From Acidobacteriaceae bacterium (lineage in GTDB: Bacteria; Acidobacteriota; Terriglobia; Terriglobales; Acidobacteriaceae): 61,943 bases of DNA. The position numbers and the translations under genes are program-made. The notes beneath the pieces are model-generated. The model was not told the DNA's origin. It worked only from the letters and a program-made list of their open reading frames with translations, and made no database searches. Location: NCBI GenBank assembly GCA_025355385.1, contig JANXZS010000031.1, forward strand, positions 1 through 61,943, read 5' to 3'. Within the stretch, counting starts at the first letter, position 1; every line of letters starts with the position of its first letter. Positions 1 to 61,943 of the stretch are shown here, in pieces.

Positions 1-765
1 GAGCCTGCCGTGCTTACCCCTTCTTACCGGCATTATGCTGAGGAATTGCGCCTTGTGGCCCGGGCAGGCGGCAGTCTACTCGAACGTCTGGCGCGCCTGG
101 CAACGCCACCGTCGTTGATGCTAATCACCACGCCGACGCCCCAGGACGGGCCGTTTCTGATGACCCGCCAAGTGCCGGCCCCCCTGGTGCAGGCAAGGCA
201 TCGCCATGGGGAGACTACGATTGCAAATCTGACCACCGAACTCGAAGGCTGCCGCGAGCTGCTGGCCGCCCTCGCCGGTCCTTCGATTCGCGTCATGCTG
301 CAATGCGGATCGTATGCCGGTCCGCTACCCCTCAACAGCGAGGATCTGAATCGTATCCTCATCAATCTGGTTAGAAACGCATCGGAAGCCATGCCGAAGG
401 GTGGCGAGATCCGGATAGCGGTCCAGGCGAATGCTCGAGCCGGGGAATCGACGGCGGAGAGCATTGTTTTATCCGTCGAAGACGATGGACGCGGGATTGC
501 CCCTTCCGACCTGCAACATCTTTTTCAGAGCGGCTACACCACCAAGTGCCCGGGAAGAAAATCCTCGTGGATAACCAATGAGCTTCACGGTTTGGGTTTG
601 GCAAACGTGCGTGGCTTGGTCGAATCGGCGGGCGGTACGGTGCGGGCTTCGAGCGCCGCGGGGACGGGAACGCGCTTTGAAATCAAGCTCCCATTGGCCG
701 CGATGAAGGTCAGTAGCACTAAAGATGCAGTCTTGAGGGGTACTTCCAGGAAGGGAACCGAGTAG
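1..765 (+). CDS. Sensor histidine kinase, 3' part (5' end outside window)
   Basis: The frame is open to the left edge, so the true start and sensor domains lie outside. The first visible residues (HYAEELRLVARAGGSLL) look like the second helix of a DHp dimerisation domain, which puts the phospho-accepting His just upstream of the window. The HATPase domain is complete. Counting from the GTG at 10, the N box (NLVRNASEAM) is near residue 118, the G1 box (DDGRGI) near 158, the F box (LFQSGYTTK) follows, and G2 (HGLGLANV) is near 192. It should autophosphorylate and pass phosphate to the NtrC-type regulator, whose ATG begins one base after this stop. The signal sensed cannot be judged. The GTG at 10 is probably not a real start. 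Confidence 0.88.
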   Translation, partial: EPAVLTPSYRHYAEELRLVARAGGSLLERLARLATPPSLMLITTPTPQDGPFLMTRQVPAPLVQARHRHGETTIANLTTELEGCRELLAALAGPSIRVMLQCGSYAGPLPLNSEDLNRILINLVRNASEAMPKGGEIRIAVQANARAGESTAESIVLSVEDDGRGIAPSDLQHLFQSGYTTKCPGRKSSWITNELHGLGLANVRGLVESAGGTVRASSAAGTGTRFEIKLPLAAMKVSSTKDAVLRGTSRKGTE

Positions 766-766
766 A

Positions 767-2242
767 ATGCTAGCAAATGTTCCAACTAGTTATTTCATGC
801 AGACTTTTCCTGAATTGGTGGGGGCTGCGAGTAGGATGCACCTTCTCGTAGTAGACGAGGACACTGCGGTGCGTTATGCCTGTTGCGAAATTGCGTCGGG
901 CCTGGGTTACGTAGCGACGGGTGTTGCCAGCCTCGGTGCAGCCCGCGAACTGCTCCGCGGAAATGCCATCGACATTCTCCTGCTCGACTTGAAAGCGCCG
1001 GTCACGGCCGGTCTCGAGCTGCTGGAAGAAGTGAAGACGCTGCACCCGCAGACCGCCATCATCGTGATGACCGCCTTCGCCTCGGTCAACTCCGCAGTGG
1101 AGGCGATGCGAACCGGGGCGGCAGACTACCTGACCAAGCCCTTCGCGATGGATGAGATCACGGGGGTGCTGGAACGGGCGTCGGAACGGAGAAAGCTCGA
1201 CGTCTCGACCCGCCAGCTGAGGGAACGGCTGCGTAACCAGCAAGGCCTGGGCAACATCATCGGGCGCAGTCCCGAGATGGACAAGCTCTATCGCATCCTC
1301 TCGAAGGTCGCGCAGAGTACGCATCCGGTTTTGATTCTGGGCGAGAGCGGAACCGGGAAAGAGCTGGTCGCAAGGGCCATACACGCCAATGGCACGCACG
1401 CCAGAAAGCCATTTATCCCGGTTGACTGCGGATCGCTGGTGCCGACCCTGATAGAGAGCGAGCTCTTCGGTTATGTAAAGGGAGCCTTCACGGGGGCGAA
1501 CCGTTCGAAGGATGGTCTACTCGCTTCGGCCGAAGGTGGCACCTTATTCCTCGACGAGATCGGCGAGTTGCCTCTCGATCTGCAGGCCAAGCTACTTCGC
1601 GCCCTCCAAGAAAAGGAGATTCGGCCGGTCGGTTCAACGCACCGTATTCCCATTAATGTGCGCGTGCTGGCGGCTACCAACCGCGATCTGGCAGGGATGG
1701 TGGAACAGGGGCGCTTCCGCAAAGATCTGTACTACCGGCTTAACGTGGTGAATTTACGGATTCCGCCTCTGCGGGATCGCAAGCAGGACATTCCCATGCT
1801 TGCGGCCCACTTTCTCGACCGCATGTCGCGGGAAAATTTGACTACCTACACGCTGAGCGATGATGCCTTGCGCACCATGATCGATTACGAATGGCCGGGC
1901 AATGTTCGAGAGCTGGAGAACTCCATCGAGCGCGCATGCGCGCTTTCCTCAGGCCCAACCTTGCACATGGGAGATCTTCCCACTCAGTTGCAGGACTTTC
2001 GTCTGCAGATTCATCGTGCCAAGGTAACGGTCATCGGAGCGATCGAAGAGACGTTCGGAGCGGAACCCGAGGTTACATCCCTCGCAGAGTTGGAAAAGCA
2101 AGCGATCCTTTCGACGATCCGGCAACTACACGGCGACAAACTCATGGCAGCGCGACTCCTTGGCATCGGCAAGACAACGCTTTATCGCAAGCTGAAGGAT
2201 TACGGCATCACCGAGGTGATTGCAACAGACTCCGCCGATTGA
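767..2242 (+). CDS. NtrC-family sigma-54-dependent response regulator
   Basis: This 491-residue protein has the full NtrC order. An N-terminal receiver has its acidic pocket in VVDEDTAVR and the phospho-acceptor Asp74 in LLLDLKAP. The central AAA+ domain has Walker A GESGTGKE near residue 192, the sigma-54 contact loop GAFTGA near 239, and Walker B LFLDEIGEL. A C-terminal Fis-type helix-turn-helix ends in KTTLYRKLKDYGI. It should activate sigma-54 promoters when phosphorylated by the kinase immediately upstream. The start at 767 has AGGAAGGGA upstream; an alternative start at ATG 836 (Met24) begins exactly at the receiver domain. The target promoters are unknown, and I found no clear -24/-12 element in the window. 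Confidence 0.93.
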   Translation: MLANVPTSYFMQTFPELVGAASRMHLLVVDEDTAVRYACCEIASGLGYVATGVASLGAARELLRGNAIDILLLDLKAPVTAGLELLEEVKTLHPQTAIIVMTAFASVNSAVEAMRTGAADYLTKPFAMDEITGVLERASERRKLDVSTRQLRERLRNQQGLGNIIGRSPEMDKLYRILSKVAQSTHPVLILGESGTGKELVARAIHANGTHARKPFIPVDCGSLVPTLIESELFGYVKGAFTGANRSKDGLLASAEGGTLFLDEIGELPLDLQAKLLRALQEKEIRPVGSTHRIPINVRVLAATNRDLAGMVEQGRFRKDLYYRLNVVNLRIPPLRDRKQDIPMLAAHFLDRMSRENLTTYTLSDDALRTMIDYEWPGNVRELENSIERACALSSGPTLHMGDLPTQLQDFRLQIHRAKVTVIGAIEETFGAEPEVTSLAELEKQAILSTIRQLHGDKLMAARLLGIGKTTLYRKLKDYGITEVIATDSAD

Positions 2243-2352
2243 ATCAAAGGTTGCAATCGCTTGCGCTGGTGCAGGTTCGCGGGTGCGGGCAGAAGCGGCA
2301 ATTTTTCACAGCAGGATCGATAGCAGCTTGAGAGTACAGACAGGAGTACTTC

Positions 2353-2853
2353 GTGAATCAGTCCATTCTAATGATCACCTCAATTTCAGGAGCAGAGAAT
2401 TGTGCCTCGGCTATGGCCCGCCAGATTGGTTCCGTCGTTGAGATCGCGGATACTCGCAAGGCGGCACTGAGCGCGCTTCGCCGCTGCGAATATTCCGTGG
2501 TCGTGGTGGACGACGCATTGGCCGAGTCCGATCCTGCGGGCACGGAGCTGATCTGGAAACATGCGGGCCTCGCCGTGCCACTGCAGGTCAACTTTGCGAT
2601 CTCGGGTGCTTCCCGGGTCGTTCGGGAAGTGCGGTCCGCCCTGAACCGCCGCGAGCAGGAGCAGTCCCTGGCCATGCGCGCCGCGGCCTCGACTCTTGAA
2701 AACAAATTGAAGTCCACGGTCACCGGCCTGCTGCTGCAATCTCAGCTTGCGCTGGCAGAGCCGTCGGCATCCCCGATACTAATGGAGAAATTGAAGCTGA
2801 TGGTGGAATTGGCCGGTAACCTGCGCCAACAACTAGCCCGACCCCAGGCGTAA
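2353..2853 (+). CDS. Receiver-like protein with His-less DHp-like tail
   Basis: This 166-residue protein starts at GTG with AGGAG six bases upstream. Residues 1-90 resemble a receiver fold; VVVVDDAL ends the third strand and could hold the acceptor Asp. Residues about 105-165 resemble a histidine-kinase DHp hairpin (TVTGLLLQSQLALAEP, then EKLKLMVELAGNLRQQL). When this is aligned to the usual HELNNxLTGLLL, the His position is occupied by Asn. It lies 110 bp after the NtrC-type regulator and in the same direction, so I infer an accessory or phosphate-sink protein for that system. It has no enzyme motif. It could also be an unrelated helical protein. Confidence 0.6.
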   Translation: MNQSILMITSISGAENCASAMARQIGSVVEIADTRKAALSALRRCEYSVVVVDDALAESDPAGTELIWKHAGLAVPLQVNFAISGASRVVREVRSALNRREQEQSLAMRAAASTLENKLKSTVTGLLLQSQLALAEPSASPILMEKLKLMVELAGNLRQQLARPQA

Positions 2854-2999
2854 GGCGGATAGCCAGAGCGACAAAGTAGGGTCAGCAGAGAAGGGCTAGC
2901 TGTCCGATAAGAAGCAGTTTAGTTCGGGACTGCCGCGATCTTGTTTGCGGTATTACCCCTGGCTCTCCTCGTTCGCTTACCGCAGAAGTGCAATACGTT

Positions 3000-4241
3000 C
3001 TAGTGCACCGTTCGCATCTTCCTCTGCATGTAGTCCATCAACAGGTACTCGCCCAGGGTATCCGGGGTGGTGAAGTAGGCTTTGCCGCGGCACATCGAGG
3101 TCACCCTCTGCACAAATTGCACCAAACCAGGCTCGGATGCCAGCATGAAGGTATTGATCATGATGCTGGAGCGCTTGCAGCGGGCCACCTCTTCGAGTGT
3201 CTCGCTGACCACGAGTGGATCCAGTCCAAAGGCGTTCTTGTAAATGCGCCCGTCCGGCAACGTCAAAGCGGAGGGTTTGCCATCGGTGATCATCACGATT
3301 TGCTTCATATCCTTGCGCTGTCGATTGAGCACGCGCTGCGCCACGCGCAGGCCCTCGCGCGTGTTGGTGTAGTAGGGGCCGACCTTGACCCGTGCGATTT
3401 GTGACATCGGCATCTCTTCCGCTGAGTCATGAAAGAGCACAAGGGAAAGAGAGTCGCCGGGATACTGCGTGCGAATGAGATGCGAGAGTGCCATGGCGAC
3501 CTTCTTCGCGGGAGTGAAGCGGTCTTCGCCGTAGAGAATCATGGAATGGGAGCAATCCAGCATGACCACCGTGGCGCAGGAACTTTGATACTCCGATTGG
3601 TGCACGTATAAATCCTTGTATTCGAGGTTCAGCGGCATCTGAATGCCTTCGCGTGCGATCGCCGAACTGAGTGTGGCAGTTGTGTCCAGATTCAGCGTGT
3701 CGCCAAATTGATAATGGGAAGAAGCTCCACTGGTTTCAATGCCGGTAGCCCAGTGCTGGGTATCGTGCCGGCCGTAGCTGGATTTGCCCAGTGAACCTAG
3801 CAAGTCGCGCAATGTCTTGAACCCGAGAAAATCGAGACTCTTATCCGTGACTTCAAAGCGAACCTGTCCTTCTGCATTTCCTATCTGGCCCGGTCCTGCT
3901 GTCGGCTGAGCCGGATCAGAGCGATCCTGCGTCGTGATGTAATTCTCCTGCTCCATTCGATCAATCAGCTCCTCTATGAGCTGGTCGAGTTCACCACTCT
4001 CCGCCATCTCGTCAATCTTTTGCTGCATGGCTTCATCCAGCAGGTCTCCGGCTTCAAGCGCTTGGCGGAGCGCGTCACGGAGATTCTCGAGAGTGTGGTC
4101 GCCGTCCAACTCGGCAAAGGGGGAGAAAGGATCGCGAAAGCCGGAATCAAGCAGGTAGTTCGAGAGCGCCTGCAGCAGGTCTTCCATGCTCATTTCGGAT
4201 GCCGGGCTGCCGTGGTATTTGGTGTAACGAATCCGTTTCAT
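3000..4241 (-). CDS. vWA-domain protein with intact MIDAS, partner of AAA ATPase
   Basis: The start is set at ATG 4241 because GAGGAG lies seven bases before it; this gives 413 residues. The N-terminal third is acidic and helical, with Glu/Asp-rich stretches such as [15 protein letters not shown]. The C-terminal half is a von Willebrand A domain with MIDAS residues DCSHS, a Thr in YYTNTREG and Asp in MITDGKPS, so it should bind a divalent metal. It is the downstream gene of a pair with the AAA ATPase at 4372-5889, with a gap of about 130 bp. AAA/vWA pairs (MoxR, Mg-chelatase D/I, CoxD/E) act as metal-insertion or complex-remodelling chaperones. The client of this pair is unknown. Confidence 0.85.
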
Positions 4242-4371
4242 AGCTCGACTCCTCAAGCGTACGGTTATCGAGCGGAGTGTCCGTAATCAGTATCCGACCA
4301 AGAGTCTTTCGGCTTTCTGACTGCGGGAAGACTATGTCCCGTCGCTGCTGCACATTGAGTTTGAACAGGCG

Positions 4372-5889
4372 CTAGTTCAGTCCCCCTCGACGAAACCGCT
4401 TTTGTTGTCCTTCCTCAGTGGTTGGTTCCATGTCCGTTCGCTCCGCTCTTCGCGGTGTCTTCTCCTGTGCGGAGAAGCCACGTTCTTCGCTGCGGCTCAA
4501 CTTCTTGCGGGCGTACATGCCTTCCAGCAAAAACTCTGCGGCGGAAACGACGCGCGCTGGTGTGTCGGAAAGTTTAACGGACACAGCAGAGAGCTTCTCG
4601 AAGAGGCCTTGAATCTGCGCGAGCTCGATTAACGTGTCGGCAGAGGACTGTTCGTCGTCGATTTTGACAGTGCCACCGAGGTTGAACCACTGTTCGATCT
4701 GCTGCGTGTTTATGGTGGAGAAATACTTGTCGTAAAACGTCGATACAGCGATGCGGATAAGTTCGCGGACAAGGGTATCCGCACCTAGCAACTCTCCCTC
4801 ATACTCTAGTTCGATCTTGCCCGTGATTCCGGGCAGTGCTGCGTACAGATCGCTGACGCGCGGAACGACGAGAGTTTCACCATGCAAAATAGCGCGCCGC
4901 TCGGCGTTCGAAACGACGAGCTCCATGGTGGAAATGGGCAGCCGCTGACTGACGCCGCTACGCTTGTCCACCTTCTTGTCCTGGCGCGCGCTGAAGGCGA
5001 TCTGCTCCACGATCTCGCGAACATACACTGGTATTTCGACGCGGCCAGCCCCTCGATCGGTCCATGCCTCCTGGGTGGTAATCGCGATACCCTCGTCAAT
5101 CGTCTCTGGATAATGCGTGCGAATCTCCGAGCCGATGCGGTCTTTGAGGGGGGTGACAATTTTGCCGCGTGCCGTGTAGTCTTCAGGGTTGGCGCTGAAA
5201 ACGAGAGCGAGATCCAGTTCCAGCCGTACAGGGTAGCCTTTGATCTGCACGTCACCCTCCTGCATGATATTGAAGAGGGCAACTTGTATCTTTCCGGCGA
5301 GGTCGGGGAGTTCGTTGATGGCGAAGATGCCGCGATTGGCACGCGGCAAAAGGCCGTAGTGCATGGTGAGTTCATTCGACAAGTCCTGGCCGCCGCGCGC
5401 GGCTTTGATGGGATCCAGGTCGCCCACAAGGTCTGCAACCGTGACATCAGGCGTCGCTAATTTTTCAATGTAGCGATCTTCCCGTGAGAGGTACGCGATG
5501 GAAACGTCGTCACCTCGATCATCGAGCAAATCGCGGCAGCGACGGCACAAGGGACGATAGGGATTGTCGCGAATTTCACAACCGGCTATATAGGGCAGCT
5601 TATCGTCGAGGATTGCAGTCAGCGCGCGAAGAATACGACTCTTGGCCTGTCCGCGGAGCCCCAGCAGGATGAAATTCTGCCGCGACAGCACGGCGTTGAC
5701 GATCTGTGGAACCACCGTATCTTGATATCCGACAATACCGGGAAACAAATTTCCCTTGGTCCTGAGGCGCGCGATCAGGTTCTCGCGCATTTCTTCTTTT
5801 ACACTCCGGCTTTTCAGTCGCGCTTCAGAAAACAGAGTGCTATTGCGAAGTTCACCCAGAGTCAGGGGAAGGTGGCTCGGTGAAGGCAT
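4372..5889 (-). CDS. AAA ATPase, magnesium-chelatase/MoxR-like
   Basis: The start at ATG 5889 has GGGAG nine bases upstream and gives 505 residues; a longer frame to 5937 lacks a ribosome site. The P-loop is GLRGQAKSR, differing from GxxGxGKS/T at the second conserved Gly. The Walker B region reads [10 protein letters not shown], so the usual Asp before Glu is Asn. [22 protein letters not shown] matches the sensor and pore region of the ChlI/MoxR group. A CRRCRDLL segment near residues 110-117, with a second Cys upstream, may bind zinc. It should work with the vWA protein encoded just downstream on the same strand. Whether the altered motifs still allow ATP hydrolysis is not clear from sequence. 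Confidence 0.83.
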
Positions 5890-6141
5890 ATACTTTGCTC
5901 CCTCTGTTTGCTTGTGTGGGCCCGTCTCGTCGTGCATCCAGTACTAATTACTTTGCACATAGTTGGGTTTGCATGTTTGACTCGGAAAAGCGTAAACGGT
6001 TCGTTGCTACTCTTCCGTTCCGCCCTCTCTAAAACCAAGGATCAACTGCTTGAGCCCAAAAGCATACACATCAATTAGATACTTTGCAGAATAGCGAACC
6101 TGTTTTTGATTTGTCCTGTGTAATCAACGAGTGCTGCGGCG

Positions 6142-6747
6142 CTACATGACATGGCCATTCTGGCTGGACGCGAGGGACGCCTGCGCCCCGCGGCGCAGCT
6201 TGGGAAGAATCGCTTTGTAGAACTCAAGCAATCGCAGAGTGCGACCCGCGTCCGAGCGTAAACATAAAAGTTCCTGCTTGAAATCAAGGTCCGCAGGAAG
6301 CTGCCATGCCAGTTGAAACGAGATGGGGCGCTCAAGATTGAAATTCGAGTGCATGGATTCCCCGCCAGCCAATTCCATTGCCTCGTAATGGAGACTGACG
6401 CACTCTGCCCCTTCTTGCTTGGTGGCGGTCTCTCCCAGGTCCGGCAAAAGATCTACTTCGGCCTGCAGAAAGGCCCGGGAGTTATCTAGCGTTTCTATTT
6501 CAAACCGCTCGACTCCTTCGCAGAGGATATCCAAACGGCCGTCAGGGTAACGCTCCAGTATGCGAACAATGTGTGCCATACATCCGACCACCGCGAGGCC
6601 CTCCCGCTGTGCACGCACTACGCCAAACACGCTCTCGCGGTCAATACATTCTGCGATCATCTCCCGGTATCGATCCTCGAAGATATGAAGCGTAAGGAGG
6701 GCTCCAGGAAAGAGCACTGCATCGAGAGGAAACAGCGAAATTCTCAT
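6142..6747 (-). CDS. LON substrate-binding-domain protein
   Basis: The protein has about 201 residues from ATG 6747, where the conserved start MRISLFPLDAVLFPG begins. It continues with LHIFEDRYREMI and GVVRAQREG, the hallmark strands of the N-terminal domain of Lon protease. No AAA or protease domain follows, so it is a stand-alone LON protein of the kind often annotated as a peptidase S16-like protein. It may bind unfolded or signalling peptides. No good ribosome site precedes 6747; an upstream in-frame ATG at 6837 would add 30 poorly conserved residues. It is a single gene between the AAA/vWA pair and a TPR gene on the same strand. Confidence 0.85.
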   Translation of the reverse strand: MRISLFPLDAVLFPGALLTLHIFEDRYREMIAECIDRESVFGVVRAQREGLAVVGCMAHIVRILERYPDGRLDILCEGVERFEIETLDNSRAFLQAEVDLLPDLGETATKQEGAECVSLHYEAMELAGGESMHSNFNLERPISFQLAWQLPADLDFKQELLCLRSDAGRTLRLLEFYKAILPKLRRGAQASLASSQNGHVM

Positions 6748-6921
6748 GACTTTCGTAATTATGCACGTACCAAGGGCGGGCGAAACATGCACCGTCTTAT
6801 CTCTTTTGATCGCCTGAGATTCCACCCGTGAAGTCATTCATGTGGCACCCTGCGATCTATGGACGCCATCGTGGGATTTAGCAGCGTCGATGCCGGGGCA
6901 CTACCGATGCCCGGCGTCGGC

Positions 6922-7233
6922 TCAGTTCTCCAGATCATTCAGCATCTCCTGCATTTCGCCGAGGGCGTGCGAGTTACCGGTGCGCAGAGCGCTAGCGATA
7001 CCGCTCTTCAGGTGTCCCTTTGCTTCGTCGATGCGACCGGCTTTGGCCAGCGTCTGGGCTCCCATGAAGTAACCCGGGGTGTAGTCGGGATGGTCGGCTG
7101 CCAGGCGGTCAAATTCAGCCATTGCCTCGGCCACGTTGCCGGCATTTGCATACTCCATCGCAAGGCCATAGCGAGCGAAGCTGTCCATCGGGTTCTTGGT
7201 GAGAATTTCCTGCAGCATCTCTATTTTATTCAT
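6922..7233 (-). CDS. Small TPR protein
   Basis: This 103-residue cytoplasmic protein consists of about two and a half tetratricopeptide repeats: MDSFARYGLAMEYANAGN, then AEFDRLAADHPDYTPGYF, then AKAGRIDEAKGHLKSG. There is no signal peptide or catalytic motif. AGGAG lies close upstream of the ATG. TPR units usually scaffold protein contacts; the partner is not indicated by context. It could be co-transcribed with the LON-domain gene about 175 bp downstream. Confidence 0.82.
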   Translation of the reverse strand: MNKIEMLQEILTKNPMDSFARYGLAMEYANAGNVAEAMAEFDRLAADHPDYTPGYFMGAQTLAKAGRIDEAKGHLKSGIASALRTGNSHALGEMQEMLNDLEN

Positions 7234-7418
7234 GCGCTCCTCTTCAGGCCTGGTCGCGTGCTCTCCGGCGGACTTGGGATTTGCGTAATTCCCAACAATT
7301 GCCGAAACTGGAAACAGCCCCGAGAGAGCAGAATAGGCCAGAGCCGATTCTAACTGCTGTCTGATCCCATGCCTGCTTCAGGGTGCACCATTGTCGCTTT
7401 GAGGAAAGAGAGTAGTTC

Positions 7419-7967
7419 ATGGATTTTGCCGACCACTCCGTCCCGACCCGCAGTGTCGCGGATTCGCAGTCTGAGATGACCGAATTGATATTGCCGAACG
7501 ATGCCAATACCCTCGGCAACCTGCTGGGCGGAAGATTGATGCATTTCATCGACCTGGTGGGAGCGATGGCGGCGTACCGGCATTCGCGCACCCACGTTGT
7601 GACCGCATCCATGGATCACATAGACTTTATTGCTCCGGTGCATGTGGGAGATCTGGTCATTTTGAAGTCCTCCATGAACCGTGCTTTTACGACATCGATG
7701 GAGGTTGGCGTAAAGGCGTGGGTAGAAAATACTATCGCGGGCACGCACCGCCATGTGGCGAGCGCTTACCTGACCTTCGTCGCCATCGAACCTTCGGGCC
7801 GTCGCATTTCAATCCCGCGCCTTCAGGCAGAGACGTCAGAGGAGATCCGGCACTACGAAGATGCCGGCCGGCGCAGAGAGCATCGTCAAGCAGAGCTGGA
7901 GCGCAAGCGTGCAAGCCATCCTCCAGAGAAGGAACTTCCGGGGCTGGTGCGTCCAGGAAAATCGTAA
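7419..7967 (+). CDS. Acyl-CoA thioesterase (hotdog fold, YciA/BACH type)
   Basis: This 182-residue single hotdog domain carries the family pattern LPNDANTLGNLLGGRLMHFIDLVGAMA. The Asn/Asp-rich loop and central helix are those of acyl-CoA hydrolases that release free fatty acid and CoA. HVVTASMDHIDFIAPVHVGD is the matching beta segment. The last 40 residues are a basic, charged tail (RRREHRQAELERKRASH) beyond the catalytic fold. It lies 68 bp upstream of the Mrp ATPase gene on the same strand and may share its transcript. Chain-length preference cannot be read from sequence. Confidence 0.88.
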   Translation: MDFADHSVPTRSVADSQSEMTELILPNDANTLGNLLGGRLMHFIDLVGAMAAYRHSRTHVVTASMDHIDFIAPVHVGDLVILKSSMNRAFTTSMEVGVKAWVENTIAGTHRHVASAYLTFVAIEPSGRRISIPRLQAETSEEIRHYEDAGRRREHRQAELERKRASHPPEKELPGLVRPGKS

Positions 7968-8035
7968 CAATCACAGTTTCATATCCGCCCGGATTAACGG
8001 GTGCAATGCATTCGCGAAGGGAAACAGGAATCTCA

Positions 8036-8866
8036 ATGGGACACATGCCTACTGCTCCAGCACCACAGCCGCTCCCGGGAGTGGCCCACATAATAGCAAT
8101 CGGATCCGGCAAGGGCGGAGTGGGAAAGACCACGCTCTCGGTCAACATTGCCGTGGCACTCCAGAAGCTGGGCTTCCGCGTAGGTCTGATTGACGCCGAC
8201 GTCTATGGGCCCAACGTTCCGCTAATGATGGGTACAAGCGCACAGCCCAAGGTGAAAGAGAACAATCAGATCGAGCCCAATACGGCTCATGGCGTGAAGG
8301 TTATCTCAATTGGCTTCATCTCGCCGGGAGACAAACCGCTGGTGATGCGTGGACCGATGCTCCACCAGATCATCCGCCAGTTCCTGCAGCAGGTGGATTG
8401 GGGCGAGCTGGACTTCCTACTGGTAGACCTGCCGCCCGGAACCGGAGATGTCGTCATTTCGCTGGTGCAGACGGTTCCGTTGACGGGTGCCGTGGTTGTG
8501 TCGACACCGTCTGACGTGGCCCTGCAGGACGCGCGCAAGGCACTGGAAATGTTCCACCAGGTCAATGTCGAGGTACTGGGGGTGGTGGAAAATATGAGCC
8601 ACTTCACCTGCCCGCACTGCCACGAAGTGATTAATATTTTCGCCCGCGGTGGAGCGGATCGAATGTCCCAGCAATTCAAGGTTCCTTTTCTGGGATCGAT
8701 CGAACTGGTACCGGAGATTCGCGAAGGCGGCGATACGGGAATGCCGGTGGCGCTCGGCGGTCCGGAATCCGCGCAGGGTAAGCCATTTTTCGCTGTAGCG
8801 GAAAAGATTGCCGAGAGCGCGAAAGCTCAGTCCGCCAAGGCTGAGAATATTTTTGAGATCAGCTAG
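8036..8866 (+). CDS. Mrp/NBP35-family P-loop ATPase, Fe-S cluster carrier
   Basis: The start at ATG 8036 has AGGA six bases before it and gives 276 residues; a longer open frame overlaps the thioesterase gene and is rejected. The deviant Walker A GSGKGGVGKTT is near the N-terminus. DADVYGPNVPLMMG and LLVDLPPGTGD are the switch and Walker B segments of the Mrp family. The bridging-cluster motif CPHC is present in SHFTCPHCHEVI. The family carries and transfers [4Fe-4S] clusters as a dimer. The N-terminal DUF59 domain found in some Mrp proteins is absent, leaving only a short PAPQPLPGV linker. Confidence 0.92.
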   Translation: MGHMPTAPAPQPLPGVAHIIAIGSGKGGVGKTTLSVNIAVALQKLGFRVGLIDADVYGPNVPLMMGTSAQPKVKENNQIEPNTAHGVKVISIGFISPGDKPLVMRGPMLHQIIRQFLQQVDWGELDFLLVDLPPGTGDVVISLVQTVPLTGAVVVSTPSDVALQDARKALEMFHQVNVEVLGVVENMSHFTCPHCHEVINIFARGGADRMSQQFKVPFLGSIELVPEIREGGDTGMPVALGGPESAQGKPFFAVAEKIAESAKAQSAKAENIFEIS

Positions 8867-9061
8867 AGCGGCTAGAGCGATAGTTGTCTGCAGTCCAAGA
8901 GGCAATCGGTCAGCGCTCTCGCCAGTTGTCCGCTTGACCCTCCAGTTGGTCGGGGGAGTTGCGGACGGCTGACACGAGAATCGCTGCGCCAAGACCGGGG
9001 ACACTGTCCTTCATCTCCAAGCAATTGGAATCAGTCGCTAAAGCCAACGGTTGCTTCCGAG

Positions 9062-9090
9062 TTGACACCCCCCCCGGCGCTTCCTAGAAT
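9062..9090 (+). promoter_or_regulatory. Near-consensus sigma-70 promoter of hrcA-grpE-dnaJ
   Basis: TTGACA at 9062-9067 and TAGAAT at 9085-9090 are separated by exactly 17 bases, 67 bp before the hrcA start. An 8-bp palindrome GGAGCTCC at 9098-9105 falls at the expected transcription start. No CIRCE element (TTAGCACTC-N9-GAGTGCTAA) is seen between 8867 and 9157, although HrcA is the CIRCE repressor. Confidence 0.75.
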
Positions 9091-9157
9091 TAGACAGGGA
9101 GCTCCTGCCCCATCGCGCCTTAAACGACTGCGATTGTTGGGTTCAGGGCGGTGGGAT

Positions 9158-10225
9158 ATGTCTGCTGACCTTCGAATCAGTCCTCGTGAGCGGCTAGTTC
9201 TCACAGCCATCGTGGAGGCGTACATCGCGACCGGGGAGCCCGTGGCCTCGCAGGCAGTGGCGCACCACTTCGGAAGCAAGGATGGAATGAGTTCGGCGAC
9301 GATTCGTAACGTAATGGCGAGTTTGGGAGAAGCAGGCTTGCTGGAGCAACGCCATACTTCCGCAGGGCGCATTCCCACGGCACAGGCATTTCGTTTTTAT
9401 GTGGAGCAACTCAGCGGATTCTCGCGGCTTGCACCCGGCACCTTGACGCAGGAACGGCGCGACCAGATTGAAGACAACTTCGTGGGCGTGCACAGCAGCC
9501 AGCAATTTCTCGAGCGTACGTCGCATGTTCTGGCGATGCTGTCGAGTAGCGTAGGAGTGGCATTCGCTTGCGGAACTGAGTCTCATTCACTGGAGCACAT
9601 CCATTTCACCCGTCTTACCGCCGGACGGGTGCTTGCGGTCGTAGTGACGATGGCGGGCGCCGTGCTGGACCGTGTCCTCGTGTTGGATCGGGATTTGACG
9701 CATACCGAGCTGGGAGTTGCGGCGCGCTTCCTGAATGAGAATTTTCACGGCTGGTCGATTGAACGGATCCGCCTGGAGCTGGTACATCGCGTCGAGGCGG
9801 AGCGCAACGAGTATGACCGACTACTGTCGTCGCTCGAAGAATTATGCCGCAAGGGAGCCTTCGCGCCGGAGGTTGCGGATCAGACAATTTTTGTTGAGGG
9901 TGTTGGCAACCTGGTGGCGAGCGAGATGGATCGTGAGCGACTACGCCAGTTGCTGGGGGCACTTGAGGCTAAACAGAGGCTGATCGAGCTGCTGAACGCC
10001 TACGTGGATTCACGGCAGCAAGTGGTGCGAGTTGTAGTGGGACTGGAGGATTCCATTCCCGAGATGAGCAATATTGTGCTTTTCGGAGCCCCGGTGCGGC
10101 TGGGCGCGGAAAGTCTGGGCACAGTCGCCGTTATCGGCTCGACCCGCATCCAGTATCAAGAGACCATTAATGCAGTCTCGTTTATCGTTCAGCTTTCTGA
10201 CCGCATCCTACAGGCTCCACAGTAG
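9158..10225 (+). CDS. hrcA: Heat-inducible transcription repressor HrcA
   Basis: The start at ATG 9158 follows GGTGGGA and gives 355 residues, the usual HrcA length. The winged-helix N-terminus is clear: ISPRERLVLTAIVEAYIATGEPV, SSATIRNVMASLGEAGLLEQ and HTSAGRIPTAQAFRFYV. The GAF-like middle and C-terminal parts include FVEGVGNL and VVVGLEDSIPEMSN. HrcA represses chaperone genes by binding CIRCE and is kept active by GroEL. It is the first gene of an operon in which its stop overlaps the putative grpE GTG (TAGTG). dnaK is not in this window. Confidence 0.95.
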   Translation: MSADLRISPRERLVLTAIVEAYIATGEPVASQAVAHHFGSKDGMSSATIRNVMASLGEAGLLEQRHTSAGRIPTAQAFRFYVEQLSGFSRLAPGTLTQERRDQIEDNFVGVHSSQQFLERTSHVLAMLSSSVGVAFACGTESHSLEHIHFTRLTAGRVLAVVVTMAGAVLDRVLVLDRDLTHTELGVAARFLNENFHGWSIERIRLELVHRVEAERNEYDRLLSSLEELCRKGAFAPEVADQTIFVEGVGNLVASEMDRERLRQLLGALEAKQRLIELLNAYVDSRQQVVRVVVGLEDSIPEMSNIVLFGAPVRLGAESLGTVAVIGSTRIQYQETINAVSFIVQLSDRILQAPQ

Positions 10226-10932
10226 TGCAGCCGGAGCGCCCCGACAAAGAGGCGCTGCCATGGCTGCGCCAGCCCTACGAATCTATGAAAGGGATGTTTT
10301 CCAAGGTACGTATGTCCACCATGCAAAAAATGTCTGACCGAAAAATCGAAGTGCTGCAGAACACGGATCCTGTCTCAGACCCGGCGGATGATCTGGTTAG
10401 CGGAATAGACGAAAACGGCGAAGATCTGGCAAACGCGACGGAGATGCCGCTTTCGGTAGGGGCCGTTCCTCAGGAAGAATATGAGCGGATCAAGACTGAA
10501 CGGGATCAGCTTTTTGATCGCCTGGCCCGGTTGCAGGCCGAGTTTGAGAACGCCCGCAAGCGGGAGACGCGGGAGCGGGCCGAGTTTCGCGACTATGCCA
10601 CCGGGAACGCGGTTGAGCAATTCCTTCCGGTCCTCGATAATTTTCAGCTCGCGCTCAACGCCAACGGGTCGGCGGAACAACTGCGCAACGGGGTTGAACT
10701 GATCGTGAAGCAAATGGAAGAAGGCCTGAGATCCCTGAACGTGGTACCCGTGGAAGCCGTAGGCCAGGAGTTTGATCCGCGCGTGCATGAGGCCCTGGGC
10801 TCCGTGGAGACCGACGAGGTTCCAGATCAGTACATCGTCGATGAAATTCGCCGTGGCTACCGCATTCGTGAGCGCCTGTTGCGTCCGGCGCTGGTTCGCG
10901 TAGCCCACAATCCGAAGCAGAAAGAAGCATGA
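10225..10932 (+). CDS. grpE: Nucleotide exchange factor GrpE
   Basis: Up to 235 residues. The conserved GrpE core starts at EYERIKTERDQLFDRLARLQAEFENARKR, a long coiled coil. It continues through FLPVLDNFQLAL, and the beta domain has VEAVGQEFDPRVHEAL and a final GYRIRERLLRPALVRV. GrpE releases ADP from DnaK. The start is uncertain: GTG 10225 overlaps the hrcA stop, and ATGs at 10285, 10312 (AAGG five bases upstream) and 10330 are all in frame before the conserved region. The stop overlaps the dnaJ start as ATGA, so translation is probably coupled. Confidence 0.93.
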   Translation: MQPERPDKEALPWLRQPYESMKGMFSKVRMSTMQKMSDRKIEVLQNTDPVSDPADDLVSGIDENGEDLANATEMPLSVGAVPQEEYERIKTERDQLFDRLARLQAEFENARKRETRERAEFRDYATGNAVEQFLPVLDNFQLALNANGSAEQLRNGVELIVKQMEEGLRSLNVVPVEAVGQEFDPRVHEALGSVETDEVPDQYIVDEIRRGYRIRERLLRPALVRVAHNPKQKEA

Positions 10933-12065
10933 GCAGAACAGATAACGTGGCCAAATCCGACTTCTACGAACTTCTTGGCGTGTCCCGCGATGCCTCTGAT
11001 CAGGAGATCAAGACGGCCTATCGCAAGCTCGCCATGCAGCATCACCCTGACCGCAATCCGGATAACCCGGATTCAGAAGACAAATTCAAGGCGGCCAGTG
11101 AGGCCTACCAGGTTCTCTCCGATGCGGAGAAGCGCGCGGCCTACGATCGCTATGGGCACGCTGCATTCAATGGCGGTGGTGGGGGCGGCAGTCCCTTTGC
11201 CGGCGCGCAGGATATTGGAGATATATTTGGAGACTTCTTCGGCGAGATGTTCAATGGCGGCGGAGGCGGGGGGCGCAGGGCGTCGCGCGTCCAGCGTGGT
11301 CAGGATCTTCGCTTCGACCTGACGGGCGAGTTTGTGGACGCAGCCTTTGGCAAGGATGTTGACATCCAGATTCGGCGGTTGGAAAACTGCGGAGACTGTC
11401 ACGGCACTGGTACAGCGAGCGGTCGCGGCCCTGTGAATTGCCAGAAATGCCAGGGCCGCGGTCAGGTGCGCTATCAGCAGGGATTTTTCTCGATTGCTCG
11501 TACCTGCCCTGCTTGCGCCGGTGTTGGTACGATAATTTCTGATCCCTGCTCCACCTGCAAGGGCGACACGCGCGTGCAGCGTGAGCACACGATTCATGTC
11601 AAAATTCCACCCGGCGTCGAAGATGGAACACGTATTCGTTACCAAGGGGAGGGAGACGCGGGGCGCTTTGGCGGACCGAAGGGCGACCTCTACATCTTTC
11701 TCGCTGTTAAGGCCCACCCATTCTTTGAGCGGGATGGTAACGATCTGCATTGCATCATGCCAATTTCGTTTCCGCAGGCAGCGCTTGGCGCAGAGCTCGA
11801 CATCCCTACCCTCGAGGGTGAAACAAAGCTGATAATTCCCGAGGGTACCCAGAGCGCGAGAGAGTTCCGGATTCGTTCCAAGGGGATTCCATACTTGAAT
11901 GAGCATGGACGCGGCGACCTCATCGTACAGGTGATGGTGCAGACGCCGAAGAAGCTGAATAAAGTGCAAAGGGAACTGGTGCGGCAACTCGCCGATACAC
12001 TGACGGTGGAAAACACGCCCACCTCTCGCGGATTGTTCGAGAAGATGAAGGGCCTGTTTAGCTGA
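10929..12065 (+). CDS. dnaJ: Chaperone DnaJ (type I Hsp40)
   Basis: The 378 residues show all parts of a class I Hsp40. There is a J domain with HPD in QHHPDRNPD and two Gly-rich stretches around AFNGGGGGG and MFNGGGGGG. A zinc domain has four CxxC pairs: CGDCHGTG, CQKCQGRG, CPACAGVG and CSTCKGDT. The last pair lacks the final Gly of CxxCxGxG. The client-binding C-terminal domain begins HTIHVKIPPGVEDGTRIR. It delivers substrates to DnaK and stimulates its ATPase. The gene overlaps grpE by four bases and ends nine bases before the convergent rsmE. Confidence 0.96.
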   Translation: MSRTDNVAKSDFYELLGVSRDASDQEIKTAYRKLAMQHHPDRNPDNPDSEDKFKAASEAYQVLSDAEKRAAYDRYGHAAFNGGGGGGSPFAGAQDIGDIFGDFFGEMFNGGGGGGRRASRVQRGQDLRFDLTGEFVDAAFGKDVDIQIRRLENCGDCHGTGTASGRGPVNCQKCQGRGQVRYQQGFFSIARTCPACAGVGTIISDPCSTCKGDTRVQREHTIHVKIPPGVEDGTRIRYQGEGDAGRFGGPKGDLYIFLAVKAHPFFERDGNDLHCIMPISFPQAALGAELDIPTLEGETKLIIPEGTQSAREFRIRSKGIPYLNEHGRGDLIVQVMVQTPKKLNKVQRELVRQLADTLTVENTPTSRGLFEKMKGLFS

Positions 12066-12074
12066 GAACTATCC

Positions 12075-12806
12075 TCACTCCAACATAGCCGCGATTACGG
12101 ACATGGCGGCGATCGCCGCCGTCTCCGCGCGAAGGATTCGCGGACCCAGGCTAACGGGTCGCCATCCTTCGGCATCGAGGAGGGCGGCTTCGTCAGGAGC
12201 CCATCCCCCTTCCGGGCCGATCGCGACGCGAATCGACGGCACCTCATCCCCAGCCGCGATCAGCAACTCGCTCACCATTTGCCGGAGCGTAGTGCCCCGT
12301 TCCTGCTCAGCCAACACAAGTCTCACGGAATCCGGTGCATTTCGCGCAGCCAGTTTCAGTGAAGCCGGCTCCTCAATGAGGGGAACATCAGCGCGACGCG
12401 ATTGCTGTGCTGCTTCGTGCGCAATCCGGCGCCAGCGTTCCACGCGCTTCTCCGCGGCCAGCGCAAGATGTTTTTCGCTGCGCCTCGCGACCACTGGAAC
12501 GATGGCCTGGACGCCTAGTTCCGTCGCCTTCTCGATCGCCCACTCCATGCGATCGAACTTGAAGATGGAGATCAGCAGCGTGACGGGCAAAGCGGGATCC
12601 GCCGCTACCTCGGCGACTAGATTGAAGCGAACTTCTTCCGGCGAAATGCGGGCTATCACTCCGTGCCACACCCGTCCTCCGGCAACGATGTCGTATTCCA
12701 TTCCGGTTTGAGCGCGCAGCACCCGGACCAAATGCCCGGCCTGTTCACCAATCAACGTTGCGGTGGCTTCGTCCCAGTGGTCGGCAATCCATCGGCGTCG
12801 TGTCAT
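12075..12806 (-). CDS. rsmE: 16S rRNA m3U1498 methyltransferase RsmE
   Basis: This 243-residue protein has the RsmE layout. An N-terminal PUA-like part (HLVRVLRAQTGMEYDI) is followed by a SPOUT knot domain with KFDRMEWAIEKATELGVQAIVPV. The SAM-binding motifs are IGPEGGWAPDEAALL and VSLGPRILRAETA. The enzyme methylates N3 of U1498 in 16S rRNA. Its position next to dnaJ is common in bacteria. It is transcribed toward dnaJ, with only nine bases between the stops. Confidence 0.95.
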   Translation of the reverse strand: MTRRRWIADHWDEATATLIGEQAGHLVRVLRAQTGMEYDIVAGGRVWHGVIARISPEEVRFNLVAEVAADPALPVTLLISIFKFDRMEWAIEKATELGVQAIVPVVARRSEKHLALAAEKRVERWRRIAHEAAQQSRRADVPLIEEPASLKLAARNAPDSVRLVLAEQERGTTLRQMVSELLIAAGDEVPSIRVAIGPEGGWAPDEAALLDAEGWRPVSLGPRILRAETAAIAAMSVIAAMLE

Positions 12807-12974
12807 GTTTTCTCTTGCGGCAATACCTTCAGGTTAAAGCTTAGAGCAGTTCTCGCTTTTTGTTTCGAGATGCAGATCGCTCAGCGGGGGCGGCCTCTGA
12901 TAGCGGCTCCGCGCCTATCGACCCATGCATTCATCTGCAAAAAAAGGAGGTGCTCTCTGTCGCAGAAACAGTTT

Positions 12975-12997
12975 GGGGGACGCTTGTGGCGTCCCCC
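12975..12997 (-). terminator. Strong hairpin downstream of the Lys/Ala micro-protein
   Basis: GGGGGACGC and GCGTCCCCC form a perfect 9-bp stem around a 5-base loop. On the minus strand it lies 31 bases after the micro-protein stop and is followed by AAACTGTTTCTG, a weak T-rich tail. It can also act on the plus strand. Confidence 0.7.
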
Positions 12998-13028
12998 GGT
13001 GTGTTACCTGAATCCTCTTGCCTAAGGA

Positions 13029-13103
13029 TTACTTCTTCTTCGCCGTCTTCTTTGCTGCCTTCTTGGCGGGTGCTTTCTTGGCTGCCTTCTTTGCTGTTGC
13101 CAT
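13029..13103 (-). CDS. Lys/Ala micro-protein, histone-H1-tail-like (24 aa)
   Basis: This unlisted short frame encodes 24 residues: 11 Lys, 9 Ala, 2 Thr, 1 Pro and the initiator Met. Lys-Lys pairs are spaced by one to three small residues (MATAKKAAKKAPAKK and so on). The net charge is about +11, as in C-terminal tails of histone H1, AlgP or Hc1. AAGGGAGAA lies six to seven bases before the ATG, a TTGACA-type promoter lies upstream and a hairpin terminator follows, so it forms a complete transcription unit. I infer nucleic-acid binding; no enzyme activity is possible. It could instead be a remnant tail of a longer protein, but the matched signals argue against that. Confidence 0.65.
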   Translation of the reverse strand: MATAKKAAKKAPAKKAAKKTAKKK

Positions 13104-13136
13104 GGTCTATTCTCCCTTTTTCGATGTGCATCGAAT

Positions 13137-13156
13137 CTGCAACACGAGTGTTGCAG
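13137..13156. promoter_or_regulatory. 20-bp operator-like palindrome in the micro-protein leader
   Basis: CTGCAACAC and GTGTTGCAG are perfect inverted 9-mers with a 2-base centre. On the minus strand the palindrome begins 8 bases after the -10 box, covering about +2 to +21. It could be a repressor operator or a 5' leader hairpin. No regulator gene is adjacent. Confidence 0.6.
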
Positions 13157-13164
13157 TTAGGGAA

Positions 13165-13193
13165 GGTATATGGTTCTTGAAAAAAGGTGTCAA
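13165..13193 (-). promoter_or_regulatory. Sigma-70 promoter for the micro-protein
   Basis: Read on the minus strand, TTGACA (13188-13193) is followed after 17 bases by TATACC (13165-13170). The -35 is perfect and the -10 matches 4 of 6. The predicted start is about 13158, just before the palindrome. Confidence 0.65.
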
Positions 13194-13484
13194 GCAAAAA
13201 ATGCAATTCGCATAACACTTCCTAGTCAGAGAATCGAAAAAAGCAATGAGGATCGTCGGGCAATTTTTCCCGACTGGATTATTTGCTCTGCTTTTCCGGA
13301 AAGGATCGGCTCGCACATCGTGCACGAAAAGAACTTCAACATTCGTTGCGTGTGCATGCAGCACTTGCTATCTTCAGTCCGCTGCTGTGATGTTTTGCTT
13401 CTTGCGCTCAAAGATTCGGCACCGCTTTTCCACAGAACTATCGCCAGCATGCGCTATGTAAGGGTCTGAGAGGGGTCTCGCGAT
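13194..13484. other. Intergenic stretch upstream of thiolase
   Basis: I see no conserved frame, repeat or strong promoter in these 291 bases. They carry the upstream regions of two divergent units (the micro-protein on minus, the thiolase on plus). GAGGGG near 13480 could be the thiolase ribosome site. Confidence 0.5.
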
Positions 13485-14669
13485 ATGCAAGAAATTGTGA
13501 TTGTCTCCGCTGTTCGAACGCCGGTAGGTAAATTTCTGGGCTCGCTCTCTGACTTCTCCGCAGTACAACTGGGAGCGCTGGTGGTCCGTGAAGCGGCCAG
13601 GCGTGCCGCTGTAGATGTTGCACTGATAGATGAGTGCATCCTCGGTAACGTCGTCTCCGCCGGGCTGGGTCAGAACCCCGCGCGCCAAGCGGCTCTGAAG
13701 GGAGGCCTGCCGCCGGAGGTGAGTGCGATGACGATCAACAAAGTCTGCGGTTCAGGACTGAAAGCAGTCGCCCTCGCCGCGCAATCCATCCAGACCGGCA
13801 ATGCTGAGATGGTTGTGGCGGGGGGAATAGAGTCGATGACGAACGCGCCGTATCTCTTGCCGCAAGGCCGCAGCGGTTTTCGGATGGGAAACGCAATCGT
13901 GGTGGACTCGATGATCCAGGATGGATTGTGGGAGGCGTTCTACGACTATCACATGGGGATGACGGGCGAGAACGTGGCGGAGAAGTATGGCATCAGCCGC
14001 GAGGAGCAGGATGAGTACTCGCTGAATTCACATCGCAAGGCCGCTGCCGCTACCCGCGAAGGCCGCTTCGCTGGCGAAATTCTACCCGTTGAGTTGCCGG
14101 CCAAAAAGAAGGGAGGCGTTTCCACTGTCTTCGAACATGACGAATCGATTCGCGAGAACGCGAGCATCGAGGCGCTGCGTGCCCTGAAGCCGGCGTTCAA
14201 AAAAGATGGCACCGTGACTGCTGGCAATGCCCCGGGCGTCAGTGACGGTGCTGCCGCTTGTATCGTCACGTCGGCGCGCAAGGCGAAGGAGCTTGGGCTG
14301 ACGCCGCTGGCTTGCATTCGCGCGCAGGCGTCCAGCGGCGTGGATCCGAGGTGGGTAATGCTGGCTCCTATCACCGGTATCCAAAAGCTTTTGGCGCGGG
14401 CGGCGTGGCCCATCGAGAGCGTGGATCTCTTCGAGCTCAACGAGGCATTCGCCGTGCAGGCGGTGGCGCTTACCCGCGAACTTGGTATCCACCCTGAGCG
14501 GCTGAATGTAAACGGAGGAGCCGTGGCGCTCGGTCATCCCATCGGCGCCAGTGGCGCGCGCTGTCTGGTTACGCTCCTTTATGAAATGATCCGGCGCGAC
14601 GTCCATCGCGGCGTCGTGGCGCTGTGTCTCGGAGGCGGGAACTCGGTTGCGATGGCAATCGAGCGCTGA
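13485..14669 (+). CDS. Acetyl-CoA C-acetyltransferase (thiolase II)
   Basis: This 394-residue thiolase has all catalytic parts. Nucleophile Cys88 is in NKVCGSGLKAV, His351 is in GGAVALGHPIGASGAR, and Cys381 is in ALCLGGGNSV. It joins two acetyl-CoA to acetoacetyl-CoA or runs the reverse reaction. The length and motifs fit the biosynthetic or degradative AtoB/PhaA group better than FadA. It is monocistronic here, with a GH31 gene about 95 bp downstream. No other fatty-acid or PHB genes are adjacent, so its pathway cannot be fixed from context. Confidence 0.94.
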   Translation: MQEIVIVSAVRTPVGKFLGSLSDFSAVQLGALVVREAARRAAVDVALIDECILGNVVSAGLGQNPARQAALKGGLPPEVSAMTINKVCGSGLKAVALAAQSIQTGNAEMVVAGGIESMTNAPYLLPQGRSGFRMGNAIVVDSMIQDGLWEAFYDYHMGMTGENVAEKYGISREEQDEYSLNSHRKAAAATREGRFAGEILPVELPAKKKGGVSTVFEHDESIRENASIEALRALKPAFKKDGTVTAGNAPGVSDGAAACIVTSARKAKELGLTPLACIRAQASSGVDPRWVMLAPITGIQKLLARAAWPIESVDLFELNEAFAVQAVALTRELGIHPERLNVNGGAVALGHPIGASGARCLVTLLYEMIRRDVHRGVVALCLGGGNSVAMAIER

Positions 14670-14763
14670 GGGTGTGCCTCGTGGGAGATATCCAGAACTC
14701 CCGGGCCTTTGAGGCCGCTCGGGTGTAGGATATTGGCGACCCCCGTTACCACGGAGTTTTAAA

Positions 14764-17115
14764 ATGAAAATTGCAGTCTCTGCGTGTGTGCCCTCGTTCG
14801 TCTTGCTGGGGTGCTCGATGGTTGCGCCCGTTTGTATTTCGTCGTTCGCCGCTACAACTCCAAAGATTACAGTCGAGACGGACTCTACCGGCGTGGTAAT
14901 GCGCACTGGTGATGAGACGCTGCGTGTGATCGTTTGCGGACCGACGCTGCTGCACATTGTTGCCGGGCCGGGAAATCCTAAGTCCTCTTCTCCCCAGACA
15001 CCCTGGATTGTTGCCGCCTGCCCGTCCACGCCGTTCGAATTCACCCCCGGCGAAAAAGAGGATACGTTGGCGACCGCGAGCCTGCGGGTAGTTCTCAATC
15101 ATGCGAGTGGAGCGATTGCATTCAAGCTGCCAAGCGGCGAGACGCTCCTGCAGGAGAATTCCGATCATCCGCGTCGTTATGTGCCCACCGTTTTGAATGG
15201 GGAGAATGTTCATCAGGTCAGCGAACGTTTTTCGCTGGCTCCGGAAGAAGGCATTTACGGTCTGGGACAGCATCAAGCCGGCACATTCAACTATCGTGGG
15301 GCCGTCGTTGAGCTCGCGCAACAGAACACGGACGTAGCGCTGCCGTTTCTCGTCTCCAGCAATGGATACGGGATCCTTTGGAATACGGCTTCGAAATCAT
15401 GGATGGACAATCGCTTTCCGACGCTCTTGAAGATGACGGCGGAAGCAGGCGATGCTGTGGACTACTACTTTGTTTATGGTCCGGAGATGGACCAGGTCGT
15501 CCATCAGTATCGCGAACTGACGGGGCACGCACCGCTCTTTCCTAAATGGGCCTACGGCTTCTTTCAATCGAAGGATCGTTACAAATCCGCGCAGGAATTG
15601 TTGGACGTCGCGGATAAGTACCGTTCGCAACACGTTCCACTGGATGCCATCGTGCAGGATTGGTTCTGGTGGGAGAAGCGAGGTGACCCCGAATACACTG
15701 CCAGCTATCTGAAGCCACATCCGGATGTGCCTGGCGCCATCCAGAAGCTTCATGAGCAGAACATCCACGGCATGATTTCGATTTGGGCAGTGCTTGACGT
15801 CAAATCGAACACCTACCAGCAGATGGAGGCGAAGAACGAGATCATCCCCGATACGCCGCTCTACGATCCCACCAACCCTGCTGCCCGCGACGCGTACTGG
15901 AAGCTTCTTGCGGGCAAGGTATTCGCACAGGGATGGGATGCCTTCTGGCTGGACAGTTCTGAACCGGAGACCTTCAACGGGGATGGTGATGCGTCTCTGT
16001 TTGACAAGCAGCTTGCGATTGGCAGTGGGGCGCGCTACACGAACCTTTATGCGCTCATGCACACCGGCAACATCTACCAGCACTGGCGGCAGACCACCGA
16101 ACAGAAGCGGGTTTTTCTGCTGACACGTTCGGCATTTCTGGGCCAGCAGCGCTACGGTACGACGGTGTGGTCGGGCGATGTGATCGGAAGCTTCCTCAGC
16201 TTTACGCGGCAGATTCCAGCCGGGTTGAACTTTTCTCTATCCGGCATGCCGTACTGGACAACCGACATTGCTGGCTACGGCTGGCCCTGGGAGCGCGACA
16301 CCCGCGACCCGCGCTACCAGGAACTGTATGCGCGGTGGTATCAGTTCGGCACGTTCTGCCCAGTCTTCCGCACCCACGGTCATCGCGCGAACGATACCAA
16401 TGAAGTGTTCTCATACGGGCCGGTGGCTCCAATCGTTATTGAGTACGACAAGCTTCGTTACCGGTTGATGCCCTATATTTATTCGCTTGCCTGGCGAGTG
16501 ACAAACGACGACTACACCATGCAGAGGGCCCTGCTGATGGACTGGCGCACAAATGAGAAGGTGCGCAACATCGGAGACGAATACATGTTCGGCCCGGCGT
16601 TGCTGGTCAACCCGGTAAGCCTCGAAGGAGCGAAGAGCCGCGAGGTGTACCTTCCACCTTCGGCCGCCTGGTATGACTTTTGGACCGGCGAAGAACTCAG
16701 CGGCGATCAGCGCATCGTGGCGCAGGCTCCTCTCGAACGCATCCCCCTCTACGTGAGGGCCGGATCGATCCTGCCCATGGGGCCAGAGATTGAGTACGCG
16801 ACAGAGAAGCCCGCCTCTCCCATTGAGTTGAGAGTTTACCGAGGCGCCGACGGCAGCTTCGACCTTTACTCCGACGAGGGCGACAGCTATGCATACGAAA
16901 AAGGAGCGCACGCCACGATTCCGATCCGCTGGAGCGAAGCCACGCGCACACTCACCCTGGAGCAGCGCGCGGGTAGCTATCCCGCTATGGAGAAGGAACT
17001 GGTCTTCCGTGTCGTAATGGTCGGTCCGCATCATGGAATCGGGCGGGGAATCGCAGACTCCGCGGAGAAGGAAGTGCGCTATACGGGCGACCGCGTCAGT
17101 GTGACGATTCCGTAG
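14764..17115 (+). CDS. Secreted GH31 glycosidase (alpha-xylosidase/alpha-glucosidase)
   Basis: This 783-residue protein starts at ATG with GGAG seven bases upstream and has a Sec signal peptide that may carry a lipobox-like LLGCS. The N-terminal galactose-mutarotase-like domain (SLAPEEGIYGLGQHQAG) precedes the (beta/alpha)8 barrel. Nucleophile Asp397 is in DAFWLDSSEPE and acid/base Asp472 is in TVWSGD. The W-x-D-x-x-E-P-E pattern is typical of GH31 alpha-xylosidases. A DUF5110-like C-terminal domain ends the protein (ELRVYRGADGSFDLYSDEGD). It likely trims alpha-linked xylose or glucose from oligosaccharides in the periplasm or outside. Exact specificity is uncertain. Confidence 0.9.
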   Translation: MKIAVSACVPSFVLLGCSMVAPVCISSFAATTPKITVETDSTGVVMRTGDETLRVIVCGPTLLHIVAGPGNPKSSSPQTPWIVAACPSTPFEFTPGEKEDTLATASLRVVLNHASGAIAFKLPSGETLLQENSDHPRRYVPTVLNGENVHQVSERFSLAPEEGIYGLGQHQAGTFNYRGAVVELAQQNTDVALPFLVSSNGYGILWNTASKSWMDNRFPTLLKMTAEAGDAVDYYFVYGPEMDQVVHQYRELTGHAPLFPKWAYGFFQSKDRYKSAQELLDVADKYRSQHVPLDAIVQDWFWWEKRGDPEYTASYLKPHPDVPGAIQKLHEQNIHGMISIWAVLDVKSNTYQQMEAKNEIIPDTPLYDPTNPAARDAYWKLLAGKVFAQGWDAFWLDSSEPETFNGDGDASLFDKQLAIGSGARYTNLYALMHTGNIYQHWRQTTEQKRVFLLTRSAFLGQQRYGTTVWSGDVIGSFLSFTRQIPAGLNFSLSGMPYWTTDIAGYGWPWERDTRDPRYQELYARWYQFGTFCPVFRTHGHRANDTNEVFSYGPVAPIVIEYDKLRYRLMPYIYSLAWRVTNDDYTMQRALLMDWRTNEKVRNIGDEYMFGPALLVNPVSLEGAKSREVYLPPSAAWYDFWTGEELSGDQRIVAQAPLERIPLYVRAGSILPMGPEIEYATEKPASPIELRVYRGADGSFDLYSDEGDSYAYEKGAHATIPIRWSEATRTLTLEQRAGSYPAMEKELVFRVVMVGPHHGIGRGIADSAEKEVRYTGDRVSVTIP

Positions 17116-17166
17116 AAGCGCAAGGTCCCGCCGGGTGGAGAGTGGGGCTAATTGCGCGGAGCATCC

Positions 17167-18567
17167 TCAGCACTCAATCACGTTGAGCGCGAGGCCCGCC
17201 AGCGAAGTTTCCTTGTAACGCGATTGCATGTCGAGGCCCGTCAGGTACATGGTGCGGATCACCTGATCGAGCGATACCTTGTGCCCTTCGGTCTCATTCA
17301 GTGCGAGCCTGCATGCGTGCACGGCCTTCACCGCGCCCATGGCGTTGCGCTCGATGCAGGGAATTTGCACCAGCCCGCCGATGGGATCGCAGGTCATGCC
17401 GAGGTTATGCTCCATGCCGATTTCGGCGGCGTGTTCCACCTCCGCATTTGAGCCGCCCAGTGCCGCAGCCAACCCACCTGCGGCCATCGAACAGGCGACC
17501 CCCACCTCCCCCTGACACCCTACTTCGGCACCGCTGATGGACGCATTCTCTTTATAGAGGATGCCGATGGCGGCAGAGGTGAGGAAGTAGCGCAGGATGC
17601 CTTCGTCGTCCGCGCCGCCGATGAAGTTGCGGTAGTAATGCGCCACGGCTGGAATTACTCCTGCCGCGCCATTGGTAGGCGCGGTGACCACGCGGCCTCC
17701 CGCTGCATTCTCTTCGTTCACCGCCATCGCATAGACCGTCACCCAGTCAAGAGGTGCGAGCGGATCGGAGGTCTGACCTTCTGCCTCTTTCGCGATCAGG
17801 CGCTCTCCCAGACGATGAGCGCGGCGATGCACATTCAATCCACCAGGCAAGATGCCCTCGGCCGCCATGCCGCGCTCAACGCACGCCTGCATTACCTGCC
17901 ATAGATGGAAAATGCCTTCGCGTACCTGGGTCGCGGAATCAGGGCCCGGCTTCAACGCGCACTCATTCGCCAGCATGAGATCCCATATCGTCAGTTGATG
18001 ATCCTTCGCCATCTCCAACAATTCAGCAGCACTTGAAAAAGAGTAGGGCAGTTCAATAGCAGCGCTTGCGGCAGGGCCTTCTCCATCCGCTACGATGAAG
18101 CCACCGCCGACAGAGAAATAAACTCGCTGTGCGCGGGGAACTCCCGCCGCGTCAAACGCTGTAAGTCGCACCCCGTTGGGGTGACGCGTAAGCGCGCCCG
18201 GGGGAAACATCTGGTCGCGGTGGAACAATAAATCTTCCGGCTCATGGAATCGAATTGAAGTCTTGCCCATCAGAGGAAGCATTTGTGTGCAGCGAATCTG
18301 CAGGAGCTTGCTGTCGATAGTTGCGGGATCAATGGTGCTGGGCTCTTCGCCTGCAAGCCCCAGCAAAACGGCGCGGTCGGTACCGTGGCCGTGTCCGGTG
18401 AGTGCAAGAGAGCCGTACAGTTCCACCAATACGCGGCGGGTTTGGGGCAGATCGGCGGTCTGAGCCAGTTCAGAAGCAAAGCGCCGCGCTGCGCGCATCG
18501 GCCCCATCGTATGGGAACTAGAGGGGCCGATGCCTACCTTATACAGCTCAAAGAGACTTGTCTTCAC
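17167..18567 (-). CDS. sdaA: L-serine ammonia-lyase, single-chain Fe-S type
   Basis: This 466-residue protein has the fused beta-alpha layout of SdaA. The N-terminal part begins [21 protein letters not shown], the serine-binding start of the family. Cys residues in [19 protein letters not shown] and [21 protein letters not shown] are the [4Fe-4S] ligands and catalytic region. It ends NVIEC with the C-terminal Cys typical of the family. It deaminates L-serine to pyruvate and ammonia and is oxygen-sensitive. The start is GTG 18567, without a clear ribosome site. It converges with GH31. Confidence 0.95.
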
Positions 18568-18753
18568 GGCTTTTTATTTTAGCCCTGCGCCAAACTTTAT
18601 GAAGGCATTCTGGATGATCTCACTCCACAAATCCCGCACAGTGCCTTGCTTTGGCACTGCCCGCTCCGTGTGTAGCCCAGCGCTGGGGGTTGACTCACCG
18701 GGGTTTACGGCGCGCCGGTGCTATACTCGGCGCACTAATCAATACAGAAAAGT

Positions 18754-20313
18754 ATGCTCTTCAAGTCTCTCAGTGCTGCTGTCTACGGCATCGACGCGAG
18801 CATCATCGATGTCGAGGTAGATTTTTCCGGTATTAAAACGACCGAAGATCGCTTCCACACCGTGGGCCTTCCCGACGCCGCGGTGCGCGAGAGCCGCGAT
18901 CGTGTGCGCGCCGCTATAAAGAATTCCGGCTTCGACATCCCGCCGACGCACATCACCATCAACCTTGCCCCCGCCGATCTCAAAAAAGAGGGTGCAGGCT
19001 TCGATTTGCCTATGGCCATCGGCATACTGGGTGCCTATGGCGCTCTGCAGTTGCGGGACATGAGTCAGTTCCTGCTGGTGGGGGAACTTGGGCTGGATGG
19101 TGGCGTGCGTTCCGTACCGGGGATGCTGCCAATTGCCATCGCGGCGCGAGAGCGAGGAATCAAAAATCTGATTCTGCCGGCGGCCAACGCCGCCGAGGCC
19201 GCAGTGGTCGAGGGCGTGGATGTGTTTCCTGTGACATCGCTGCTGGAGGTCCGGGAGTTGCTGAACGCAGCAGCCAATGGCGGCATCACTACTCCCCCCT
19301 TTCGCATTGCCACCGAGGACCTGCTGGGCGAGTTACAGCACTTTTCGCTCGACTTCAAAGATGTGCGTGGGCAACAGACCGCCAAGCGTGCGCTCGAGAT
19401 CGCAGCCGCTGGCAGCCACAATATTCTGATGATCGGCCCACCGGGGTCAGGCAAGACAATGCTGGCCAAACGGCTGCCATCCATACTCGCGGCGCTCAGT
19501 CTTGAGGAAGCTCTGGAGACGACCAAGATTCACTCCGTCGCGGGAGTACTGGACGCTGAAGCCGGGCTGGTCACGCAGCGTCCGTTTCGTTCTCCACACC
19601 ACACCATCTCCGACGCGGGTCTGATCGGCGGAGGGTCTATTCCCCGTCCCGGCGAGGTATCCCTCGCGCACAATGGAGTACTTTTTCTCGACGAGCTGCC
19701 GGAGTTTCCGCGCAGCGTGCTTGAGGTCATGCGCCAGCCGCTCGAAGACGGGACTGTCACCATCGCGCGCGCCGCAATGTCGTTGAGTTTTCCGGCGCGA
19801 TTCATGCTCGCAGCGGCGATGAATCCCTGTCCCTGCGGCTACTTCAACGACAAATCGCGCGAGTGCCGGTGCACACCGCCAATGATCCAGCGCTACATCT
19901 CCAAGGTATCCGGACCGCTCCTGGACCGCATTGATATTCACATTGAGGTTCCCGCGGTGCAATACAAAGAGCTGCGATCCGGTGCGGCCAGCGAGGGGTC
20001 AAAGGAAATTCGAGATCGCGTGCTCGCGGCGCGGGACAGGCAGCAGCAACGTTTTCGAAGCGCCAAAGAAAAGATCTATTCCAACGCCCAGATGGGAACA
20101 CGCCAGATCCGCATTTTCTGCGAACTGGCGCCCGATGCAGAGCGTCTGCTGGAGCGCGCCATGCAGCAGCAAGGGCTCAGCGCGCGAGCCCATGATCGCA
20201 TTCTGAAAGTGGCGCGAACCATTGCCGATCTCGAGGGCGAGTCTGCACTGAACGTCGGACACATTGCCGAGGCCATCCAGTACCGTACTCTCGATCGCAG
20301 CTATTGGAGTTGA
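18754..20313 (+). CDS. comM: YifB/ComM-family Mg-chelatase-like AAA ATPase
   Basis: This 519-residue protein has the ComM order. An N-terminal Lon-C-like ChlI domain ([30 protein letters not shown]) precedes the AAA domain. Walker A is [19 protein letters not shown], Walker B is [16 protein letters not shown], and a Cys cluster lies in [23 protein letters not shown]. The family includes a hexameric helicase that extends branch migration during natural transformation. A TATACT box lies about 30 bp before the start. The 3' end overlaps the convergent MerR-TPR gene by 13 bp. Confidence 0.93.
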
Positions 20314-21350
20314 GGGGTGACGAGGCCTATGCGCTGAGCCGAGTGCTGACGCGCAAGACTGCTGTACTGGGGGGTCATCCGCCCACTGCGATGCACGATC
20401 GCCAAGCTGTCCCGTTCCAGAATCTTGCGCGCCTGGCAACGGGCGTGATTGGCCCACGGGCCGATCGGATCCAGCTTGATGTAGGTCGTCCAATGGCGCA
20501 GCGCCTTACGACGCTCTCCGGTACGTTCATAGGCAAGCGCGAGATTGTAGTGGGCGTCCGCGTAGTTCGGCGCGACTCGAACCGCCGTGCGGTAGGCCTC
20601 GATGGCATCTGGGAGACGATGTACTTCGTCCAGCACGTTCCCCAGGTCGAAGAACGCGAGCGCGTATCCTGGATCTGCTTCTGTCGCTCGGCGGTACAGT
20701 TCCTCGGCCCGGCTGAATTGACGCTGATTGTAGAGGATCGTACCGAGATTGATGCACGCCGGCGCATGTAGCGGATCGATCTCCAGAATCTGGTCGTAAA
20801 GTGCGGAAGCCTCGTTGACTCGCGAAGTCTCTTCATTGCGGATGGCTTCGAAGAACAGTGCCTGCAGTCGACCCTCGCGGGCGGCCAGGCTAGTGGGCGA
20901 GTCGCCAACCTTCGCGAGGCGGTCGTCGCTGGCGAATTCAAAATCGAAGACGAATTGGCGCGCAATCGGATCCATCATCGCCCCGCTGTAGCGGAAGGCC
21001 ACATGGGATCCCGTGCGCACGGCTCCCGCCTCAAGCAGCGGATTGGCCATGCCCGACACATTACGCATCGCCGAGATGGAGGCGCGGATGCTGGCGGCGG
21101 AAAGACGGGTAGCTCTGAGATCGCGCAGCTTTCTTAGCTGCACCAGATCCTGGAAAGTATAGAACTCGCTCGAGGCAAGTAATCCTGCCCTCTCCCACGC
21201 GCGAAGCTGCTTGGCGTGAATGCGAAGTATTCGAAGTACATCCTGGCGGCAGTATGGGGTCACAATTGTGTGCTCGTAAAAAGCCGGTCGCTCCTGCGCT
21301 TCTGAGGCGATTATGCGCAGGTCCCCTCTCAGTAGCAATAGGCTCACCAT
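20301..21350 (-). CDS. MerR-type HTH fused to TPR repeats
   Basis: This 349-residue protein has a MerR-like winged helix at about residues 33-95 ([44 protein letters not shown]). A linker and then at least three TPRs follow, near residues 185-300 ([73 protein letters not shown]). The HTH suggests DNA binding; the TPRs suggest control by a protein or peptide partner instead of a small ligand. The long MerR dimerisation coiled coil is not evident. There is no ribosome site at the predicted ATG. It overlaps the comM stop by 13 bp. Confidence 0.85.
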
Positions 21351-21435
21351 AAAAAACAGTGGATAACACGGTACCGGATGTGGTACGCGTCATAATTTGC
21401 GAAGAAACTTGGTCGTATGGGTCAGAGCGGGAGAC

Positions 21436-21511
21436 TGGAGCCGACGAGCGGAGTTGAACCGCTGACCTGCCGATTACGAATCGGCTGCTCTACCAACTGA
21501 GCTACGTCGGC
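21436..21511 (-). tRNA. tRNA-Thr (anticodon CGT)
   Basis: The cloverleaf is complete: acceptor GCCGACG/CGTCGGC, D arm AGCTCAGTTGGTAGAGC, anticodon loop TTCGTAA giving CGT, T arm GGTTCAACTCC. The discriminator is T and CCA is encoded. The gene is 76 bases long. Confidence 0.97.
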
Positions 21512-21523
21512 CTTACGAAGTCG

Positions 21524-21552
21524 ATTGTATCGTTGCGGCGGGGGATCGTAAA
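21524..21552 (-). promoter_or_regulatory. Predicted promoter of tRNA-Thr(CGT)
   Basis: On the minus strand TTTACG (21547-21552) and TACAAT (21524-21529) are 17 bases apart, and the -10 ends 13 bases before the tRNA. The -10 matches 5 of 6. Confidence 0.6.
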
Positions 21553-21667
21553 GGGCGCGGGGGCAAAGTGAAGCCTTCTGCGGAGCAGGATCCGGACCCG
21601 CCGGCGGATGCACGACGTGATGCGAAAAAAGCCCTCAGCCGATCAGCCAAATCTGCAGAAAACAACG

Positions 21668-21698
21668 AAAAAGCCGCCCGGCAACAGGGCGGCTTTTT
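21668..21698. terminator. Bidirectional intrinsic terminator
   Basis: A5 and T5 tracts flank a perfect 7-bp stem GCCGCCC/GGGCGGC with a 7-base loop. It can act on both strands; on minus it ends the candidate small RNA. Confidence 0.85.
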
Positions 21699-21746
21699 CT
21701 CCTAGGGAGAATAGTTCCAACGGAGGCAAGGCCATCGGAACTTTCT
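21668..21746 (-). ncRNA. Candidate small RNA of about 79 nt
   Basis: The predicted start is about 21746, from the promoter at 21753-21781; the end is the T run of the hairpin at 21668-21698. The RNA could form three stems: AGTTCC/GGAACT around an 18-base loop (arms at 21737-21742 and 21713-21718), a short TTCTCC/GGAGAA stem with a 3-base loop, and the GC-rich terminator. No frame with a ribosome site fits inside. It ends 156 bases before tRNA-Thr on the same strand, so it is probably an independent transcript, not a tRNA leader. I do not recognise a known family, and 6S RNA would be twice as long. Confidence 0.45.
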
Positions 21747-21752
21747 GGCGAA

Positions 21753-21781
21753 ATACTATGGTCGCCTCCGGAGGGTGTCAA
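21753..21781 (-). promoter_or_regulatory. Sigma-70 promoter of the candidate small RNA
   Basis: On the minus strand TTGACA (21776-21781) is followed after exactly 17 bases by TAGTAT (21753-21758). There is no gene start within 200 bases downstream on this strand. Confidence 0.6.
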
Positions 21782-21912
21782 GGCAAAATCCAGCAAGGCA
21801 TAAGTGGCGCGTTGTCGGACACTTAAAAGGCTATGGAAATGTCTAGCTATCGCGCGTTGTTCGCCTTCCATTCGCCATATGAAGACCATAAGCCTTGCAA
21901 GGAGAGGAAGTT

Positions 21913-21960
21913 ATGCTTCTATATGCCTCACTTCATGTGCACATTCGGAGTTTGAGCTAA
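21913..21960 (+). CDS. Possible 15-codon micro-ORF
   Basis: AAGGAGAGG precedes an ATG by a few bases, and the frame encodes MLLYASLHVHIRSLS. The stop overlaps the convergent stop of the DUF6599-like gene. No plus-strand promoter was seen. It is short enough to arise by chance; I list it only because the ribosome site is strong. Confidence 0.15.
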   Translation: MLLYASLHVHIRSLS

Positions 21961-23090
21961 TTCCGCAGATTTAGGCTGATGAACTCCATGTCTTCCATCG
22001 AGGACATCGGCCTCCCTCTCATGCGACGGTAGAGAGCTCTTGCGCCGCCTAGAAATATCCCCAGAAGAAGAGTGCCCCCACAAAGAACGGCGCTCAGGGT
22101 TGCGATGCCCATCAGCATGCGACCAGCCTTCGCCGCTTCGCTGATATATCCCTGGGGACGGTCCCAGGTGACCTCGGCCGTGTAGTTAACCTGCGAAGCG
22201 AGCTTGTGTGCATCTTCAACGGAGAAAGACCCACTGGTAACGGCAACGATGGGTCCGCTGCGGCGGACGGACAGGGCAGAAGCCTTGCTCTCTGCCAGTG
22301 CTTGTGGCCAAGCGGCCTGGGGAGTGTTGCCCGCAGCGAGGAAAGCCTGGATAGCCCGCTCCTGACCGGCAGCAAGTTGTGGGGTCGGATAGTTCAGGAG
22401 TGTGAGCATCCCGTCTCCGCTCCTGGTGTGGTATGTGGCAGTGAGTGCTTCCGCTCCACGGTTGAAGTCGACCAGCCCGGCAGGCAAGACGCCGCCGCTG
22501 CGCGTATAGCCGGCATCGCCGAGCGCATAGTGTGTGGTTTGGGTTTCAAGAGCTTCGCCAGGGAGGTATCGCGGAAGGGGAGGCGGTACATTCGCGGTGC
22601 CAGCCGGAGCCGGCAGGTCCTTCGCAAGCTCACGCAACTCCGCGGCCGACATGCCGGTGACACGATCAAAGGCCGCATCTACCACCGTGTTGCCGATCCA
22701 GAAAAGAACGCGGTTGTTGTCGGAGGCGGCCCCCTGGCCTATGTCTTCCTTGGGCAACCCAGACCGCCGGTAGAAGGTGTAGGCTCCGTAAGCGCCGGTC
22801 GCATCTTCAAAACGAATCACGCGAATTCGCAGCTTGCTGGTATCCCGCGTGTACTCACCCTGCTCAAATAGGGCAAATCCGTATTCCTTGAGCGCGTCCA
22901 CATTGGCTGCGTCCGCTACTTGGGGCTGCGCGGCGGCCTTGGCAGGATCGGTGAGGTGCCACCCTGCAAAGTCGGCGGGCAGCATAGACCGCAGCGGCGC
23001 AGGGGGCTCGCTGGGCTTGGCGAAGAGGCACACCGGTGTAAAGAGAAGGGCCGTAAGGATAAGACCGCGGAGACGCGTTGAGAAGGGCAT
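21957..23090 (-). CDS. Secreted, membrane-anchored DUF6599-like protein
   Basis: This 377-residue protein has a Sec signal peptide (LRGLILTALLFTPVCLFA) and one C-terminal membrane helix (LMGIATLSAVLCGGTLLLGIFLGG) followed by a basic tail. The exported part begins LPADFAGWHLTD and contains ATGAYGAYTFYRRSGLP and NNRVLFWIGNTVVDA. I associate this pattern with the Acidobacteria-rich DUF6599 family, whose function is unknown. GGGA lies upstream of the ATG. It is an isolated gene; the FMN reductase gene lies 81 bp upstream on the same strand, so a shared transcript is possible. Confidence 0.7.
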   Translation of the reverse strand: MPFSTRLRGLILTALLFTPVCLFAKPSEPPAPLRSMLPADFAGWHLTDPAKAAAQPQVADAANVDALKEYGFALFEQGEYTRDTSKLRIRVIRFEDATGAYGAYTFYRRSGLPKEDIGQGAASDNNRVLFWIGNTVVDAAFDRVTGMSAAELRELAKDLPAPAGTANVPPPLPRYLPGEALETQTTHYALGDAGYTRSGGVLPAGLVDFNRGAEALTATYHTRSGDGMLTLLNYPTPQLAAGQERAIQAFLAAGNTPQAAWPQALAESKASALSVRRSGPIVAVTSGSFSVEDAHKLASQVNYTAEVTWDRPQGYISEAAKAGRMLMGIATLSAVLCGGTLLLGIFLGGARALYRRMRGRPMSSMEDMEFISLNLRN

Positions 23091-23171
23091 ACAATTCCCA
23101 CTCTGAGATTACCATTCCGAGCAAAGGTTTGGCGCGCCCGGCGGGCTTGCTGGCCACGATGACTTTTGCTG

Positions 23172-23798
23172 CTACAGCATCCGATTGAGCCCATGGGAAG
23201 TTAAGGCGAGACTAGCGCCAATCTTTTTAGCTCGGCTGAGGGTTCGAGCCGCCAGGATCTGATCCCGCTGACGACTCGACAGGCCAATACCAAGCGTGGC
23301 AACAGGGCGAAGACCAATCGCTTTCGCAGCCATCTTCAGCGCACTTAGAGCGCCCGTACTGAACGGAATCAGGAAGCCCGGGATGGCCGAGGATGTGACC
23401 AGTGCCGCCCTTTTTGTTCTTATCTTATTGCGTGAGGCGGGCGCCATCTGCCCCCAAGGCCAATAGGCATAGACTGCGAGGCGCTCCATAAATCGGCGAA
23501 ATAGGGCGGTCACATTGCCGAAGTTAACTGGCGCGCCCAACACGATGGCGTCTGCCGATTCGATCTCCGACAGAATGGATTCAACATCGTCATTGTGGAC
23601 GCATTTCCCCCGCCGCGGGCCAGGTGTCTGGGTGCAGGATCGACAGTTTGTGCAAAACTCAATGTGCTTGTCCAGAAGATAGATCTTGTGAGTTTCCGCA
23701 CCCTTGTCACGGGCCCCCTCCAGGATCGCATCAACCGCGGAATCCACCGTGCCACCCTTGCGGTAGCTACCCACGATTGCAAGAATTTTGATCGACAT
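23172..23798 (-). CDS. NADPH-dependent FMN reductase/iron-sulfur flavoprotein-like
   Basis: The start at ATG 23798 has AAGGA seven bases upstream and gives 208 residues; 79 in-frame residues upstream are non-homologous. The flavodoxin-like fold begins with the FMN phosphate loop VGSYRKGGTVDSAVDAI. A Cys cluster follows at FCTNCRSCTQ and GKC (spacing C-x2-C-x2-C-x10-C), which resembles the cluster of archaeal-type iron-sulfur flavoproteins except for the longer last gap. GAPVNFGNVTALFRRFMERL is the typical flavin and dimer segment. It likely moves electrons from NAD(P)H to FMN or an Fe-S centre. The physiological partner is unknown. Confidence 0.8.
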   Translation of the reverse strand: MSIKILAIVGSYRKGGTVDSAVDAILEGARDKGAETHKIYLLDKHIEFCTNCRSCTQTPGPRRGKCVHNDDVESILSEIESADAIVLGAPVNFGNVTALFRRFMERLAVYAYWPWGQMAPASRNKIRTKRAALVTSSAIPGFLIPFSTGALSALKMAAKAIGLRPVATLGIGLSSRQRDQILAARTLSRAKKIGASLALTSHGLNRML

Positions 23799-23859
23799 AC
23801 GTTGATCCTTCCCGGCCCCGACGGCGCACGCACTTTTCAAGGATGCGTTTGACTCAAGC

Positions 23860-25164
23860 TTACTCTGGATTGGAATTTGTCTCGTTCCCGGCCACTTGTT
23901 TTGTCTGCGGGATTGCATAAAGCGCAATCTCATTCCCTTGCAACACTGCCAACTGATCTCCATCCGGGGAGAACGCGAAGGTTTGCCGCGTTGGTGCCGG
24001 GGAAGAGAAGCTGACGTTGAAGATGCGCTTTGCATCGGCTGAACCGTACACGGTGATCGATTCGCTCACCAGGTCGCTGCCATGGAACGGTTGTCCGCTG
24101 CGGAAGTTATTGCTGAAGTTAAGTACGCCCACCGCGAATGCGTTCCCAGCTTCGTTTGGCAGGGCCACATCGTCCAGATCGCTGCTGAGCGAAGATCCCT
24201 TTAACACGGCATGTCCATCCGTGCGTGCCACGCGAAACCACCTATGTCCGGTGTTTCGGTCACAGCCCTGCAGATACAGGAGGTTTGATCGCAATGCACT
24301 CGCCCTCAGTCCGCAGGAGGAGCCCAACTCGGCGATCTTCCGCGTGCGCTGGTCCCAGGAACTTTCTTCGATGTGATAGACGTTCATGCCCTTAGGCACC
24401 GCTCGCGCCTCGCCCGCCTCTGTCAAGACCGGCGTTGGGGAGGTTGAAAGTTCCATGATCGTTGCGATGGACTTGAAGGAATCGTCTACCAAATGGACCG
24501 CAACGTCTTCTTCCGGCTCCTTACTCGTATCCTCCTGAAGCTGGCGGTGAATCTGCCACGTATGGCGCTCTCGTACGATCCCTACAGCCAGAATCCTTCC
24601 GGAAGGAGAAGGCGCCAGGAAGCTCAAAGGCCCCTCCAACGGCATCTTCTGTTCCAACTTCAGCCCCGGGCCGTAAACGCGCAATTCCAGACCGATGTGC
24701 ACGATGACGCGATTTCTGTTGAGCGGCCATAGATATTGCCCGGCATCTGGCACGCGCCAGTCCACTGTGTGCTTGACCTTCTTCGTCGTCAGGTCAACTA
24801 CCACTGCGCGAATAATACGCGCCACGTTATCGCGGTCATCTTTTGATCTTTGAATGAGACGATGCGGATTCAAGGTAATCAGAAGCTCGTTACTGCCCAG
24901 ATACGCGATGGCCGCATCATGGTCGAGTGCGCCCAGTTCACGGGTAACCCTCGGAGCGTATCCCAGTGCGGCGATAGAGAAGCTTGTAGCCGCACGGTTT
25001 GCTGATCCCGACGAGGGGCTCTCCGCGAGCGCGATGCTGCAGGCGGGGGGAGCACAAACCTCAGTCTCATCGATGAACGGAGGAGGGGGGATCACCCCCT
25101 CTATTCCGGGAGTGGTCCCTGCAGGCGGCTGGCCGTGCCCCGAACTAGCAGCGACGATGCCCAC
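23860..25164 (-). CDS. Unknown protein, possible beta-propeller
   Basis: I do not recognise a family. The 434 residues from GTG 25164 have no signal peptide, and a Pro/Gly-rich start (QPPAGTTPGIEGVIPPPPF). The rest is rich in strand-forming stretches of propeller type (SFLAPSPSGRILAVGIV, FAFSPDGDQLAVLQGNEIALYAI). No catalytic motif is evident. No ribosome site precedes the GTG. The frame is continuous with the secreted protein gene upstream (25174-25893), from which it is divided by a single TAG codon at 25174-25176. It may be read through, re-initiated, or one half of a gene split by a nonsense change. Confidence 0.6.
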   Translation of the reverse strand: MGIVAASSGHGQPPAGTTPGIEGVIPPPPFIDETEVCAPPACSIALAESPSSGSANRAATSFSIAALGYAPRVTRELGALDHDAAIAYLGSNELLITLNPHRLIQRSKDDRDNVARIIRAVVVDLTTKKVKHTVDWRVPDAGQYLWPLNRNRVIVHIGLELRVYGPGLKLEQKMPLEGPLSFLAPSPSGRILAVGIVRERHTWQIHRQLQEDTSKEPEEDVAVHLVDDSFKSIATIMELSTSPTPVLTEAGEARAVPKGMNVYHIEESSWDQRTRKIAELGSSCGLRASALRSNLLYLQGCDRNTGHRWFRVARTDGHAVLKGSSLSSDLDDVALPNEAGNAFAVGVLNFSNNFRSGQPFHGSDLVSESITVYGSADAKRIFNVSFSSPAPTRQTFAFSPDGDQLAVLQGNEIALYAIPQTKQVAGNETNSNPE

Positions 25165-25173
25165 CGGTTGCGG

Positions 25174-25893
25174 CTAGAACACAAAATTTGTAGCAAAGTC
25201 GAGGTGCAGACTGCGCGTAGAGATTGAGAGAACCGAACTCTGATGCAGCCCACTGGCCACGCTCAGTTTGAGCAGAGGGATGCCCCACACGTCGCCTATC
25301 TTCACGCTCGTGGGCATGGGGTCATGGCCTTCTGTGGACACGGTGGATGCCATGGCCGCGCGTTCGCTGATGCTTCGTCGGCCTCCGGAAAGGAGCATGG
25401 GGACCGCCTCCACCGCGGAGTTACGTGCCTCATGACCGTTTCCCGGTCGTAGCACGGCTATCAGCGTCAGCGGAAGCGTCTTCCCCCCGTCGCATTCGCC
25501 TTCGAAGTTCACAGCCACCTGGCTCACCTTTGACGTCGCTGAGCGCAGCACAGATTCTTCCACATGACCCTTGAGGATCGCGCCCTTGGGCACGTGGCAG
25601 TCTTTGGTCTGCCAGTCGTATACCATTTTTGCAAGTAGAGTATCGCCAGGCTTAACGTGGCTCGCGTTGAGAGTTTGCTGCAGTTCCGCCCAGATGCCCG
25701 AGGGAGCGTCGCCAGCCTTCACTGCATCAGCTTTGCTGGCCTTGTTGCCAGCGTGCCCGGGCACCGACAGGGAGAGGAGACAAACGCCCAGAAATACGCT
25801 GCGAAGAGGGCAGCATGCGAACACCGAATCTTTCAATGTTTCTGCGCGCACGCGAGCTTCCTCAGAGAGCAATTCCATCGATATTATGCTCAA
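25174..25893 (-). CDS. Unknown secreted protein
   Basis: This 239-residue protein has a signal-like segment (LRSVFLGVCLLSLSVPGHAG) after a charged N-terminus; the true start may be a later Met. The exported part has ASHVKPGDTLLAKMVYDW and CHVPKGAILKGHVEE, a pattern seen in secreted beta-rich proteins and in TrbI-like folds. It ends with LHLDFATNFVF before TAG. The next gene is in the same frame, starting four codons later. Function is unknown. Confidence 0.65.
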   Translation of the reverse strand: MSIISMELLSEEARVRAETLKDSVFACCPLRSVFLGVCLLSLSVPGHAGNKASKADAVKAGDAPSGIWAELQQTLNASHVKPGDTLLAKMVYDWQTKDCHVPKGAILKGHVEESVLRSATSKVSQVAVNFEGECDGGKTLPLTLIAVLRPGNGHEARNSAVEAVPMLLSGGRRSISERAAMASTVSTEGHDPMPTSVKIGDVWGIPLLKLSVASGLHQSSVLSISTRSLHLDFATNFVF

Positions 25894-26037
25894 TAATGAT
25901 AGCGAAGTGCGGTCTCTCTTGACAGAGGAGCCGCCCCGCTCTGGCTACGCTCGATCCGCCGAAGCGGAATTGCTTGACCGTGAAAAACGAGGATTAGCAA
26001 CCTGCGGCCGGGTGGGCCGGGACGTTGCGATCGTGGG

Positions 26038-26155
26038 CTAGAGCAGAAGCAGGGTTACTGTAAAGTGAGCTACAGATCGCTGCAGGCATTTTCATCAAGG
26101 AAATGCCTACATCGCTGACGCTGGATACATCACGCTATTCCCGCTTCTGCTCTAG
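26038..26155. repeat. 118-bp inverted-repeat element, copy 1
   Basis: The element starts and ends with CTAG and has terminal inverted repeats of about 17 bp (CTAGAGCAGAAGCAGGG against CCCGCTTCTGCTCTAG, 13 outermost bp perfect). An internal stem AGGCATTT/AAATGCCT is also present. It matches copy 2 at 35874-35991 over its full length without gaps, about 103 of 118 bases by hand count, including a 38-base identical block (26101-26138). The right repeat contains the TAG stop of the amidase gene. It has no coding capacity, so it resembles a MITE or a structured REP-like element. Confidence 0.85.
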
Positions 26156-28695
26156 TTGCCGGAAGCGCGCGGGTTCCCGATGGGCAGACGGACTCCAGAG
26201 AGCCCGCCAATATATTTGGACACACCGCGATACAGTGATTCGGCAATGCGCTGCCGGTAATTCGGATCCCGCAGTTCGCGGGCGTCGTCAGGGTTGGTGA
26301 GGAAGGAGATCTCGGCGAGGATCGATGGCATGTTCGCGCCGATCAGCACCACAAAGGGAGCCTTCTTCACTCCCCGATCTTTCAACCCGCGGTTGCCGTC
26401 CTCGAGGCCGCTGTACAGGCTTTGCTGCACATCGCCCGCAAACTCCCGCGACTCGTCGATTTTGTCCTTCAACGTAATCTTCTTCACCAGGTCAGAGAGT
26501 TGGTGAATGGACTGGTTCGAGACAGAGTTCTCTCTCGCGGCCACTTCGAGCGCATCCGGCGACGCGGTGAAATTGAGATAATACGTTTCCACACCCCGTG
26601 CGGTAGAGTCGTGGCTGGAATTTGCGTGGACGGAGATGAACAAGTCCGCCTGGGCCTTGTTGGCAATTGCTGTCCGTGTTTCGAGTGGGATGAAAGTATC
26701 GTCATCGCGGGTGTAGATAACGTCCGCGCCGAGGCGTTGCTTCAACAGCTTTCCCAATCGCAGTGCTACATCGAGGACAACTTCTTTTTCTTCAATCCCC
26801 TCAGGGCCCAGGGTGCCAGAGTCGTGGCCTCCATGTCCTGCATCGACCACGATGCGGCCAATCTTCAGCCCCAGCGCGCGGACGAGGGACCGCTGCCCAT
26901 TCGAAGCTGGCGTGGCCTCATGGGTGCTGCTGGCCAACGTATCCAAATCGGATGCACTACTCAACGGCTCTTCAGCGCGGCCTGTCGAGGAGCGCTTCCG
27001 CGTGCGCGACTTGCCTCCAGACAGGACCTCTGCCGGGTTAGTAGCAACTTGTTGCGGCGCGGGGGTGGTGCCTGCCACCGATGCTGAGATGGGTGCCGTG
27101 GTTGGGTGCGTCGTCGCTTTTACGCGATCCTCCTGCTGGCTGAGCGCGGCTACTTCGTCCAGGGAAGATGACTTTGTCTGGCCCGCAATTTTTTTAGGTA
27201 GAGTTTCAGGCGCGGCCTGCGTTGGAAAGGACGTTGGTCGCGTGGTCGATGTTGGGGACGAATCGGTTTCGGCCGGTGTTCCACGCGCAGAGGATAGAAC
27301 CCTGGTAGTCGATGGTTGTGGGTCGGAAGAAGTCGTCTGCCGCCTGGAAGCCGAGTTGTTAGACGACCCCATTGGACCACTGCTCAAAGGTTGCGGCGCA
27401 CTCGATGGCGCGGTTCCCCGGGCAGTCGTTCTGCCTGCGGGGGGAGTCGGATGGGGCACTGCGGCGATCTCGACCGGCGACGGAGAGCCAAACTTGCGTC
27501 CGTGAATATCAATGATCAGGCGATAGGGATTGGGCAACAGGAAAGCGGAGTAATCACTAACGTCGCTGACGTCGAGGACGATGCGGGTGACGTCGCTGGA
27601 GAATTGTGCCGCGCGAATCTTTTTCAGATAGCCGTCATCGGTTACTTCTACCGAGCGGCCGATTAACTCCGGCGAAAGCTTGACTCCGTGCAGGTCGAAG
27701 AAAATGCGGTCGGGGTTAGGAACCCGTGCCGCCTCATACTGAACCTCTTCATCCAGGTCGATGGCGACCCGCGTATAGACGTTGGTAGACCAATGGCGAA
27801 TGCTGGTGACGAGCGGAGGCTTGCCATGCCGAGGGCGTGCCGGGGTCGCAATCGATGTCTCGCTGCTGATTGCGCTGGCCTCGGGCCGAATTGGTCGCGG
27901 CAGAATAATCGCGGGGGCCGGTGCCGGCTTCGCTTTCGTCAGCGGTATTTGCGCGCTGGGGGGAGACGAAGGCGAGGTCTCATTCGCAGACTGGTCGGCC
28001 TTCCCGATGTGCTCCGTATTCATAGCGCCAATGCCACTTGTAGTCGCCGCTGGACCATCGTCGACTACTACTGAAGTGCTCTTTTTGGAGCGCGACAAAT
28101 GCTTCGCGGCAACTTCCTGGCCGCGCATCTCCTTCAATCCCTCGCGAGCCTGGTCGGCGAGCGGACTGTGCGGATAGGCCTGCAAAAACTGTTGATACTT
28201 TTTCTTCGCCTCAGACCTGTCGCCGATATCCCGGTGGTAGATGGCAGCCTCTGTTAGCAACGCATTCGCAGCCAGGCGGCTCGCAGGGTATTGGTGACGC
28301 AGGAACTCGTATTGGCCGATGGCATCGTGCAGTGCCTTGTCATTGTCAAAGACGCGACCCTCATCCGCTAACAGGTCAGCAACAGCAGCCACGCTGGCAT
28401 CGGCCTTCAAAGATGCGGGATTGCCATGATAAACGGCGCGGTAGGCCTCGAGTACACGTTCGTAATCCCGTCGTGTGCGCTGCTGTCGGTCGCGGCCGCT
28501 CAGCGCCTCGCGCATGCGTTGGGCTTTGTCGTAAGGGGAGAGAGGCGGCATTGCGCGGGCAGAAACGTGCCTCGTGGAACCTGCGGGGAGCAGCGGCGTG
28601 AGCATGCTGAGTGCGGCACCGAGAAGCAGGGCCCGAGCAGGGCGCGCTAGTGCAAGCAGGTACACGCACCCTCCGAAGCGAATGGCAAGTGGCAT
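26152..28695 (-). CDS. N-acetylmuramoyl-L-alanine amidase with TPR, AMIN and Amidase_3 domains
   Basis: This 847-residue exported cell-wall hydrolase begins with a signal or membrane segment (ARALLLGAALSMLTPLLPAG). TPR-like helices follow at about 75-190 (AKKKYQQFLQAYPHSPLADQA) and an AMIN domain at about 300-410 (VYTRVAIDLDEEVQYE). A long Ser/Thr/Pro-rich linker leads to Amidase_3 from about 610. Zinc ligands are His in VVDAGHGGHDSG, Glu in GIEEKEVVLD and His in FISVHANSS; the catalytic Glu is in ILAEISFLTN. It cleaves the amide between MurNAc and L-Ala during daughter-cell separation. The stop codon lies in the 118-bp repeat. Confidence 0.93.
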   Translation of the reverse strand: MPLAIRFGGCVYLLALARPARALLLGAALSMLTPLLPAGSTRHVSARAMPPLSPYDKAQRMREALSGRDRQQRTRRDYERVLEAYRAVYHGNPASLKADASVAAVADLLADEGRVFDNDKALHDAIGQYEFLRHQYPASRLAANALLTEAAIYHRDIGDRSEAKKKYQQFLQAYPHSPLADQAREGLKEMRGQEVAAKHLSRSKKSTSVVVDDGPAATTSGIGAMNTEHIGKADQSANETSPSSPPSAQIPLTKAKPAPAPAIILPRPIRPEASAISSETSIATPARPRHGKPPLVTSIRHWSTNVYTRVAIDLDEEVQYEAARVPNPDRIFFDLHGVKLSPELIGRSVEVTDDGYLKKIRAAQFSSDVTRIVLDVSDVSDYSAFLLPNPYRLIIDIHGRKFGSPSPVEIAAVPHPTPPAGRTTARGTAPSSAPQPLSSGPMGSSNNSASRRQTTSSDPQPSTTRVLSSARGTPAETDSSPTSTTRPTSFPTQAAPETLPKKIAGQTKSSSLDEVAALSQQEDRVKATTHPTTAPISASVAGTTPAPQQVATNPAEVLSGGKSRTRKRSSTGRAEEPLSSASDLDTLASSTHEATPASNGQRSLVRALGLKIGRIVVDAGHGGHDSGTLGPEGIEEKEVVLDVALRLGKLLKQRLGADVIYTRDDDTFIPLETRTAIANKAQADLFISVHANSSHDSTARGVETYYLNFTASPDALEVAARENSVSNQSIHQLSDLVKKITLKDKIDESREFAGDVQQSLYSGLEDGNRGLKDRGVKKAPFVVLIGANMPSILAEISFLTNPDDARELRDPNYRQRIAESLYRGVSKYIGGLSGVRLPIGNPRASGN

Positions 28696-28822
28696 AAACG
28701 AGCGAGAGGCTGCACGCCAGAGACACTTCGATTATAAGTTGCGTATACAGGAGCAGCAACGAAGAGAGCCGATGAAAACCGCGAATTTACCTACAAAACA
28801 CGAATCGGAACCCTGCCAGCAA

Positions 28823-31711
28823 CTACCCCAACAGCGCGGATACCACGTCCGCGGCGCTGGCCATGGCGGAGTCCAATTGGCTGGCGTCTTTGCCGCCCGC
28901 CTCAGCCATATCAGGCCGGCCACCGCCTGATCCGCCGACTTTCCTGGCAAGTTCTCCCACAATCTTGCCGGCCTGCACCCTGCCGGTCAGGTCCTTGGTC
29001 ACGCCAACGATCAGCGCTACCTTGCCCTCCTCCTGCGCGGAGCCCAGCACCACTACGCCCGAGCCAAGCTGGTTGCGCAGATTGTCCACAAGGGTGCGCA
29101 ACTGGCCGCGGTCAAGTGCATCGGAGCGATGCGTCAGCACTTTCACACCCTTGACTTCCACGGCATGTTCTTTCGCTGACGAGAGTGCGGCCCCGGCGGA
29201 CTTCATGCGCACCTCATCCAGTTCGCGGCGCAACTTCTTCAACTCTTCATCCGTGGTGGCAAGCTTCTGGCGCAGCGCATCGGCGGGTGACAATTCGGCA
29301 CTGGGAGCAAGCTGAGAGGTGAGCTGTGCCAACTGGTAGTCGCGGCGAAACTCTCCGAGAGCGCCCATTCCGGAAACGGCTTCAATGCGCCGCACTCCCG
29401 AAGACACGCTGCCCTCGCCTAATATTTTGATCAGGCCGATCTCGCCCGTGGCCGCCGTGTGCGTTCCACCGCAAAGCTCGGTCGAAAAGTCGCCGATCCT
29501 TACCACTCGAACCTTTTCCCCATACTTCTCACCGAAGAGAGCCATGGCGTGATACTGGTTCACCGCCGTGTCGATGGGGACGTCTTCAAGGGTCTCGACG
29601 CGCGCGTTCGCCAGCACTTCCTGGTTGATAAGGTTCTCAATGTCCTGCAACTCCTCATCCGCAATTGCGGTGAAGTGCGAGAAGTCAAAGCGCAGCCGTG
29701 TGTTGTCCACCAGCGAACCTGCCTGCTTCACGTGCGTTCCCAGCACCTCGCGCAAGGCGGCGTGCAGAAGATGCGTACCGGTGTGGTTACGCCGGATGGC
29801 CCAGCGGCGGTCGCCGTCAACGACTGTGTCCACCCTGGCGCCGATCTGGAGCGCCTGACGGACGATTGCCTTGTGTGCGCGCACGCCCTGCACCGGGGCA
29901 AAGCAGCCGAGCACCGCGGCAACGACGGTGTTGTGATCGTCGGAGTAGAGCCATCCCGTGTCGCCCACCTGACCGCCGGAATCTGCATAGAAGGAGGTGT
30001 GGTCGAGCACAATGTCTACCTGTTCGCCGGGCGCTGCTTGCTGTACGCCAACACCATCTTTGACGATGGCCAGGATCTCAGCGCCTTGCACGGTGAGCTG
30101 TCGGTAGCCTTCAAAGTCGGTCTTGGGAAGTTCGCGGAATGCCGGGCTGGCGGATTTCTGCGTGCAACCTTTCCATGAAGCGCGGGCGCGGGCCTGCTCC
30201 TGTGCCTTGGCCTTATAGAATCCTTCTTCGTCGAAATCAATTCCTGCGTCCCGGCAAGCATCGCGGATAAAGCCTTCGGGTAAGCCGTAAGTTTCATACA
30301 GGTGGTATGCTCGCCGTCCGTCGTACCTGCGCAGCTTCTTTGCATTTATTAGCAGTGTCTTTTCTTCAGCGGACATCAGGTGAAAATCCGGCTCGTCGGC
30401 GTCACCCTCACCGCCGGTCCCATCTACAAGTGCGTCCTCAAACTCCTTCTGTGTGCTCTTTACTTCGCGCTTGAGGATTGCCTTGGCAGCATCGCTCGGT
30501 CCGCTCTCTGAAATTGAGGCATGTGCAGCCTCATCAATTTCCTTTTCTAGGACGGAAAGGGCGGGACTGAGCACGCGGGCAAATTGCTTCTCTTCAGCTT
30601 CGATAACTTTGGCGGAGCGGTCGGCGGAGTCTTTCAGCTCTGGGTACGCAACCTGCATCTCGTCGCGCACGGCGAAGACCATCTCAAACATGAAGGGCAT
30701 TTCTTGTCCGAGTAGACGCCCGTGATAAATGCCTCGGCGAAGAATCTTGCGCAGGACGTAGCCACGGCCTTCATTGGCGGGCAGCACGCCGTCGGAGATG
30801 AGGAAGGTTGCGGCGCGGGCGTGGTCGGCGATGATGCGCAGGGAGGCGTCGGTCGGAGCATTGCCGTCCTGATACTTCGTGTTCGTCAACTCTCCTGCCC
30901 GCAGCGTGAGTGGCGTAAACAGATCCGTTTCAAAGTTCGATATCTTTCCTTGCAGCACGGCGGCGAGCCGTTCGAGCCCGGCTCCTGTATCGATGGAAGG
31001 CTTAGGCAGCGGCGTCAACGTCGCCTCGCCGGTCGCCGAGAGGCTGCGGTCGAACTGCATGAAGACCAGGTTCCAGATTTCCACGTAGCGCGCATCGTCT
31101 TCGCCGAAGGGCTTGTCTTCGCCCGGAGTCTCTGCAGCCTCAAGCCCCATGTCATAGAAGATCTCGGAACAAGGGCCGCAGGGTCCGGTCTCACCCATCT
31201 GCCAAAAGTTGTCCTTCGCACCATAAGCGCGAATGCGATCCTTGGGCACGCCGACGTTGATCCAGAGCTGCTCCGCCTCTTCGTCGCGTGGCACTGAGGC
31301 ATCGCCTTCAAAGATGGTGACGTAGAGCTTGTCCTTTGAGATCGCAAGCCAATCGGGCGAGGTAATCAACTCCCACGCAAACTCGATTGCCTCCCGCTTG
31401 AAGTAGTCGCCAAAGCTGAAGTTTCCCAGCATCTCAAAGAAGGTGTGGTGCCGACGCGTGAAGCCCACGTTTTCCAGATCGTTGTGCTTGCCGCCTGCAC
31501 GCACGCACTTCTGTGAGCTGGTCGCGGTTGAGTAGTTGCGATGTTCCGCCCCGAGAAAGACGTCCTTGAACTGGTTCATCCCGGCGTTGGTAAACAACAA
31601 TGTGGGATCGTTCGCTGGAACCAGCGAAGAGGAGTGCACACAGCGGTGGCCCTTCGACTCAAAAAAGCGAAGGAAAGTTTCGCGAATTGCGGACCCGGTC
31701 ATAGATTGCAT
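28823..31711 (-). CDS. alaS: Alanyl-tRNA synthetase
   Basis: The protein has 962 residues, longer than the usual 870-880. The catalytic domain starts [24 protein letters not shown]. The editing domain has zinc-binding [16 protein letters not shown] and [13 protein letters not shown]. The C-terminal DHHA1-type domain has [11 protein letters not shown] and [12 protein letters not shown]. The extra length is mostly an acidic insertion of about 60-70 residues around [20 protein letters not shown], just before [15 protein letters not shown]. It charges tRNA-Ala and hydrolyses mischarged Ser and Gly. Two Met codons (31711, 31702) are possible starts. recX lies 85 bp downstream on the same strand. 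Confidence 0.97.
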
Positions 31712-31796
31712 AGCGACTTTCAGTCTACTGGAGACTTCAGTTTACGGATGCTCCCCTTCTCCTCGGGGCCCGGAATTGTCGACTGGCTTCGCTGGA

Positions 31797-32360
31797 CTAC
31801 TCTTGACTGGAGTCGTCGTCCAGGCCCAGCGCCTCGATGGGCGCTATGGCGTCCACTTCCACCCGCCAGTTGCGGAGCACCTTGAAGATCACGCCTAGCG
31901 AAAAACCCGCGCGCACCAGTCGCCGCATGACCCGCGTGGTTTCCTTCTCGTCCTTCGGCTTGTGGATGCCTTTGCGCTCCAGGTGGCGGCGGGCCAGATC
32001 TTCTTCATTCACATTCTCGTAAGCGGTGTCGAGCGTCGTGGTCACAATCTCGGTATGGATGCCCCTCAGCATCAACTCCTGTTGCACCCGGCGTTTGCCG
32101 AACTTTTCGTTCTCCTGGCGCAGGCGCGTGTACTCGGCGGCAAAAGCAGTGTCGTTGAGGTAATGCATGGCTTCAAGTTTACTGATGACAGCATCGATCT
32201 TCACTGCGCCGGTCTCGCCCTCTTCTACCTTCACGCCCAGCAGCCGCTTCAACTGCTGAACGGTGCGCATGTGGCGGCTGAGCGCGCCCAAGGCGTATTC
32301 GTAGAGCGCCGCTGCGTCGAGCGGATCGGCCTTCTTACGCGGACTGCGGCCAAAAGACAT
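31797..32360 (-). CDS. recX: Regulatory protein RecX
   Basis: The start at ATG 32360 has GAGG five bases upstream and gives 187 residues; a longer frame reads into the S9 peptidase gene. Three-helix RecX repeats are seen in AALYEYALGALSRHMRTVQQLKRLL, MHYLNDTAFAAEYTRLRQENEKFGKRRVQQEL and EEDLARRHLERKG. RecX limits RecA filament growth. Its start is two bases after the S9 peptidase stop, so the two are probably co-transcribed; recA is not nearby. Confidence 0.88.
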   Translation of the reverse strand: MSFGRSPRKKADPLDAAALYEYALGALSRHMRTVQQLKRLLGVKVEEGETGAVKIDAVISKLEAMHYLNDTAFAAEYTRLRQENEKFGKRRVQQELMLRGIHTEIVTTTLDTAYENVNEEDLARRHLERKGIHKPKDEKETTRVMRRLVRAGFSLGVIFKVLRNWRVEVDAIAPIEALGLDDDSSQE

Positions 32361-32362
32361 AC

Positions 32363-34564
32363 CTACCTCGATGCCGCGCTGGTTGCTGGTGCCTGCTTCT
32401 CTATTCCCCGTTTTGTACCGATCCACTGATCTACCCAGTCGCTGACAACCTGATTCCACAGTCTTGAATTTTGCGGCTTGAGAATCCAGTGCCCTTCGTC
32501 CGGGAAGTAGAGCATCTTTGAGGGCACATTCATGCGCTGTAGCGTAGTGAAGAGTTGAAAGCCCTCCGACACATCCAGCCGGTAGTCGAGCTGGCTGTGA
32601 ATGACGAGTGTCGGCGTTTTGAAATTCTTCGCGTGGAGCGCCGGGGACCATTTGCGGAAGGGATTGGCGGCTGTCGACTTGCCGTAGTAGTCCCACGGCT
32701 TGCCCTTAAACTCCCAGTCGTTGAACCATAGCTCCTCGGTGCTTCCGTAAGCCGACTCAGGATTGAACATGCCGTCGTGCGAGACGATGCATTGGAATCG
32801 GGCGGTGTGGCCGAGCACCCAGTTGGCCATGTATCCGCCATAGCTGGCGCCCAGCGCGCACTCGCGGCTCTTGTCGATGAAACTGTAGTGCTGCTCAGCA
32901 TAGTCGAGGCCGCGCATCAAGTCGATGTAGGGCCTGCCGCCCCAGTCGCCGTTGACGCCATCGGTAAAGGCCTGCCCGTAGCCGGTCGAGCCGCGCGGGT
33001 TGATCATCACGACGACATAACCATCGGCGGCGAAGTATTCCGCATTCCAGCGATAGCTCCAGGCATCGCCCCAAGCACCTTGCGGCCCGCCGTGAATGAG
33101 GAATTTAACGGGATACTTTTTCGTCGATTCGAAGGCGGGCGGCCTGATAAGAAAGCCTTCCACCTGGACCTTGCCGACGGAAGGGAAGTAGAACGGCTCC
33201 ATCGCAGGCAGATCGAGTTGCGAGAGGAGGGCGTCGTTCAGGTGGGTAATGGGGAACTCTTGTAGTTCCTCCACTCGAGTCTGCAGGTTGTTGCGCCCGG
33301 GCGGCAACTTGCCCAAACCTTCAGAGTTGGCTGTGTTCCCGATTGGGGATACCCCGAGAGAAACGATTTCGGCGGGTGCGTTGACCATCATTTTTGATGC
33401 GAACAACCTTGCGTCCCGTGTCGTGAAGAGGGATCCGTATTCCCCTTTTTCGGTTAGCTTGATGAGATTGCCATGTTCTGCCGGAATCCAAAAAACTGGC
33501 GATTCGCCAACATCGCCCGCGACGAAGTAGATCCCCTTCGAGTCCCATGCCCAAGCGAACTCGTCCACCCAGCGATCGAATCTCGGCAGCACTTCTTTCA
33601 AGGTCTTCGCTGCCCGGTCATAGAGCATCAACCGGAAGCGGTCGCTCTCGTATCCCGCGCGCGCCTGGGAACGGAATGCGATGTACTTGCCGTCCGGTGA
33701 GTAGGCCGGGCTGAAGTCGCCGCCGGGGCTGGTGCTGATCTTCACAGGCTTGGCATTTGCGTCATCCAACCGCAGCGTAAAGATGTCCGCGTTGGTGCTG
33801 ATTGCGGGGATGGGGTCTAGATTCTCAGTGAATGCAATCTCCTTCCCGTCCGGCGAGAATCCGTAGGCATCCGGACCCCCTAGCGAGAACGGAGGAACGT
33901 CGTGTGTGTCTCCTGCGTTCAGGTCGCGCGGCGTGCCACCATCGGCGGAGACCAGAAAAAGGTGGCTGCGCTTTTCGCTCCCGTAGGCGTTCCAGTGGCG
34001 ATACAGCAGTTCGGTAAATATCCGCGCCTTGACCTTCGAGGCAGTTTTCTCTTCGTCGCGCGTCTTGTTGCAGGCATCGTCCTTGCATTCGGGGTAAACG
34101 GCGGACGTGAATAGAATCTGCTTCCCGTCTGGTGACCACATGGCCCCATCCGCCTCGGTGCTCATGGAAGTGAGTTTTCGCTGTTCGGCTATGGTTCCTG
34201 TCGCGGGATTAAAGATGGCGATGTAGATCTGCTGGCTGCCTTCGCGTGCGCTGGTAAAGAGAATCTGCTTACCATCTGGTGAAAATCGGCCGCCGTTTTC
34301 GCCGTCGAGGGCGGCTGTCAGGGGGCGCGCCTCGCCTCCCTTTGCAGGAATCACCCAGAGCCGAGTTGTCTTGGTGTTCTTGTCCAGATCGGCGTCTGTA
34401 ACCGCATAGACCACCCAACTGCCATCGGGCGATACGGTAAAACCTCCCAGCCGGTGCATCTTCATCAGGTCTTCAAATTGCATGGGACGCTTGGCTTGGG
34501 CGTAGGCCGGCGTCAAAAGGGCAGCAAAGAGCAGCAGCGATAAAGCGGAGCGACGTGCGGGCAT
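32363..34564 (-). CDS. Secreted S9 prolyl-oligopeptidase-family peptidase
   Basis: The start at ATG 34564 has GAGGAA four bases upstream and begins a clean signal peptide (ALSLLLFAALLTPAYAQA), giving 733 residues. The N-terminal half is a WD40-like propeller with TolB-type repeats (SPDGSWVVYAV, SPDGKQILFTSA, SPDGKEIAFTEN). The C-terminal alpha/beta hydrolase carries catalytic Ser574 (LGASYGGYMANW), Asp660 (SQLDYR) and His692 (DEGHWIL). It should hydrolyse short peptides, often dipeptide or acylated amino-acid ends, in the periplasm. recX follows two bases after its stop. Confidence 0.94.
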   Translation of the reverse strand: MPARRSALSLLLFAALLTPAYAQAKRPMQFEDLMKMHRLGGFTVSPDGSWVVYAVTDADLDKNTKTTRLWVIPAKGGEARPLTAALDGENGGRFSPDGKQILFTSAREGSQQIYIAIFNPATGTIAEQRKLTSMSTEADGAMWSPDGKQILFTSAVYPECKDDACNKTRDEEKTASKVKARIFTELLYRHWNAYGSEKRSHLFLVSADGGTPRDLNAGDTHDVPPFSLGGPDAYGFSPDGKEIAFTENLDPIPAISTNADIFTLRLDDANAKPVKISTSPGGDFSPAYSPDGKYIAFRSQARAGYESDRFRLMLYDRAAKTLKEVLPRFDRWVDEFAWAWDSKGIYFVAGDVGESPVFWIPAEHGNLIKLTEKGEYGSLFTTRDARLFASKMMVNAPAEIVSLGVSPIGNTANSEGLGKLPPGRNNLQTRVEELQEFPITHLNDALLSQLDLPAMEPFYFPSVGKVQVEGFLIRPPAFESTKKYPVKFLIHGGPQGAWGDAWSYRWNAEYFAADGYVVVMINPRGSTGYGQAFTDGVNGDWGGRPYIDLMRGLDYAEQHYSFIDKSRECALGASYGGYMANWVLGHTARFQCIVSHDGMFNPESAYGSTEELWFNDWEFKGKPWDYYGKSTAANPFRKWSPALHAKNFKTPTLVIHSQLDYRLDVSEGFQLFTTLQRMNVPSKMLYFPDEGHWILKPQNSRLWNQVVSDWVDQWIGTKRGIEKQAPATSAASR

Positions 34565-34830
34565 GATTCCTCTGGTCTTCTTCTCGACTTCTTCTGGACT
34601 CGGGCGCACTGGTAGGGGAGCCAATGCTAGGAAACTGTCAGTGTAAATGGTGTCGTGGCGAATTGTGTGCTGGATGCGAGACTGCGCGTTTCGTTCCATC
34701 TGTTTGCCAAGGCTTTGGATGAATTCTCGCCGCCACGATTGACGTTCCTGCCCATTGCTGCGTCTATTAGAAAGGGCGTGGGTAACTGCTCTTCGAACTT
34801 GGTAGGAAGAAATACAAGGCTGGAGATACT

Positions 34831-35748
34831 TTGAGATTAAAGCGAAAGATCCTCGCGGTCGCATTCATGCTTGGTTTTCTTGGCTCAATCGGGGCCCGGG
34901 CGCAGAAGGATAGCTACACGCCCATGCCGGTCGAGTCCGGATTCGGAGCCATGGATACGAGTGCGCCATCTGGGCCGCCGGAGGAGATTATCCAGCACTT
35001 CGCTGCGAAAGAGAGCGAATTTCGCCATGCCCTGGACAACTACGTCTATCGGCGTTCGGTAAAGGTGCAAACGATGGACGATGGCAAGGTCGATGGGGAG
35101 TATCAAGAACTGGACGACGTCTCCTTCGACTCAAGTGGCAGGCGGATGGAGCATGTGCTCTTCGCGCCGCAGAATTCGCTGGAACGAGTGCAGATGAGCC
35201 CGGCAGACTTCGCTGATATCCAGCAGAGGCTGCCCTTTGTCCTCACTTCGCAGGACATCGCACAGTACAACGTCACCTACCTGGGCAAGCAGAAAGTGGA
35301 TGAGTTGCAGACGTATGTCTTCGATGTTGAACCTAAGGTGATGGAAAAGAACAAGCGCTACTTCAAAGGCCGCATCTGGGTCGACCAGACGGATCTGCAG
35401 ATCGTGGTCACCAGTGGCAAGAATGTGCCCGATGACACGCGGAAGGGACACGAGGATCTATCCCCGCCTTTCACTACTTACCGCGAACAGATAGATGGCA
35501 AGTACTGGTTTCCTACCTACACCAAGGCCGAAGGTGTCCTGCACTTTCAGGGTTGCAAGGGGTGCCTGTCGAACGATGTCCACATTCGCCAGGTGGTGAA
35601 ATACACCGATTACAAGCAATTCAAGTCCACCGTGAAGATCATCTACAACGGCGCGGACATTACCAACAATGGACAGCCTCAGGACGGAAAATCCCAGGAG
35701 GGAAAGCCGGCACCTGCCGCGGGAGCAGCACCAACTCCACCAAAGTAG
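34831..35748 (+). CDS. Exported LolA/outer-membrane lipoprotein-sorting-like protein
   Basis: The 305-residue frame starts at TTG with GGAG five bases upstream and a signal peptide (LAVAFMLGFLGSIGARAQ). The mature part has FAAKESEFRHALDNYVYRRSVKV, YLGKQKVDELQTYVFDV, KGRIWVDQTDLQIV and YREQIDGKYWFPTY. This alternating beta pattern is like LolA/RseB-type half barrels that bind acyl chains. It ends in a Pro/Ala/Gly-rich tail. Similar proteins are frequent and uncharacterised in Acidobacteria. It is transcribed away from the S9 peptidase gene. Confidence 0.7.
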   Translation: MRLKRKILAVAFMLGFLGSIGARAQKDSYTPMPVESGFGAMDTSAPSGPPEEIIQHFAAKESEFRHALDNYVYRRSVKVQTMDDGKVDGEYQELDDVSFDSSGRRMEHVLFAPQNSLERVQMSPADFADIQQRLPFVLTSQDIAQYNVTYLGKQKVDELQTYVFDVEPKVMEKNKRYFKGRIWVDQTDLQIVVTSGKNVPDDTRKGHEDLSPPFTTYREQIDGKYWFPTYTKAEGVLHFQGCKGCLSNDVHIRQVVKYTDYKQFKSTVKIIYNGADITNNGQPQDGKSQEGKPAPAAGAAPTPPK

Positions 35749-35873
35749 CGCAGGTCTGGCGTTTACATGATTCGACAGCGGGGTTGCCTAGAGACAAGTC
35801 TGTTGAGCGCGCACGAAAACTGCTCACCTTACAGAACATGGTTTCATTCGCCCTGTTGCGGTTCTGCTAGTGG

Positions 35874-35991
35874 CTATAGCAGAAGCAGGGTTCCTGTAAG
35901 GTGATCCACACACCTCTGCAAGCATTCTCATGAAGAAAATGCCTACATCGCTGACGCTGGATACATCACGCTATCCCTGCTTCTGCTTTAG
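35874..35991. repeat. 118-bp inverted-repeat element, copy 2
   Basis: It has the same length and orientation as copy 1. The terminal repeats CTATAGCAGAAGCAGGG and CCCTGCTTCTGCTTTAG match at 16 of 17 positions. The 38-base identical block is at 35937-35974. The right repeat supplies the TAA stop of the HNH gene. Just left of the element, TTCTGCTA at 35862-35869 forms an extra inverted match with TAGCAGAA inside its left end and may be a decayed end of another copy. Confidence 0.85.
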
Positions 35992-36578
35992 TAGTACAGA
36001 TACCTGCGCCACTTGGGGTCAGAGTGGCCGATCATCCGCATGATGTGGCGGCTGGTATGCAGGGAGAAGGGTCGCGGCTCGCGCAGCAGTTGCATGTCGG
36101 TCATCTCATGCAACAGGCGGTTGCCCTTGCTACGATTGCAGGCGTGGCAGCAGGCGACCAGATTCTCCCATGTGGAGAGCCCTCCGCGAGAACGCGGCTG
36201 CACATGATCGAGCGTCAGCTCTCCCGCAGGCAGGACGGCGCAGCAATATTGGCAGGTATTCCGGTCACGCAGCAGGATATTTTTTCGGGAGAGGGCGCGC
36301 GTTTGATGGGGGATGCGGCGATACTCAAGTAGTCGAATGACCGATGGCATAGCTATGTGGATGCGAGCGGCGTGCAGGAACGCTCCCTGTTCCTCCTCGG
36401 TCTTGGCCACACCTTTAAGCACCAGGACCAGGGCTCGGCGCGCGCCGCAGATGTTGATCGGCTCGTACGAGGCGTTCAGAACCAGCACCGGCGTCTGCAT
36501 GGTGGATGGCGCGCGGTACTCTTCCTGAACGACGACGTGGCACTTAGCGAGTGATTTCTGTTTACGAGCGTGGACCAT
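35988..36578 (-). CDS. HNH endonuclease
   Basis: The start at ATG 36578 has GGGA six bases upstream and gives 196 residues; ATGs at 36596 and 36500 are alternatives. The conserved start of the family, VLVLNASYEPINICGARRALVLVLKG, is present. The HNH core is LTLDHVQPRSRGG, then WENLVACCHACNRSKGN. CQYC and CCHAC pairs hold a structural zinc. Proteins of this type are common stand-alone genes in many phyla, with nuclease activity inferred from the fold only. The stop lies within the 118-bp element. Confidence 0.9.
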   Translation of the reverse strand: MVHARKQKSLAKCHVVVQEEYRAPSTMQTPVLVLNASYEPINICGARRALVLVLKGVAKTEEEQGAFLHAARIHIAMPSVIRLLEYRRIPHQTRALSRKNILLRDRNTCQYCCAVLPAGELTLDHVQPRSRGGLSTWENLVACCHACNRSKGNRLLHEMTDMQLLREPRPFSLHTSRHIMRMIGHSDPKWRRYLYY

Positions 36579-36617
36579 GGTTTTTCCCAGAGACATCTCT
36601 CCCCCGAAAGAATCGAC

Positions 36618-37637
36618 TCAGCTACCCGGCGAACTTGACTGGTTCCCGACCCTGTTGAACGCTCCAGCAGTCTTCCCAAAATTCGGATCCCAGAAAGCGA
36701 CACCCTCGCGTTGTGCCCGTGCGAGAGTTGCCACCCACACGGAGGCTGCGCCCGCCTTGATCAGCGCTTTGCTGCAGGCACGAGCGGTGGCTCCACTGGT
36801 GTAAATGTCGTCGATGAGCAGGATGTCGAGCCCTGCCACGCTTTCGCCATCAGGCACAGAAAAGACTCCACGCAAGTTGTCGCGGCGTTGCCGAATCGTG
36901 AGGCCGAACTGGCTCGCCGTTTCGCGGCTCCTTACCAGCGTTTCGCTGGAGAGCTGAAGTTTCCATTCGGGGTGTGTGTGGCGCAGGATCTTCAAGGCCG
37001 CCCGGGCCAGCAACTCAGCCTGGTTATAGCCGCGGCTGCGCTGCTTAGAGTGATGCTGCGGGACTGGAACCACCAGCATCTCAGAGGGCGCCTCGCCGGC
37101 GAGGCGCGCAATCGCGCTGGCCAGGCGATAACCTAATCCGTTAGCAATGGGGGTAACGCGCTCGTACTTGAGGGAGTGAATGAGGTCGCGAAGAGTGCCC
37201 TGGTAAATGCCGTGGGCAACCGCCCTGCGGAAAGGCGGAGGCGCGAGCCGGCAGACCTGACAAACGCAGTCCTCGGCCTGCCGCGGGTTGCCCGTGCTGA
37301 AGGTTGCAATGCCGAGATCTTCTCCGCACACGCGGCAGAAGGTTCCCCTTTGGGCGGGCAGCTTGTTCCAGCAAAAATCGCATACAGGGGAGAGAGTCAA
37401 GCGCAGAAGAGGGTTACCGCAGGCACAGCAGGAAGCAGGGAAAAGTGCGCAGCATAGTGCATCCATTGGACTTTGGAGTACGCGGACCACAGCGCGCCAC
37501 CGGGAAGTGTCGGATGTTGGAACGTCGAGCGTCAAAGTTTCGCTCTGACTACCGAAGACGCACCTCGCACTGGAAGCCAGGCTTTCAAAGCCTTCGCCGC
37601 CATCAATCCAAAGTATACGGTGAAAGCTGCGTCGCAA
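36618..37637 (-). CDS. ComF-family phosphoribosyltransferase
   Basis: The frame has 339 residues, but the conserved part begins near Met58 (ATG 37466, MDALCCALFPASCCACG), so the real protein may have about 282. Four Cys pairs (CCACG, CDFCW, CRVCG, CQVC) form zinc knuckles. The type I phosphoribosyltransferase domain has VVPVPQHHSKQRSRGYNQAELLA and the PRPP loop LLIDDIYTSGATA. ComF proteins are needed for DNA uptake in competent bacteria. A comM-type gene also occurs in this window. No good ribosome site marks the start. Confidence 0.9.
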   Translation of the reverse strand: MRRSFHRILWIDGGEGFESLASSARCVFGSQSETLTLDVPTSDTSRWRAVVRVLQSPMDALCCALFPASCCACGNPLLRLTLSPVCDFCWNKLPAQRGTFCRVCGEDLGIATFSTGNPRQAEDCVCQVCRLAPPPFRRAVAHGIYQGTLRDLIHSLKYERVTPIANGLGYRLASAIARLAGEAPSEMLVVPVPQHHSKQRSRGYNQAELLARAALKILRHTHPEWKLQLSSETLVRSRETASQFGLTIRQRRDNLRGVFSVPDGESVAGLDILLIDDIYTSGATARACSKALIKAGAASVWVATLARAQREGVAFWDPNFGKTAGAFNRVGNQSSSPGS

Positions 37638-37651
37638 TCCAGAGGCAAATT

Positions 37652-37675
37652 GTGTAGTTGTTCCGGGAACTACAC
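37652..37675. promoter_or_regulatory. Inverted repeat in the comF-OPT divergent region
   Basis: GTGTAGTT and AACTACAC are perfect 8-bp arms around 8 bases. The repeat lies between divergent comF and OPT genes and could be an operator. A second weaker GC-rich inverted repeat (CGCCC/GGGCG) follows at about 37681-37703. No other feature is seen in 37676-37926. Confidence 0.4.
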
Positions 37676-37926
37676 GATTCGCCCTGTCTTCAAAGGGGCG
37701 GCACTGTTAAACTCGTCCGTTCGAGAGAAAAACTGCAAGGGATTGAGTAATTCCACATCAGGCGTATCCGAAGTAGTGAGCCCGGCGTAGATACGTTGTT
37801 AGAAAACCGCACTTTGGATCCTCTCAACAAAGCGCAGTAGAAGTGGAGTTGGCGCGAGATGCCGCGGATACCCGGCGGAAGATACAGCAGGAAACGAGCT
37901 ACTTTTTTTCGAGTGGAGGCATTCGA

Positions 37927-40122
37927 GTGTTGGAAGTCCCTCAAAGTGTTCAGCCTTATATTCCTCATACTGAGACGCGGCCGGAGTTCACGTGGCGCGC
38001 TATCCTGCTGGGATCATTCTTTGGTGTGCTCTTCGGCGCGGTCACGGTTTATGTCGGTCTACGGGCGGGGCTTACGGTCGCCGCCTCCATCCCGATCTCG
38101 GTGCTGTCCATCAGCATCCTCCGGGTGCTGGGGCGCGCCTCCATCCTGGAAAACAATATCGTCCAGACTACGGGCAACGCAGGGCAGTCGATTGCCGCAG
38201 GCGTTATTTTCACACTTCCAGCGCTCATCTTCCTGGGGTTTGATCTGGAGTACTCGCGCATCTTTATGTTGGCGCTGATTGGCGGCTGGCTGGGTGTGCT
38301 CTTCATGATTCCCCTGCGCCGCCAGTTGATTGTTGAGGAGCATGGAACTCTCACTTATCCCGAAGGAACAGCCTGTGCCGATGTGCTGCTCGCGGGCGAG
38401 CGCGGCGGCTCATTTGCCAGCCGTGTGTTTCTTGGCCTCGGACTGGGTGGCCTGTACACGCTCTTTCAAAATGAAAACCTCTTTTCGGCCTGGCCCGGTA
38501 CGCCTGATTACCAGCCGGATTTTGGCAAGCAGCATGTGATGAAAGGCTCCGCTATACGGGCCGATGCGACACCGGAGTATCTCGGAGTCGGCTACATCAT
38601 CGGGCCGCGAGTAGCGGGCGTTATATTCGCGGGCGGCGTGTTTTCCTGGCTGGTGCTGATGCCGCTCATTTACTTCTTTGGCTCGCACTTTCCCCAGGCA
38701 CTCTACCCAGCAACAAAGCCAGTGGCGCAGATGTCTCCCAGCGAGCTATGGGCGACTTACATCAGGCCAATGGGTGCGGGTGCCGTAGCTGCGGCCGGGC
38801 TGATTACCCTGCTCAAGACACTGCCGACAATCGCGGGCGCGCTGCGCTCTGGCTTGAAGAATTTGAGGAAGAGCACTGGAGTCAAGCCCGTCACGCGCCG
38901 GACAGATGACGACCTCTCCATGGGGATTGTGGTTGGCGGCTCGGCCACGCTGGTGCTCTTGATGTTCTTCTTCCTGACTTTCAAACCCGTGCCAGGAGCC
39001 CAGGTTGGCGTGCTGGCAAACCTGGCCGCATCGTTGCTGGTGGTGGTCTTCGGATTCCTCTTCGTAACGGTATCGTCGCGCATCGTTGGATTGATCGGTA
39101 GCTCCGCAAACCCCATCTCCGGCATGACGATTGCCACGTTGATGGCCACCTCCGCCATCTTCCTGGTAAAGGGCTGGACGACTCCTGCCTTTGGCGCACT
39201 GGCCATTACCATTGGCGGAGTGGTCTGCATTGCCGCCGCGAACGCGGGCGACACTTCGCAGGATTTGAAGACTGGCTTCCTGATCGGTGCAACGCCATGG
39301 AAGCAGCAGGTTGCGCTGATGATCGGCGTATGCGTTTCCACGGTGGCGATCGGCATCACGCTCAACCTGATGAATAAGGGGCTTGAGGAATTCAAAGATA
39401 CCGCGCAGCCGTGGGACATTAGCACCGTTCATGACGGAGTGCAGATGCAGGGGACGTTCCCGCGCGACACCTTCCGCGTCATGCATACGGACAAGACCGA
39501 AGACACCCGGTCAGGCAGCAACTACATGCTATTGAACGCGCTGGGTTCGGCTGAACTGGCCGATGGCAAATACCTCTACAATCCCGCAACCCGTGCGATT
39601 GAAGTGCAATGGATCCAGGGTATCGGGAGCGAGAAAGCCGCGGCTCCACAGGCCCGGCTGATGGCTACGGTGATTAACGGCATCCTGACGAGGAAATTGC
39701 CGTGGGGCTTGGTACTGCTAGGCGTATTTGTCGTGATTGCGGTGGAACTGTTAGGAATCCGCTCGCTATCATTTGCCGTCGGAGCATATCTATCAATCGC
39801 TACTACGCTGGCAATCTTTTGCGGCGGCGTGATGCGCTGGATGGTGGATCGTGCGGTGGAGAAGGCGAACGGGGGGGAAGTGGATTCGGAGACCGAGATC
39901 AGCCCCGGCTCGCTCTACGCCAGCGGCTTGATTGCAGCTGGAGGGATCGTGGGATTGCTGGGGGTCGCGCTCAAGCTGTATGAGGCGGCGACGAACCGGC
40001 ATGACATCCTGCGTTTTCCCCGAACTTTCCTTTTTCACGATTGGGTGTCGGTAGTGATGTTCGCACTGCTCGCTTTTTCACTCTACTACTTTGCGCGTAA
40101 GCCTCTTAACAGCAAGGAATAG
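37927..40122 (+). CDS. OPT-family oligopeptide transporter
   Basis: The start is set at GTG 37927 because GGAGG lies seven bases before it; this gives 731 residues. About 14-16 membrane helices cover the protein. Conserved OPT segments include LGSFFGVLFGAVTVYVGLRAGLTVAASIP, ENNIVQTTGNAGQSIAAGVIFTLPAL and LTYPEGTACADVLLAGE. A soluble stretch of about 80 residues, FKDTAQPWDISTVHDG to about IQGIGSEKAAA, interrupts the helices. OPT proteins import oligopeptides or metal chelates with protons. It is transcribed divergently from comF. Confidence 0.94.
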   Translation: MLEVPQSVQPYIPHTETRPEFTWRAILLGSFFGVLFGAVTVYVGLRAGLTVAASIPISVLSISILRVLGRASILENNIVQTTGNAGQSIAAGVIFTLPALIFLGFDLEYSRIFMLALIGGWLGVLFMIPLRRQLIVEEHGTLTYPEGTACADVLLAGERGGSFASRVFLGLGLGGLYTLFQNENLFSAWPGTPDYQPDFGKQHVMKGSAIRADATPEYLGVGYIIGPRVAGVIFAGGVFSWLVLMPLIYFFGSHFPQALYPATKPVAQMSPSELWATYIRPMGAGAVAAAGLITLLKTLPTIAGALRSGLKNLRKSTGVKPVTRRTDDDLSMGIVVGGSATLVLLMFFFLTFKPVPGAQVGVLANLAASLLVVVFGFLFVTVSSRIVGLIGSSANPISGMTIATLMATSAIFLVKGWTTPAFGALAITIGGVVCIAAANAGDTSQDLKTGFLIGATPWKQQVALMIGVCVSTVAIGITLNLMNKGLEEFKDTAQPWDISTVHDGVQMQGTFPRDTFRVMHTDKTEDTRSGSNYMLLNALGSAELADGKYLYNPATRAIEVQWIQGIGSEKAAAPQARLMATVINGILTRKLPWGLVLLGVFVVIAVELLGIRSLSFAVGAYLSIATTLAIFCGGVMRWMVDRAVEKANGGEVDSETEISPGSLYASGLIAAGGIVGLLGVALKLYEAATNRHDILRFPRTFLFHDWVSVVMFALLAFSLYYFARKPLNSKE

Positions 40123-40165
40123 CGACAACGTCGCGGCGATGAGGGCAACCTGACCTCGCTGCCAA

Positions 40166-41107
40166 TCAGTCCTGCAATGCTTGAAGCGATTCGAGCCGTT
40201 TGAGACCCTGGCGTGCCAGATCGGCGAGCGCATCGGTCAATAGGGGGGAATCGTTCAGGGACTGTGGCCGTTCCAGACGCAGCCCCAACTTGGCGGCAAA
40301 GTCGCGGAAGGCTATGTCGACATCGTAGAGAATCTCGACGTGATCGCAGAGAAAGCCAATGGGCTGCAGCACCACGGACTTGTGTCCGGACGCATAGATT
40401 GCGGTGAGCGTCTCCTCCACTGTCGGGCCGATCCAGGGGCCTCCGGACATGCCTTGGCTTTGAAAGGCAAAGAACCAATTTTCAGGCCCGAGGCCTTCGA
40501 TACGAGCGGCTACCAGCGCCGCGGTGCGCTTGGCTTCCACCGAGTAAGGGTCTGGGCCGGATTTGTCCTGCGTCTGAACTGTTCTGCATGGGACGCTGTG
40601 GGCGGTGAAGAGAACGGGTACCGCCGAACCTGTTTCCTCTGTTAGCTGGTGCAGCACTGGCCGCAGACGATCCGCGAAGGCGTCGGCAAGCAGCGGATGA
40701 TCGGCCCAGCCCTCGACAAAGTCGATCACGAGGTCGCCTGCCTCCGCCTGTACGGCGCGGCGATACAGCCCTACGCTGGTTCGGGAATTCTGCGGCGCCA
40801 GACATATCGCTACAGCGGCGCGAATGCCATCCGCGCGCATCTGCTTAACCACGTCGGCGATGTATGGCTTCCAGTTGCGCATGCCCACATAGGTAGGCAT
40901 GCCCAGACTCTCGCTCAGTAAGCGACCCTGCTCCAGCGTGAGGTCTGTCAGAGGGCTGCGACCAATGAGGCCGTATCGATGGCGGATTTCCTCCACCCCT
41001 TCGGCAGGTATGAGTCGCCCGCTGGTTACGTTGCGCAGGTAGTCGGGGATGTCGTCCAGCGTGGCCGGAGTTCCGTGGGCAAGCAGCAGGATGGCAGTAT
41101 CAGACAT
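40166..41107 (-). CDS. hemH: Ferrochelatase
   Basis: The start at ATG 41107 gives 313 residues and overlaps the hemE stop by eight bases (ATGTCTGA), so the two are translationally coupled. The family start AILLLAHGTPATLDDIPDYL is present. The catalytic His is in VLFTAHSVP, and the metal-site Glu is in CDHVEILYDVDIAF. It inserts iron into protoporphyrin IX or, in the coproporphyrin-dependent pathway, into coproporphyrin III. The oxidase gene usually near it (hemG/hemY/cgoX) is not in this window. Confidence 0.92.
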   Translation of the reverse strand: MSDTAILLLAHGTPATLDDIPDYLRNVTSGRLIPAEGVEEIRHRYGLIGRSPLTDLTLEQGRLLSESLGMPTYVGMRNWKPYIADVVKQMRADGIRAAVAICLAPQNSRTSVGLYRRAVQAEAGDLVIDFVEGWADHPLLADAFADRLRPVLHQLTEETGSAVPVLFTAHSVPCRTVQTQDKSGPDPYSVEAKRTAALVAARIEGLGPENWFFAFQSQGMSGGPWIGPTVEETLTAIYASGHKSVVLQPIGFLCDHVEILYDVDIAFRDFAAKLGLRLERPQSLNDSPLLTDALADLARQGLKRLESLQALQD

Positions 41108-42203
41108 GGCCACCGCCCTTTGAAAACTCGCGCACATACTGCACCACTCGTTGCACGTTTTCCACGGGTGTTTCCGGCACTATACCGTGGCCAAGGTTAA
41201 AGATGTGGCCGGGGCGCCCCGCTGCCTGCTGCATTACTTCATAAACGCGCTTGCGCAGCAACTCGGGATCGGCGAAGAGCATGATGGGGTCGAGATTGCC
41301 CTGCACGGCACAGCTGTAATTCAAGGCTCTCCAGCCTTCATCGAGCGGAATTCGCCAGTCCAGGCCGAGCACGTCCGCGCCGGTCTCGCGCATGGCGGGC
41401 AGCAGGCTGGCGGTGTCCACCCCAAAGTAGATGACCGGAACTCCCAAGGACTGCACCTCGCGCACCAGCCGCTTGGTAACGGGCAGCAAGAATTCCCTAT
41501 AGTCCGGGACTGAAAGCGCACCCACCCAGCTATCGAAGATTTGTATTACATCCGCGCCCGCCGCTACCTGTTGCGCAGCGTAGTCGCGCAATACCAGCAC
41601 GAGCTTTTCGAGGAGCCGCTGCCAGGTGGCGGGGTGGCGATACATCATCGTCTTGGTGTGGATGTAGTTGCGCGAACCGCCACCTTCGATCATGTAGCTG
41701 GCTAAGGTGAAGGGCGCTCCGATAAAGCCAACAATGCCGATGGTGTCGTTGAAGTGGGTCACAACCTTACTGATCGCCTCTGCTACGTAACCGAGTTCCG
41801 AGGCCCGATCCGTGCGCAGTCGAACCACGTCCTCCTCGATACGAACCGGGCGATGAATGACGGGGCCTTCCCCGGCCTTGAATTCAAAATCCAGTCCCAT
41901 GCACTCTAACGGCAATAGTAGATCGGCGAAGATGATGGCGGCATCCACATCCAGCTTTTCGGCGGCGGTAATCGTTACTTCCGCGGCGAGCTCGGGGCGT
42001 TTGCAAATTTCGAGCAGGGTGTGGTGTTTTCGGATGGCCTGATATTCGGCCATATAGCGTCCGGCTTGACGCAGAAACCAGACTGGCGTGCGATCCACTG
42101 GTTTTCGCAAACAGGCGCGCAGAAATCGGGCTCCCTTTGGCAGTGCCTCAGAATCAGCCGCGAGGGCTGGTTGATGAGAGAGCGAAATGGGTTGGTGTGA
42201 CAT
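41100..42203 (-). CDS. hemE: Uroporphyrinogen decarboxylase
   Basis: This 367-residue enzyme has the substrate-binding signature TPVWFLRQAGRYMAEYQ and the second signature region VIGFIGAPFTLASYMIEGGGS in GIVGFIGAPFTLASYMIEG form. IIFADLLLPLECMG and FSWVGALS-type residues (FDSWVGALSV) line the active site. It converts uroporphyrinogen III to coproporphyrinogen III. The first 20 residues are a variable Ser/Gln-rich leader. hemH follows with an 8-base overlap. Confidence 0.96.
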   Translation of the reverse strand: MSHQPISLSHQPALAADSEALPKGARFLRACLRKPVDRTPVWFLRQAGRYMAEYQAIRKHHTLLEICKRPELAAEVTITAAEKLDVDAAIIFADLLLPLECMGLDFEFKAGEGPVIHRPVRIEEDVVRLRTDRASELGYVAEAISKVVTHFNDTIGIVGFIGAPFTLASYMIEGGGSRNYIHTKTMMYRHPATWQRLLEKLVLVLRDYAAQQVAAGADVIQIFDSWVGALSVPDYREFLLPVTKRLVREVQSLGVPVIYFGVDTASLLPAMRETGADVLGLDWRIPLDEGWRALNYSCAVQGNLDPIMLFADPELLRKRVYEVMQQAAGRPGHIFNLGHGIVPETPVENVQRVVQYVREFSKGGGHV

Positions 42204-42403
42204 ATTTGCAACTTGAGATTAGCATTTTCGCGTGCAGCGTCCGCTGTCTAATCTTCATCAACATTTCGTCCCGCTTCAAATTGACTTCGGCCGCGTGACG
42301 CAGACTCTGGGATATTCCGTTCCTCTCATAGTCGTTTCCGCTTACGCGCTGACGAGTTTTGCGCTTTAATGGGAGGTCCCTCCTAATAGGTGAAAGCCTT
42401 CAC

Positions 42404-44641
42404 ATGTCACATAAAAACTCTCGCATTGCGATTCTGAACATTTTTGTTCTTGTCACCACCCTCACTGCACTGTCGCTCCCGTCGGTCGCCCAGGCTACGG
42501 GTGAAGCGGTGCATTACAACAGCCAGGACAAGCTGTTCCGCCTCGACGGGGCGGGCGTTTCCTACGTATTTGGCGTCAATGAGCGGGGTGAGTTGCAACC
42601 CGTGTACTGGGGTCAGCGGCTGGGGGAGAAAGATGCGCTTCCGGCTGCGCACTCCATGATGGAGGTCGCATCTTTTGATCTTTCTACAACCACCACGCCC
42701 CAGGAATTCTCGGGATGGGGAGCCGGACTCTTCGTCGAGCCCTCCCTTAAAATCACTTTCCCTGACGGCAACCGCGACCTGGTCCTCCACTATGTGAGCC
42801 ATGCCATCCACGGCAATGTCTTGGAAGTAACGCTGAAAGACATCTCGCGCGAGGTATTTGTGAACCTGCGGTACGAGGTAGACACCGCGACGGGTGTGCT
42901 GGGTCGCTCGGCCACGATTGAGAATCGGACGAAAGATCCGCTGGTGGTGGAGCAGGCAGCGGCCGCTGCGTGGACCCTTCCGCGCGCCCCAGATTATATG
43001 CTCAGCTATCTGACCGGCCGCTGGGGAGCGGAGTTTTCGCTGCAGAGAGAAAAGATCGGTCCGGGACAACGCGTGCTCGAGAGTCGTCGCGGGTCCAGCG
43101 GCCATCAGAATAATCCATGGTTCGCCGTCAGCCGTGGGGCAACACAAGAGGAGACGGGCGATGTCTGGTTCGGAGCCTTGGCATGGAGCGGCTCCTGGCG
43201 AATCACGGTTGAACAGACCCAGGTTCAGGACGTTCGCATCACCGGCGGTTACAATCCTTTCGATTTTGGCTATCACCTCGCTCCCGGTGAGAAGCTCGGC
43301 ACCCCGGTCTTTTATGCGGGCTACACGCACTCGGGTATGGGCGAAGCATCCCGACTGATGCATCGTTTCGAGCTGGCGCAGATTGCTCCGCAGGCTCCGC
43401 GTCCCAAGGTTCGCCCCATTATTTACAACTCGTGGGAAGCGACGGAGATGAATGTCGACGAACCGGGCCAGGTCGCACTTGCCGAGAAGGCGGCCTCCAT
43501 CGGCGTAGAGCGCTTCGTAATGGATGACGGCTGGTTTGGGCAGCGCAAGGACGACCACGCCGGGCTGGGTGACTGGTACGTCAATCCGCAAAAGTTTCCG
43601 CATGGGCTCAAGCAACTGATTGATCGCGTGCACGGCTTCGGCATGGATTTTGGACTATGGGTGGAACCAGAGATGGTGAATCCTGACAGCGACCTCTATC
43701 GCAAACATCCCGACTGGGCAATCAACTTTACCGGCCGTCCGCGTACCCTGGGGCGGAATCAACTAGTGTTGAACCTTGCCCGCCCGGACGTCCGAGAGTA
43801 CGTCTACACTTTTCTCGACAAAATCTTGACCGACAATCAGATCGCTTTCCTCAAGTGGGACTACAACCGCAACTGGTCGGAGCCTGGCTGGCCAGCGGTC
43901 GCGCCGGAAGAGCAGCGGAAGATCTACGTGAAGTACGTGCAAAACCTGTATTCCATTCTGGATGAACTGCGGGCGAAGCATCCCGGGGTGGAAATTGAAT
44001 CCTGCTCCGGTGGAGGCGGGCGCGTGGATCTCGGCATTCTCTCGCATACCGACGAAGTCTGGACCTCCGATAACACCGATCCATTCGACCGTCTGTCGAT
44101 TCAACATGGATTCACGCAAGCGTATGCGCCGGAATTCATGATGGCCTGGGTAACGGACTCGCCCCACTGGCTGAACGGCCGGGCGACTTCCATCGAGTAT
44201 CGCTTCCTGTCTTCAATGCAGGGATCGCTTGGGGTTGGTGCGAATCTCAATCGCTGGCAGCCAGCCGATTTCGCAGCGGCAAAGTCGATGATCACGGCAT
44301 ACAAGGATGTCCGCGAGACGGTGCAACATGGCTTGTTGTATCGCTTAATCTCGCCTCTCAATGGCAGCGAGGCGTCTGCGACGGAGTCCGTGTCACAAGA
44401 TGGGAATCAGGCAGTGGTCTTCGCTTTTCTCCACTCCAGCGAGTTCGCCAATCCCTTCCCCACGCTCTATCTGCAGGGTCTTGATCCGCAGGCGAATTAT
44501 CGCATCGACCTGCTGTATGGAAAGCAGTTCACCCCAGGGCCTGCAACCGCGACGGGTGCCTACTGGATGTCGCATGGAACAGACCTTGCCCTTCGCGGGG
44601 ACTACCAGGCAGCATCGTTTAAACTCACACGCATACGCTGA
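42404..44641 (+). CDS. Secreted GH36 alpha-galactosidase
   Basis: The start at ATG 42404 gives 745 residues and a clear signal peptide (IAILNIFVLVTTLTALSLPSVAQA). The N-terminal beta-sandwich is followed by the barrel with RPIIYNSWEATEMNVDE and FVMDDGWFGQRKDD. Nucleophile Asp486 is in LKWDYNRNW and acid/base Asp556 is in WTSDNTDPFDR. The motif ESCSGGGGRVDLG completes the GH36 site. It releases terminal alpha-galactose from oligosaccharides such as raffinose or galactomannan fragments. A small GTGAA/TTCAC hairpin sits directly before the ATG. The ROK kinase gene lies convergently downstream. Confidence 0.93.
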   Translation: MSHKNSRIAILNIFVLVTTLTALSLPSVAQATGEAVHYNSQDKLFRLDGAGVSYVFGVNERGELQPVYWGQRLGEKDALPAAHSMMEVASFDLSTTTTPQEFSGWGAGLFVEPSLKITFPDGNRDLVLHYVSHAIHGNVLEVTLKDISREVFVNLRYEVDTATGVLGRSATIENRTKDPLVVEQAAAAAWTLPRAPDYMLSYLTGRWGAEFSLQREKIGPGQRVLESRRGSSGHQNNPWFAVSRGATQEETGDVWFGALAWSGSWRITVEQTQVQDVRITGGYNPFDFGYHLAPGEKLGTPVFYAGYTHSGMGEASRLMHRFELAQIAPQAPRPKVRPIIYNSWEATEMNVDEPGQVALAEKAASIGVERFVMDDGWFGQRKDDHAGLGDWYVNPQKFPHGLKQLIDRVHGFGMDFGLWVEPEMVNPDSDLYRKHPDWAINFTGRPRTLGRNQLVLNLARPDVREYVYTFLDKILTDNQIAFLKWDYNRNWSEPGWPAVAPEEQRKIYVKYVQNLYSILDELRAKHPGVEIESCSGGGGRVDLGILSHTDEVWTSDNTDPFDRLSIQHGFTQAYAPEFMMAWVTDSPHWLNGRATSIEYRFLSSMQGSLGVGANLNRWQPADFAAAKSMITAYKDVRETVQHGLLYRLISPLNGSEASATESVSQDGNQAVVFAFLHSSEFANPFPTLYLQGLDPQANYRIDLLYGKQFTPGPATATGAYWMSHGTDLALRGDYQAASFKLTRIR

Positions 44642-44699
44642 GCAAAAAGGCTGCGGGCCCCCACTTGTACCCGGACACTTGAAGCAGAATTGCATTTGG

Positions 44700-44731
44700 A
44701 AAGCCCTACGGGATCATCACGTAGGGCTTTT
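44700..44731. terminator. Bidirectional intrinsic terminator between GH36 and ROK genes
   Basis: AAAGCCCTACG and CGTAGGGCTTT form a perfect 11-bp stem with a 9-base loop and A/T-rich flanks. It serves both convergent genes. Confidence 0.88.
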
Positions 44732-44748
44732 GCTCTGTCCGTGGGGAT

Positions 44749-45768
44749 TCAGGATGGCAGAGCGACGGCCATTTCCCGCTCCGCAAAGGGAAGCATGGCA
44801 GCGCCCAGCAGCCCAGATTCAGACCCCAGCAGTGCGGGGACAATGTGGGTGCAAAGCGGATTTATGTCGAGTTCATCACGGGGTGCCGTCAGCCTGTAGA
44901 CATAGCTGTCTCGCAGAAGAACGGCAAACATGGTTGGCGCAAACAGATGCCAGGAACTGGCCAGTCCGCCGCCGACGACGTAGAGGGGAAGATTCAACGT
45001 ATTCACCAGTTGAGAGAGGCTCAGCCCAAGGAATTTGCCGACCGTGCGGTACACCTGGCGAGCGCCTTCATCGCCTGCATCCGCCAGTTGCGCCACCCTG
45101 CGTGCAGAGACAGTGCCACGCGTTGCCAGAATGTGCGCAATCGCTTCCGACTGGCCTGCCTCGGCGGTCTCTTTCGCCATACGGCTGACGGCGGTTGCGG
45201 AGGCATATTGCTCCAGACAGCCCCGTCCTCCGCAACCACAAGGCGCTCCGTCGTATTCAAGCGGACCATGACCCGCTTCCCCGGCCATCCCCAACATCCC
45301 ATGCCACACGCGCCGGTTGAGAATTATTCCATTGCCGACGCCCGTACCCAGCGTCAGCATGCACAGAGAGTCCACACCGCGCTGCTTGCCCGACCCGTGC
45401 AGAAACTCGGCAAGCGCCGCGGCATTGGCGTCATTCTCAATGATGACCGGCATCCCCAGAACTTTTTCGATTTCGACCTTGAGTTCAAAACCGTCCCAAC
45501 CGGGAAAATTCGGCAGATGATAAAGCTTGCCGGAAGGTAACTGTAACGGACCGGGGCTGCCGACACCGACGCCTACTAGTTCTAGGCTCCCCCGCAATTT
45601 CTTTGCGATTTCGTGAATTGCGTCGCACATGTCTTGCACGACAGCATACTTTCCCGCCTCAAGCCTGGTAGGGATGGCGATGCTTTCCAGCCTCTCCTGG
45701 GCCCGGGTAAATGCCGCAATCCGCAGATTTGTGCCGCCAAGATCTACCCCAATCGAAAAGCTATTCAT
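44749..45768 (-). CDS. ROK-family sugar kinase (glucokinase type)
   Basis: This 339-residue protein has the ROK phosphate loop GVDLGGTNLRIAAF and catalytic Asp in VIIENDANAAALAE. LTLGTGVGNGIILN and the zinc-binding signature EAGHGPL..CGCGGRGCLEQYAS complete the fold. No HTH is present, so it is a kinase and not a NagC-like repressor. It probably phosphorylates glucose or another hexose released by nearby glycosidases. The start has AGAAGG just upstream. It shares a terminator with the convergent alpha-galactosidase gene. Confidence 0.92.
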   Translation of the reverse strand: MNSFSIGVDLGGTNLRIAAFTRAQERLESIAIPTRLEAGKYAVVQDMCDAIHEIAKKLRGSLELVGVGVGSPGPLQLPSGKLYHLPNFPGWDGFELKVEIEKVLGMPVIIENDANAAALAEFLHGSGKQRGVDSLCMLTLGTGVGNGIILNRRVWHGMLGMAGEAGHGPLEYDGAPCGCGGRGCLEQYASATAVSRMAKETAEAGQSEAIAHILATRGTVSARRVAQLADAGDEGARQVYRTVGKFLGLSLSQLVNTLNLPLYVVGGGLASSWHLFAPTMFAVLLRDSYVYRLTAPRDELDINPLCTHIVPALLGSESGLLGAAMLPFAEREMAVALPS

Positions 45769-45797
45769 AAAGGGCCTTCTGTTTCTGTTTTGACTTT

Positions 45798-45947
45798 TTA
45801 AGTTTCTAACTGATTGTAGATAGCATATCGCTCATCGTTGACTTTATAGAAAGGGATCACGTCCGTCATTGTGCCGTGGCCCGAAGTGCCAACATAATCC
45901 TCTCTCTCGAAGTTCAGAGCCCCCTCAATAGCACACCATTGGAGTAC
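45798..45947 (-). pseudogene. C-terminal remnant of a glycosidase, GH127/DUF1680-like
   Basis: Forty-nine codons after an in-frame TGA end at a TAA stop. The stretch TDVIPFYKVNDERYAIYNQLE resembles the C-terminal signature of GH127 beta-L-arabinofuranosidases (PFY-x-hD-x-RY-x-hYW). No start, ribosome site or upstream catalytic domain is present. The frame is lost upstream of 45948. It fits a deleted gene in a sugar-utilisation neighbourhood. The family call rests on a short motif. Confidence 0.45.
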
Positions 45948-46175
45948 TCAGGTTCAGGAAGGTCGCGCCCTAGCTCAGGTTTGCCTGTCAGGCAGTCGAG
46001 TTGAGCGCTTCCCCGGTCCTGCGGAAGGCGGGGATGGAGAAGCCTCCGGCCTGATCAAGAGCAGGCCCCTCCGAGTTGACCGGCAAGTGCTAAGAGATTT
46101 CGAGAAGCCCGGCACCGGCAACAGGAGGCCTAGAATAATCTAGACTCAAGGTTAACCAGCAAGTGGAGGCTGTAT
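45948..46175 (+). promoter_or_regulatory. Hairpin-rich leader upstream of uspA
   Basis: Four inverted repeats lie in 228 bases: TGCCTG-T-CAGGCA (45982-45994), CCCCG/CGGGG (46011-46033), GGCCTG/CAGGCC with an 8-base loop (46048-46067), and CTAGA-ATAA-TCTAG (46130-46143). The stretch AAGCCTCCGGCCTGA at 46040-46054 resembles part of the c-di-GMP-I riboswitch core, but its other conserved parts were not found. It could be a structured leader or degenerate DNA. GGAGG at about 46164 is the uspA ribosome site. Confidence 0.3.
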
Positions 46176-46640
46176 ATGTCGAGTTCAGCGCCAGCGATTC
46201 CGCGGAGAATTTTATCCCCCATCGATTTCAGCAATCCTTCAAAGAGTGCTCTCGCAACCGCAACAGATCTTGCAAAGCATTTTCACGCAGCACTCTTCCT
46301 GGTTCACATTGTGCCTAAACTGCCGCCAGTGAGCGGAGCAGACTTTTTTAGAGAAACTGAATACGTGCGCGAACTGCAACGGGATGCGGAAGCGAAGCTG
46401 CGCGCAATTCTCGCACCGATTCTGGCGGACGGGGTGACGGCGGATTCGGTGGTCGCCGTCAGCAACGACACCGCCGGCGAGATCCTGCGGGTTGCGGAAC
46501 AACAGCATGCGGACATGATCGTCATTGCAACGCATGGCATGACGGGATGGCGTCCGATGATTTTTGGCTCAATTGCGGAGAAGATCACAAAGCTGGCGCA
46601 CTGTCCCGTGCTGGTCATCCGAGCACCCAGGTCGGAGTAG
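46176..46640 (+). CDS. Universal stress protein (UspA family)
   Basis: This 154-residue single-domain protein has GGAGG six bases before the ATG. The fold signature ILSPIDFSNPSKSALATATDLAKHF starts it. The nucleotide-binding end IVIATHGMTGWRPMIFGSIAEKI and HCPVLVIR close it. The GxxG...GS loop suggests ATP binding. Usp proteins help survival under nutrient or oxidative stress. A Crp/Fnr pseudogene and a catalase remnant lie directly downstream. Confidence 0.92.
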   Translation: MSSSAPAIPRRILSPIDFSNPSKSALATATDLAKHFHAALFLVHIVPKLPPVSGADFFRETEYVRELQRDAEAKLRAILAPILADGVTADSVVAVSNDTAGEILRVAEQQHADMIVIATHGMTGWRPMIFGSIAEKITKLAHCPVLVIRAPRSE

Positions 46641-46751
46641 CTGCGCTCAATGGGCTCTCATCGAAACAATGGTATGTCGCAGTGATTACGATCCACCACA
46701 AGCCTGGAGTTGTTTACCCGCGCCGTGACCAATGTCGCACACTGAGAGCAT

Positions 46752-47082
46752 TTGCGAGTGAAAGCCGAACGCCTTGATCTGGCGAGGGTGCTGCAACGGA
46801 CAGCCTTATTGTCGTGTCTTTCTCCGGCGGAACTGGAGTTGCTGGCAGCGCGGACAGTGACGAAGTGGCTGAGCGCAGGCAAACTTATATTTTCCGAAGG
46901 CGATTTCTTTTACCCGCCAGCCATCAGGAATTGGCCAATCAACTTGGAACCGTGCGGGAACTGGTTTCGCGCAATCTCACCCGGCTGCAGGCGGAAAGGC
47001 TGCTGGAGGTGGATGCGAAGCAAATCGTGGTGAAAGATATCAAAGGCCTGCGATCACTTCTCGACGCATCCTCGAAGGATCC
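46752..47082 (+). pseudogene. Crp/Fnr-family regulator with internal deletion and frameshift
   Basis: The N-terminal part of a cyclic-nucleotide-binding domain is readable in one frame (LLSCLSPAELELLAARTV, then LIFSEGD). At about 46900-46910 it jumps to the C-terminal winged helix, readable in another frame (LPASHQELANQLGTVREL, then RNLTRLQAERLLEVD). Compared with intact Crp proteins, about 130 residues are missing: most of the beta-roll and the dimer helix. The join is out of frame, so no working protein can be made. A TTG or GTG near 46752-46758 was probably the old start. Confidence 0.82.
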
Positions 47083-47308
47083 CGGCACATGCACGGCTTC
47101 AGCAGCCACACATTTTCTCTGATCCATGCGCAGGGGGAATTGTACTTTGTGAAGTGGCACATTAAGACCAAGCAGGTCATTAAAAATCTAATGGCCGATT
47201 TAGGCTGCGAAATTCAAGGGTGAGGACGCGGATTACGCTTTGCGCAATCTATTCAATGCGCTAGAGATGAAAGAGTTCTTTGCCTGGCTTGGCGCACTCG
47301 ATCACTGA
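47074..47308 (+). pseudogene. Catalase C-terminal remnant
   Basis: The frame reading RHMHGFSSHTFSLIHAQGE, then YFVKWHIKTKQ and IKNL, matches the RHM-GFG-HTFS-IN segment and following strands of monofunctional haem catalases. It meets a TGA at about 47221. The next frame continues EDADYALRNLFNALE and FFAWLG, equivalent to the catalase EDRDYHxRDLY-AI segment, ending TGA 47308. The haem pocket and most of the enzyme are absent. It follows directly on the Crp remnant. Confidence 0.75.
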
Positions 47309-47339
47309 CTAATCCTGCTGCGCCAAAAATCGCTGATAG

Positions 47340-47894
47340 TTAGCCTTTCCCGAGCTCGGCTTCCACTGCATTCACAATCAGGGGGTCATTTGGAGTCATC
47401 TCGGGCGAGAAGCGTCCAACCACCTCTCCCGAGCGGCTCACCAGAAACTTCTCAAAGTTCCAAAGCACACCTGGTTCGGGATTCGGCGTCATACCGTAGC
47501 CCTTCAGCTGCTCGCGGAAGGGTACGTCTGAATTACTTGCCGCTTTCGGCTGGGCCTCAATGAGCGCTTTGTACAGCGGGTGAGTAGTTTCACCGGTCAC
47601 ACAAAGTTTCTCGAACATGGGGAAATCGATACCATAGGTCGAGCGGCAAAAAGTCTGGACTTCGTCATTCGTACCGGGCTCCTGTTCAGCGAAGTCATTG
47701 GCGGGAAATCCTAACACCACCAGGCCACGATCGCGGTAGTCCCGATAAAGCTTTTGCAGTCCCTCATACTGCGGTGTAAGCCCGCACTTCGATGCCACGT
47801 TCACAATCAATGCAACGTTTCCCTTGTACTTCCCCAGTGACTCGTCTGTGCCCCTGATGCCGCGTACGGGAATGTTATAGATCGATGCGCTCAT
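47340..47894 (-). CDS. Glutathione peroxidase family (Cys type)
   Basis: This 184-residue protein has GAGGAG six bases before the ATG. Peroxidatic Cys37 is in NVASKCGLTPQY, where animal enzymes use selenocysteine. GFPANDFAEQEPGTNDEVQTFC and VLWNFEKFLV carry the Gln, Trp and Asn of the active site. A Cys in the EVQTFC segment may resolve the disulfide. The bacterial enzymes usually use thioredoxin. It converges on the catalase remnant and may carry the peroxide defence of this locus alone. Confidence 0.94.
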   Translation of the reverse strand: MSASIYNIPVRGIRGTDESLGKYKGNVALIVNVASKCGLTPQYEGLQKLYRDYRDRGLVVLGFPANDFAEQEPGTNDEVQTFCRSTYGIDFPMFEKLCVTGETTHPLYKALIEAQPKAASNSDVPFREQLKGYGMTPNPEPGVLWNFEKFLVSRSGEVVGRFSPEMTPNDPLIVNAVEAELGKG

Positions 47895-48065
47895 GCTGTC
47901 TCCTCAACGTGTTCTTGAAGTGCCGTGGCAGTACAGATCTCTATCCCGCTCGACGCCAACTCTTACGAGAGTGTACCCCACGCAGATTTCACGGAGCAGA
48001 TCCCCTGTTCCCGGCATGCTTCTGCTATTCGTCCCGACGTATACTAACGGTCCGGAGGGAGCAGC

Positions 48066-49658
48066 GTGACCTCACCCACTGCAGTGGTCCTCGGCAAACT
48101 GGGCTTGCCTGCACCGGTCCGTGAACTCGCGGCGCGGAAATGGGATGTCATCATCGTCGGCGCGGGGCACAACGGTCTGGCATGCGCCGCATACCTGGCA
48201 CGCGCAGGGAAGCGCGTGCTGGTGCTTGAGAGCCGGGCGCGCGTAGGTGGAGCATGCACAATCGAAGCGCCATTCCCCGGTGTGCGCATGTCTCCCTGCG
48301 CTTACCTCGCTGGTCTGCTGCATCCATTGGTGGTTTCAGAACTGAATTTGCCGGAGCGAGGATTTCACTGGACGCCCGCGACGAATGGCCTGTTCGTGCC
48401 ATTCCTCGACGGATCCAGCGTTCAGCTGTGGGACGACGACGATGCTTGTGAGGCCGAGATTCAGCGCCATGCCCGTCGCGATGTAGAGGGCTGGCGCGCC
48501 ATGAGTGATGTGATCCGGCGCTTGCGGAATTCGTTACGACCCGATGGCGGCGGCGATCTTTGGATTGGCGAGGCCCCCACCCGCGAGCAAATCGAGGAGC
48601 GCCTGGGTTCGGATGAAGACGCCAAGAATGTCCTCTTCGACTGGTCGATGGCGCAGTTTGTCGAGCACTACCTAACGGATGAACGCCTGCAAAGCGCATA
48701 TCTGGGGCAGGGTGTGATCGGAACCAATGCCAGCCCTTTCGATGCTGGCACGGCGTCGATTCGCTTTCACCATGCGTCGGGGCGCCTTGGCGGGATGCCT
48801 GGAATGTGGGGCTATGTGCAAGGCGGTATGGGCATGGTTTCGTTCTACTTCTGCGACGCTGCACGCGAGGCTGGAGCGGTTGTGGCGACTGAAGTTCCGA
48901 TCGCCAGGATCATCCCCGGCGAAGGCATCCTTCTGGAGAGCGGGGAGCGCATCTCGGCGTCCATCGTAATCTCGAATGCCGATCCCCGGCAGACGCTGCG
49001 GCTGCTCGGATCGGATGCTGATGCGGCGTGGCGAAAGCGCGTTGAGCAGATACCGATGGAAGGTTGCACCGTGAAGCTCAACGTGCTGATGAGCGAGTTG
49101 CCCAATTTCACCGCGCGCCCCGGAGTCAACCAGCCGCATCATTACGGCCAGATCAACGCTCCTCTCACCGGGCCCGAGTGGCAAGCGGGATTTGCCGCTG
49201 CACGTCGTGGCGAATTGCCTGAATACCTCTGGTGTGAACTCTACTTTCAGAGCGTCCATGATACGACGGTGGCTCCTCCAGGCCAGCACACAATGAGCGT
49301 ATTTGCGCAGTACGTTCCGTATACGTTCGCACAAGGGAACTGGGATCAACGGCGGGAGGAAGTCCGGAATCTTGCGCTCAAGTCTCTGGGACGATTTTGT
49401 TCCAACATCGAAAGCGCGGTCATGGATGTGCAGGTGCTCGGCCCTCCGGACATCGAACAAAAGGTTGGGTTGACTGGCGGACATATTTTCCAAGGGGAGT
49501 GCCTGCCGGCTTACATGTGGTCGAACCGTTTATCTTCGCGCACGCCCATGCCGGGTGTGTATCTCTGCGGGGCCTGCACACATCCCGGCGGCAGTGTGAT
49601 CGGCATCAATGGGCGCAATGCCGCCATGGCCGTCCTCAAGGACCTTGGAGAGAATTAG
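48066..49658 (+). CDS. FAD-dependent phytoene-desaturase/PYROXD2-like oxidoreductase
   Basis: This 530-residue protein starts at GTG with GGAGGGAGC just upstream. The Rossmann FAD motif is WDVIIVGAGHNGLACAAYLARAGKRVLVLE, followed by RVGGACTIE. The C-terminal FAD contact is PGVYLCGACTHPGGSVIGINGRNAAM. The layout is that of the carotenoid-desaturase-like amine-oxidase superfamily close to PYROXD2. No crtB or other carotenoid gene is near. The APC permease gene starts 39 bp downstream, so I infer an operon. The substrate is unknown. Confidence 0.88.
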   Translation: MTSPTAVVLGKLGLPAPVRELAARKWDVIIVGAGHNGLACAAYLARAGKRVLVLESRARVGGACTIEAPFPGVRMSPCAYLAGLLHPLVVSELNLPERGFHWTPATNGLFVPFLDGSSVQLWDDDDACEAEIQRHARRDVEGWRAMSDVIRRLRNSLRPDGGGDLWIGEAPTREQIEERLGSDEDAKNVLFDWSMAQFVEHYLTDERLQSAYLGQGVIGTNASPFDAGTASIRFHHASGRLGGMPGMWGYVQGGMGMVSFYFCDAAREAGAVVATEVPIARIIPGEGILLESGERISASIVISNADPRQTLRLLGSDADAAWRKRVEQIPMEGCTVKLNVLMSELPNFTARPGVNQPHHYGQINAPLTGPEWQAGFAAARRGELPEYLWCELYFQSVHDTTVAPPGQHTMSVFAQYVPYTFAQGNWDQRREEVRNLALKSLGRFCSNIESAVMDVQVLGPPDIEQKVGLTGGHIFQGECLPAYMWSNRLSSRTPMPGVYLCGACTHPGGSVIGINGRNAAMAVLKDLGEN

Positions 49659-49697
49659 CTTCGCGACGGGGATCGTCTCGGGTTATGCTGCGCGAAC

Positions 49698-51086
49698 ATG
49701 GCCAGGACTCCCGCGCTCAAGCGAGTTCTTCGTTTCCGCGACCTCACGCTCTTCTACATCGTCAGCGGTCTGAGCGTGCGTTGGGTCGCGACCGCTGCAG
49801 CGGCGGGGCCTAGCACGCTGGTGGTCTGGATCGTTGCCCTGGTGTGTTTCTTTCTACCTTTAGCGGCGTGCGTTTTGGAGCTTTCCTCTCGCTATCCGGA
49901 TGAGGGGGGCCTTTATGTCTGGACGCGAGAGGCCTTCGGCGGTTTCTCCGGGTTCATGGCAGCGTGGACCTACTGGATGAGCAACCTGCCATACTTTCCC
50001 GCTGTACTTTATTTTGGAGCGGGTTCGGCGTTGTTCGCCTTCGGCTCGCGTGGTCAGAGTCTCTCCTTAAGCGCGGGCTACTACCTGACATTCTCCATCG
50101 TGTGGCTCGCCATCATAACCGCGCTGAATATTGCGGGCCTCAACGTCGGCAAGTGGCTCAACAACATCACCTCGCTGGGAAGCATCATTCCGCTGTCCGC
50201 TCTGATTGTGCTCGCAGCGCTTTCGGCGTCGCACTCCGGGTCGGCGACGCATTTCACTGCCGCCAATTTAGCTCCACACTTGACGCTTAACAACGCAGTC
50301 TTCTGGTCAACCATCTTCTTTGCATTTGGAGGCTGCGAAGCCGGCTCGTTCATGGGAGAAGAGATTGAGAACCCACGCCGTGTGATCCCGCGCGCTTTAG
50401 TCGCTGGTGGGGCAGTGCTTGCCGTTGGCTACATTGCGGGAACGGTTGCGCTGCTTGTCGCGTTGCCCAGTAGTTCAGTCAGCGGTGTGGATGGCTTCCT
50501 CCAAGGCATACAAAAGTTGTGTGCGCCACTGGGTCTAAGTTGGCTGGTTATCGTAATCGCTCTGCTGGTGGCTCTCAATGCGGTGGGCGGAGCGTCGGCC
50601 TTCCTCTCTTCCACTTCGCGCCTGCCCTTCGTCGCGGGGATCGATCGCTACCTTCCGCCAGTGTTCGGAACTATTCATCCCCGCTTCAGGACACCGTGGG
50701 TTGCCATTTCAGCTTACGGATTCGCAGGCATGCTGGTGGCGGCCCTCAGCCAGGCCGGGACTACCGTCAGAGGCGCGTACACCGTGCTGGTCAGCATGTC
50801 GATTATTGCGTATTTCCTGCCCTATCTTTTTCTCTTTGCCGCCATGATACGGCTGCAGGATCGACCCGCGGGTCCGGATGTGATTCGCGTGCCGGGTGGC
50901 CCTCGCGTAGCCGTCGCGTTAGCCATAACAGGCTCTGCCAGCACCGCGCTCACGATTATTCTGTCCGTCATTCCGCCTGCAGACGAGCCGCACAAACTAG
51001 TGGCAGTCGCCAAGGTATTAGTCTCCACTGCCGTGCTCATCGGGGCGGGCGTGGCCGTCTACGTCGCGGGACGGCGCAAGCGCTGA
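49698..51086 (+). CDS. APC-superfamily amino-acid permease
   Basis: This 462-residue membrane protein has about 12 helices. The N-terminal RDLTLFYIVSGLSVRWVATAAAAGPST and helix-3 region ELSSRYPDEGGLYVWTREAFGGFSGF match amino-acid permeases of the APC group. FAFGGCEAGSFMGEEIENPRRVIPRAL is the conserved helix 6-7 segment. It probably imports amino acids or amines with cations. It directly follows the FAD oxidoreductase, so the substrate could be an amine oxidised by that enzyme (inference). Confidence 0.9.
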   Translation: MARTPALKRVLRFRDLTLFYIVSGLSVRWVATAAAAGPSTLVVWIVALVCFFLPLAACVLELSSRYPDEGGLYVWTREAFGGFSGFMAAWTYWMSNLPYFPAVLYFGAGSALFAFGSRGQSLSLSAGYYLTFSIVWLAIITALNIAGLNVGKWLNNITSLGSIIPLSALIVLAALSASHSGSATHFTAANLAPHLTLNNAVFWSTIFFAFGGCEAGSFMGEEIENPRRVIPRALVAGGAVLAVGYIAGTVALLVALPSSSVSGVDGFLQGIQKLCAPLGLSWLVIVIALLVALNAVGGASAFLSSTSRLPFVAGIDRYLPPVFGTIHPRFRTPWVAISAYGFAGMLVAALSQAGTTVRGAYTVLVSMSIIAYFLPYLFLFAAMIRLQDRPAGPDVIRVPGGPRVAVALAITGSASTALTIILSVIPPADEPHKLVAVAKVLVSTAVLIGAGVAVYVAGRRKR

Positions 51087-51306
51087 ATCCTCAGCCATAA
51101 TCTTCATGCCTAACCAGTAAGCCTGCCGACCTGGTCGGATGTTTGCCGGAAAGTGGCGAAGCATAAAGGCACTCATAGTTACAACCCGATGCGATTAAAA
51201 AGCTGTGTACCCGCTGTCACATCCATTGTCTCCGCCAACGATCCAGTATGTGAGCCCGCCACGCTTCGGTTGGCGATCCTGGCTTCTGGAGCGGGAGGAG
51301 TCAATC

Positions 51307-53835
51307 ATGTCTGCATGCAATTTTTCCCAGTTCTCACAATTTTTCATCAAGGGCGCTTGCAAGCTGCTGCTCGTAATCGCGTTCATTCTTTGCGGTTTAC
51401 TCTCTGTAGCGTCTGCGCAAAACCGCTTTGTGCATGTACCCAGCTATCCGGCTGGAGGATCGTTTCCAACCCTTCTCGCACAACACGACGTGAACGGAGA
51501 CGGCAAGCTCGATCTCATCGTGATGAATATCAATTCGACTACCCAGCGCGAGACTTTCAGCCTGCTGCGGGGCACGGGAACGGGAGGATATCAGGCTCCC
51601 AAGGTTATGGCATATGTGCCCGCTTCTTATGGAAAGCCGTTACTGGCGGATGTGAACCGGGATGGGCGATTGGACCTGATCTTCTCTTCAACGAACCCAC
51701 AGCAGACGCGCGTCTATCTCGGTCAGGGCGAAGCCTTTCAGACGACAGCAGTTGTCTCCATGGGTTGGCCGTGTGGCTACCCATACACCTGCAAATCTCC
51801 GGATATGCAAGTGGCTGATCTCAACAAGGATGGCAATCCGGATCTACTTGTGCACCCTACCGGCGGTTTCGTGTATGTCGCCCTGGGTAATGGAAACGGC
51901 AGCTTCCGTGCCCCCGTCATCGTTCCCCCAAGTTCGTCGCTCTCATTCACCACAGGCGATTTCAACAACGATGGCTTGCCCGACCTTGTGGTTGCGTCAG
52001 GTGGCGGCCTAAAGATTCTGCCTGGGAATGGGAATGGAACTTTTAGAGACGGCCCCTCTCAAAATTTCAATGGTCCCGTCGGGCAACTTCTTGCCGCTGA
52101 TCTGCGTGGCAATGGCAAGATGGACCTCATCCTGATCACCTCAGTAACCGCTGCTCAGGCTGGCGGAGAGTGCCGCGGAGGTGGCGTCGCTGTTCTTCTC
52201 GGAAATGGAGATGGAACCGTTGGACCTACCCCGGCCTATTACCCCACGGGATCCCGGACCTATGGCGCCGTTGTCGCCGATATGAACGGGGATCACCGGC
52301 CGGATCTCATCGTAACGAACCAATCGGGCGGCTCGTACGGCGTCCTGTTGAATGCAGGCGCAGGAAAGTTTTCGAACAGCGTGAACTACCGAAGCCCCGA
52401 GCCGCTCAGCGGCAACTTCTTGGTTGGCGATCTGAATGGCGATGGGCTGCCCGACCTTACCATCTCCTCGCAAGCCGGTGTCGAGGTTTTACGTAACACG
52501 GGAGGGGGCCGACTGCTGGCGCCGATATCGGTTGATCTGGTGGAGGGGGCCACGCCAGTCCATACCTATGCAGCCGACCTGAACCACGACGGAATAGCGG
52601 ACCTGGTGACGGTGGCCGGCGGGGATTTCGGGCCGTGTCATACCAGTGAGCCCACTGAGCGGGAGTTGATAGTGGCAAGCCAGAAAGGCCAGCCGTTGTC
52701 CTATGTCTCAGATCTCCGGCTTCCCTCCAGGCGAATCTGGGATCTAGGTCTTGGCGACTTTGACCACGATGGCAACACGAACATTCTGGTGCTGGGAAAT
52801 AATGACGATCCAGAGCTGTATCTGACTGTTCAACGGCTGGCCGGCTTGGGTGACCTCCCTACCTTCGTGGTTGACGGGGGCTTCAGCAACGAGGTAGTGG
52901 GCGACTTTAATCGCGATGGCTATGCCGACGTGGCTTTGACGGGTAGTGGTGGCACACAGGTACTACTAGGGGATGGAAAGGGGAGCTTCAGTTTCGGCAA
53001 GTTCTACTCTGCTGGTTACGTCCTTCTTGTGGCACGAGACATTAGCGGCGACGGCAAGGTGGATCTGATTGGTTTGAACGGAGATGCCGTCGATGTCCTG
53101 CTGGGGAATGGCGATGGCACCTTCCAAACCGCGAAAAAATACCCGACGATGCAAGCGAGCAGGTTGACCATCGGGGACTTCAATCGCGACGGCAAGCTCG
53201 ATCTGGTTATAGGCGGCGGCAGCGAAGTCGCGCTCCTTCTGAATAACGGGAATGGCACATTCAAGACGGCGGTGAAGTACCCGGCCGGAGGACTGATGAG
53301 CGCGATTGCTGCCATCGGCGTAACCGGCAACGGCAACCAAAGTGTGCTGGTCGCCGACGCCAAAGACAACAAGCTGTTTCTGCTGACGGGTGATGGAAAA
53401 GGCGCCTTTGCCGCTCCGGTCAATTACTACCCCGGCGGCGGAAATCCCCAGGGCCTGACGGTCGCCGATTACAACAACGATGGCGCGCCCGACGTCGCCG
53501 TTGCGGATGCGGCCACCAGTAGTTACATGGTCCTGTACAACACGGGAGGCACATACATCCAGCTGACCACCAGCAACGCCAAGCCCGAAGCGGGGCAGAC
53601 GGTGACCATTACCGTAAACGTCACGGCGGGCATTGCGGGTACCGGAACACCGAGTGGTACGGTGGCCGTTAAAGACGGCTCTACTACGCTCGGAACGGTG
53701 ACGCTTAGCGGCGGCAAGGCTACCTTTAGCACTGCTGCCCTCAGCCGGCGTACGCACACCATCACGGCGTCCTACTACGGGAGCGCCAGCTTCAACCCTC
53801 ATCTATCTACGGGGCTAATAGAAATGGTGCAGTAA
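51307..53835 (+). CDS. Secreted FG-GAP/VCBS repeat protein with Ig-like C-terminal domain
   Basis: The start at ATG 51307 has GGGAGGAG six bases upstream and a signal peptide (KLLLVIAFILCGLLSVASAQ), giving 842 residues. About 13 calcium-loop motifs of form DxNxDGxxDL are visible (DVNGDGKLDLIV, DLNKDGNPDLLV, DFNRDGKLDLVIGG and others), plus one degenerate copy. They should form a propeller. The last 90 residues are a Big_3-type immunoglobulin-like domain (TITVNVTAGIAGTGTPSGTV). It may bind surfaces or carbohydrates; no enzyme motif is present. A strong terminator follows. Confidence 0.9.
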   Translation: MSACNFSQFSQFFIKGACKLLLVIAFILCGLLSVASAQNRFVHVPSYPAGGSFPTLLAQHDVNGDGKLDLIVMNINSTTQRETFSLLRGTGTGGYQAPKVMAYVPASYGKPLLADVNRDGRLDLIFSSTNPQQTRVYLGQGEAFQTTAVVSMGWPCGYPYTCKSPDMQVADLNKDGNPDLLVHPTGGFVYVALGNGNGSFRAPVIVPPSSSLSFTTGDFNNDGLPDLVVASGGGLKILPGNGNGTFRDGPSQNFNGPVGQLLAADLRGNGKMDLILITSVTAAQAGGECRGGGVAVLLGNGDGTVGPTPAYYPTGSRTYGAVVADMNGDHRPDLIVTNQSGGSYGVLLNAGAGKFSNSVNYRSPEPLSGNFLVGDLNGDGLPDLTISSQAGVEVLRNTGGGRLLAPISVDLVEGATPVHTYAADLNHDGIADLVTVAGGDFGPCHTSEPTERELIVASQKGQPLSYVSDLRLPSRRIWDLGLGDFDHDGNTNILVLGNNDDPELYLTVQRLAGLGDLPTFVVDGGFSNEVVGDFNRDGYADVALTGSGGTQVLLGDGKGSFSFGKFYSAGYVLLVARDISGDGKVDLIGLNGDAVDVLLGNGDGTFQTAKKYPTMQASRLTIGDFNRDGKLDLVIGGGSEVALLLNNGNGTFKTAVKYPAGGLMSAIAAIGVTGNGNQSVLVADAKDNKLFLLTGDGKGAFAAPVNYYPGGGNPQGLTVADYNNDGAPDVAVADAATSSYMVLYNTGGTYIQLTTSNAKPEAGQTVTITVNVTAGIAGTGTPSGTVAVKDGSTTLGTVTLSGGKATFSTAALSRRTHTITASYYGSASFNPHLSTGLIEMVQ

Positions 53836-53846
53836 ACAAACGAACG

Positions 53847-53878
53847 AGGAGGCCGCCCGTGCAAACCGGGGGCCTCCT
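53847..53878 (+). terminator. Intrinsic terminator after the FG-GAP gene
   Basis: AGGAGGCC and GGCCTCCT form a perfect 8-bp stem, extended internally by CCCG/CGGG, 12 bases after the stop. ATTGTTG follows. Confidence 0.8.
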
Positions 53879-54010
53879 ATTGTTGACAGCAAAAAGCCGA
53901 TCCGCCCTGAGTAATTCTTCAAGGAGCGCACCAACTGTCATCCACGCTTGCCTCGACAGGTTAGGGCACCCTTACCTCGGCTCTGGGATGCCCTAGCTGT
54001 TTGGCGAAGG

Positions 54011-54571
54011 CTACTCGGCTGTGACGGGGATGGAGAGGTCAGTTTTCTCCCAGATGAGGTGCAGTTCTGTCGCATCCTTTTCGACGTTGTCGAATTTGAT
54101 GACGAATGTTTCCACCGGATCGGGCAGGGTTATAGGCGTCATATCGACGCGGCCCAGGTCTTTGGTCTCGTCATACTCGGTGCCCCACTGGCCAGTCTGC
54201 TTGTTGATGATGAGCTTGGCGCCGTTCTCGGAGGGAAGGGTGTAGATGGTGTAGGTGCCGGCTGGAACGGCAAGGGTTCCAATTTTGAGGGCGATGGGAG
54301 TTTTGAGCGTGGTGGCGGCATTTGCACCAGTGCGCCAGACCTTGTTGTAGGGGACCAAGGCCCCAGCGATCGGCCTGCCGCGCATAGAGGGTGCACTATA
54401 GTCGATGGTGATGGTCTTGCCTTTGAGCATGACCGCGGCCTGGGCGGGAGGACTGAGCGGCTTCTCGCCCGCGGCGGGCGCATCCATCTGCGAGTAAACG
54501 TTTGTGGTTGCCAGGGCAAGGCAGAACGCACCCAGCGTCGCCATACAATTGCGTCGTGTCAGTTCGATCAT
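54011..54571 (-). CDS. DUF2911 exported protein
   Basis: This 186-residue protein has AAGGAG nine bases before the ATG. The N-terminus LTRRNCMATLGAFCLALATT has a twin-Arg pair before a hydrophobic segment, so Tat export is possible. The DUF2911 core is clear: ITIDYSAPSMRGRPI, VPYNKVWRTGANAATTL and VPAGTYTIYTLPSENGAKLIIN. The function of the family is unknown. It is a single gene converging on the FG-GAP gene. Confidence 0.9.
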   Translation of the reverse strand: MIELTRRNCMATLGAFCLALATTNVYSQMDAPAAGEKPLSPPAQAAVMLKGKTITIDYSAPSMRGRPIAGALVPYNKVWRTGANAATTLKTPIALKIGTLAVPAGTYTIYTLPSENGAKLIINKQTGQWGTEYDETKDLGRVDMTPITLPDPVETFVIKFDNVEKDATELHLIWEKTDLSIPVTAE

Positions 54572-54728
54572 GTGGGGTTACTCCTTGAGACTGCTGTGCT
54601 GCGATTTGAATGAAGCCGCCTCCATCAAAAACCCGGAGCAGCGGTTTGTCAAAGGCGTTCGCAGCGGCAAGGAAAAATGGCATGGGGGGCCCGCGCCAGG
54701 GTATGCGACATAGTATCCTTGTGTGTGC

Positions 54729-54805
54729 GCGCCCGTAGCTCAGATGGATAGAGCGAACGCCTCCGAAGCGTTAGGTCGCAAGTTCGAATCTTGCCGGGCG
54801 CACCA
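54729..54805 (+). tRNA. tRNA-Arg (anticodon CCG)
   Basis: The cloverleaf is complete: acceptor GCGCCCG/CGGGCGC, anticodon loop CTCCGAA giving CCG, T arm AAGTTCGAATCTT, discriminator A and encoded CCA. The gene is 77 bases long. Confidence 0.97.
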
Positions 54806-54886
54806 TTCTTGATCCAAGCCATATTGAACGCGGTCCTGCTGCATCCCCTATTCGTACGTAAACCCCTCGCGCCTTGAGGTGGCCTG

Positions 54887-55678
54887 CTATGTAGCCCGCC
54901 GGACCATCTCGACGAGCACCTCTCTTGTCTCCTTGGAGGTGGCTACCGTATGGAGGAAGTTGATGCGAGCACCCTTGATTCCCTCATTCGTCTTCAATCG
55001 AAGATAGAAGCCCATACGGTCGACTGATGTCATGGTTGCTTCGGTCGCTTCGAGCCGCGCATGCGAGCGAGCCAGCAGGATCATCGAATCGACGTGGTCA
55101 GCGTTCATGTGAGCGAGGATGTCGGGCGCCACTGCAGCCAGCGGGTCAGGGACAGCATCTTCGTACTCTCTTGCCTGCACCCATCCCATGACGCCAAAGC
55201 CACCGACATAGTAAAGGTCTATTGGCTGGAGGCGGAAGAAGCTGAAGTCGGAGAAGTTGACCCAGTAGCGGCTATTCTCGTGGCGAGCAAGGTAGGTCTC
55301 TCGAACGGAACTTAGATCGTGCTCCTGCACTGGTTCGGCATGGCCGACCAGGGTAGCCCGGGCAGCCCCAAGCGGATCGCCATCGGCGCCCGCTTGCCCG
55401 ATAAAGAGACTGCATCGCGGGTCGGTATTCAGATTCTGGGTATGCATGGCCATGTTGCTGATGAGGAAGATGGGCCGACCGGCAGGATCGAGCGCGAATG
55501 GCATCAGAGAGCCGAAGGGGAATCCCGAATGTTTACGGGAGAGCGTCGACAGTGTGGCAACCGAGGCCAGCGATATGAGGGTGCGGATACGCTCGGCATG
55601 GCTTGGCTCGGGCAGTTGCGGCAGAGCTGGCCCGGTGGATGCGTGCTGGCGGGGTGCTGTGGTGTCGTTCGTCGACAT
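54887..55678 (-). CDS. HugZ-like pyridoxamine-phosphate-oxidase fold protein with DUF2470
   Basis: This 263-residue protein has GGGAGAA upstream of its ATG. Residues about 30-165 form a split-barrel PNPOx-like domain (TLISLASVATLSTLSRKHSGFPFGSLMPFALD, FLISNMAMHTQNLNTDPRCSLFI). The C-terminal domain is DUF2470 (DILAHMNADHVDSMILLARSH). This order is that of HugZ/HutZ-type proteins, some of which bind and degrade haem, but other members are only known as flavin-fold proteins. No haem-uptake genes are adjacent, so haem use is an inference. Confidence 0.87.
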   Translation of the reverse strand: MSTNDTTAPRQHASTGPALPQLPEPSHAERIRTLISLASVATLSTLSRKHSGFPFGSLMPFALDPAGRPIFLISNMAMHTQNLNTDPRCSLFIGQAGADGDPLGAARATLVGHAEPVQEHDLSSVRETYLARHENSRYWVNFSDFSFFRLQPIDLYYVGGFGVMGWVQAREYEDAVPDPLAAVAPDILAHMNADHVDSMILLARSHARLEATEATMTSVDRMGFYLRLKTNEGIKGARINFLHTVATSKETREVLVEMVRRAT

Positions 55679-55807
55679 AGTGTTTCTCCCGTTTCACACT
55701 AATGATAATCGTATGGGCTAGTTGGTCCGCCCTGTAAATCCGGTGGCCCCTGCGAAGGTCGCGAGGGGTAGAACCGCTCATCTCAGTGTTGCGTGAGGGG
55801 AGTACCA

Positions 55808-56983
55808 GTGCAGCTTCTACGCCAGGGTCTACGTTACGCTCTGCGTCAGTTGCTCAGGAACCCCGGCTTCGCTATCACCGCCGTCCTGACGTTGGCTCTT
55901 GGCATCGGCGCTACAACGGCCGTCTTCAGTGTCGCCTATGGCGTACTCGTCGATCCGTTTCCCTATAAGAATGTTCACACCCTGGCCACGCCGAAACTCT
56001 GTGCCCCGGGGTGGTCCCGGTGCCAGTGGACGCTGTACGATCCGGCGGGATTCAAAGAGATCGCCGACAAGACGGACATCTTCGATGGCGTCATCGCTTC
56101 CACTATCAGTGATGTTGCGCTGACGGGAGCGTTCCAACCGCAAAGTCCGCGTGGCAACTACATTACAAGCAACACCTTTACTGTGCTGGGGGTCCTTCCT
56201 CTGCTGGGCCGCGCTTCGACTGAGAGCGACGTGCGTCCCGGAATGGGGGAAGTGGCGCTCCTCAGTTATCGCTATTGGAAAGCGCACTTCAGCGGCGATC
56301 CCAGCGTTCTCGGACGCGTCCTCACATTCAACGGTCATCCCCACACCATAACCGGAGTCATGCCTCCGCGATTCCTGTGGCGGGGCGGAGATGTGTATTT
56401 GCCCATCAACATGACCAATGACCATGAGGTTAAGGGCCAGAGATACTTTGCGCTGGTGGGACGCCTCAAGCCCGGCGTCACCGACGCGCAGGCGGCAGCC
56501 GAACTCAAACCCATCTTCGACGACTTCAAGCGCAAGGCTTCCCGCGACTATCCTGAAGACTTGCGTCTCGGCATCATGACCTTCGACGTCATGTACCAGT
56601 CCGGACTAGCCACTACCCTTTACCTGATCCTCGGCGCGGTCTTCGTGCTGTTACTGATCGCGTGCGTAAATGTGTCCAGCTGGTTGCTCGCGCGCGCGGT
56701 TAGCCATCAACACGAGTTCGTAGTCCGTGCCGCAATTGGTGCATCCCGCCTACACCTCGCGACAGGCTGGTCTGCTGCACTCTGTGGGGTGTTCGTCGAC
56801 CTGCCGCTCGCCTGGTTTGCCGGTCGCTTCGCTAAAGATGAGCGAGTGAAAACATCCCAGCACGACCCGCTAGCCATGATTATTGCTGTCTGCATATTGC
56901 CGCTGCTTGCGATCGCCGGCACGTGGATCCCTGCGCACCGCGCCGCTTCCATCGACCCAGTCCGTGCCCTGCGCAGCGAATGA
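55808..56983 (+). CDS. MacB/FtsX-type ABC permease, half-size
   Basis: The start at GTG 55808 has GGGGAG five bases upstream and gives 391 residues. The first helix (GFAITAVLTLALGIGATTAVFSVAYG) and a MacB periplasmic core domain (GNYITSNTFTVLGVLPLLGRA, LTFNGHPHTITGVMPPRF, FALVGRLKPGVTDAQAAAEL) are intact. Three more helices follow, ending AHRAASIDPVRALRSE. Acidobacterial permeases of this type usually have two such modules in about 800 residues; this has one. Because the end resembles that of the second module, an old internal deletion is possible. No ABC ATPase is nearby. Confidence 0.83.
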   Translation: MQLLRQGLRYALRQLLRNPGFAITAVLTLALGIGATTAVFSVAYGVLVDPFPYKNVHTLATPKLCAPGWSRCQWTLYDPAGFKEIADKTDIFDGVIASTISDVALTGAFQPQSPRGNYITSNTFTVLGVLPLLGRASTESDVRPGMGEVALLSYRYWKAHFSGDPSVLGRVLTFNGHPHTITGVMPPRFLWRGGDVYLPINMTNDHEVKGQRYFALVGRLKPGVTDAQAAAELKPIFDDFKRKASRDYPEDLRLGIMTFDVMYQSGLATTLYLILGAVFVLLLIACVNVSSWLLARAVSHQHEFVVRAAIGASRLHLATGWSAALCGVFVDLPLAWFAGRFAKDERVKTSQHDPLAMIIAVCILPLLAIAGTWIPAHRAASIDPVRALRSE

Positions 56984-57048
56984 CCGCGATTCGCGGGATA
57001 TGGTGGTTCCTCAGTGCTCTGCACTCCAAACTGCTCTACTTGGCATTC

Positions 57049-58650
57049 TCACAACGAGTTCAAAAAGGCTATCAGGTCATGCTTCTGCCGATTACTAAGG
57101 TTCATGTCAAAGCGCAGGTTATAGAACTCGACCAACTCCTTGAGATTTGCTGCGGCCCCATTATGGAAATAAGGTGCACGCGCTGCGAGGCCACGAAGAA
57201 TGAGTCCCTTGCCTCGACCCACATCCGTGCATTGTCCCGTCACTAATCCTTTTCCGGGATCAGAGGTGTAGAACACCAGTGTGTGTTGAGGATTTTGCGG
57301 ATCAGGACAACCCCGAATCTCGTAGACCGGCAAATCCGGCGGACTCAGTTGCTGCAAGCCGGCTACGATGTTCGGATTTGTCTCCATTGCGGCCTGTCGG
57401 CTCGTAGCGATATCGAGGGGCAGTGGCAGGCTGTGATTCCCCACATTAGGAGAGTCATGGCATGTCGTGCACGTGCCTGTGATCGAGGCAGGGCTGTTGA
57501 GAGCGGGATTGTCATTCAAGCCCCTGACATCCGTGATAATCGCAACCGCCGAATTGAAGATAACTTCTCCCGCCGCGATGTCTGCCCTCTCTTCATTCCG
57601 CGAGTCTTCCCACGGCTTATACAGAGTGAAAGCTGAAGCGTTAAACGGAGCGCCAGAAGGATCATGACCCAGGGAGTCATTTGCGCCGGGGTAATAGGGT
57701 TGCGCTGAAAGAACTAACGGTCCACCAGTCGCTTCATCTCGGTCAAGTTGTCCCACGCGATGACTGCGAATCTGCGCAGTGCTCAGTCCGAGCTCGAAGT
57801 TTACAATCTCCGCCAGTTGAGCGGCCGTGGGCTCGGTTGAGGCCTGAGCATGTGTCTGGATGGCTGACAATGCCTGATGAGTCAGGTCCGCCGTCAAATT
57901 TGCCGGGAAGGTCTGAGCGTTGGTGAGCGGCGATATGGTTTCGCGGCCGTCGAACATTAGGGTGCTGAGATAGCGGAGATTTGTAGTCGGCAACGGGCGG
58001 CGGTACACAGAAATGATCTGTCGCCCCGAAGCGCTATCGTAGGTGATGGCACAGCCATACGGGTCATGAGCCACTGCAATGGTGAACTGAGGATTTGATG
58101 GCAGCGTAATCGCGACACGGATCAAGCCCCGGCTGAGCAGTAGGCTATGCGCGTCACGATCACCCGGCTCCGCGTCTGGACAATTGGCTCCGTCGACCGC
58201 CGCAAATAGTGGGTCAGCCCCGCGAGTACGTTCATACAGCTCCCTAACATGGCTAGCACTTAGGCTGAATGCCTGGTCTGCCTGGTGGCAGCTTTCACAG
58301 CTGCGTCCATTGGTACCCAGGCTTTGGAAGAAGGCGGTTTTCCGGTCGATGTCTCCTGCGGTGTTGAAAGTCGCAACCGCTCCAGTAGGATCAAAAAAGT
58401 GTTTCAGATTTGGGATATAGCCAGCAACCGCGGCAGCCGCGGAAATGGACACCACGGCAAAGAGGATTCCAACGCCTCGGGTAAGCGTTGCGCGGCTTCG
58501 TGCTTTGGCCAAAATTTCGTTAGAGGTCGAGCTGATGGGTTCGCTGCGCTGGTCGCACGACACCAACTTCACCGGCCATTCGCGTTTCAACTCGTCCGTC
58601 GCAGGTGCACCGAGCGGAGCCTCTAATCTAAACTTGTCTTTATCGTTCAT
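57049..58650 (-). CDS. Membrane-anchored dihaem cytochrome c
   Basis: This 533-residue protein has AAGGAG seven bases before the ATG. About 58 cytoplasmic residues precede one membrane helix (GVGILFAVVSISAAAAVAGYI). Two haem-attachment motifs are present: CESCH near residue 118 and CTTCH near 398. The C-terminal KGLILRGLAARAPYFHNGAAANLKELVEFYN is typical of cytochrome-c-peroxidase/MauG-like dihaem proteins. It likely works in periplasmic electron transfer or peroxide reduction. The long N-terminal cytoplasmic tail is unusual for the group. Confidence 0.85.
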   Translation of the reverse strand: MNDKDKFRLEAPLGAPATDELKREWPVKLVSCDQRSEPISSTSNEILAKARSRATLTRGVGILFAVVSISAAAAVAGYIPNLKHFFDPTGAVATFNTAGDIDRKTAFFQSLGTNGRSCESCHQADQAFSLSASHVRELYERTRGADPLFAAVDGANCPDAEPGDRDAHSLLLSRGLIRVAITLPSNPQFTIAVAHDPYGCAITYDSASGRQIISVYRRPLPTTNLRYLSTLMFDGRETISPLTNAQTFPANLTADLTHQALSAIQTHAQASTEPTAAQLAEIVNFELGLSTAQIRSHRVGQLDRDEATGGPLVLSAQPYYPGANDSLGHDPSGAPFNASAFTLYKPWEDSRNEERADIAAGEVIFNSAVAIITDVRGLNDNPALNSPASITGTCTTCHDSPNVGNHSLPLPLDIATSRQAAMETNPNIVAGLQQLSPPDLPVYEIRGCPDPQNPQHTLVFYTSDPGKGLVTGQCTDVGRGKGLILRGLAARAPYFHNGAAANLKELVEFYNLRFDMNLSNRQKHDLIAFLNSL

Positions 58651-59024
58651 AGGACAACTCCTTCACTGCGAGTGAATGGTTGCGGTTGAAGCTGCTGAAC
58701 CGATGCGTTGGGAATGGCACGAGCCAAGTCAATGCGCCGATCCGCCGGCACGATTAAGTGCGGCGATTCTACCAGCGGGTCTATTTCTGCGGAGATTGTG
58801 TAGCGGGGCTTCGATTCGTTTCGCTGTCTACGCGGGTTTCCTCAGGCAGAGGCTCGCTCGGGCGACGCTAGTTAGCGCAGCCAGAAGAAACGGATCCAGA
58901 TGTGGAGCTTATGTTTTGCCCTTCGCGGGCAGGAATTCCCTGTCAGGTCCCACATCCCAGAAGCGAGACGTGGGACCCGATTAGTTAGGGTCAAATGAAG
59001 TACAGCCACCCAGCCACTCGGTAG
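58651..59024. other. Intergenic stretch between cytochrome and sugar dehydrogenase
   Basis: These 374 bases hold no frame I can support. They contain the upstream region of the cytochrome gene and a hairpin at 58946-58977. I see no promoter close to consensus. Confidence 0.5.
58946..58977. repeat. REP-like palindrome or terminator
   Basis: GGTCCCAC and GTGGGACC form a perfect 8-bp stem with a 16-base loop. It lies about 47 bp downstream, on the minus strand, of the sugar dehydrogenase stop at 59025. No T run follows. It could be a REP-type dispersed palindrome; only this copy is seen here. Confidence 0.45.
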
Positions 59025-60350
59025 CTACTCGCCTTTATAGCTGATATGCCAGATGGAGTTGGAGCCGTCGTCGGAGACAAAGAGGGAGCCATCGCTGGCC
59101 ACGGTGACGCCTACCGGTCTGCCCCACACATCTCCATCCGCGGTGGTGAACCCGGTGAGGAAGTCTTCGTACTCCCCAGTTGCGCGACTGCCTTTCATGG
59201 GTACGCGGATCACCTCGTATCCGGTGCGCTGATGGCGGTTCCAGGAGCCGTGTTCGGCGGCGAAGGCGTCACCTTTGTACCCGGCGGGGAACTGCGAAGC
59301 TTCGTAGAAAGTCATCTGTAGTGAGGCAAAGTGCGGCTGCAGGAGCACATCCGGAGTTATTACCTTTGACTTCAGCTCCGGATGTTTGCCGGCATGGCGC
59401 GGGTCCTGGTGACCACCCATGTAGTACCAGGGCCATCCGTAAAATCCGCCTTCCTGAACATGCGTGATGTAGTCCGGCACGAGGTTATCGCCCAGCGCAT
59501 CGCGTTCGTTGGTGGAGCACCACAGCTCTCCGGTGGTGGGATGGATGGTCTCGCCGACGCAGTTGCGGATGCCGTAGGCGAAGACCTTGACGAACTTGCC
59601 TTCGGGGGTGAACTCCAACACATCGGCGCGGTGGAACTCTGCCTCGTGGGTGTCGGTATCATCCACGTTGGAGTGGGAGCCAACAGAGACGAACATGCGC
59701 TTTCCATCGCGGGAGAAAGCGATGTCGCGCGTCCAGTGGCCGCCCCCGCGCAGCCGGCCTCCGCCGGGCAGGTCGGCCAGCTTCTCGACCGGTCCGCGAG
59801 CCTTCAGGTCTCCATTGCCGTAAGGGAAGCGCACTACAGCGTCGGTGTTGCCGATGTAGACCCATTGTGGATTCGGTCCCGCGGGATAGAACGCGATGCC
59901 GAAGGGCTGACTCAAACCGGCAGCAAAGACCTCGGTCTCGGAGGGCTTGCCGTCGACCGTCATGCCGCGAAGGACCTTGATCTTGCCGCCCTCGCTCTCG
60001 GCCACGAAGAGATCGCCATTGGGAGCGGTGCGGATGAGGCGCGGGCGGTCAAGGCCGGTGGCATACTGATCCACTTTGAAGCCTGCGGGAGCCTTGGGCC
60101 AGGCGTCGGCGGGGCGAGGAACCATTTTAGGGCCGTTGTCGATGGACTCGGACGCATACGGCTCGGGAAGATCGGCGAGGGTTATCTTGCGCCGCACTCC
60201 GGGAACTTGCTGGGTGTAGTCAGCGAATGGGGACTTGCTTGTGATGGCAGCGCTATCGTCGGCTGGGGGAAGGGGGCGGGCCCAGCCAGCAGGAATGGCA
60301 CAGCCGAGAAGTACCACGGTAGCCACTGCCAGGCTCAATCTTATTTGCAT
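59025..60350 (-). CDS. PQQ-type sorbosone/glucose dehydrogenase-like protein
   Basis: This 441-residue exported protein has GGAGG five bases before the ATG and a signal peptide (SLAVATVVLLGCAIPAGWA). The beta-propeller of the soluble quinoprotein glucose dehydrogenase/sorbosone dehydrogenase group is seen in YATGLDRPRLIRTAPNGDLFVAES, GLSQPFGIAFYP and RDIAFSRDGKRMFVSVGSHSN. EGGFYGWPWYYMGGHQDP and AEHGSWNRHQRTGYEVIRV complete it. It may oxidise sugars in the periplasm and pass electrons to cytochromes such as the one encoded at 57049-58650 (inference). Confidence 0.9.
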   Translation of the reverse strand: MQIRLSLAVATVVLLGCAIPAGWARPLPPADDSAAITSKSPFADYTQQVPGVRRKITLADLPEPYASESIDNGPKMVPRPADAWPKAPAGFKVDQYATGLDRPRLIRTAPNGDLFVAESEGGKIKVLRGMTVDGKPSETEVFAAGLSQPFGIAFYPAGPNPQWVYIGNTDAVVRFPYGNGDLKARGPVEKLADLPGGGRLRGGGHWTRDIAFSRDGKRMFVSVGSHSNVDDTDTHEAEFHRADVLEFTPEGKFVKVFAYGIRNCVGETIHPTTGELWCSTNERDALGDNLVPDYITHVQEGGFYGWPWYYMGGHQDPRHAGKHPELKSKVITPDVLLQPHFASLQMTFYEASQFPAGYKGDAFAAEHGSWNRHQRTGYEVIRVPMKGSRATGEYEDFLTGFTTADGDVWGRPVGVTVASDGSLFVSDDGSNSIWHISYKGE

Positions 60351-60533
60351 TCAATCCTCCGTACAGGTTGGGCTCGGCGGGGGGAACTCATACCGGACCG
60401 TAATGGTTTGGATGGGTAAAAGCGTCCCAGGCTGCCAAATTACTTTTATTCTGACCATCACTATCGTTCCCAGAGGCTCTCGCCTGATAAGTGGGACGTA
60501 GGAAACACATTACTGTTCGAGCTCAAATTGGGT

Positions 60534-61622
60534 TCACTTCGCGGCGGGAGCCGATTGTCCGGGCTGGGCGCGCACCGGGGTAAGGTTCTCAGGCGCCGCG
60601 ATAATCTGCTGCAGCAGGCTATCGGGGAGAGTTACGGTAACCACGGCTCGGTTGCGGTGGTGATCCACTTTCATCGAGTTCAGCACACTGCGAATTTCAG
60701 GATTGCCGGCTTTGTCGCCCAAATTGTTTTCGATGGTACGGAAGAGGCTGAGCATGGTCTCTAGTCCCTCGGCCGAGGTGGTGGCCGTCAGATCGGTGGG
60801 GGCAATCTCCTCGACGCGGAGGCGCAGCGCGCCGGCCCAGCGCAAGGAGGCAATAAAAGTCGTGTCCTCGGGCAGGGGAATCTTCATGCCCAGGATTTTC
60901 AAGCTGCCATTTTCGCCGAGGGGAAGGCCGATTTTGCCGATACCCCACGCTATCGACAGGAGAGGCACTTCGCCGTAGTGCTGGGAGAGCAGGGTGGACC
61001 CGGCGAAGGGGAGCGCGGCGGCTCGGTAGCGATCGCAAATGGAGTGGATTTGCTCGGCAGTTGGAGCATTGGAGACGGCAACAAGGTCATAGCCGAGTTG
61101 GGTAACGCGCACGGTGCGACCCTCACTGGGGATTTCGTAAACCTCGTGGCCGGAGTAGGTTTCGCGCGTCCGGGCCTGGCTCTCGAAGTACCTTGCCAGC
61201 TTCTTGCCATCGAAGCGTCCGACAAAGACTTCGGAGAACGCTACGAGACCGTTCGGCCCAGCGGTATTGGGCATCTGGTGGAGCGCGAAAGCAGCCTCGT
61301 CGAGGTCGCGCTCAAATACGAAGCCGGTGGCATCGATGAAATGTTGATATTCAGGGTCGCGCGCAATGGGGCGCTGATCAAAGTGAGTGGCTGAGCGCAG
61401 CGGGCGCAGGTTGAGGTAGACGATGCCATCGGACTCCGGCAGAAGACGTGCTGCTTCTGGCGGGGCCTTCTTTCGCAGGTAGATGGCCGCCGCCAAGATG
61501 GCCAGCACGAGAAATACGATGAAGAGGGTAGTCTTGGTCCGCTTGTGCATTCGTTGTGTCGTGGCCAGCCCGGCCATGAATACGGCAGGCGCTAGACGCT
61601 TGACAAGGATATCATTCACCAC
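60534..61622 (-). CDS. Unknown membrane-anchored protein
   Basis: I do not recognise the family. The 362-residue frame has one N-terminal membrane helix (TLFIVFLVLAILAAAIYL) preceded by a basic stretch. The likely start is Met25 (ATG 61550) or Met16 (61577); no ribosome site decides. The exported part begins ARLLPESDGIVYLNLRPL, reminiscent of DUF3352-type proteins. Later it has LLSIAWGIGKIGLPLGENG and AVVTVTLPDSLLQQII. It ends in an Ala/Pro/Gln-rich tail. The sugar dehydrogenase gene lies 183 bp downstream on the same strand. Confidence 0.7.
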   Translation of the reverse strand: MVNDILVKRLAPAVFMAGLATTQRMHKRTKTTLFIVFLVLAILAAAIYLRKKAPPEAARLLPESDGIVYLNLRPLRSATHFDQRPIARDPEYQHFIDATGFVFERDLDEAAFALHQMPNTAGPNGLVAFSEVFVGRFDGKKLARYFESQARTRETYSGHEVYEIPSEGRTVRVTQLGYDLVAVSNAPTAEQIHSICDRYRAAALPFAGSTLLSQHYGEVPLLSIAWGIGKIGLPLGENGSLKILGMKIPLPEDTTFIASLRWAGALRLRVEEIAPTDLTATTSAEGLETMLSLFRTIENNLGDKAGNPEIRSVLNSMKVDHHRNRAVVTVTLPDSLLQQIIAAPENLTPVRAQPGQSAPAAK

Positions 61623-61818
61623 GGGGGTAGCCTCGTGGTAGTCAAGGCTGGCCGCCGGGCGCGATTTAAGGGCTGGGAACGAGCGTCGGGTCGCAAACTA
61701 TTCCAGCCGCACGGGGAATGGCGCGTCCCACTTCGGACGCGGGCCGGGAACTGCGTCCTGCCGCAATTGCGGACCGGTCCCCGCTGTGTTAATCTTTCAA
61801 TCGATGCCAGACATTACG

Positions 61819-61838
61819 GCGACGCACCCGTGCGTCGC
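61819..61838. promoter_or_regulatory. Perfect 20-bp palindrome upstream of tRNA-Thr(TGT)
   Basis: GCGACGCAC and GTGCGTCGC are 9-bp arms with a CC centre, ending 27 bases before the tRNA. It may be an operator, a leader hairpin, or the terminator of an upstream transcript. There is no T run. Confidence 0.45.
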
Positions 61839-61865
61839 TGCAGCGCCTGGGTCATGGCTGTTCGG

Positions 61866-61941
<76 letters not shown>

Positions 61942-61943
61942 GA

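Follow-up and report, generated by a model that had tools for sequence, protein, structure and literature searches.

Two short palindromic elements lie in the window, by which we mean the whole 61,943-nucleotide stretch of an Acidobacteriaceae bacterium analysed here, and they very probably belong to a family of MITEs that inserts at YTAR sites with duplication of TA, a degree of confidence that does not extend to the identity of the mover. The family is new, its kind is already known, and it is not a novel gene-end signal. Both copies in the window coincide with stop codons, a pattern that recurs throughout the genome and follows largely from the target sequence and the location of the insertions.

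The initial annotation had described a pair of 118-bp units, ungapped and about 87% identical, with terminal inverted repeats of about 17 bp, and this description is accurate. Positions 26038-26155 align without gaps to 35874-35991 with 87.3% identity over 118 bases, and the left end of copy 1, CTAGAGCAGAAGCAGGG, is alike to the right end, CTAGAGCAGAAGCGGGA when read from the right, at 15 of 17 positions. The mobile unit itself, however, appears to comprise 112 rather than 118 bp, the TA on either side being read as a duplicated target and the C and G beyond it as flanking DNA (Table 1). Its boundaries are common to the 87 copies aligned from the genome, whose flanks are unrelated, and inverted ends of the GAGCAGAAGCAGGG type, 14 bp in length, are present on both sides. 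Such fixed ends are typical of a MITE, as is a length of 112 bp, which is too short for encoding a transposase.

Table 1. Coordinates of the two element copies, their putative target duplications and the adjoining genes in the window
Feature	Position	Strand	Basis
Element copy 1 proper, 112 bp, imperfect palindrome over its full length	26041..26152	+	Common ends in the 87-copy alignment; fold z
Left terminal inverted repeat of copy 1, GAGCAGAAGCAGGG	26041..26054	+	Copy alignment
Right terminal inverted repeat of copy 1, GAGCAGAAGCGGGA on the minus strand	26139..26152	-	Copy alignment
Left TA of the putative target duplication, copy 1; preceded by target base C26038	26039..26040		TA and outer-base counts over 87 copies
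Right TA of the putative target duplication, copy 1; followed by target base G26155; bases 1-2 of the amidase stop	26153..26154		Copy alignment and stop reading
Element proper, copy 2 (112 bp), altered at its two terminal bases	35877..35988	+	Copy alignment
Left TA of the putative target duplication, copy 2	35875..35876		Copy alignment
Right TA of the putative target duplication, copy 2; bases 1-2 of the HNH stop	35989..35990		Copy alignment and stop reading
N-acetylmuramoyl-L-alanine amidase gene (Amidase_3, PF01520, and AMIN domains)	26152..28695	-	Domain matches
HNH endonuclease gene, stop now TAA	35988..36596	-	Domain match and stop reading

At least 87 copies reside in the 4.63-Mb draft genome of 321 contigs, a lower bound that includes two partial copies (C25:843-960 and C137:191-276), which were left out of the identity and pairing counts (85 copies) and kept in all others. 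With 40 of 99 BLASTN candidates scored, the unit was placed at no fewer than 40 sites on the matching strand, and a 23-base internal pattern allowing up to three mismatches was found at 85 places, compared to none for the reversed control. An HMM search over 410,475 bases of copy neighbourhoods yielded the 87, a set that included two copies found by their ends. The 85 average 88.1% pairwise identity (range 72.0-95.8%) and 93.5% identity to the consensus and contain no identical pair, which points to an old burst. The copies are now decaying, and nothing indicates that they have a conserved function in common. The 13-bp end with at most one mismatch occurs at 184 places, 160 of them within copy neighbourhoods (154 in the copies) and 24 elsewhere, where the reversed control gives 13, so there may be a few copies beyond the 87 or a partner whose ends match less well. 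A lone end-like sequence, TTAGAGCAAAAGCAGGG, was also observed at L119:1268-1284, where it has no partner and again coincides with the TAG that ends an open reading frame; an end-like sequence without a partner was noted in the C275 region.

As far as searched, the family appears private to the species. In BLASTN searches of 61 genomes, namely this one and 60 relatives including one species of the same genus, only the genome itself matched. When up to one mismatch is allowed, the 16-bp end is present at 145 places in this genome and at 0-3 in each of 398 other genomes of the class; 87 of the 398 have 1-3 such ends, comparable to the reversed-pattern control. Exact 13-bp end pairs 70-100 bases apart were absent from the genome-contig and viral-contig collections searched, from which this genome may itself be missing and in which such a spacing passes over a full-length partner. 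Two genome-contig matches with a single end, from Paenibacillus and Arthrobacter, have no paired end within 8 kb, and about two such matches are expected by chance according to our estimate. Plasmids and phages gave no match to the element.

A sister species of the same genus (G001) is syntenic across the window region at 78-82% identity, and both window sites are empty of the element there. A paralogous comparison is offered by the copy at C100:19971-20088, which interrupts a member of a second repeat family, whose ends are TTAGAGCA and CTAGATCG. At the corresponding site, an uninterrupted copy of that family at C195 has CTTCTAATCTGT, with TA present, and another at C77 has CTTCAAGTCTGT, with AA and no TA, while the right TA of the filled site reads TG; the TG in the filled site and the AA at C77 are taken as probable decay. 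The alternative that the pair is ordinary ancestral sequence is rejected in view of the 87 dispersed copies together with the empty sites in the sister species. The second family is MITE-like and older in its own right, with a length of about 120 bp (e.g., L101:1591-1712, corresponding to G000:C195:24757-24878) and 11 matches in its own genome, the 10 other places being 70-86% identical to the C195 one; none was found in G001.

The sequences at the ends of the 87 copies define the likely target. The four bases at the left and right ends read CTAG/CTAG in 36 copies, CTAG/CTAA in 13, TTAG/CTAG in five, CTAG/TTAA in four, and CTAG/TTAG in three, with 26 other combinations occurring once each, including a single CTAA/CTAA. 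TA is found at both ends in 69 of the 87, at a single end in 14, and is missing from both in four, so that 83 have it at one end at least, as would be expected of a MITE that duplicates its target. The simplest reading is that the target is YTAR, mostly CTAG, of which the 2-bp TA would be duplicated around an element with G...C ends. A 4-bp duplication of CTAG was considered and rejected on the outer-base pairs: duplication of TA is preferred because the outer bases mostly vary on one side at a time, the 36 CTAG/CTAG copies being compatible with both. The 18 copies without TA at one end or more, and the 12 sites that are no longer YTAR, are read as probable products of decay. There is also an asymmetry of the target, with A in the right flank of 25 of the 87 and T in the left flank of eight despite a nearly palindromic element, which counts against the explanation as given.

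The claim that the right repeat end provides the stop codon of the amidase gene was correct in its reading, the TAG at 26152-26154 consisting of the target TA and the terminal G of the element. It applied in part to copy 2, for which the stop of the HNH gene does lie at the element boundary and reads TAA (TTA on the plus strand, 35988-35990) rather than TAG because the terminal base of this copy differs. Neither stop was created by the element, since in the sister species, which lacks it, the orthologous genes end at these positions or close to them. The G001 amidase orthologue ends two residues earlier, also with Gly-Asn-stop (TAA), and the HNH orthologue stops at the corresponding codon in the alignment, there a TAG within CTAG.

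The same comparison was made for 10 of the 36 stop sites in the genome, those of the longest called genes with the window amidase included. Nine had an orthologue in G001: in five of these the final residue coincides, and in the other four the ends differ by one or two residues. For three of the nine, the alignment at the DNA level broke off before the last codons, and residues were counted instead. Insertions therefore appear to have mostly struck existing gene ends with no noticeable truncation of the genes, and two sites at which the orthologue is two residues longer could be small truncations. The stops of the nine orthologues are TAA in four, TAG in three, and TGA in two, and the last two, having no TA, count against insertion into the TA of a stop.

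The bias to stops was examined genome-wide by joining the flanks across each insertion and calling genes on the joined sequence, which gave 362 genes and 87% coding DNA; these are hexamer-based calls, distinct from an annotation, over the 400 kb in which the copies lie, and the unoccupied YTAR sites used as controls belong to that DNA too. In 36 of the 87, the insertion site is the TA of a stop codon, 44 sites are intergenic and off a stop, and seven lie in called coding sequence, several of these being weak gene calls or close to a gene end. The initial pattern is thus neither limited to two copies nor free of a bias to stops. When the 75 copies with an intact YTAR are counted, occupied sites amount to 36 of 118 at stop codons, five of 867 in coding sequence, and three of 75 in intergenic DNA between divergent genes. 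Read in the orientation of the gene, the 36 stops are CTAG in 22 cases, TTAG in nine, and CTAA in five, with none having G or A before the TA. At the element boundary, the stop is now TAG in 32 and TAA in four, window copy 2 among the latter. The gene lies to the left of the element in 17 cases and to the right in 19, showing no orientation bias.

These distributions can be accounted for by a simple sequence of events, the steps of which are deduced from the sequences. A DDE transposase acting in trans would recognise the 14-bp ends, and the 112-bp unit would enter the TA within YTAR, mostly CTAG, with duplication of the TA. Copies are few in coding sequence and in divergent intergenic DNA, presumably through selection, whereas an insertion at a TAG or TAA stop preceded by C or T would be harmless: the duplicated TA together with the terminal G of the element (at the other end, its C on the opposite strand) would rebuild TAG. 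The occurrence of 36 of the 87 copies at gene ends could be explained because such insertions would rebuild the stop in either orientation. Most of the stop bias can be ascribed to the YTAR target, the scarcity in coding and divergent-promoter DNA, and this rebuilding of the stop from TA and G, and so the insertion preference at gene 3′ ends that had been proposed from the two window copies is real as a genome-wide bias and mostly explained without a preference as such.

A modest excess at stops remains beyond target and location. Compared to all other intergenic sites with stratification by tetramer, stops show an odds ratio of 3.5 (p 3.6e-6). Compared to those intergenic sites that lie no more than 100 bp from the 3′ end of a gene, the odds ratio is 2.4 (36 observed and 26.8 expected, p 0.006), and this 3′-proximal comparison gives 2.3-2.5 (p 0.005-0.009) across six gene-calling settings in all. 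Restricted to CTAG sites, it is not significant (22:13 versus 33:33, p 0.29). We consider it improbable that stops serve as a safe harbour in either orientation and that their excess relative to YTAR sites equally close to gene 3′ ends is due to true targeting (through access linked to translation or transcription, for instance) rather than to selection alone, and the residual excess makes targeting a testable question.

The placement at gene ends could also be understood if the palindrome were a transcription terminator or a stabiliser of mRNA 3′ ends that is selected there, in line with the suggested role in 3′-end processing or termination. Both window copies fold strongly on both strands (z -4.3 to -8.2; -5.5 and -6.6 for the 118-bp unit of copy 1), and the stop sites with their residual excess after matching would fit such a role. 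The strong fold of the two copies is nevertheless expected because long palindromes all fold so, and the variation among copies does not point to a selected structure. Rates of change at paired and unpaired positions in the 85 copies are 0.068 and 0.060 on one strand and 0.065 and 0.066 on the other. Double changes at predicted pairs number 24 and 22, where 19.6 and 19.9 are expected if changes are independent, and 11 and 9 of them keep the pair; single changes break a pair in 329 of 457 and 345 of 467 cases. No terminator-like site, that is, a G+C-rich hairpin with a T run, occurs around either window copy (25850-26350 and 35740-36240), the orientation at stops is balanced (19:17), and the 44 intergenic copies lie away from stop codons. 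No Rfam family reaches its gathering score at either window copy, three tRNAs being the sole families in the window. A role for the element in 3′-end processing or termination is therefore unsupported by compensatory changes, terminator-like sites at the window copies, or orientation bias; a selected RNA shows no sign and is not supported, and the terminator or stabiliser explanation is very unlikely.

The mover of the MITE family is probably, with moderate confidence, a transposase of the IS5 family, IS427 type. A resident 893-bp IS5-family insertion sequence (NCBIfam transpos_IS5_3) with two overlapping reading frames was found at C61 (L157:933-1825). Its ends are GAGCCTGTTATGAAGTT and GCGCCTGTTATGAAGTT (GAGC.../...GCGC), flanked by C-TA and TA-G, and an IS5/IS427-type mover is favoured because the habit of inserting at TA in CTAG and the first base G are shared with this insertion sequence. 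The similarity to the MITE ends goes just as far as GAGC, which counts against the assignment in a comparison confined to resident elements. Weaker IS5-like fragments are present at C53 and C174, the C53 one lacking such ends. In the 321-contig draft, from which a collapsed repeat could be missing, no autonomous element with the ends of the family was found: of the 145 near-exact 16-bp ends, 142 fall within copy neighbourhoods, where 141 belong to the 87 copies, and three lie outside. Many known MITE families have no autonomous partner that has been found.

Duplication of TA is expected of an IS5/IS427-type mover and of an IS630/Tc1-mariner derivative alike, and the same MITE might have been moved by an IS630/Tc1-mariner transposase, a possibility that we regard as rather unlikely. 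IS630 prefers TA in CTAG, and two DDE_3 (IS630) matches are resident in the genome. TA duplication by IS630-family elements is stated in the accessible part of PMC2170065. Both DDE_3 matches are, however, partial, perhaps remnants, and have no matching ends of their own; within 3.3 kb around either of them, the sole such end is part of a regular MITE copy close to the C312 fragment. The only resident insertion sequence with placeable ends, a CTAG target, and TA duplication is the IS5-family one at C61.

A further explanation invokes REP/BIME-like or TIR repeats spread by RAYT or TIRYT (IS200-like Y1) transposases, whose termini would give the TAG stops. In the portion of PMC3733652 available, GTAG REP termini are described as often supplying a TAG stop, and Acidobacteria as carrying Y1 transposases flanked by TIRs. 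Two Y1_Tnp genes are indeed resident (L175:1350-1998 and L176:1806-1960), one on C68 and one on C137. However, the C68 gene lies between inverted repeats of another kind, the CCCACGTCTC type, the C137 gene is separated by about 850 bp from a tandem array whose 38-bp unit is of that type, and neither locus resembles the element above chance; no Y1 gene flanked by the element was found. The element itself carries inverted repeats at its two ends together with a TA duplication, with no one-ended GTAG tag as in REPs. As the resident Y1 loci carry other repeats unlike the element, the RAYT/TIR reading was rejected, and we consider it very unlikely.

The MITE family described here may serve as a clean high-copy case in which target sequence, end chemistry, and purging would together place a selfish element on stops with no function needed. 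It thereby offers a useful null model for repeats, such as REPs and MITEs, that seem to provide stop codons. The statement in the initial annotation that no named element has this sequence agrees with our searches of a set of open papers, which did not extend to ISfinder, although its kind, the MITE, is known and TAG-supplying termini are in print according to the accessible part of PMC3733652.

Among known systems, the nearest named case found is MITEPsy1 of Pseudomonas syringae, which is described in the available portion of PMC3189936 as a 100-nt element with inverted ends and a CTAG or YTAA target that was shown to transpose. It is listed there as IS5 with a question mark, but it has a 4-nt duplication, six copies, and unrelated ends, compared to TA and at least 87 copies in our case. 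IS427-group members of the IS5 family have 2-bp duplications in 10 of the 11 rows among those listed in the part of PMC3281130 consulted; they are about 830-890 bp long and encode a transposase (as with the C61 insertion sequence), whereas the present element has 112 bp and none. RUP of Streptococcus pneumoniae, as far as the accessible text of PMC3049150 describes it, is comparable in length (about 107 bp) and in abundance (110 copies in the genome examined), and its past proliferation and slow present movement are similar to what the element suggests; RUP ends resemble those of IS630-Spn1, whereas no same-ended partner was found here. Finally, the GTAG REPs with RAYT and the TIR repeats with TIRYT, in the available account of PMC3733652, are high-copy palindromes 3′ of genes whose termini give TAG, as in the present family, and differ from its two inverted ends and TA duplication in that GTAG REPs have a one-ended tag and a Y1 transposase. 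The stop-codon pattern thus has, on that account, a precedent in another class of repeats.
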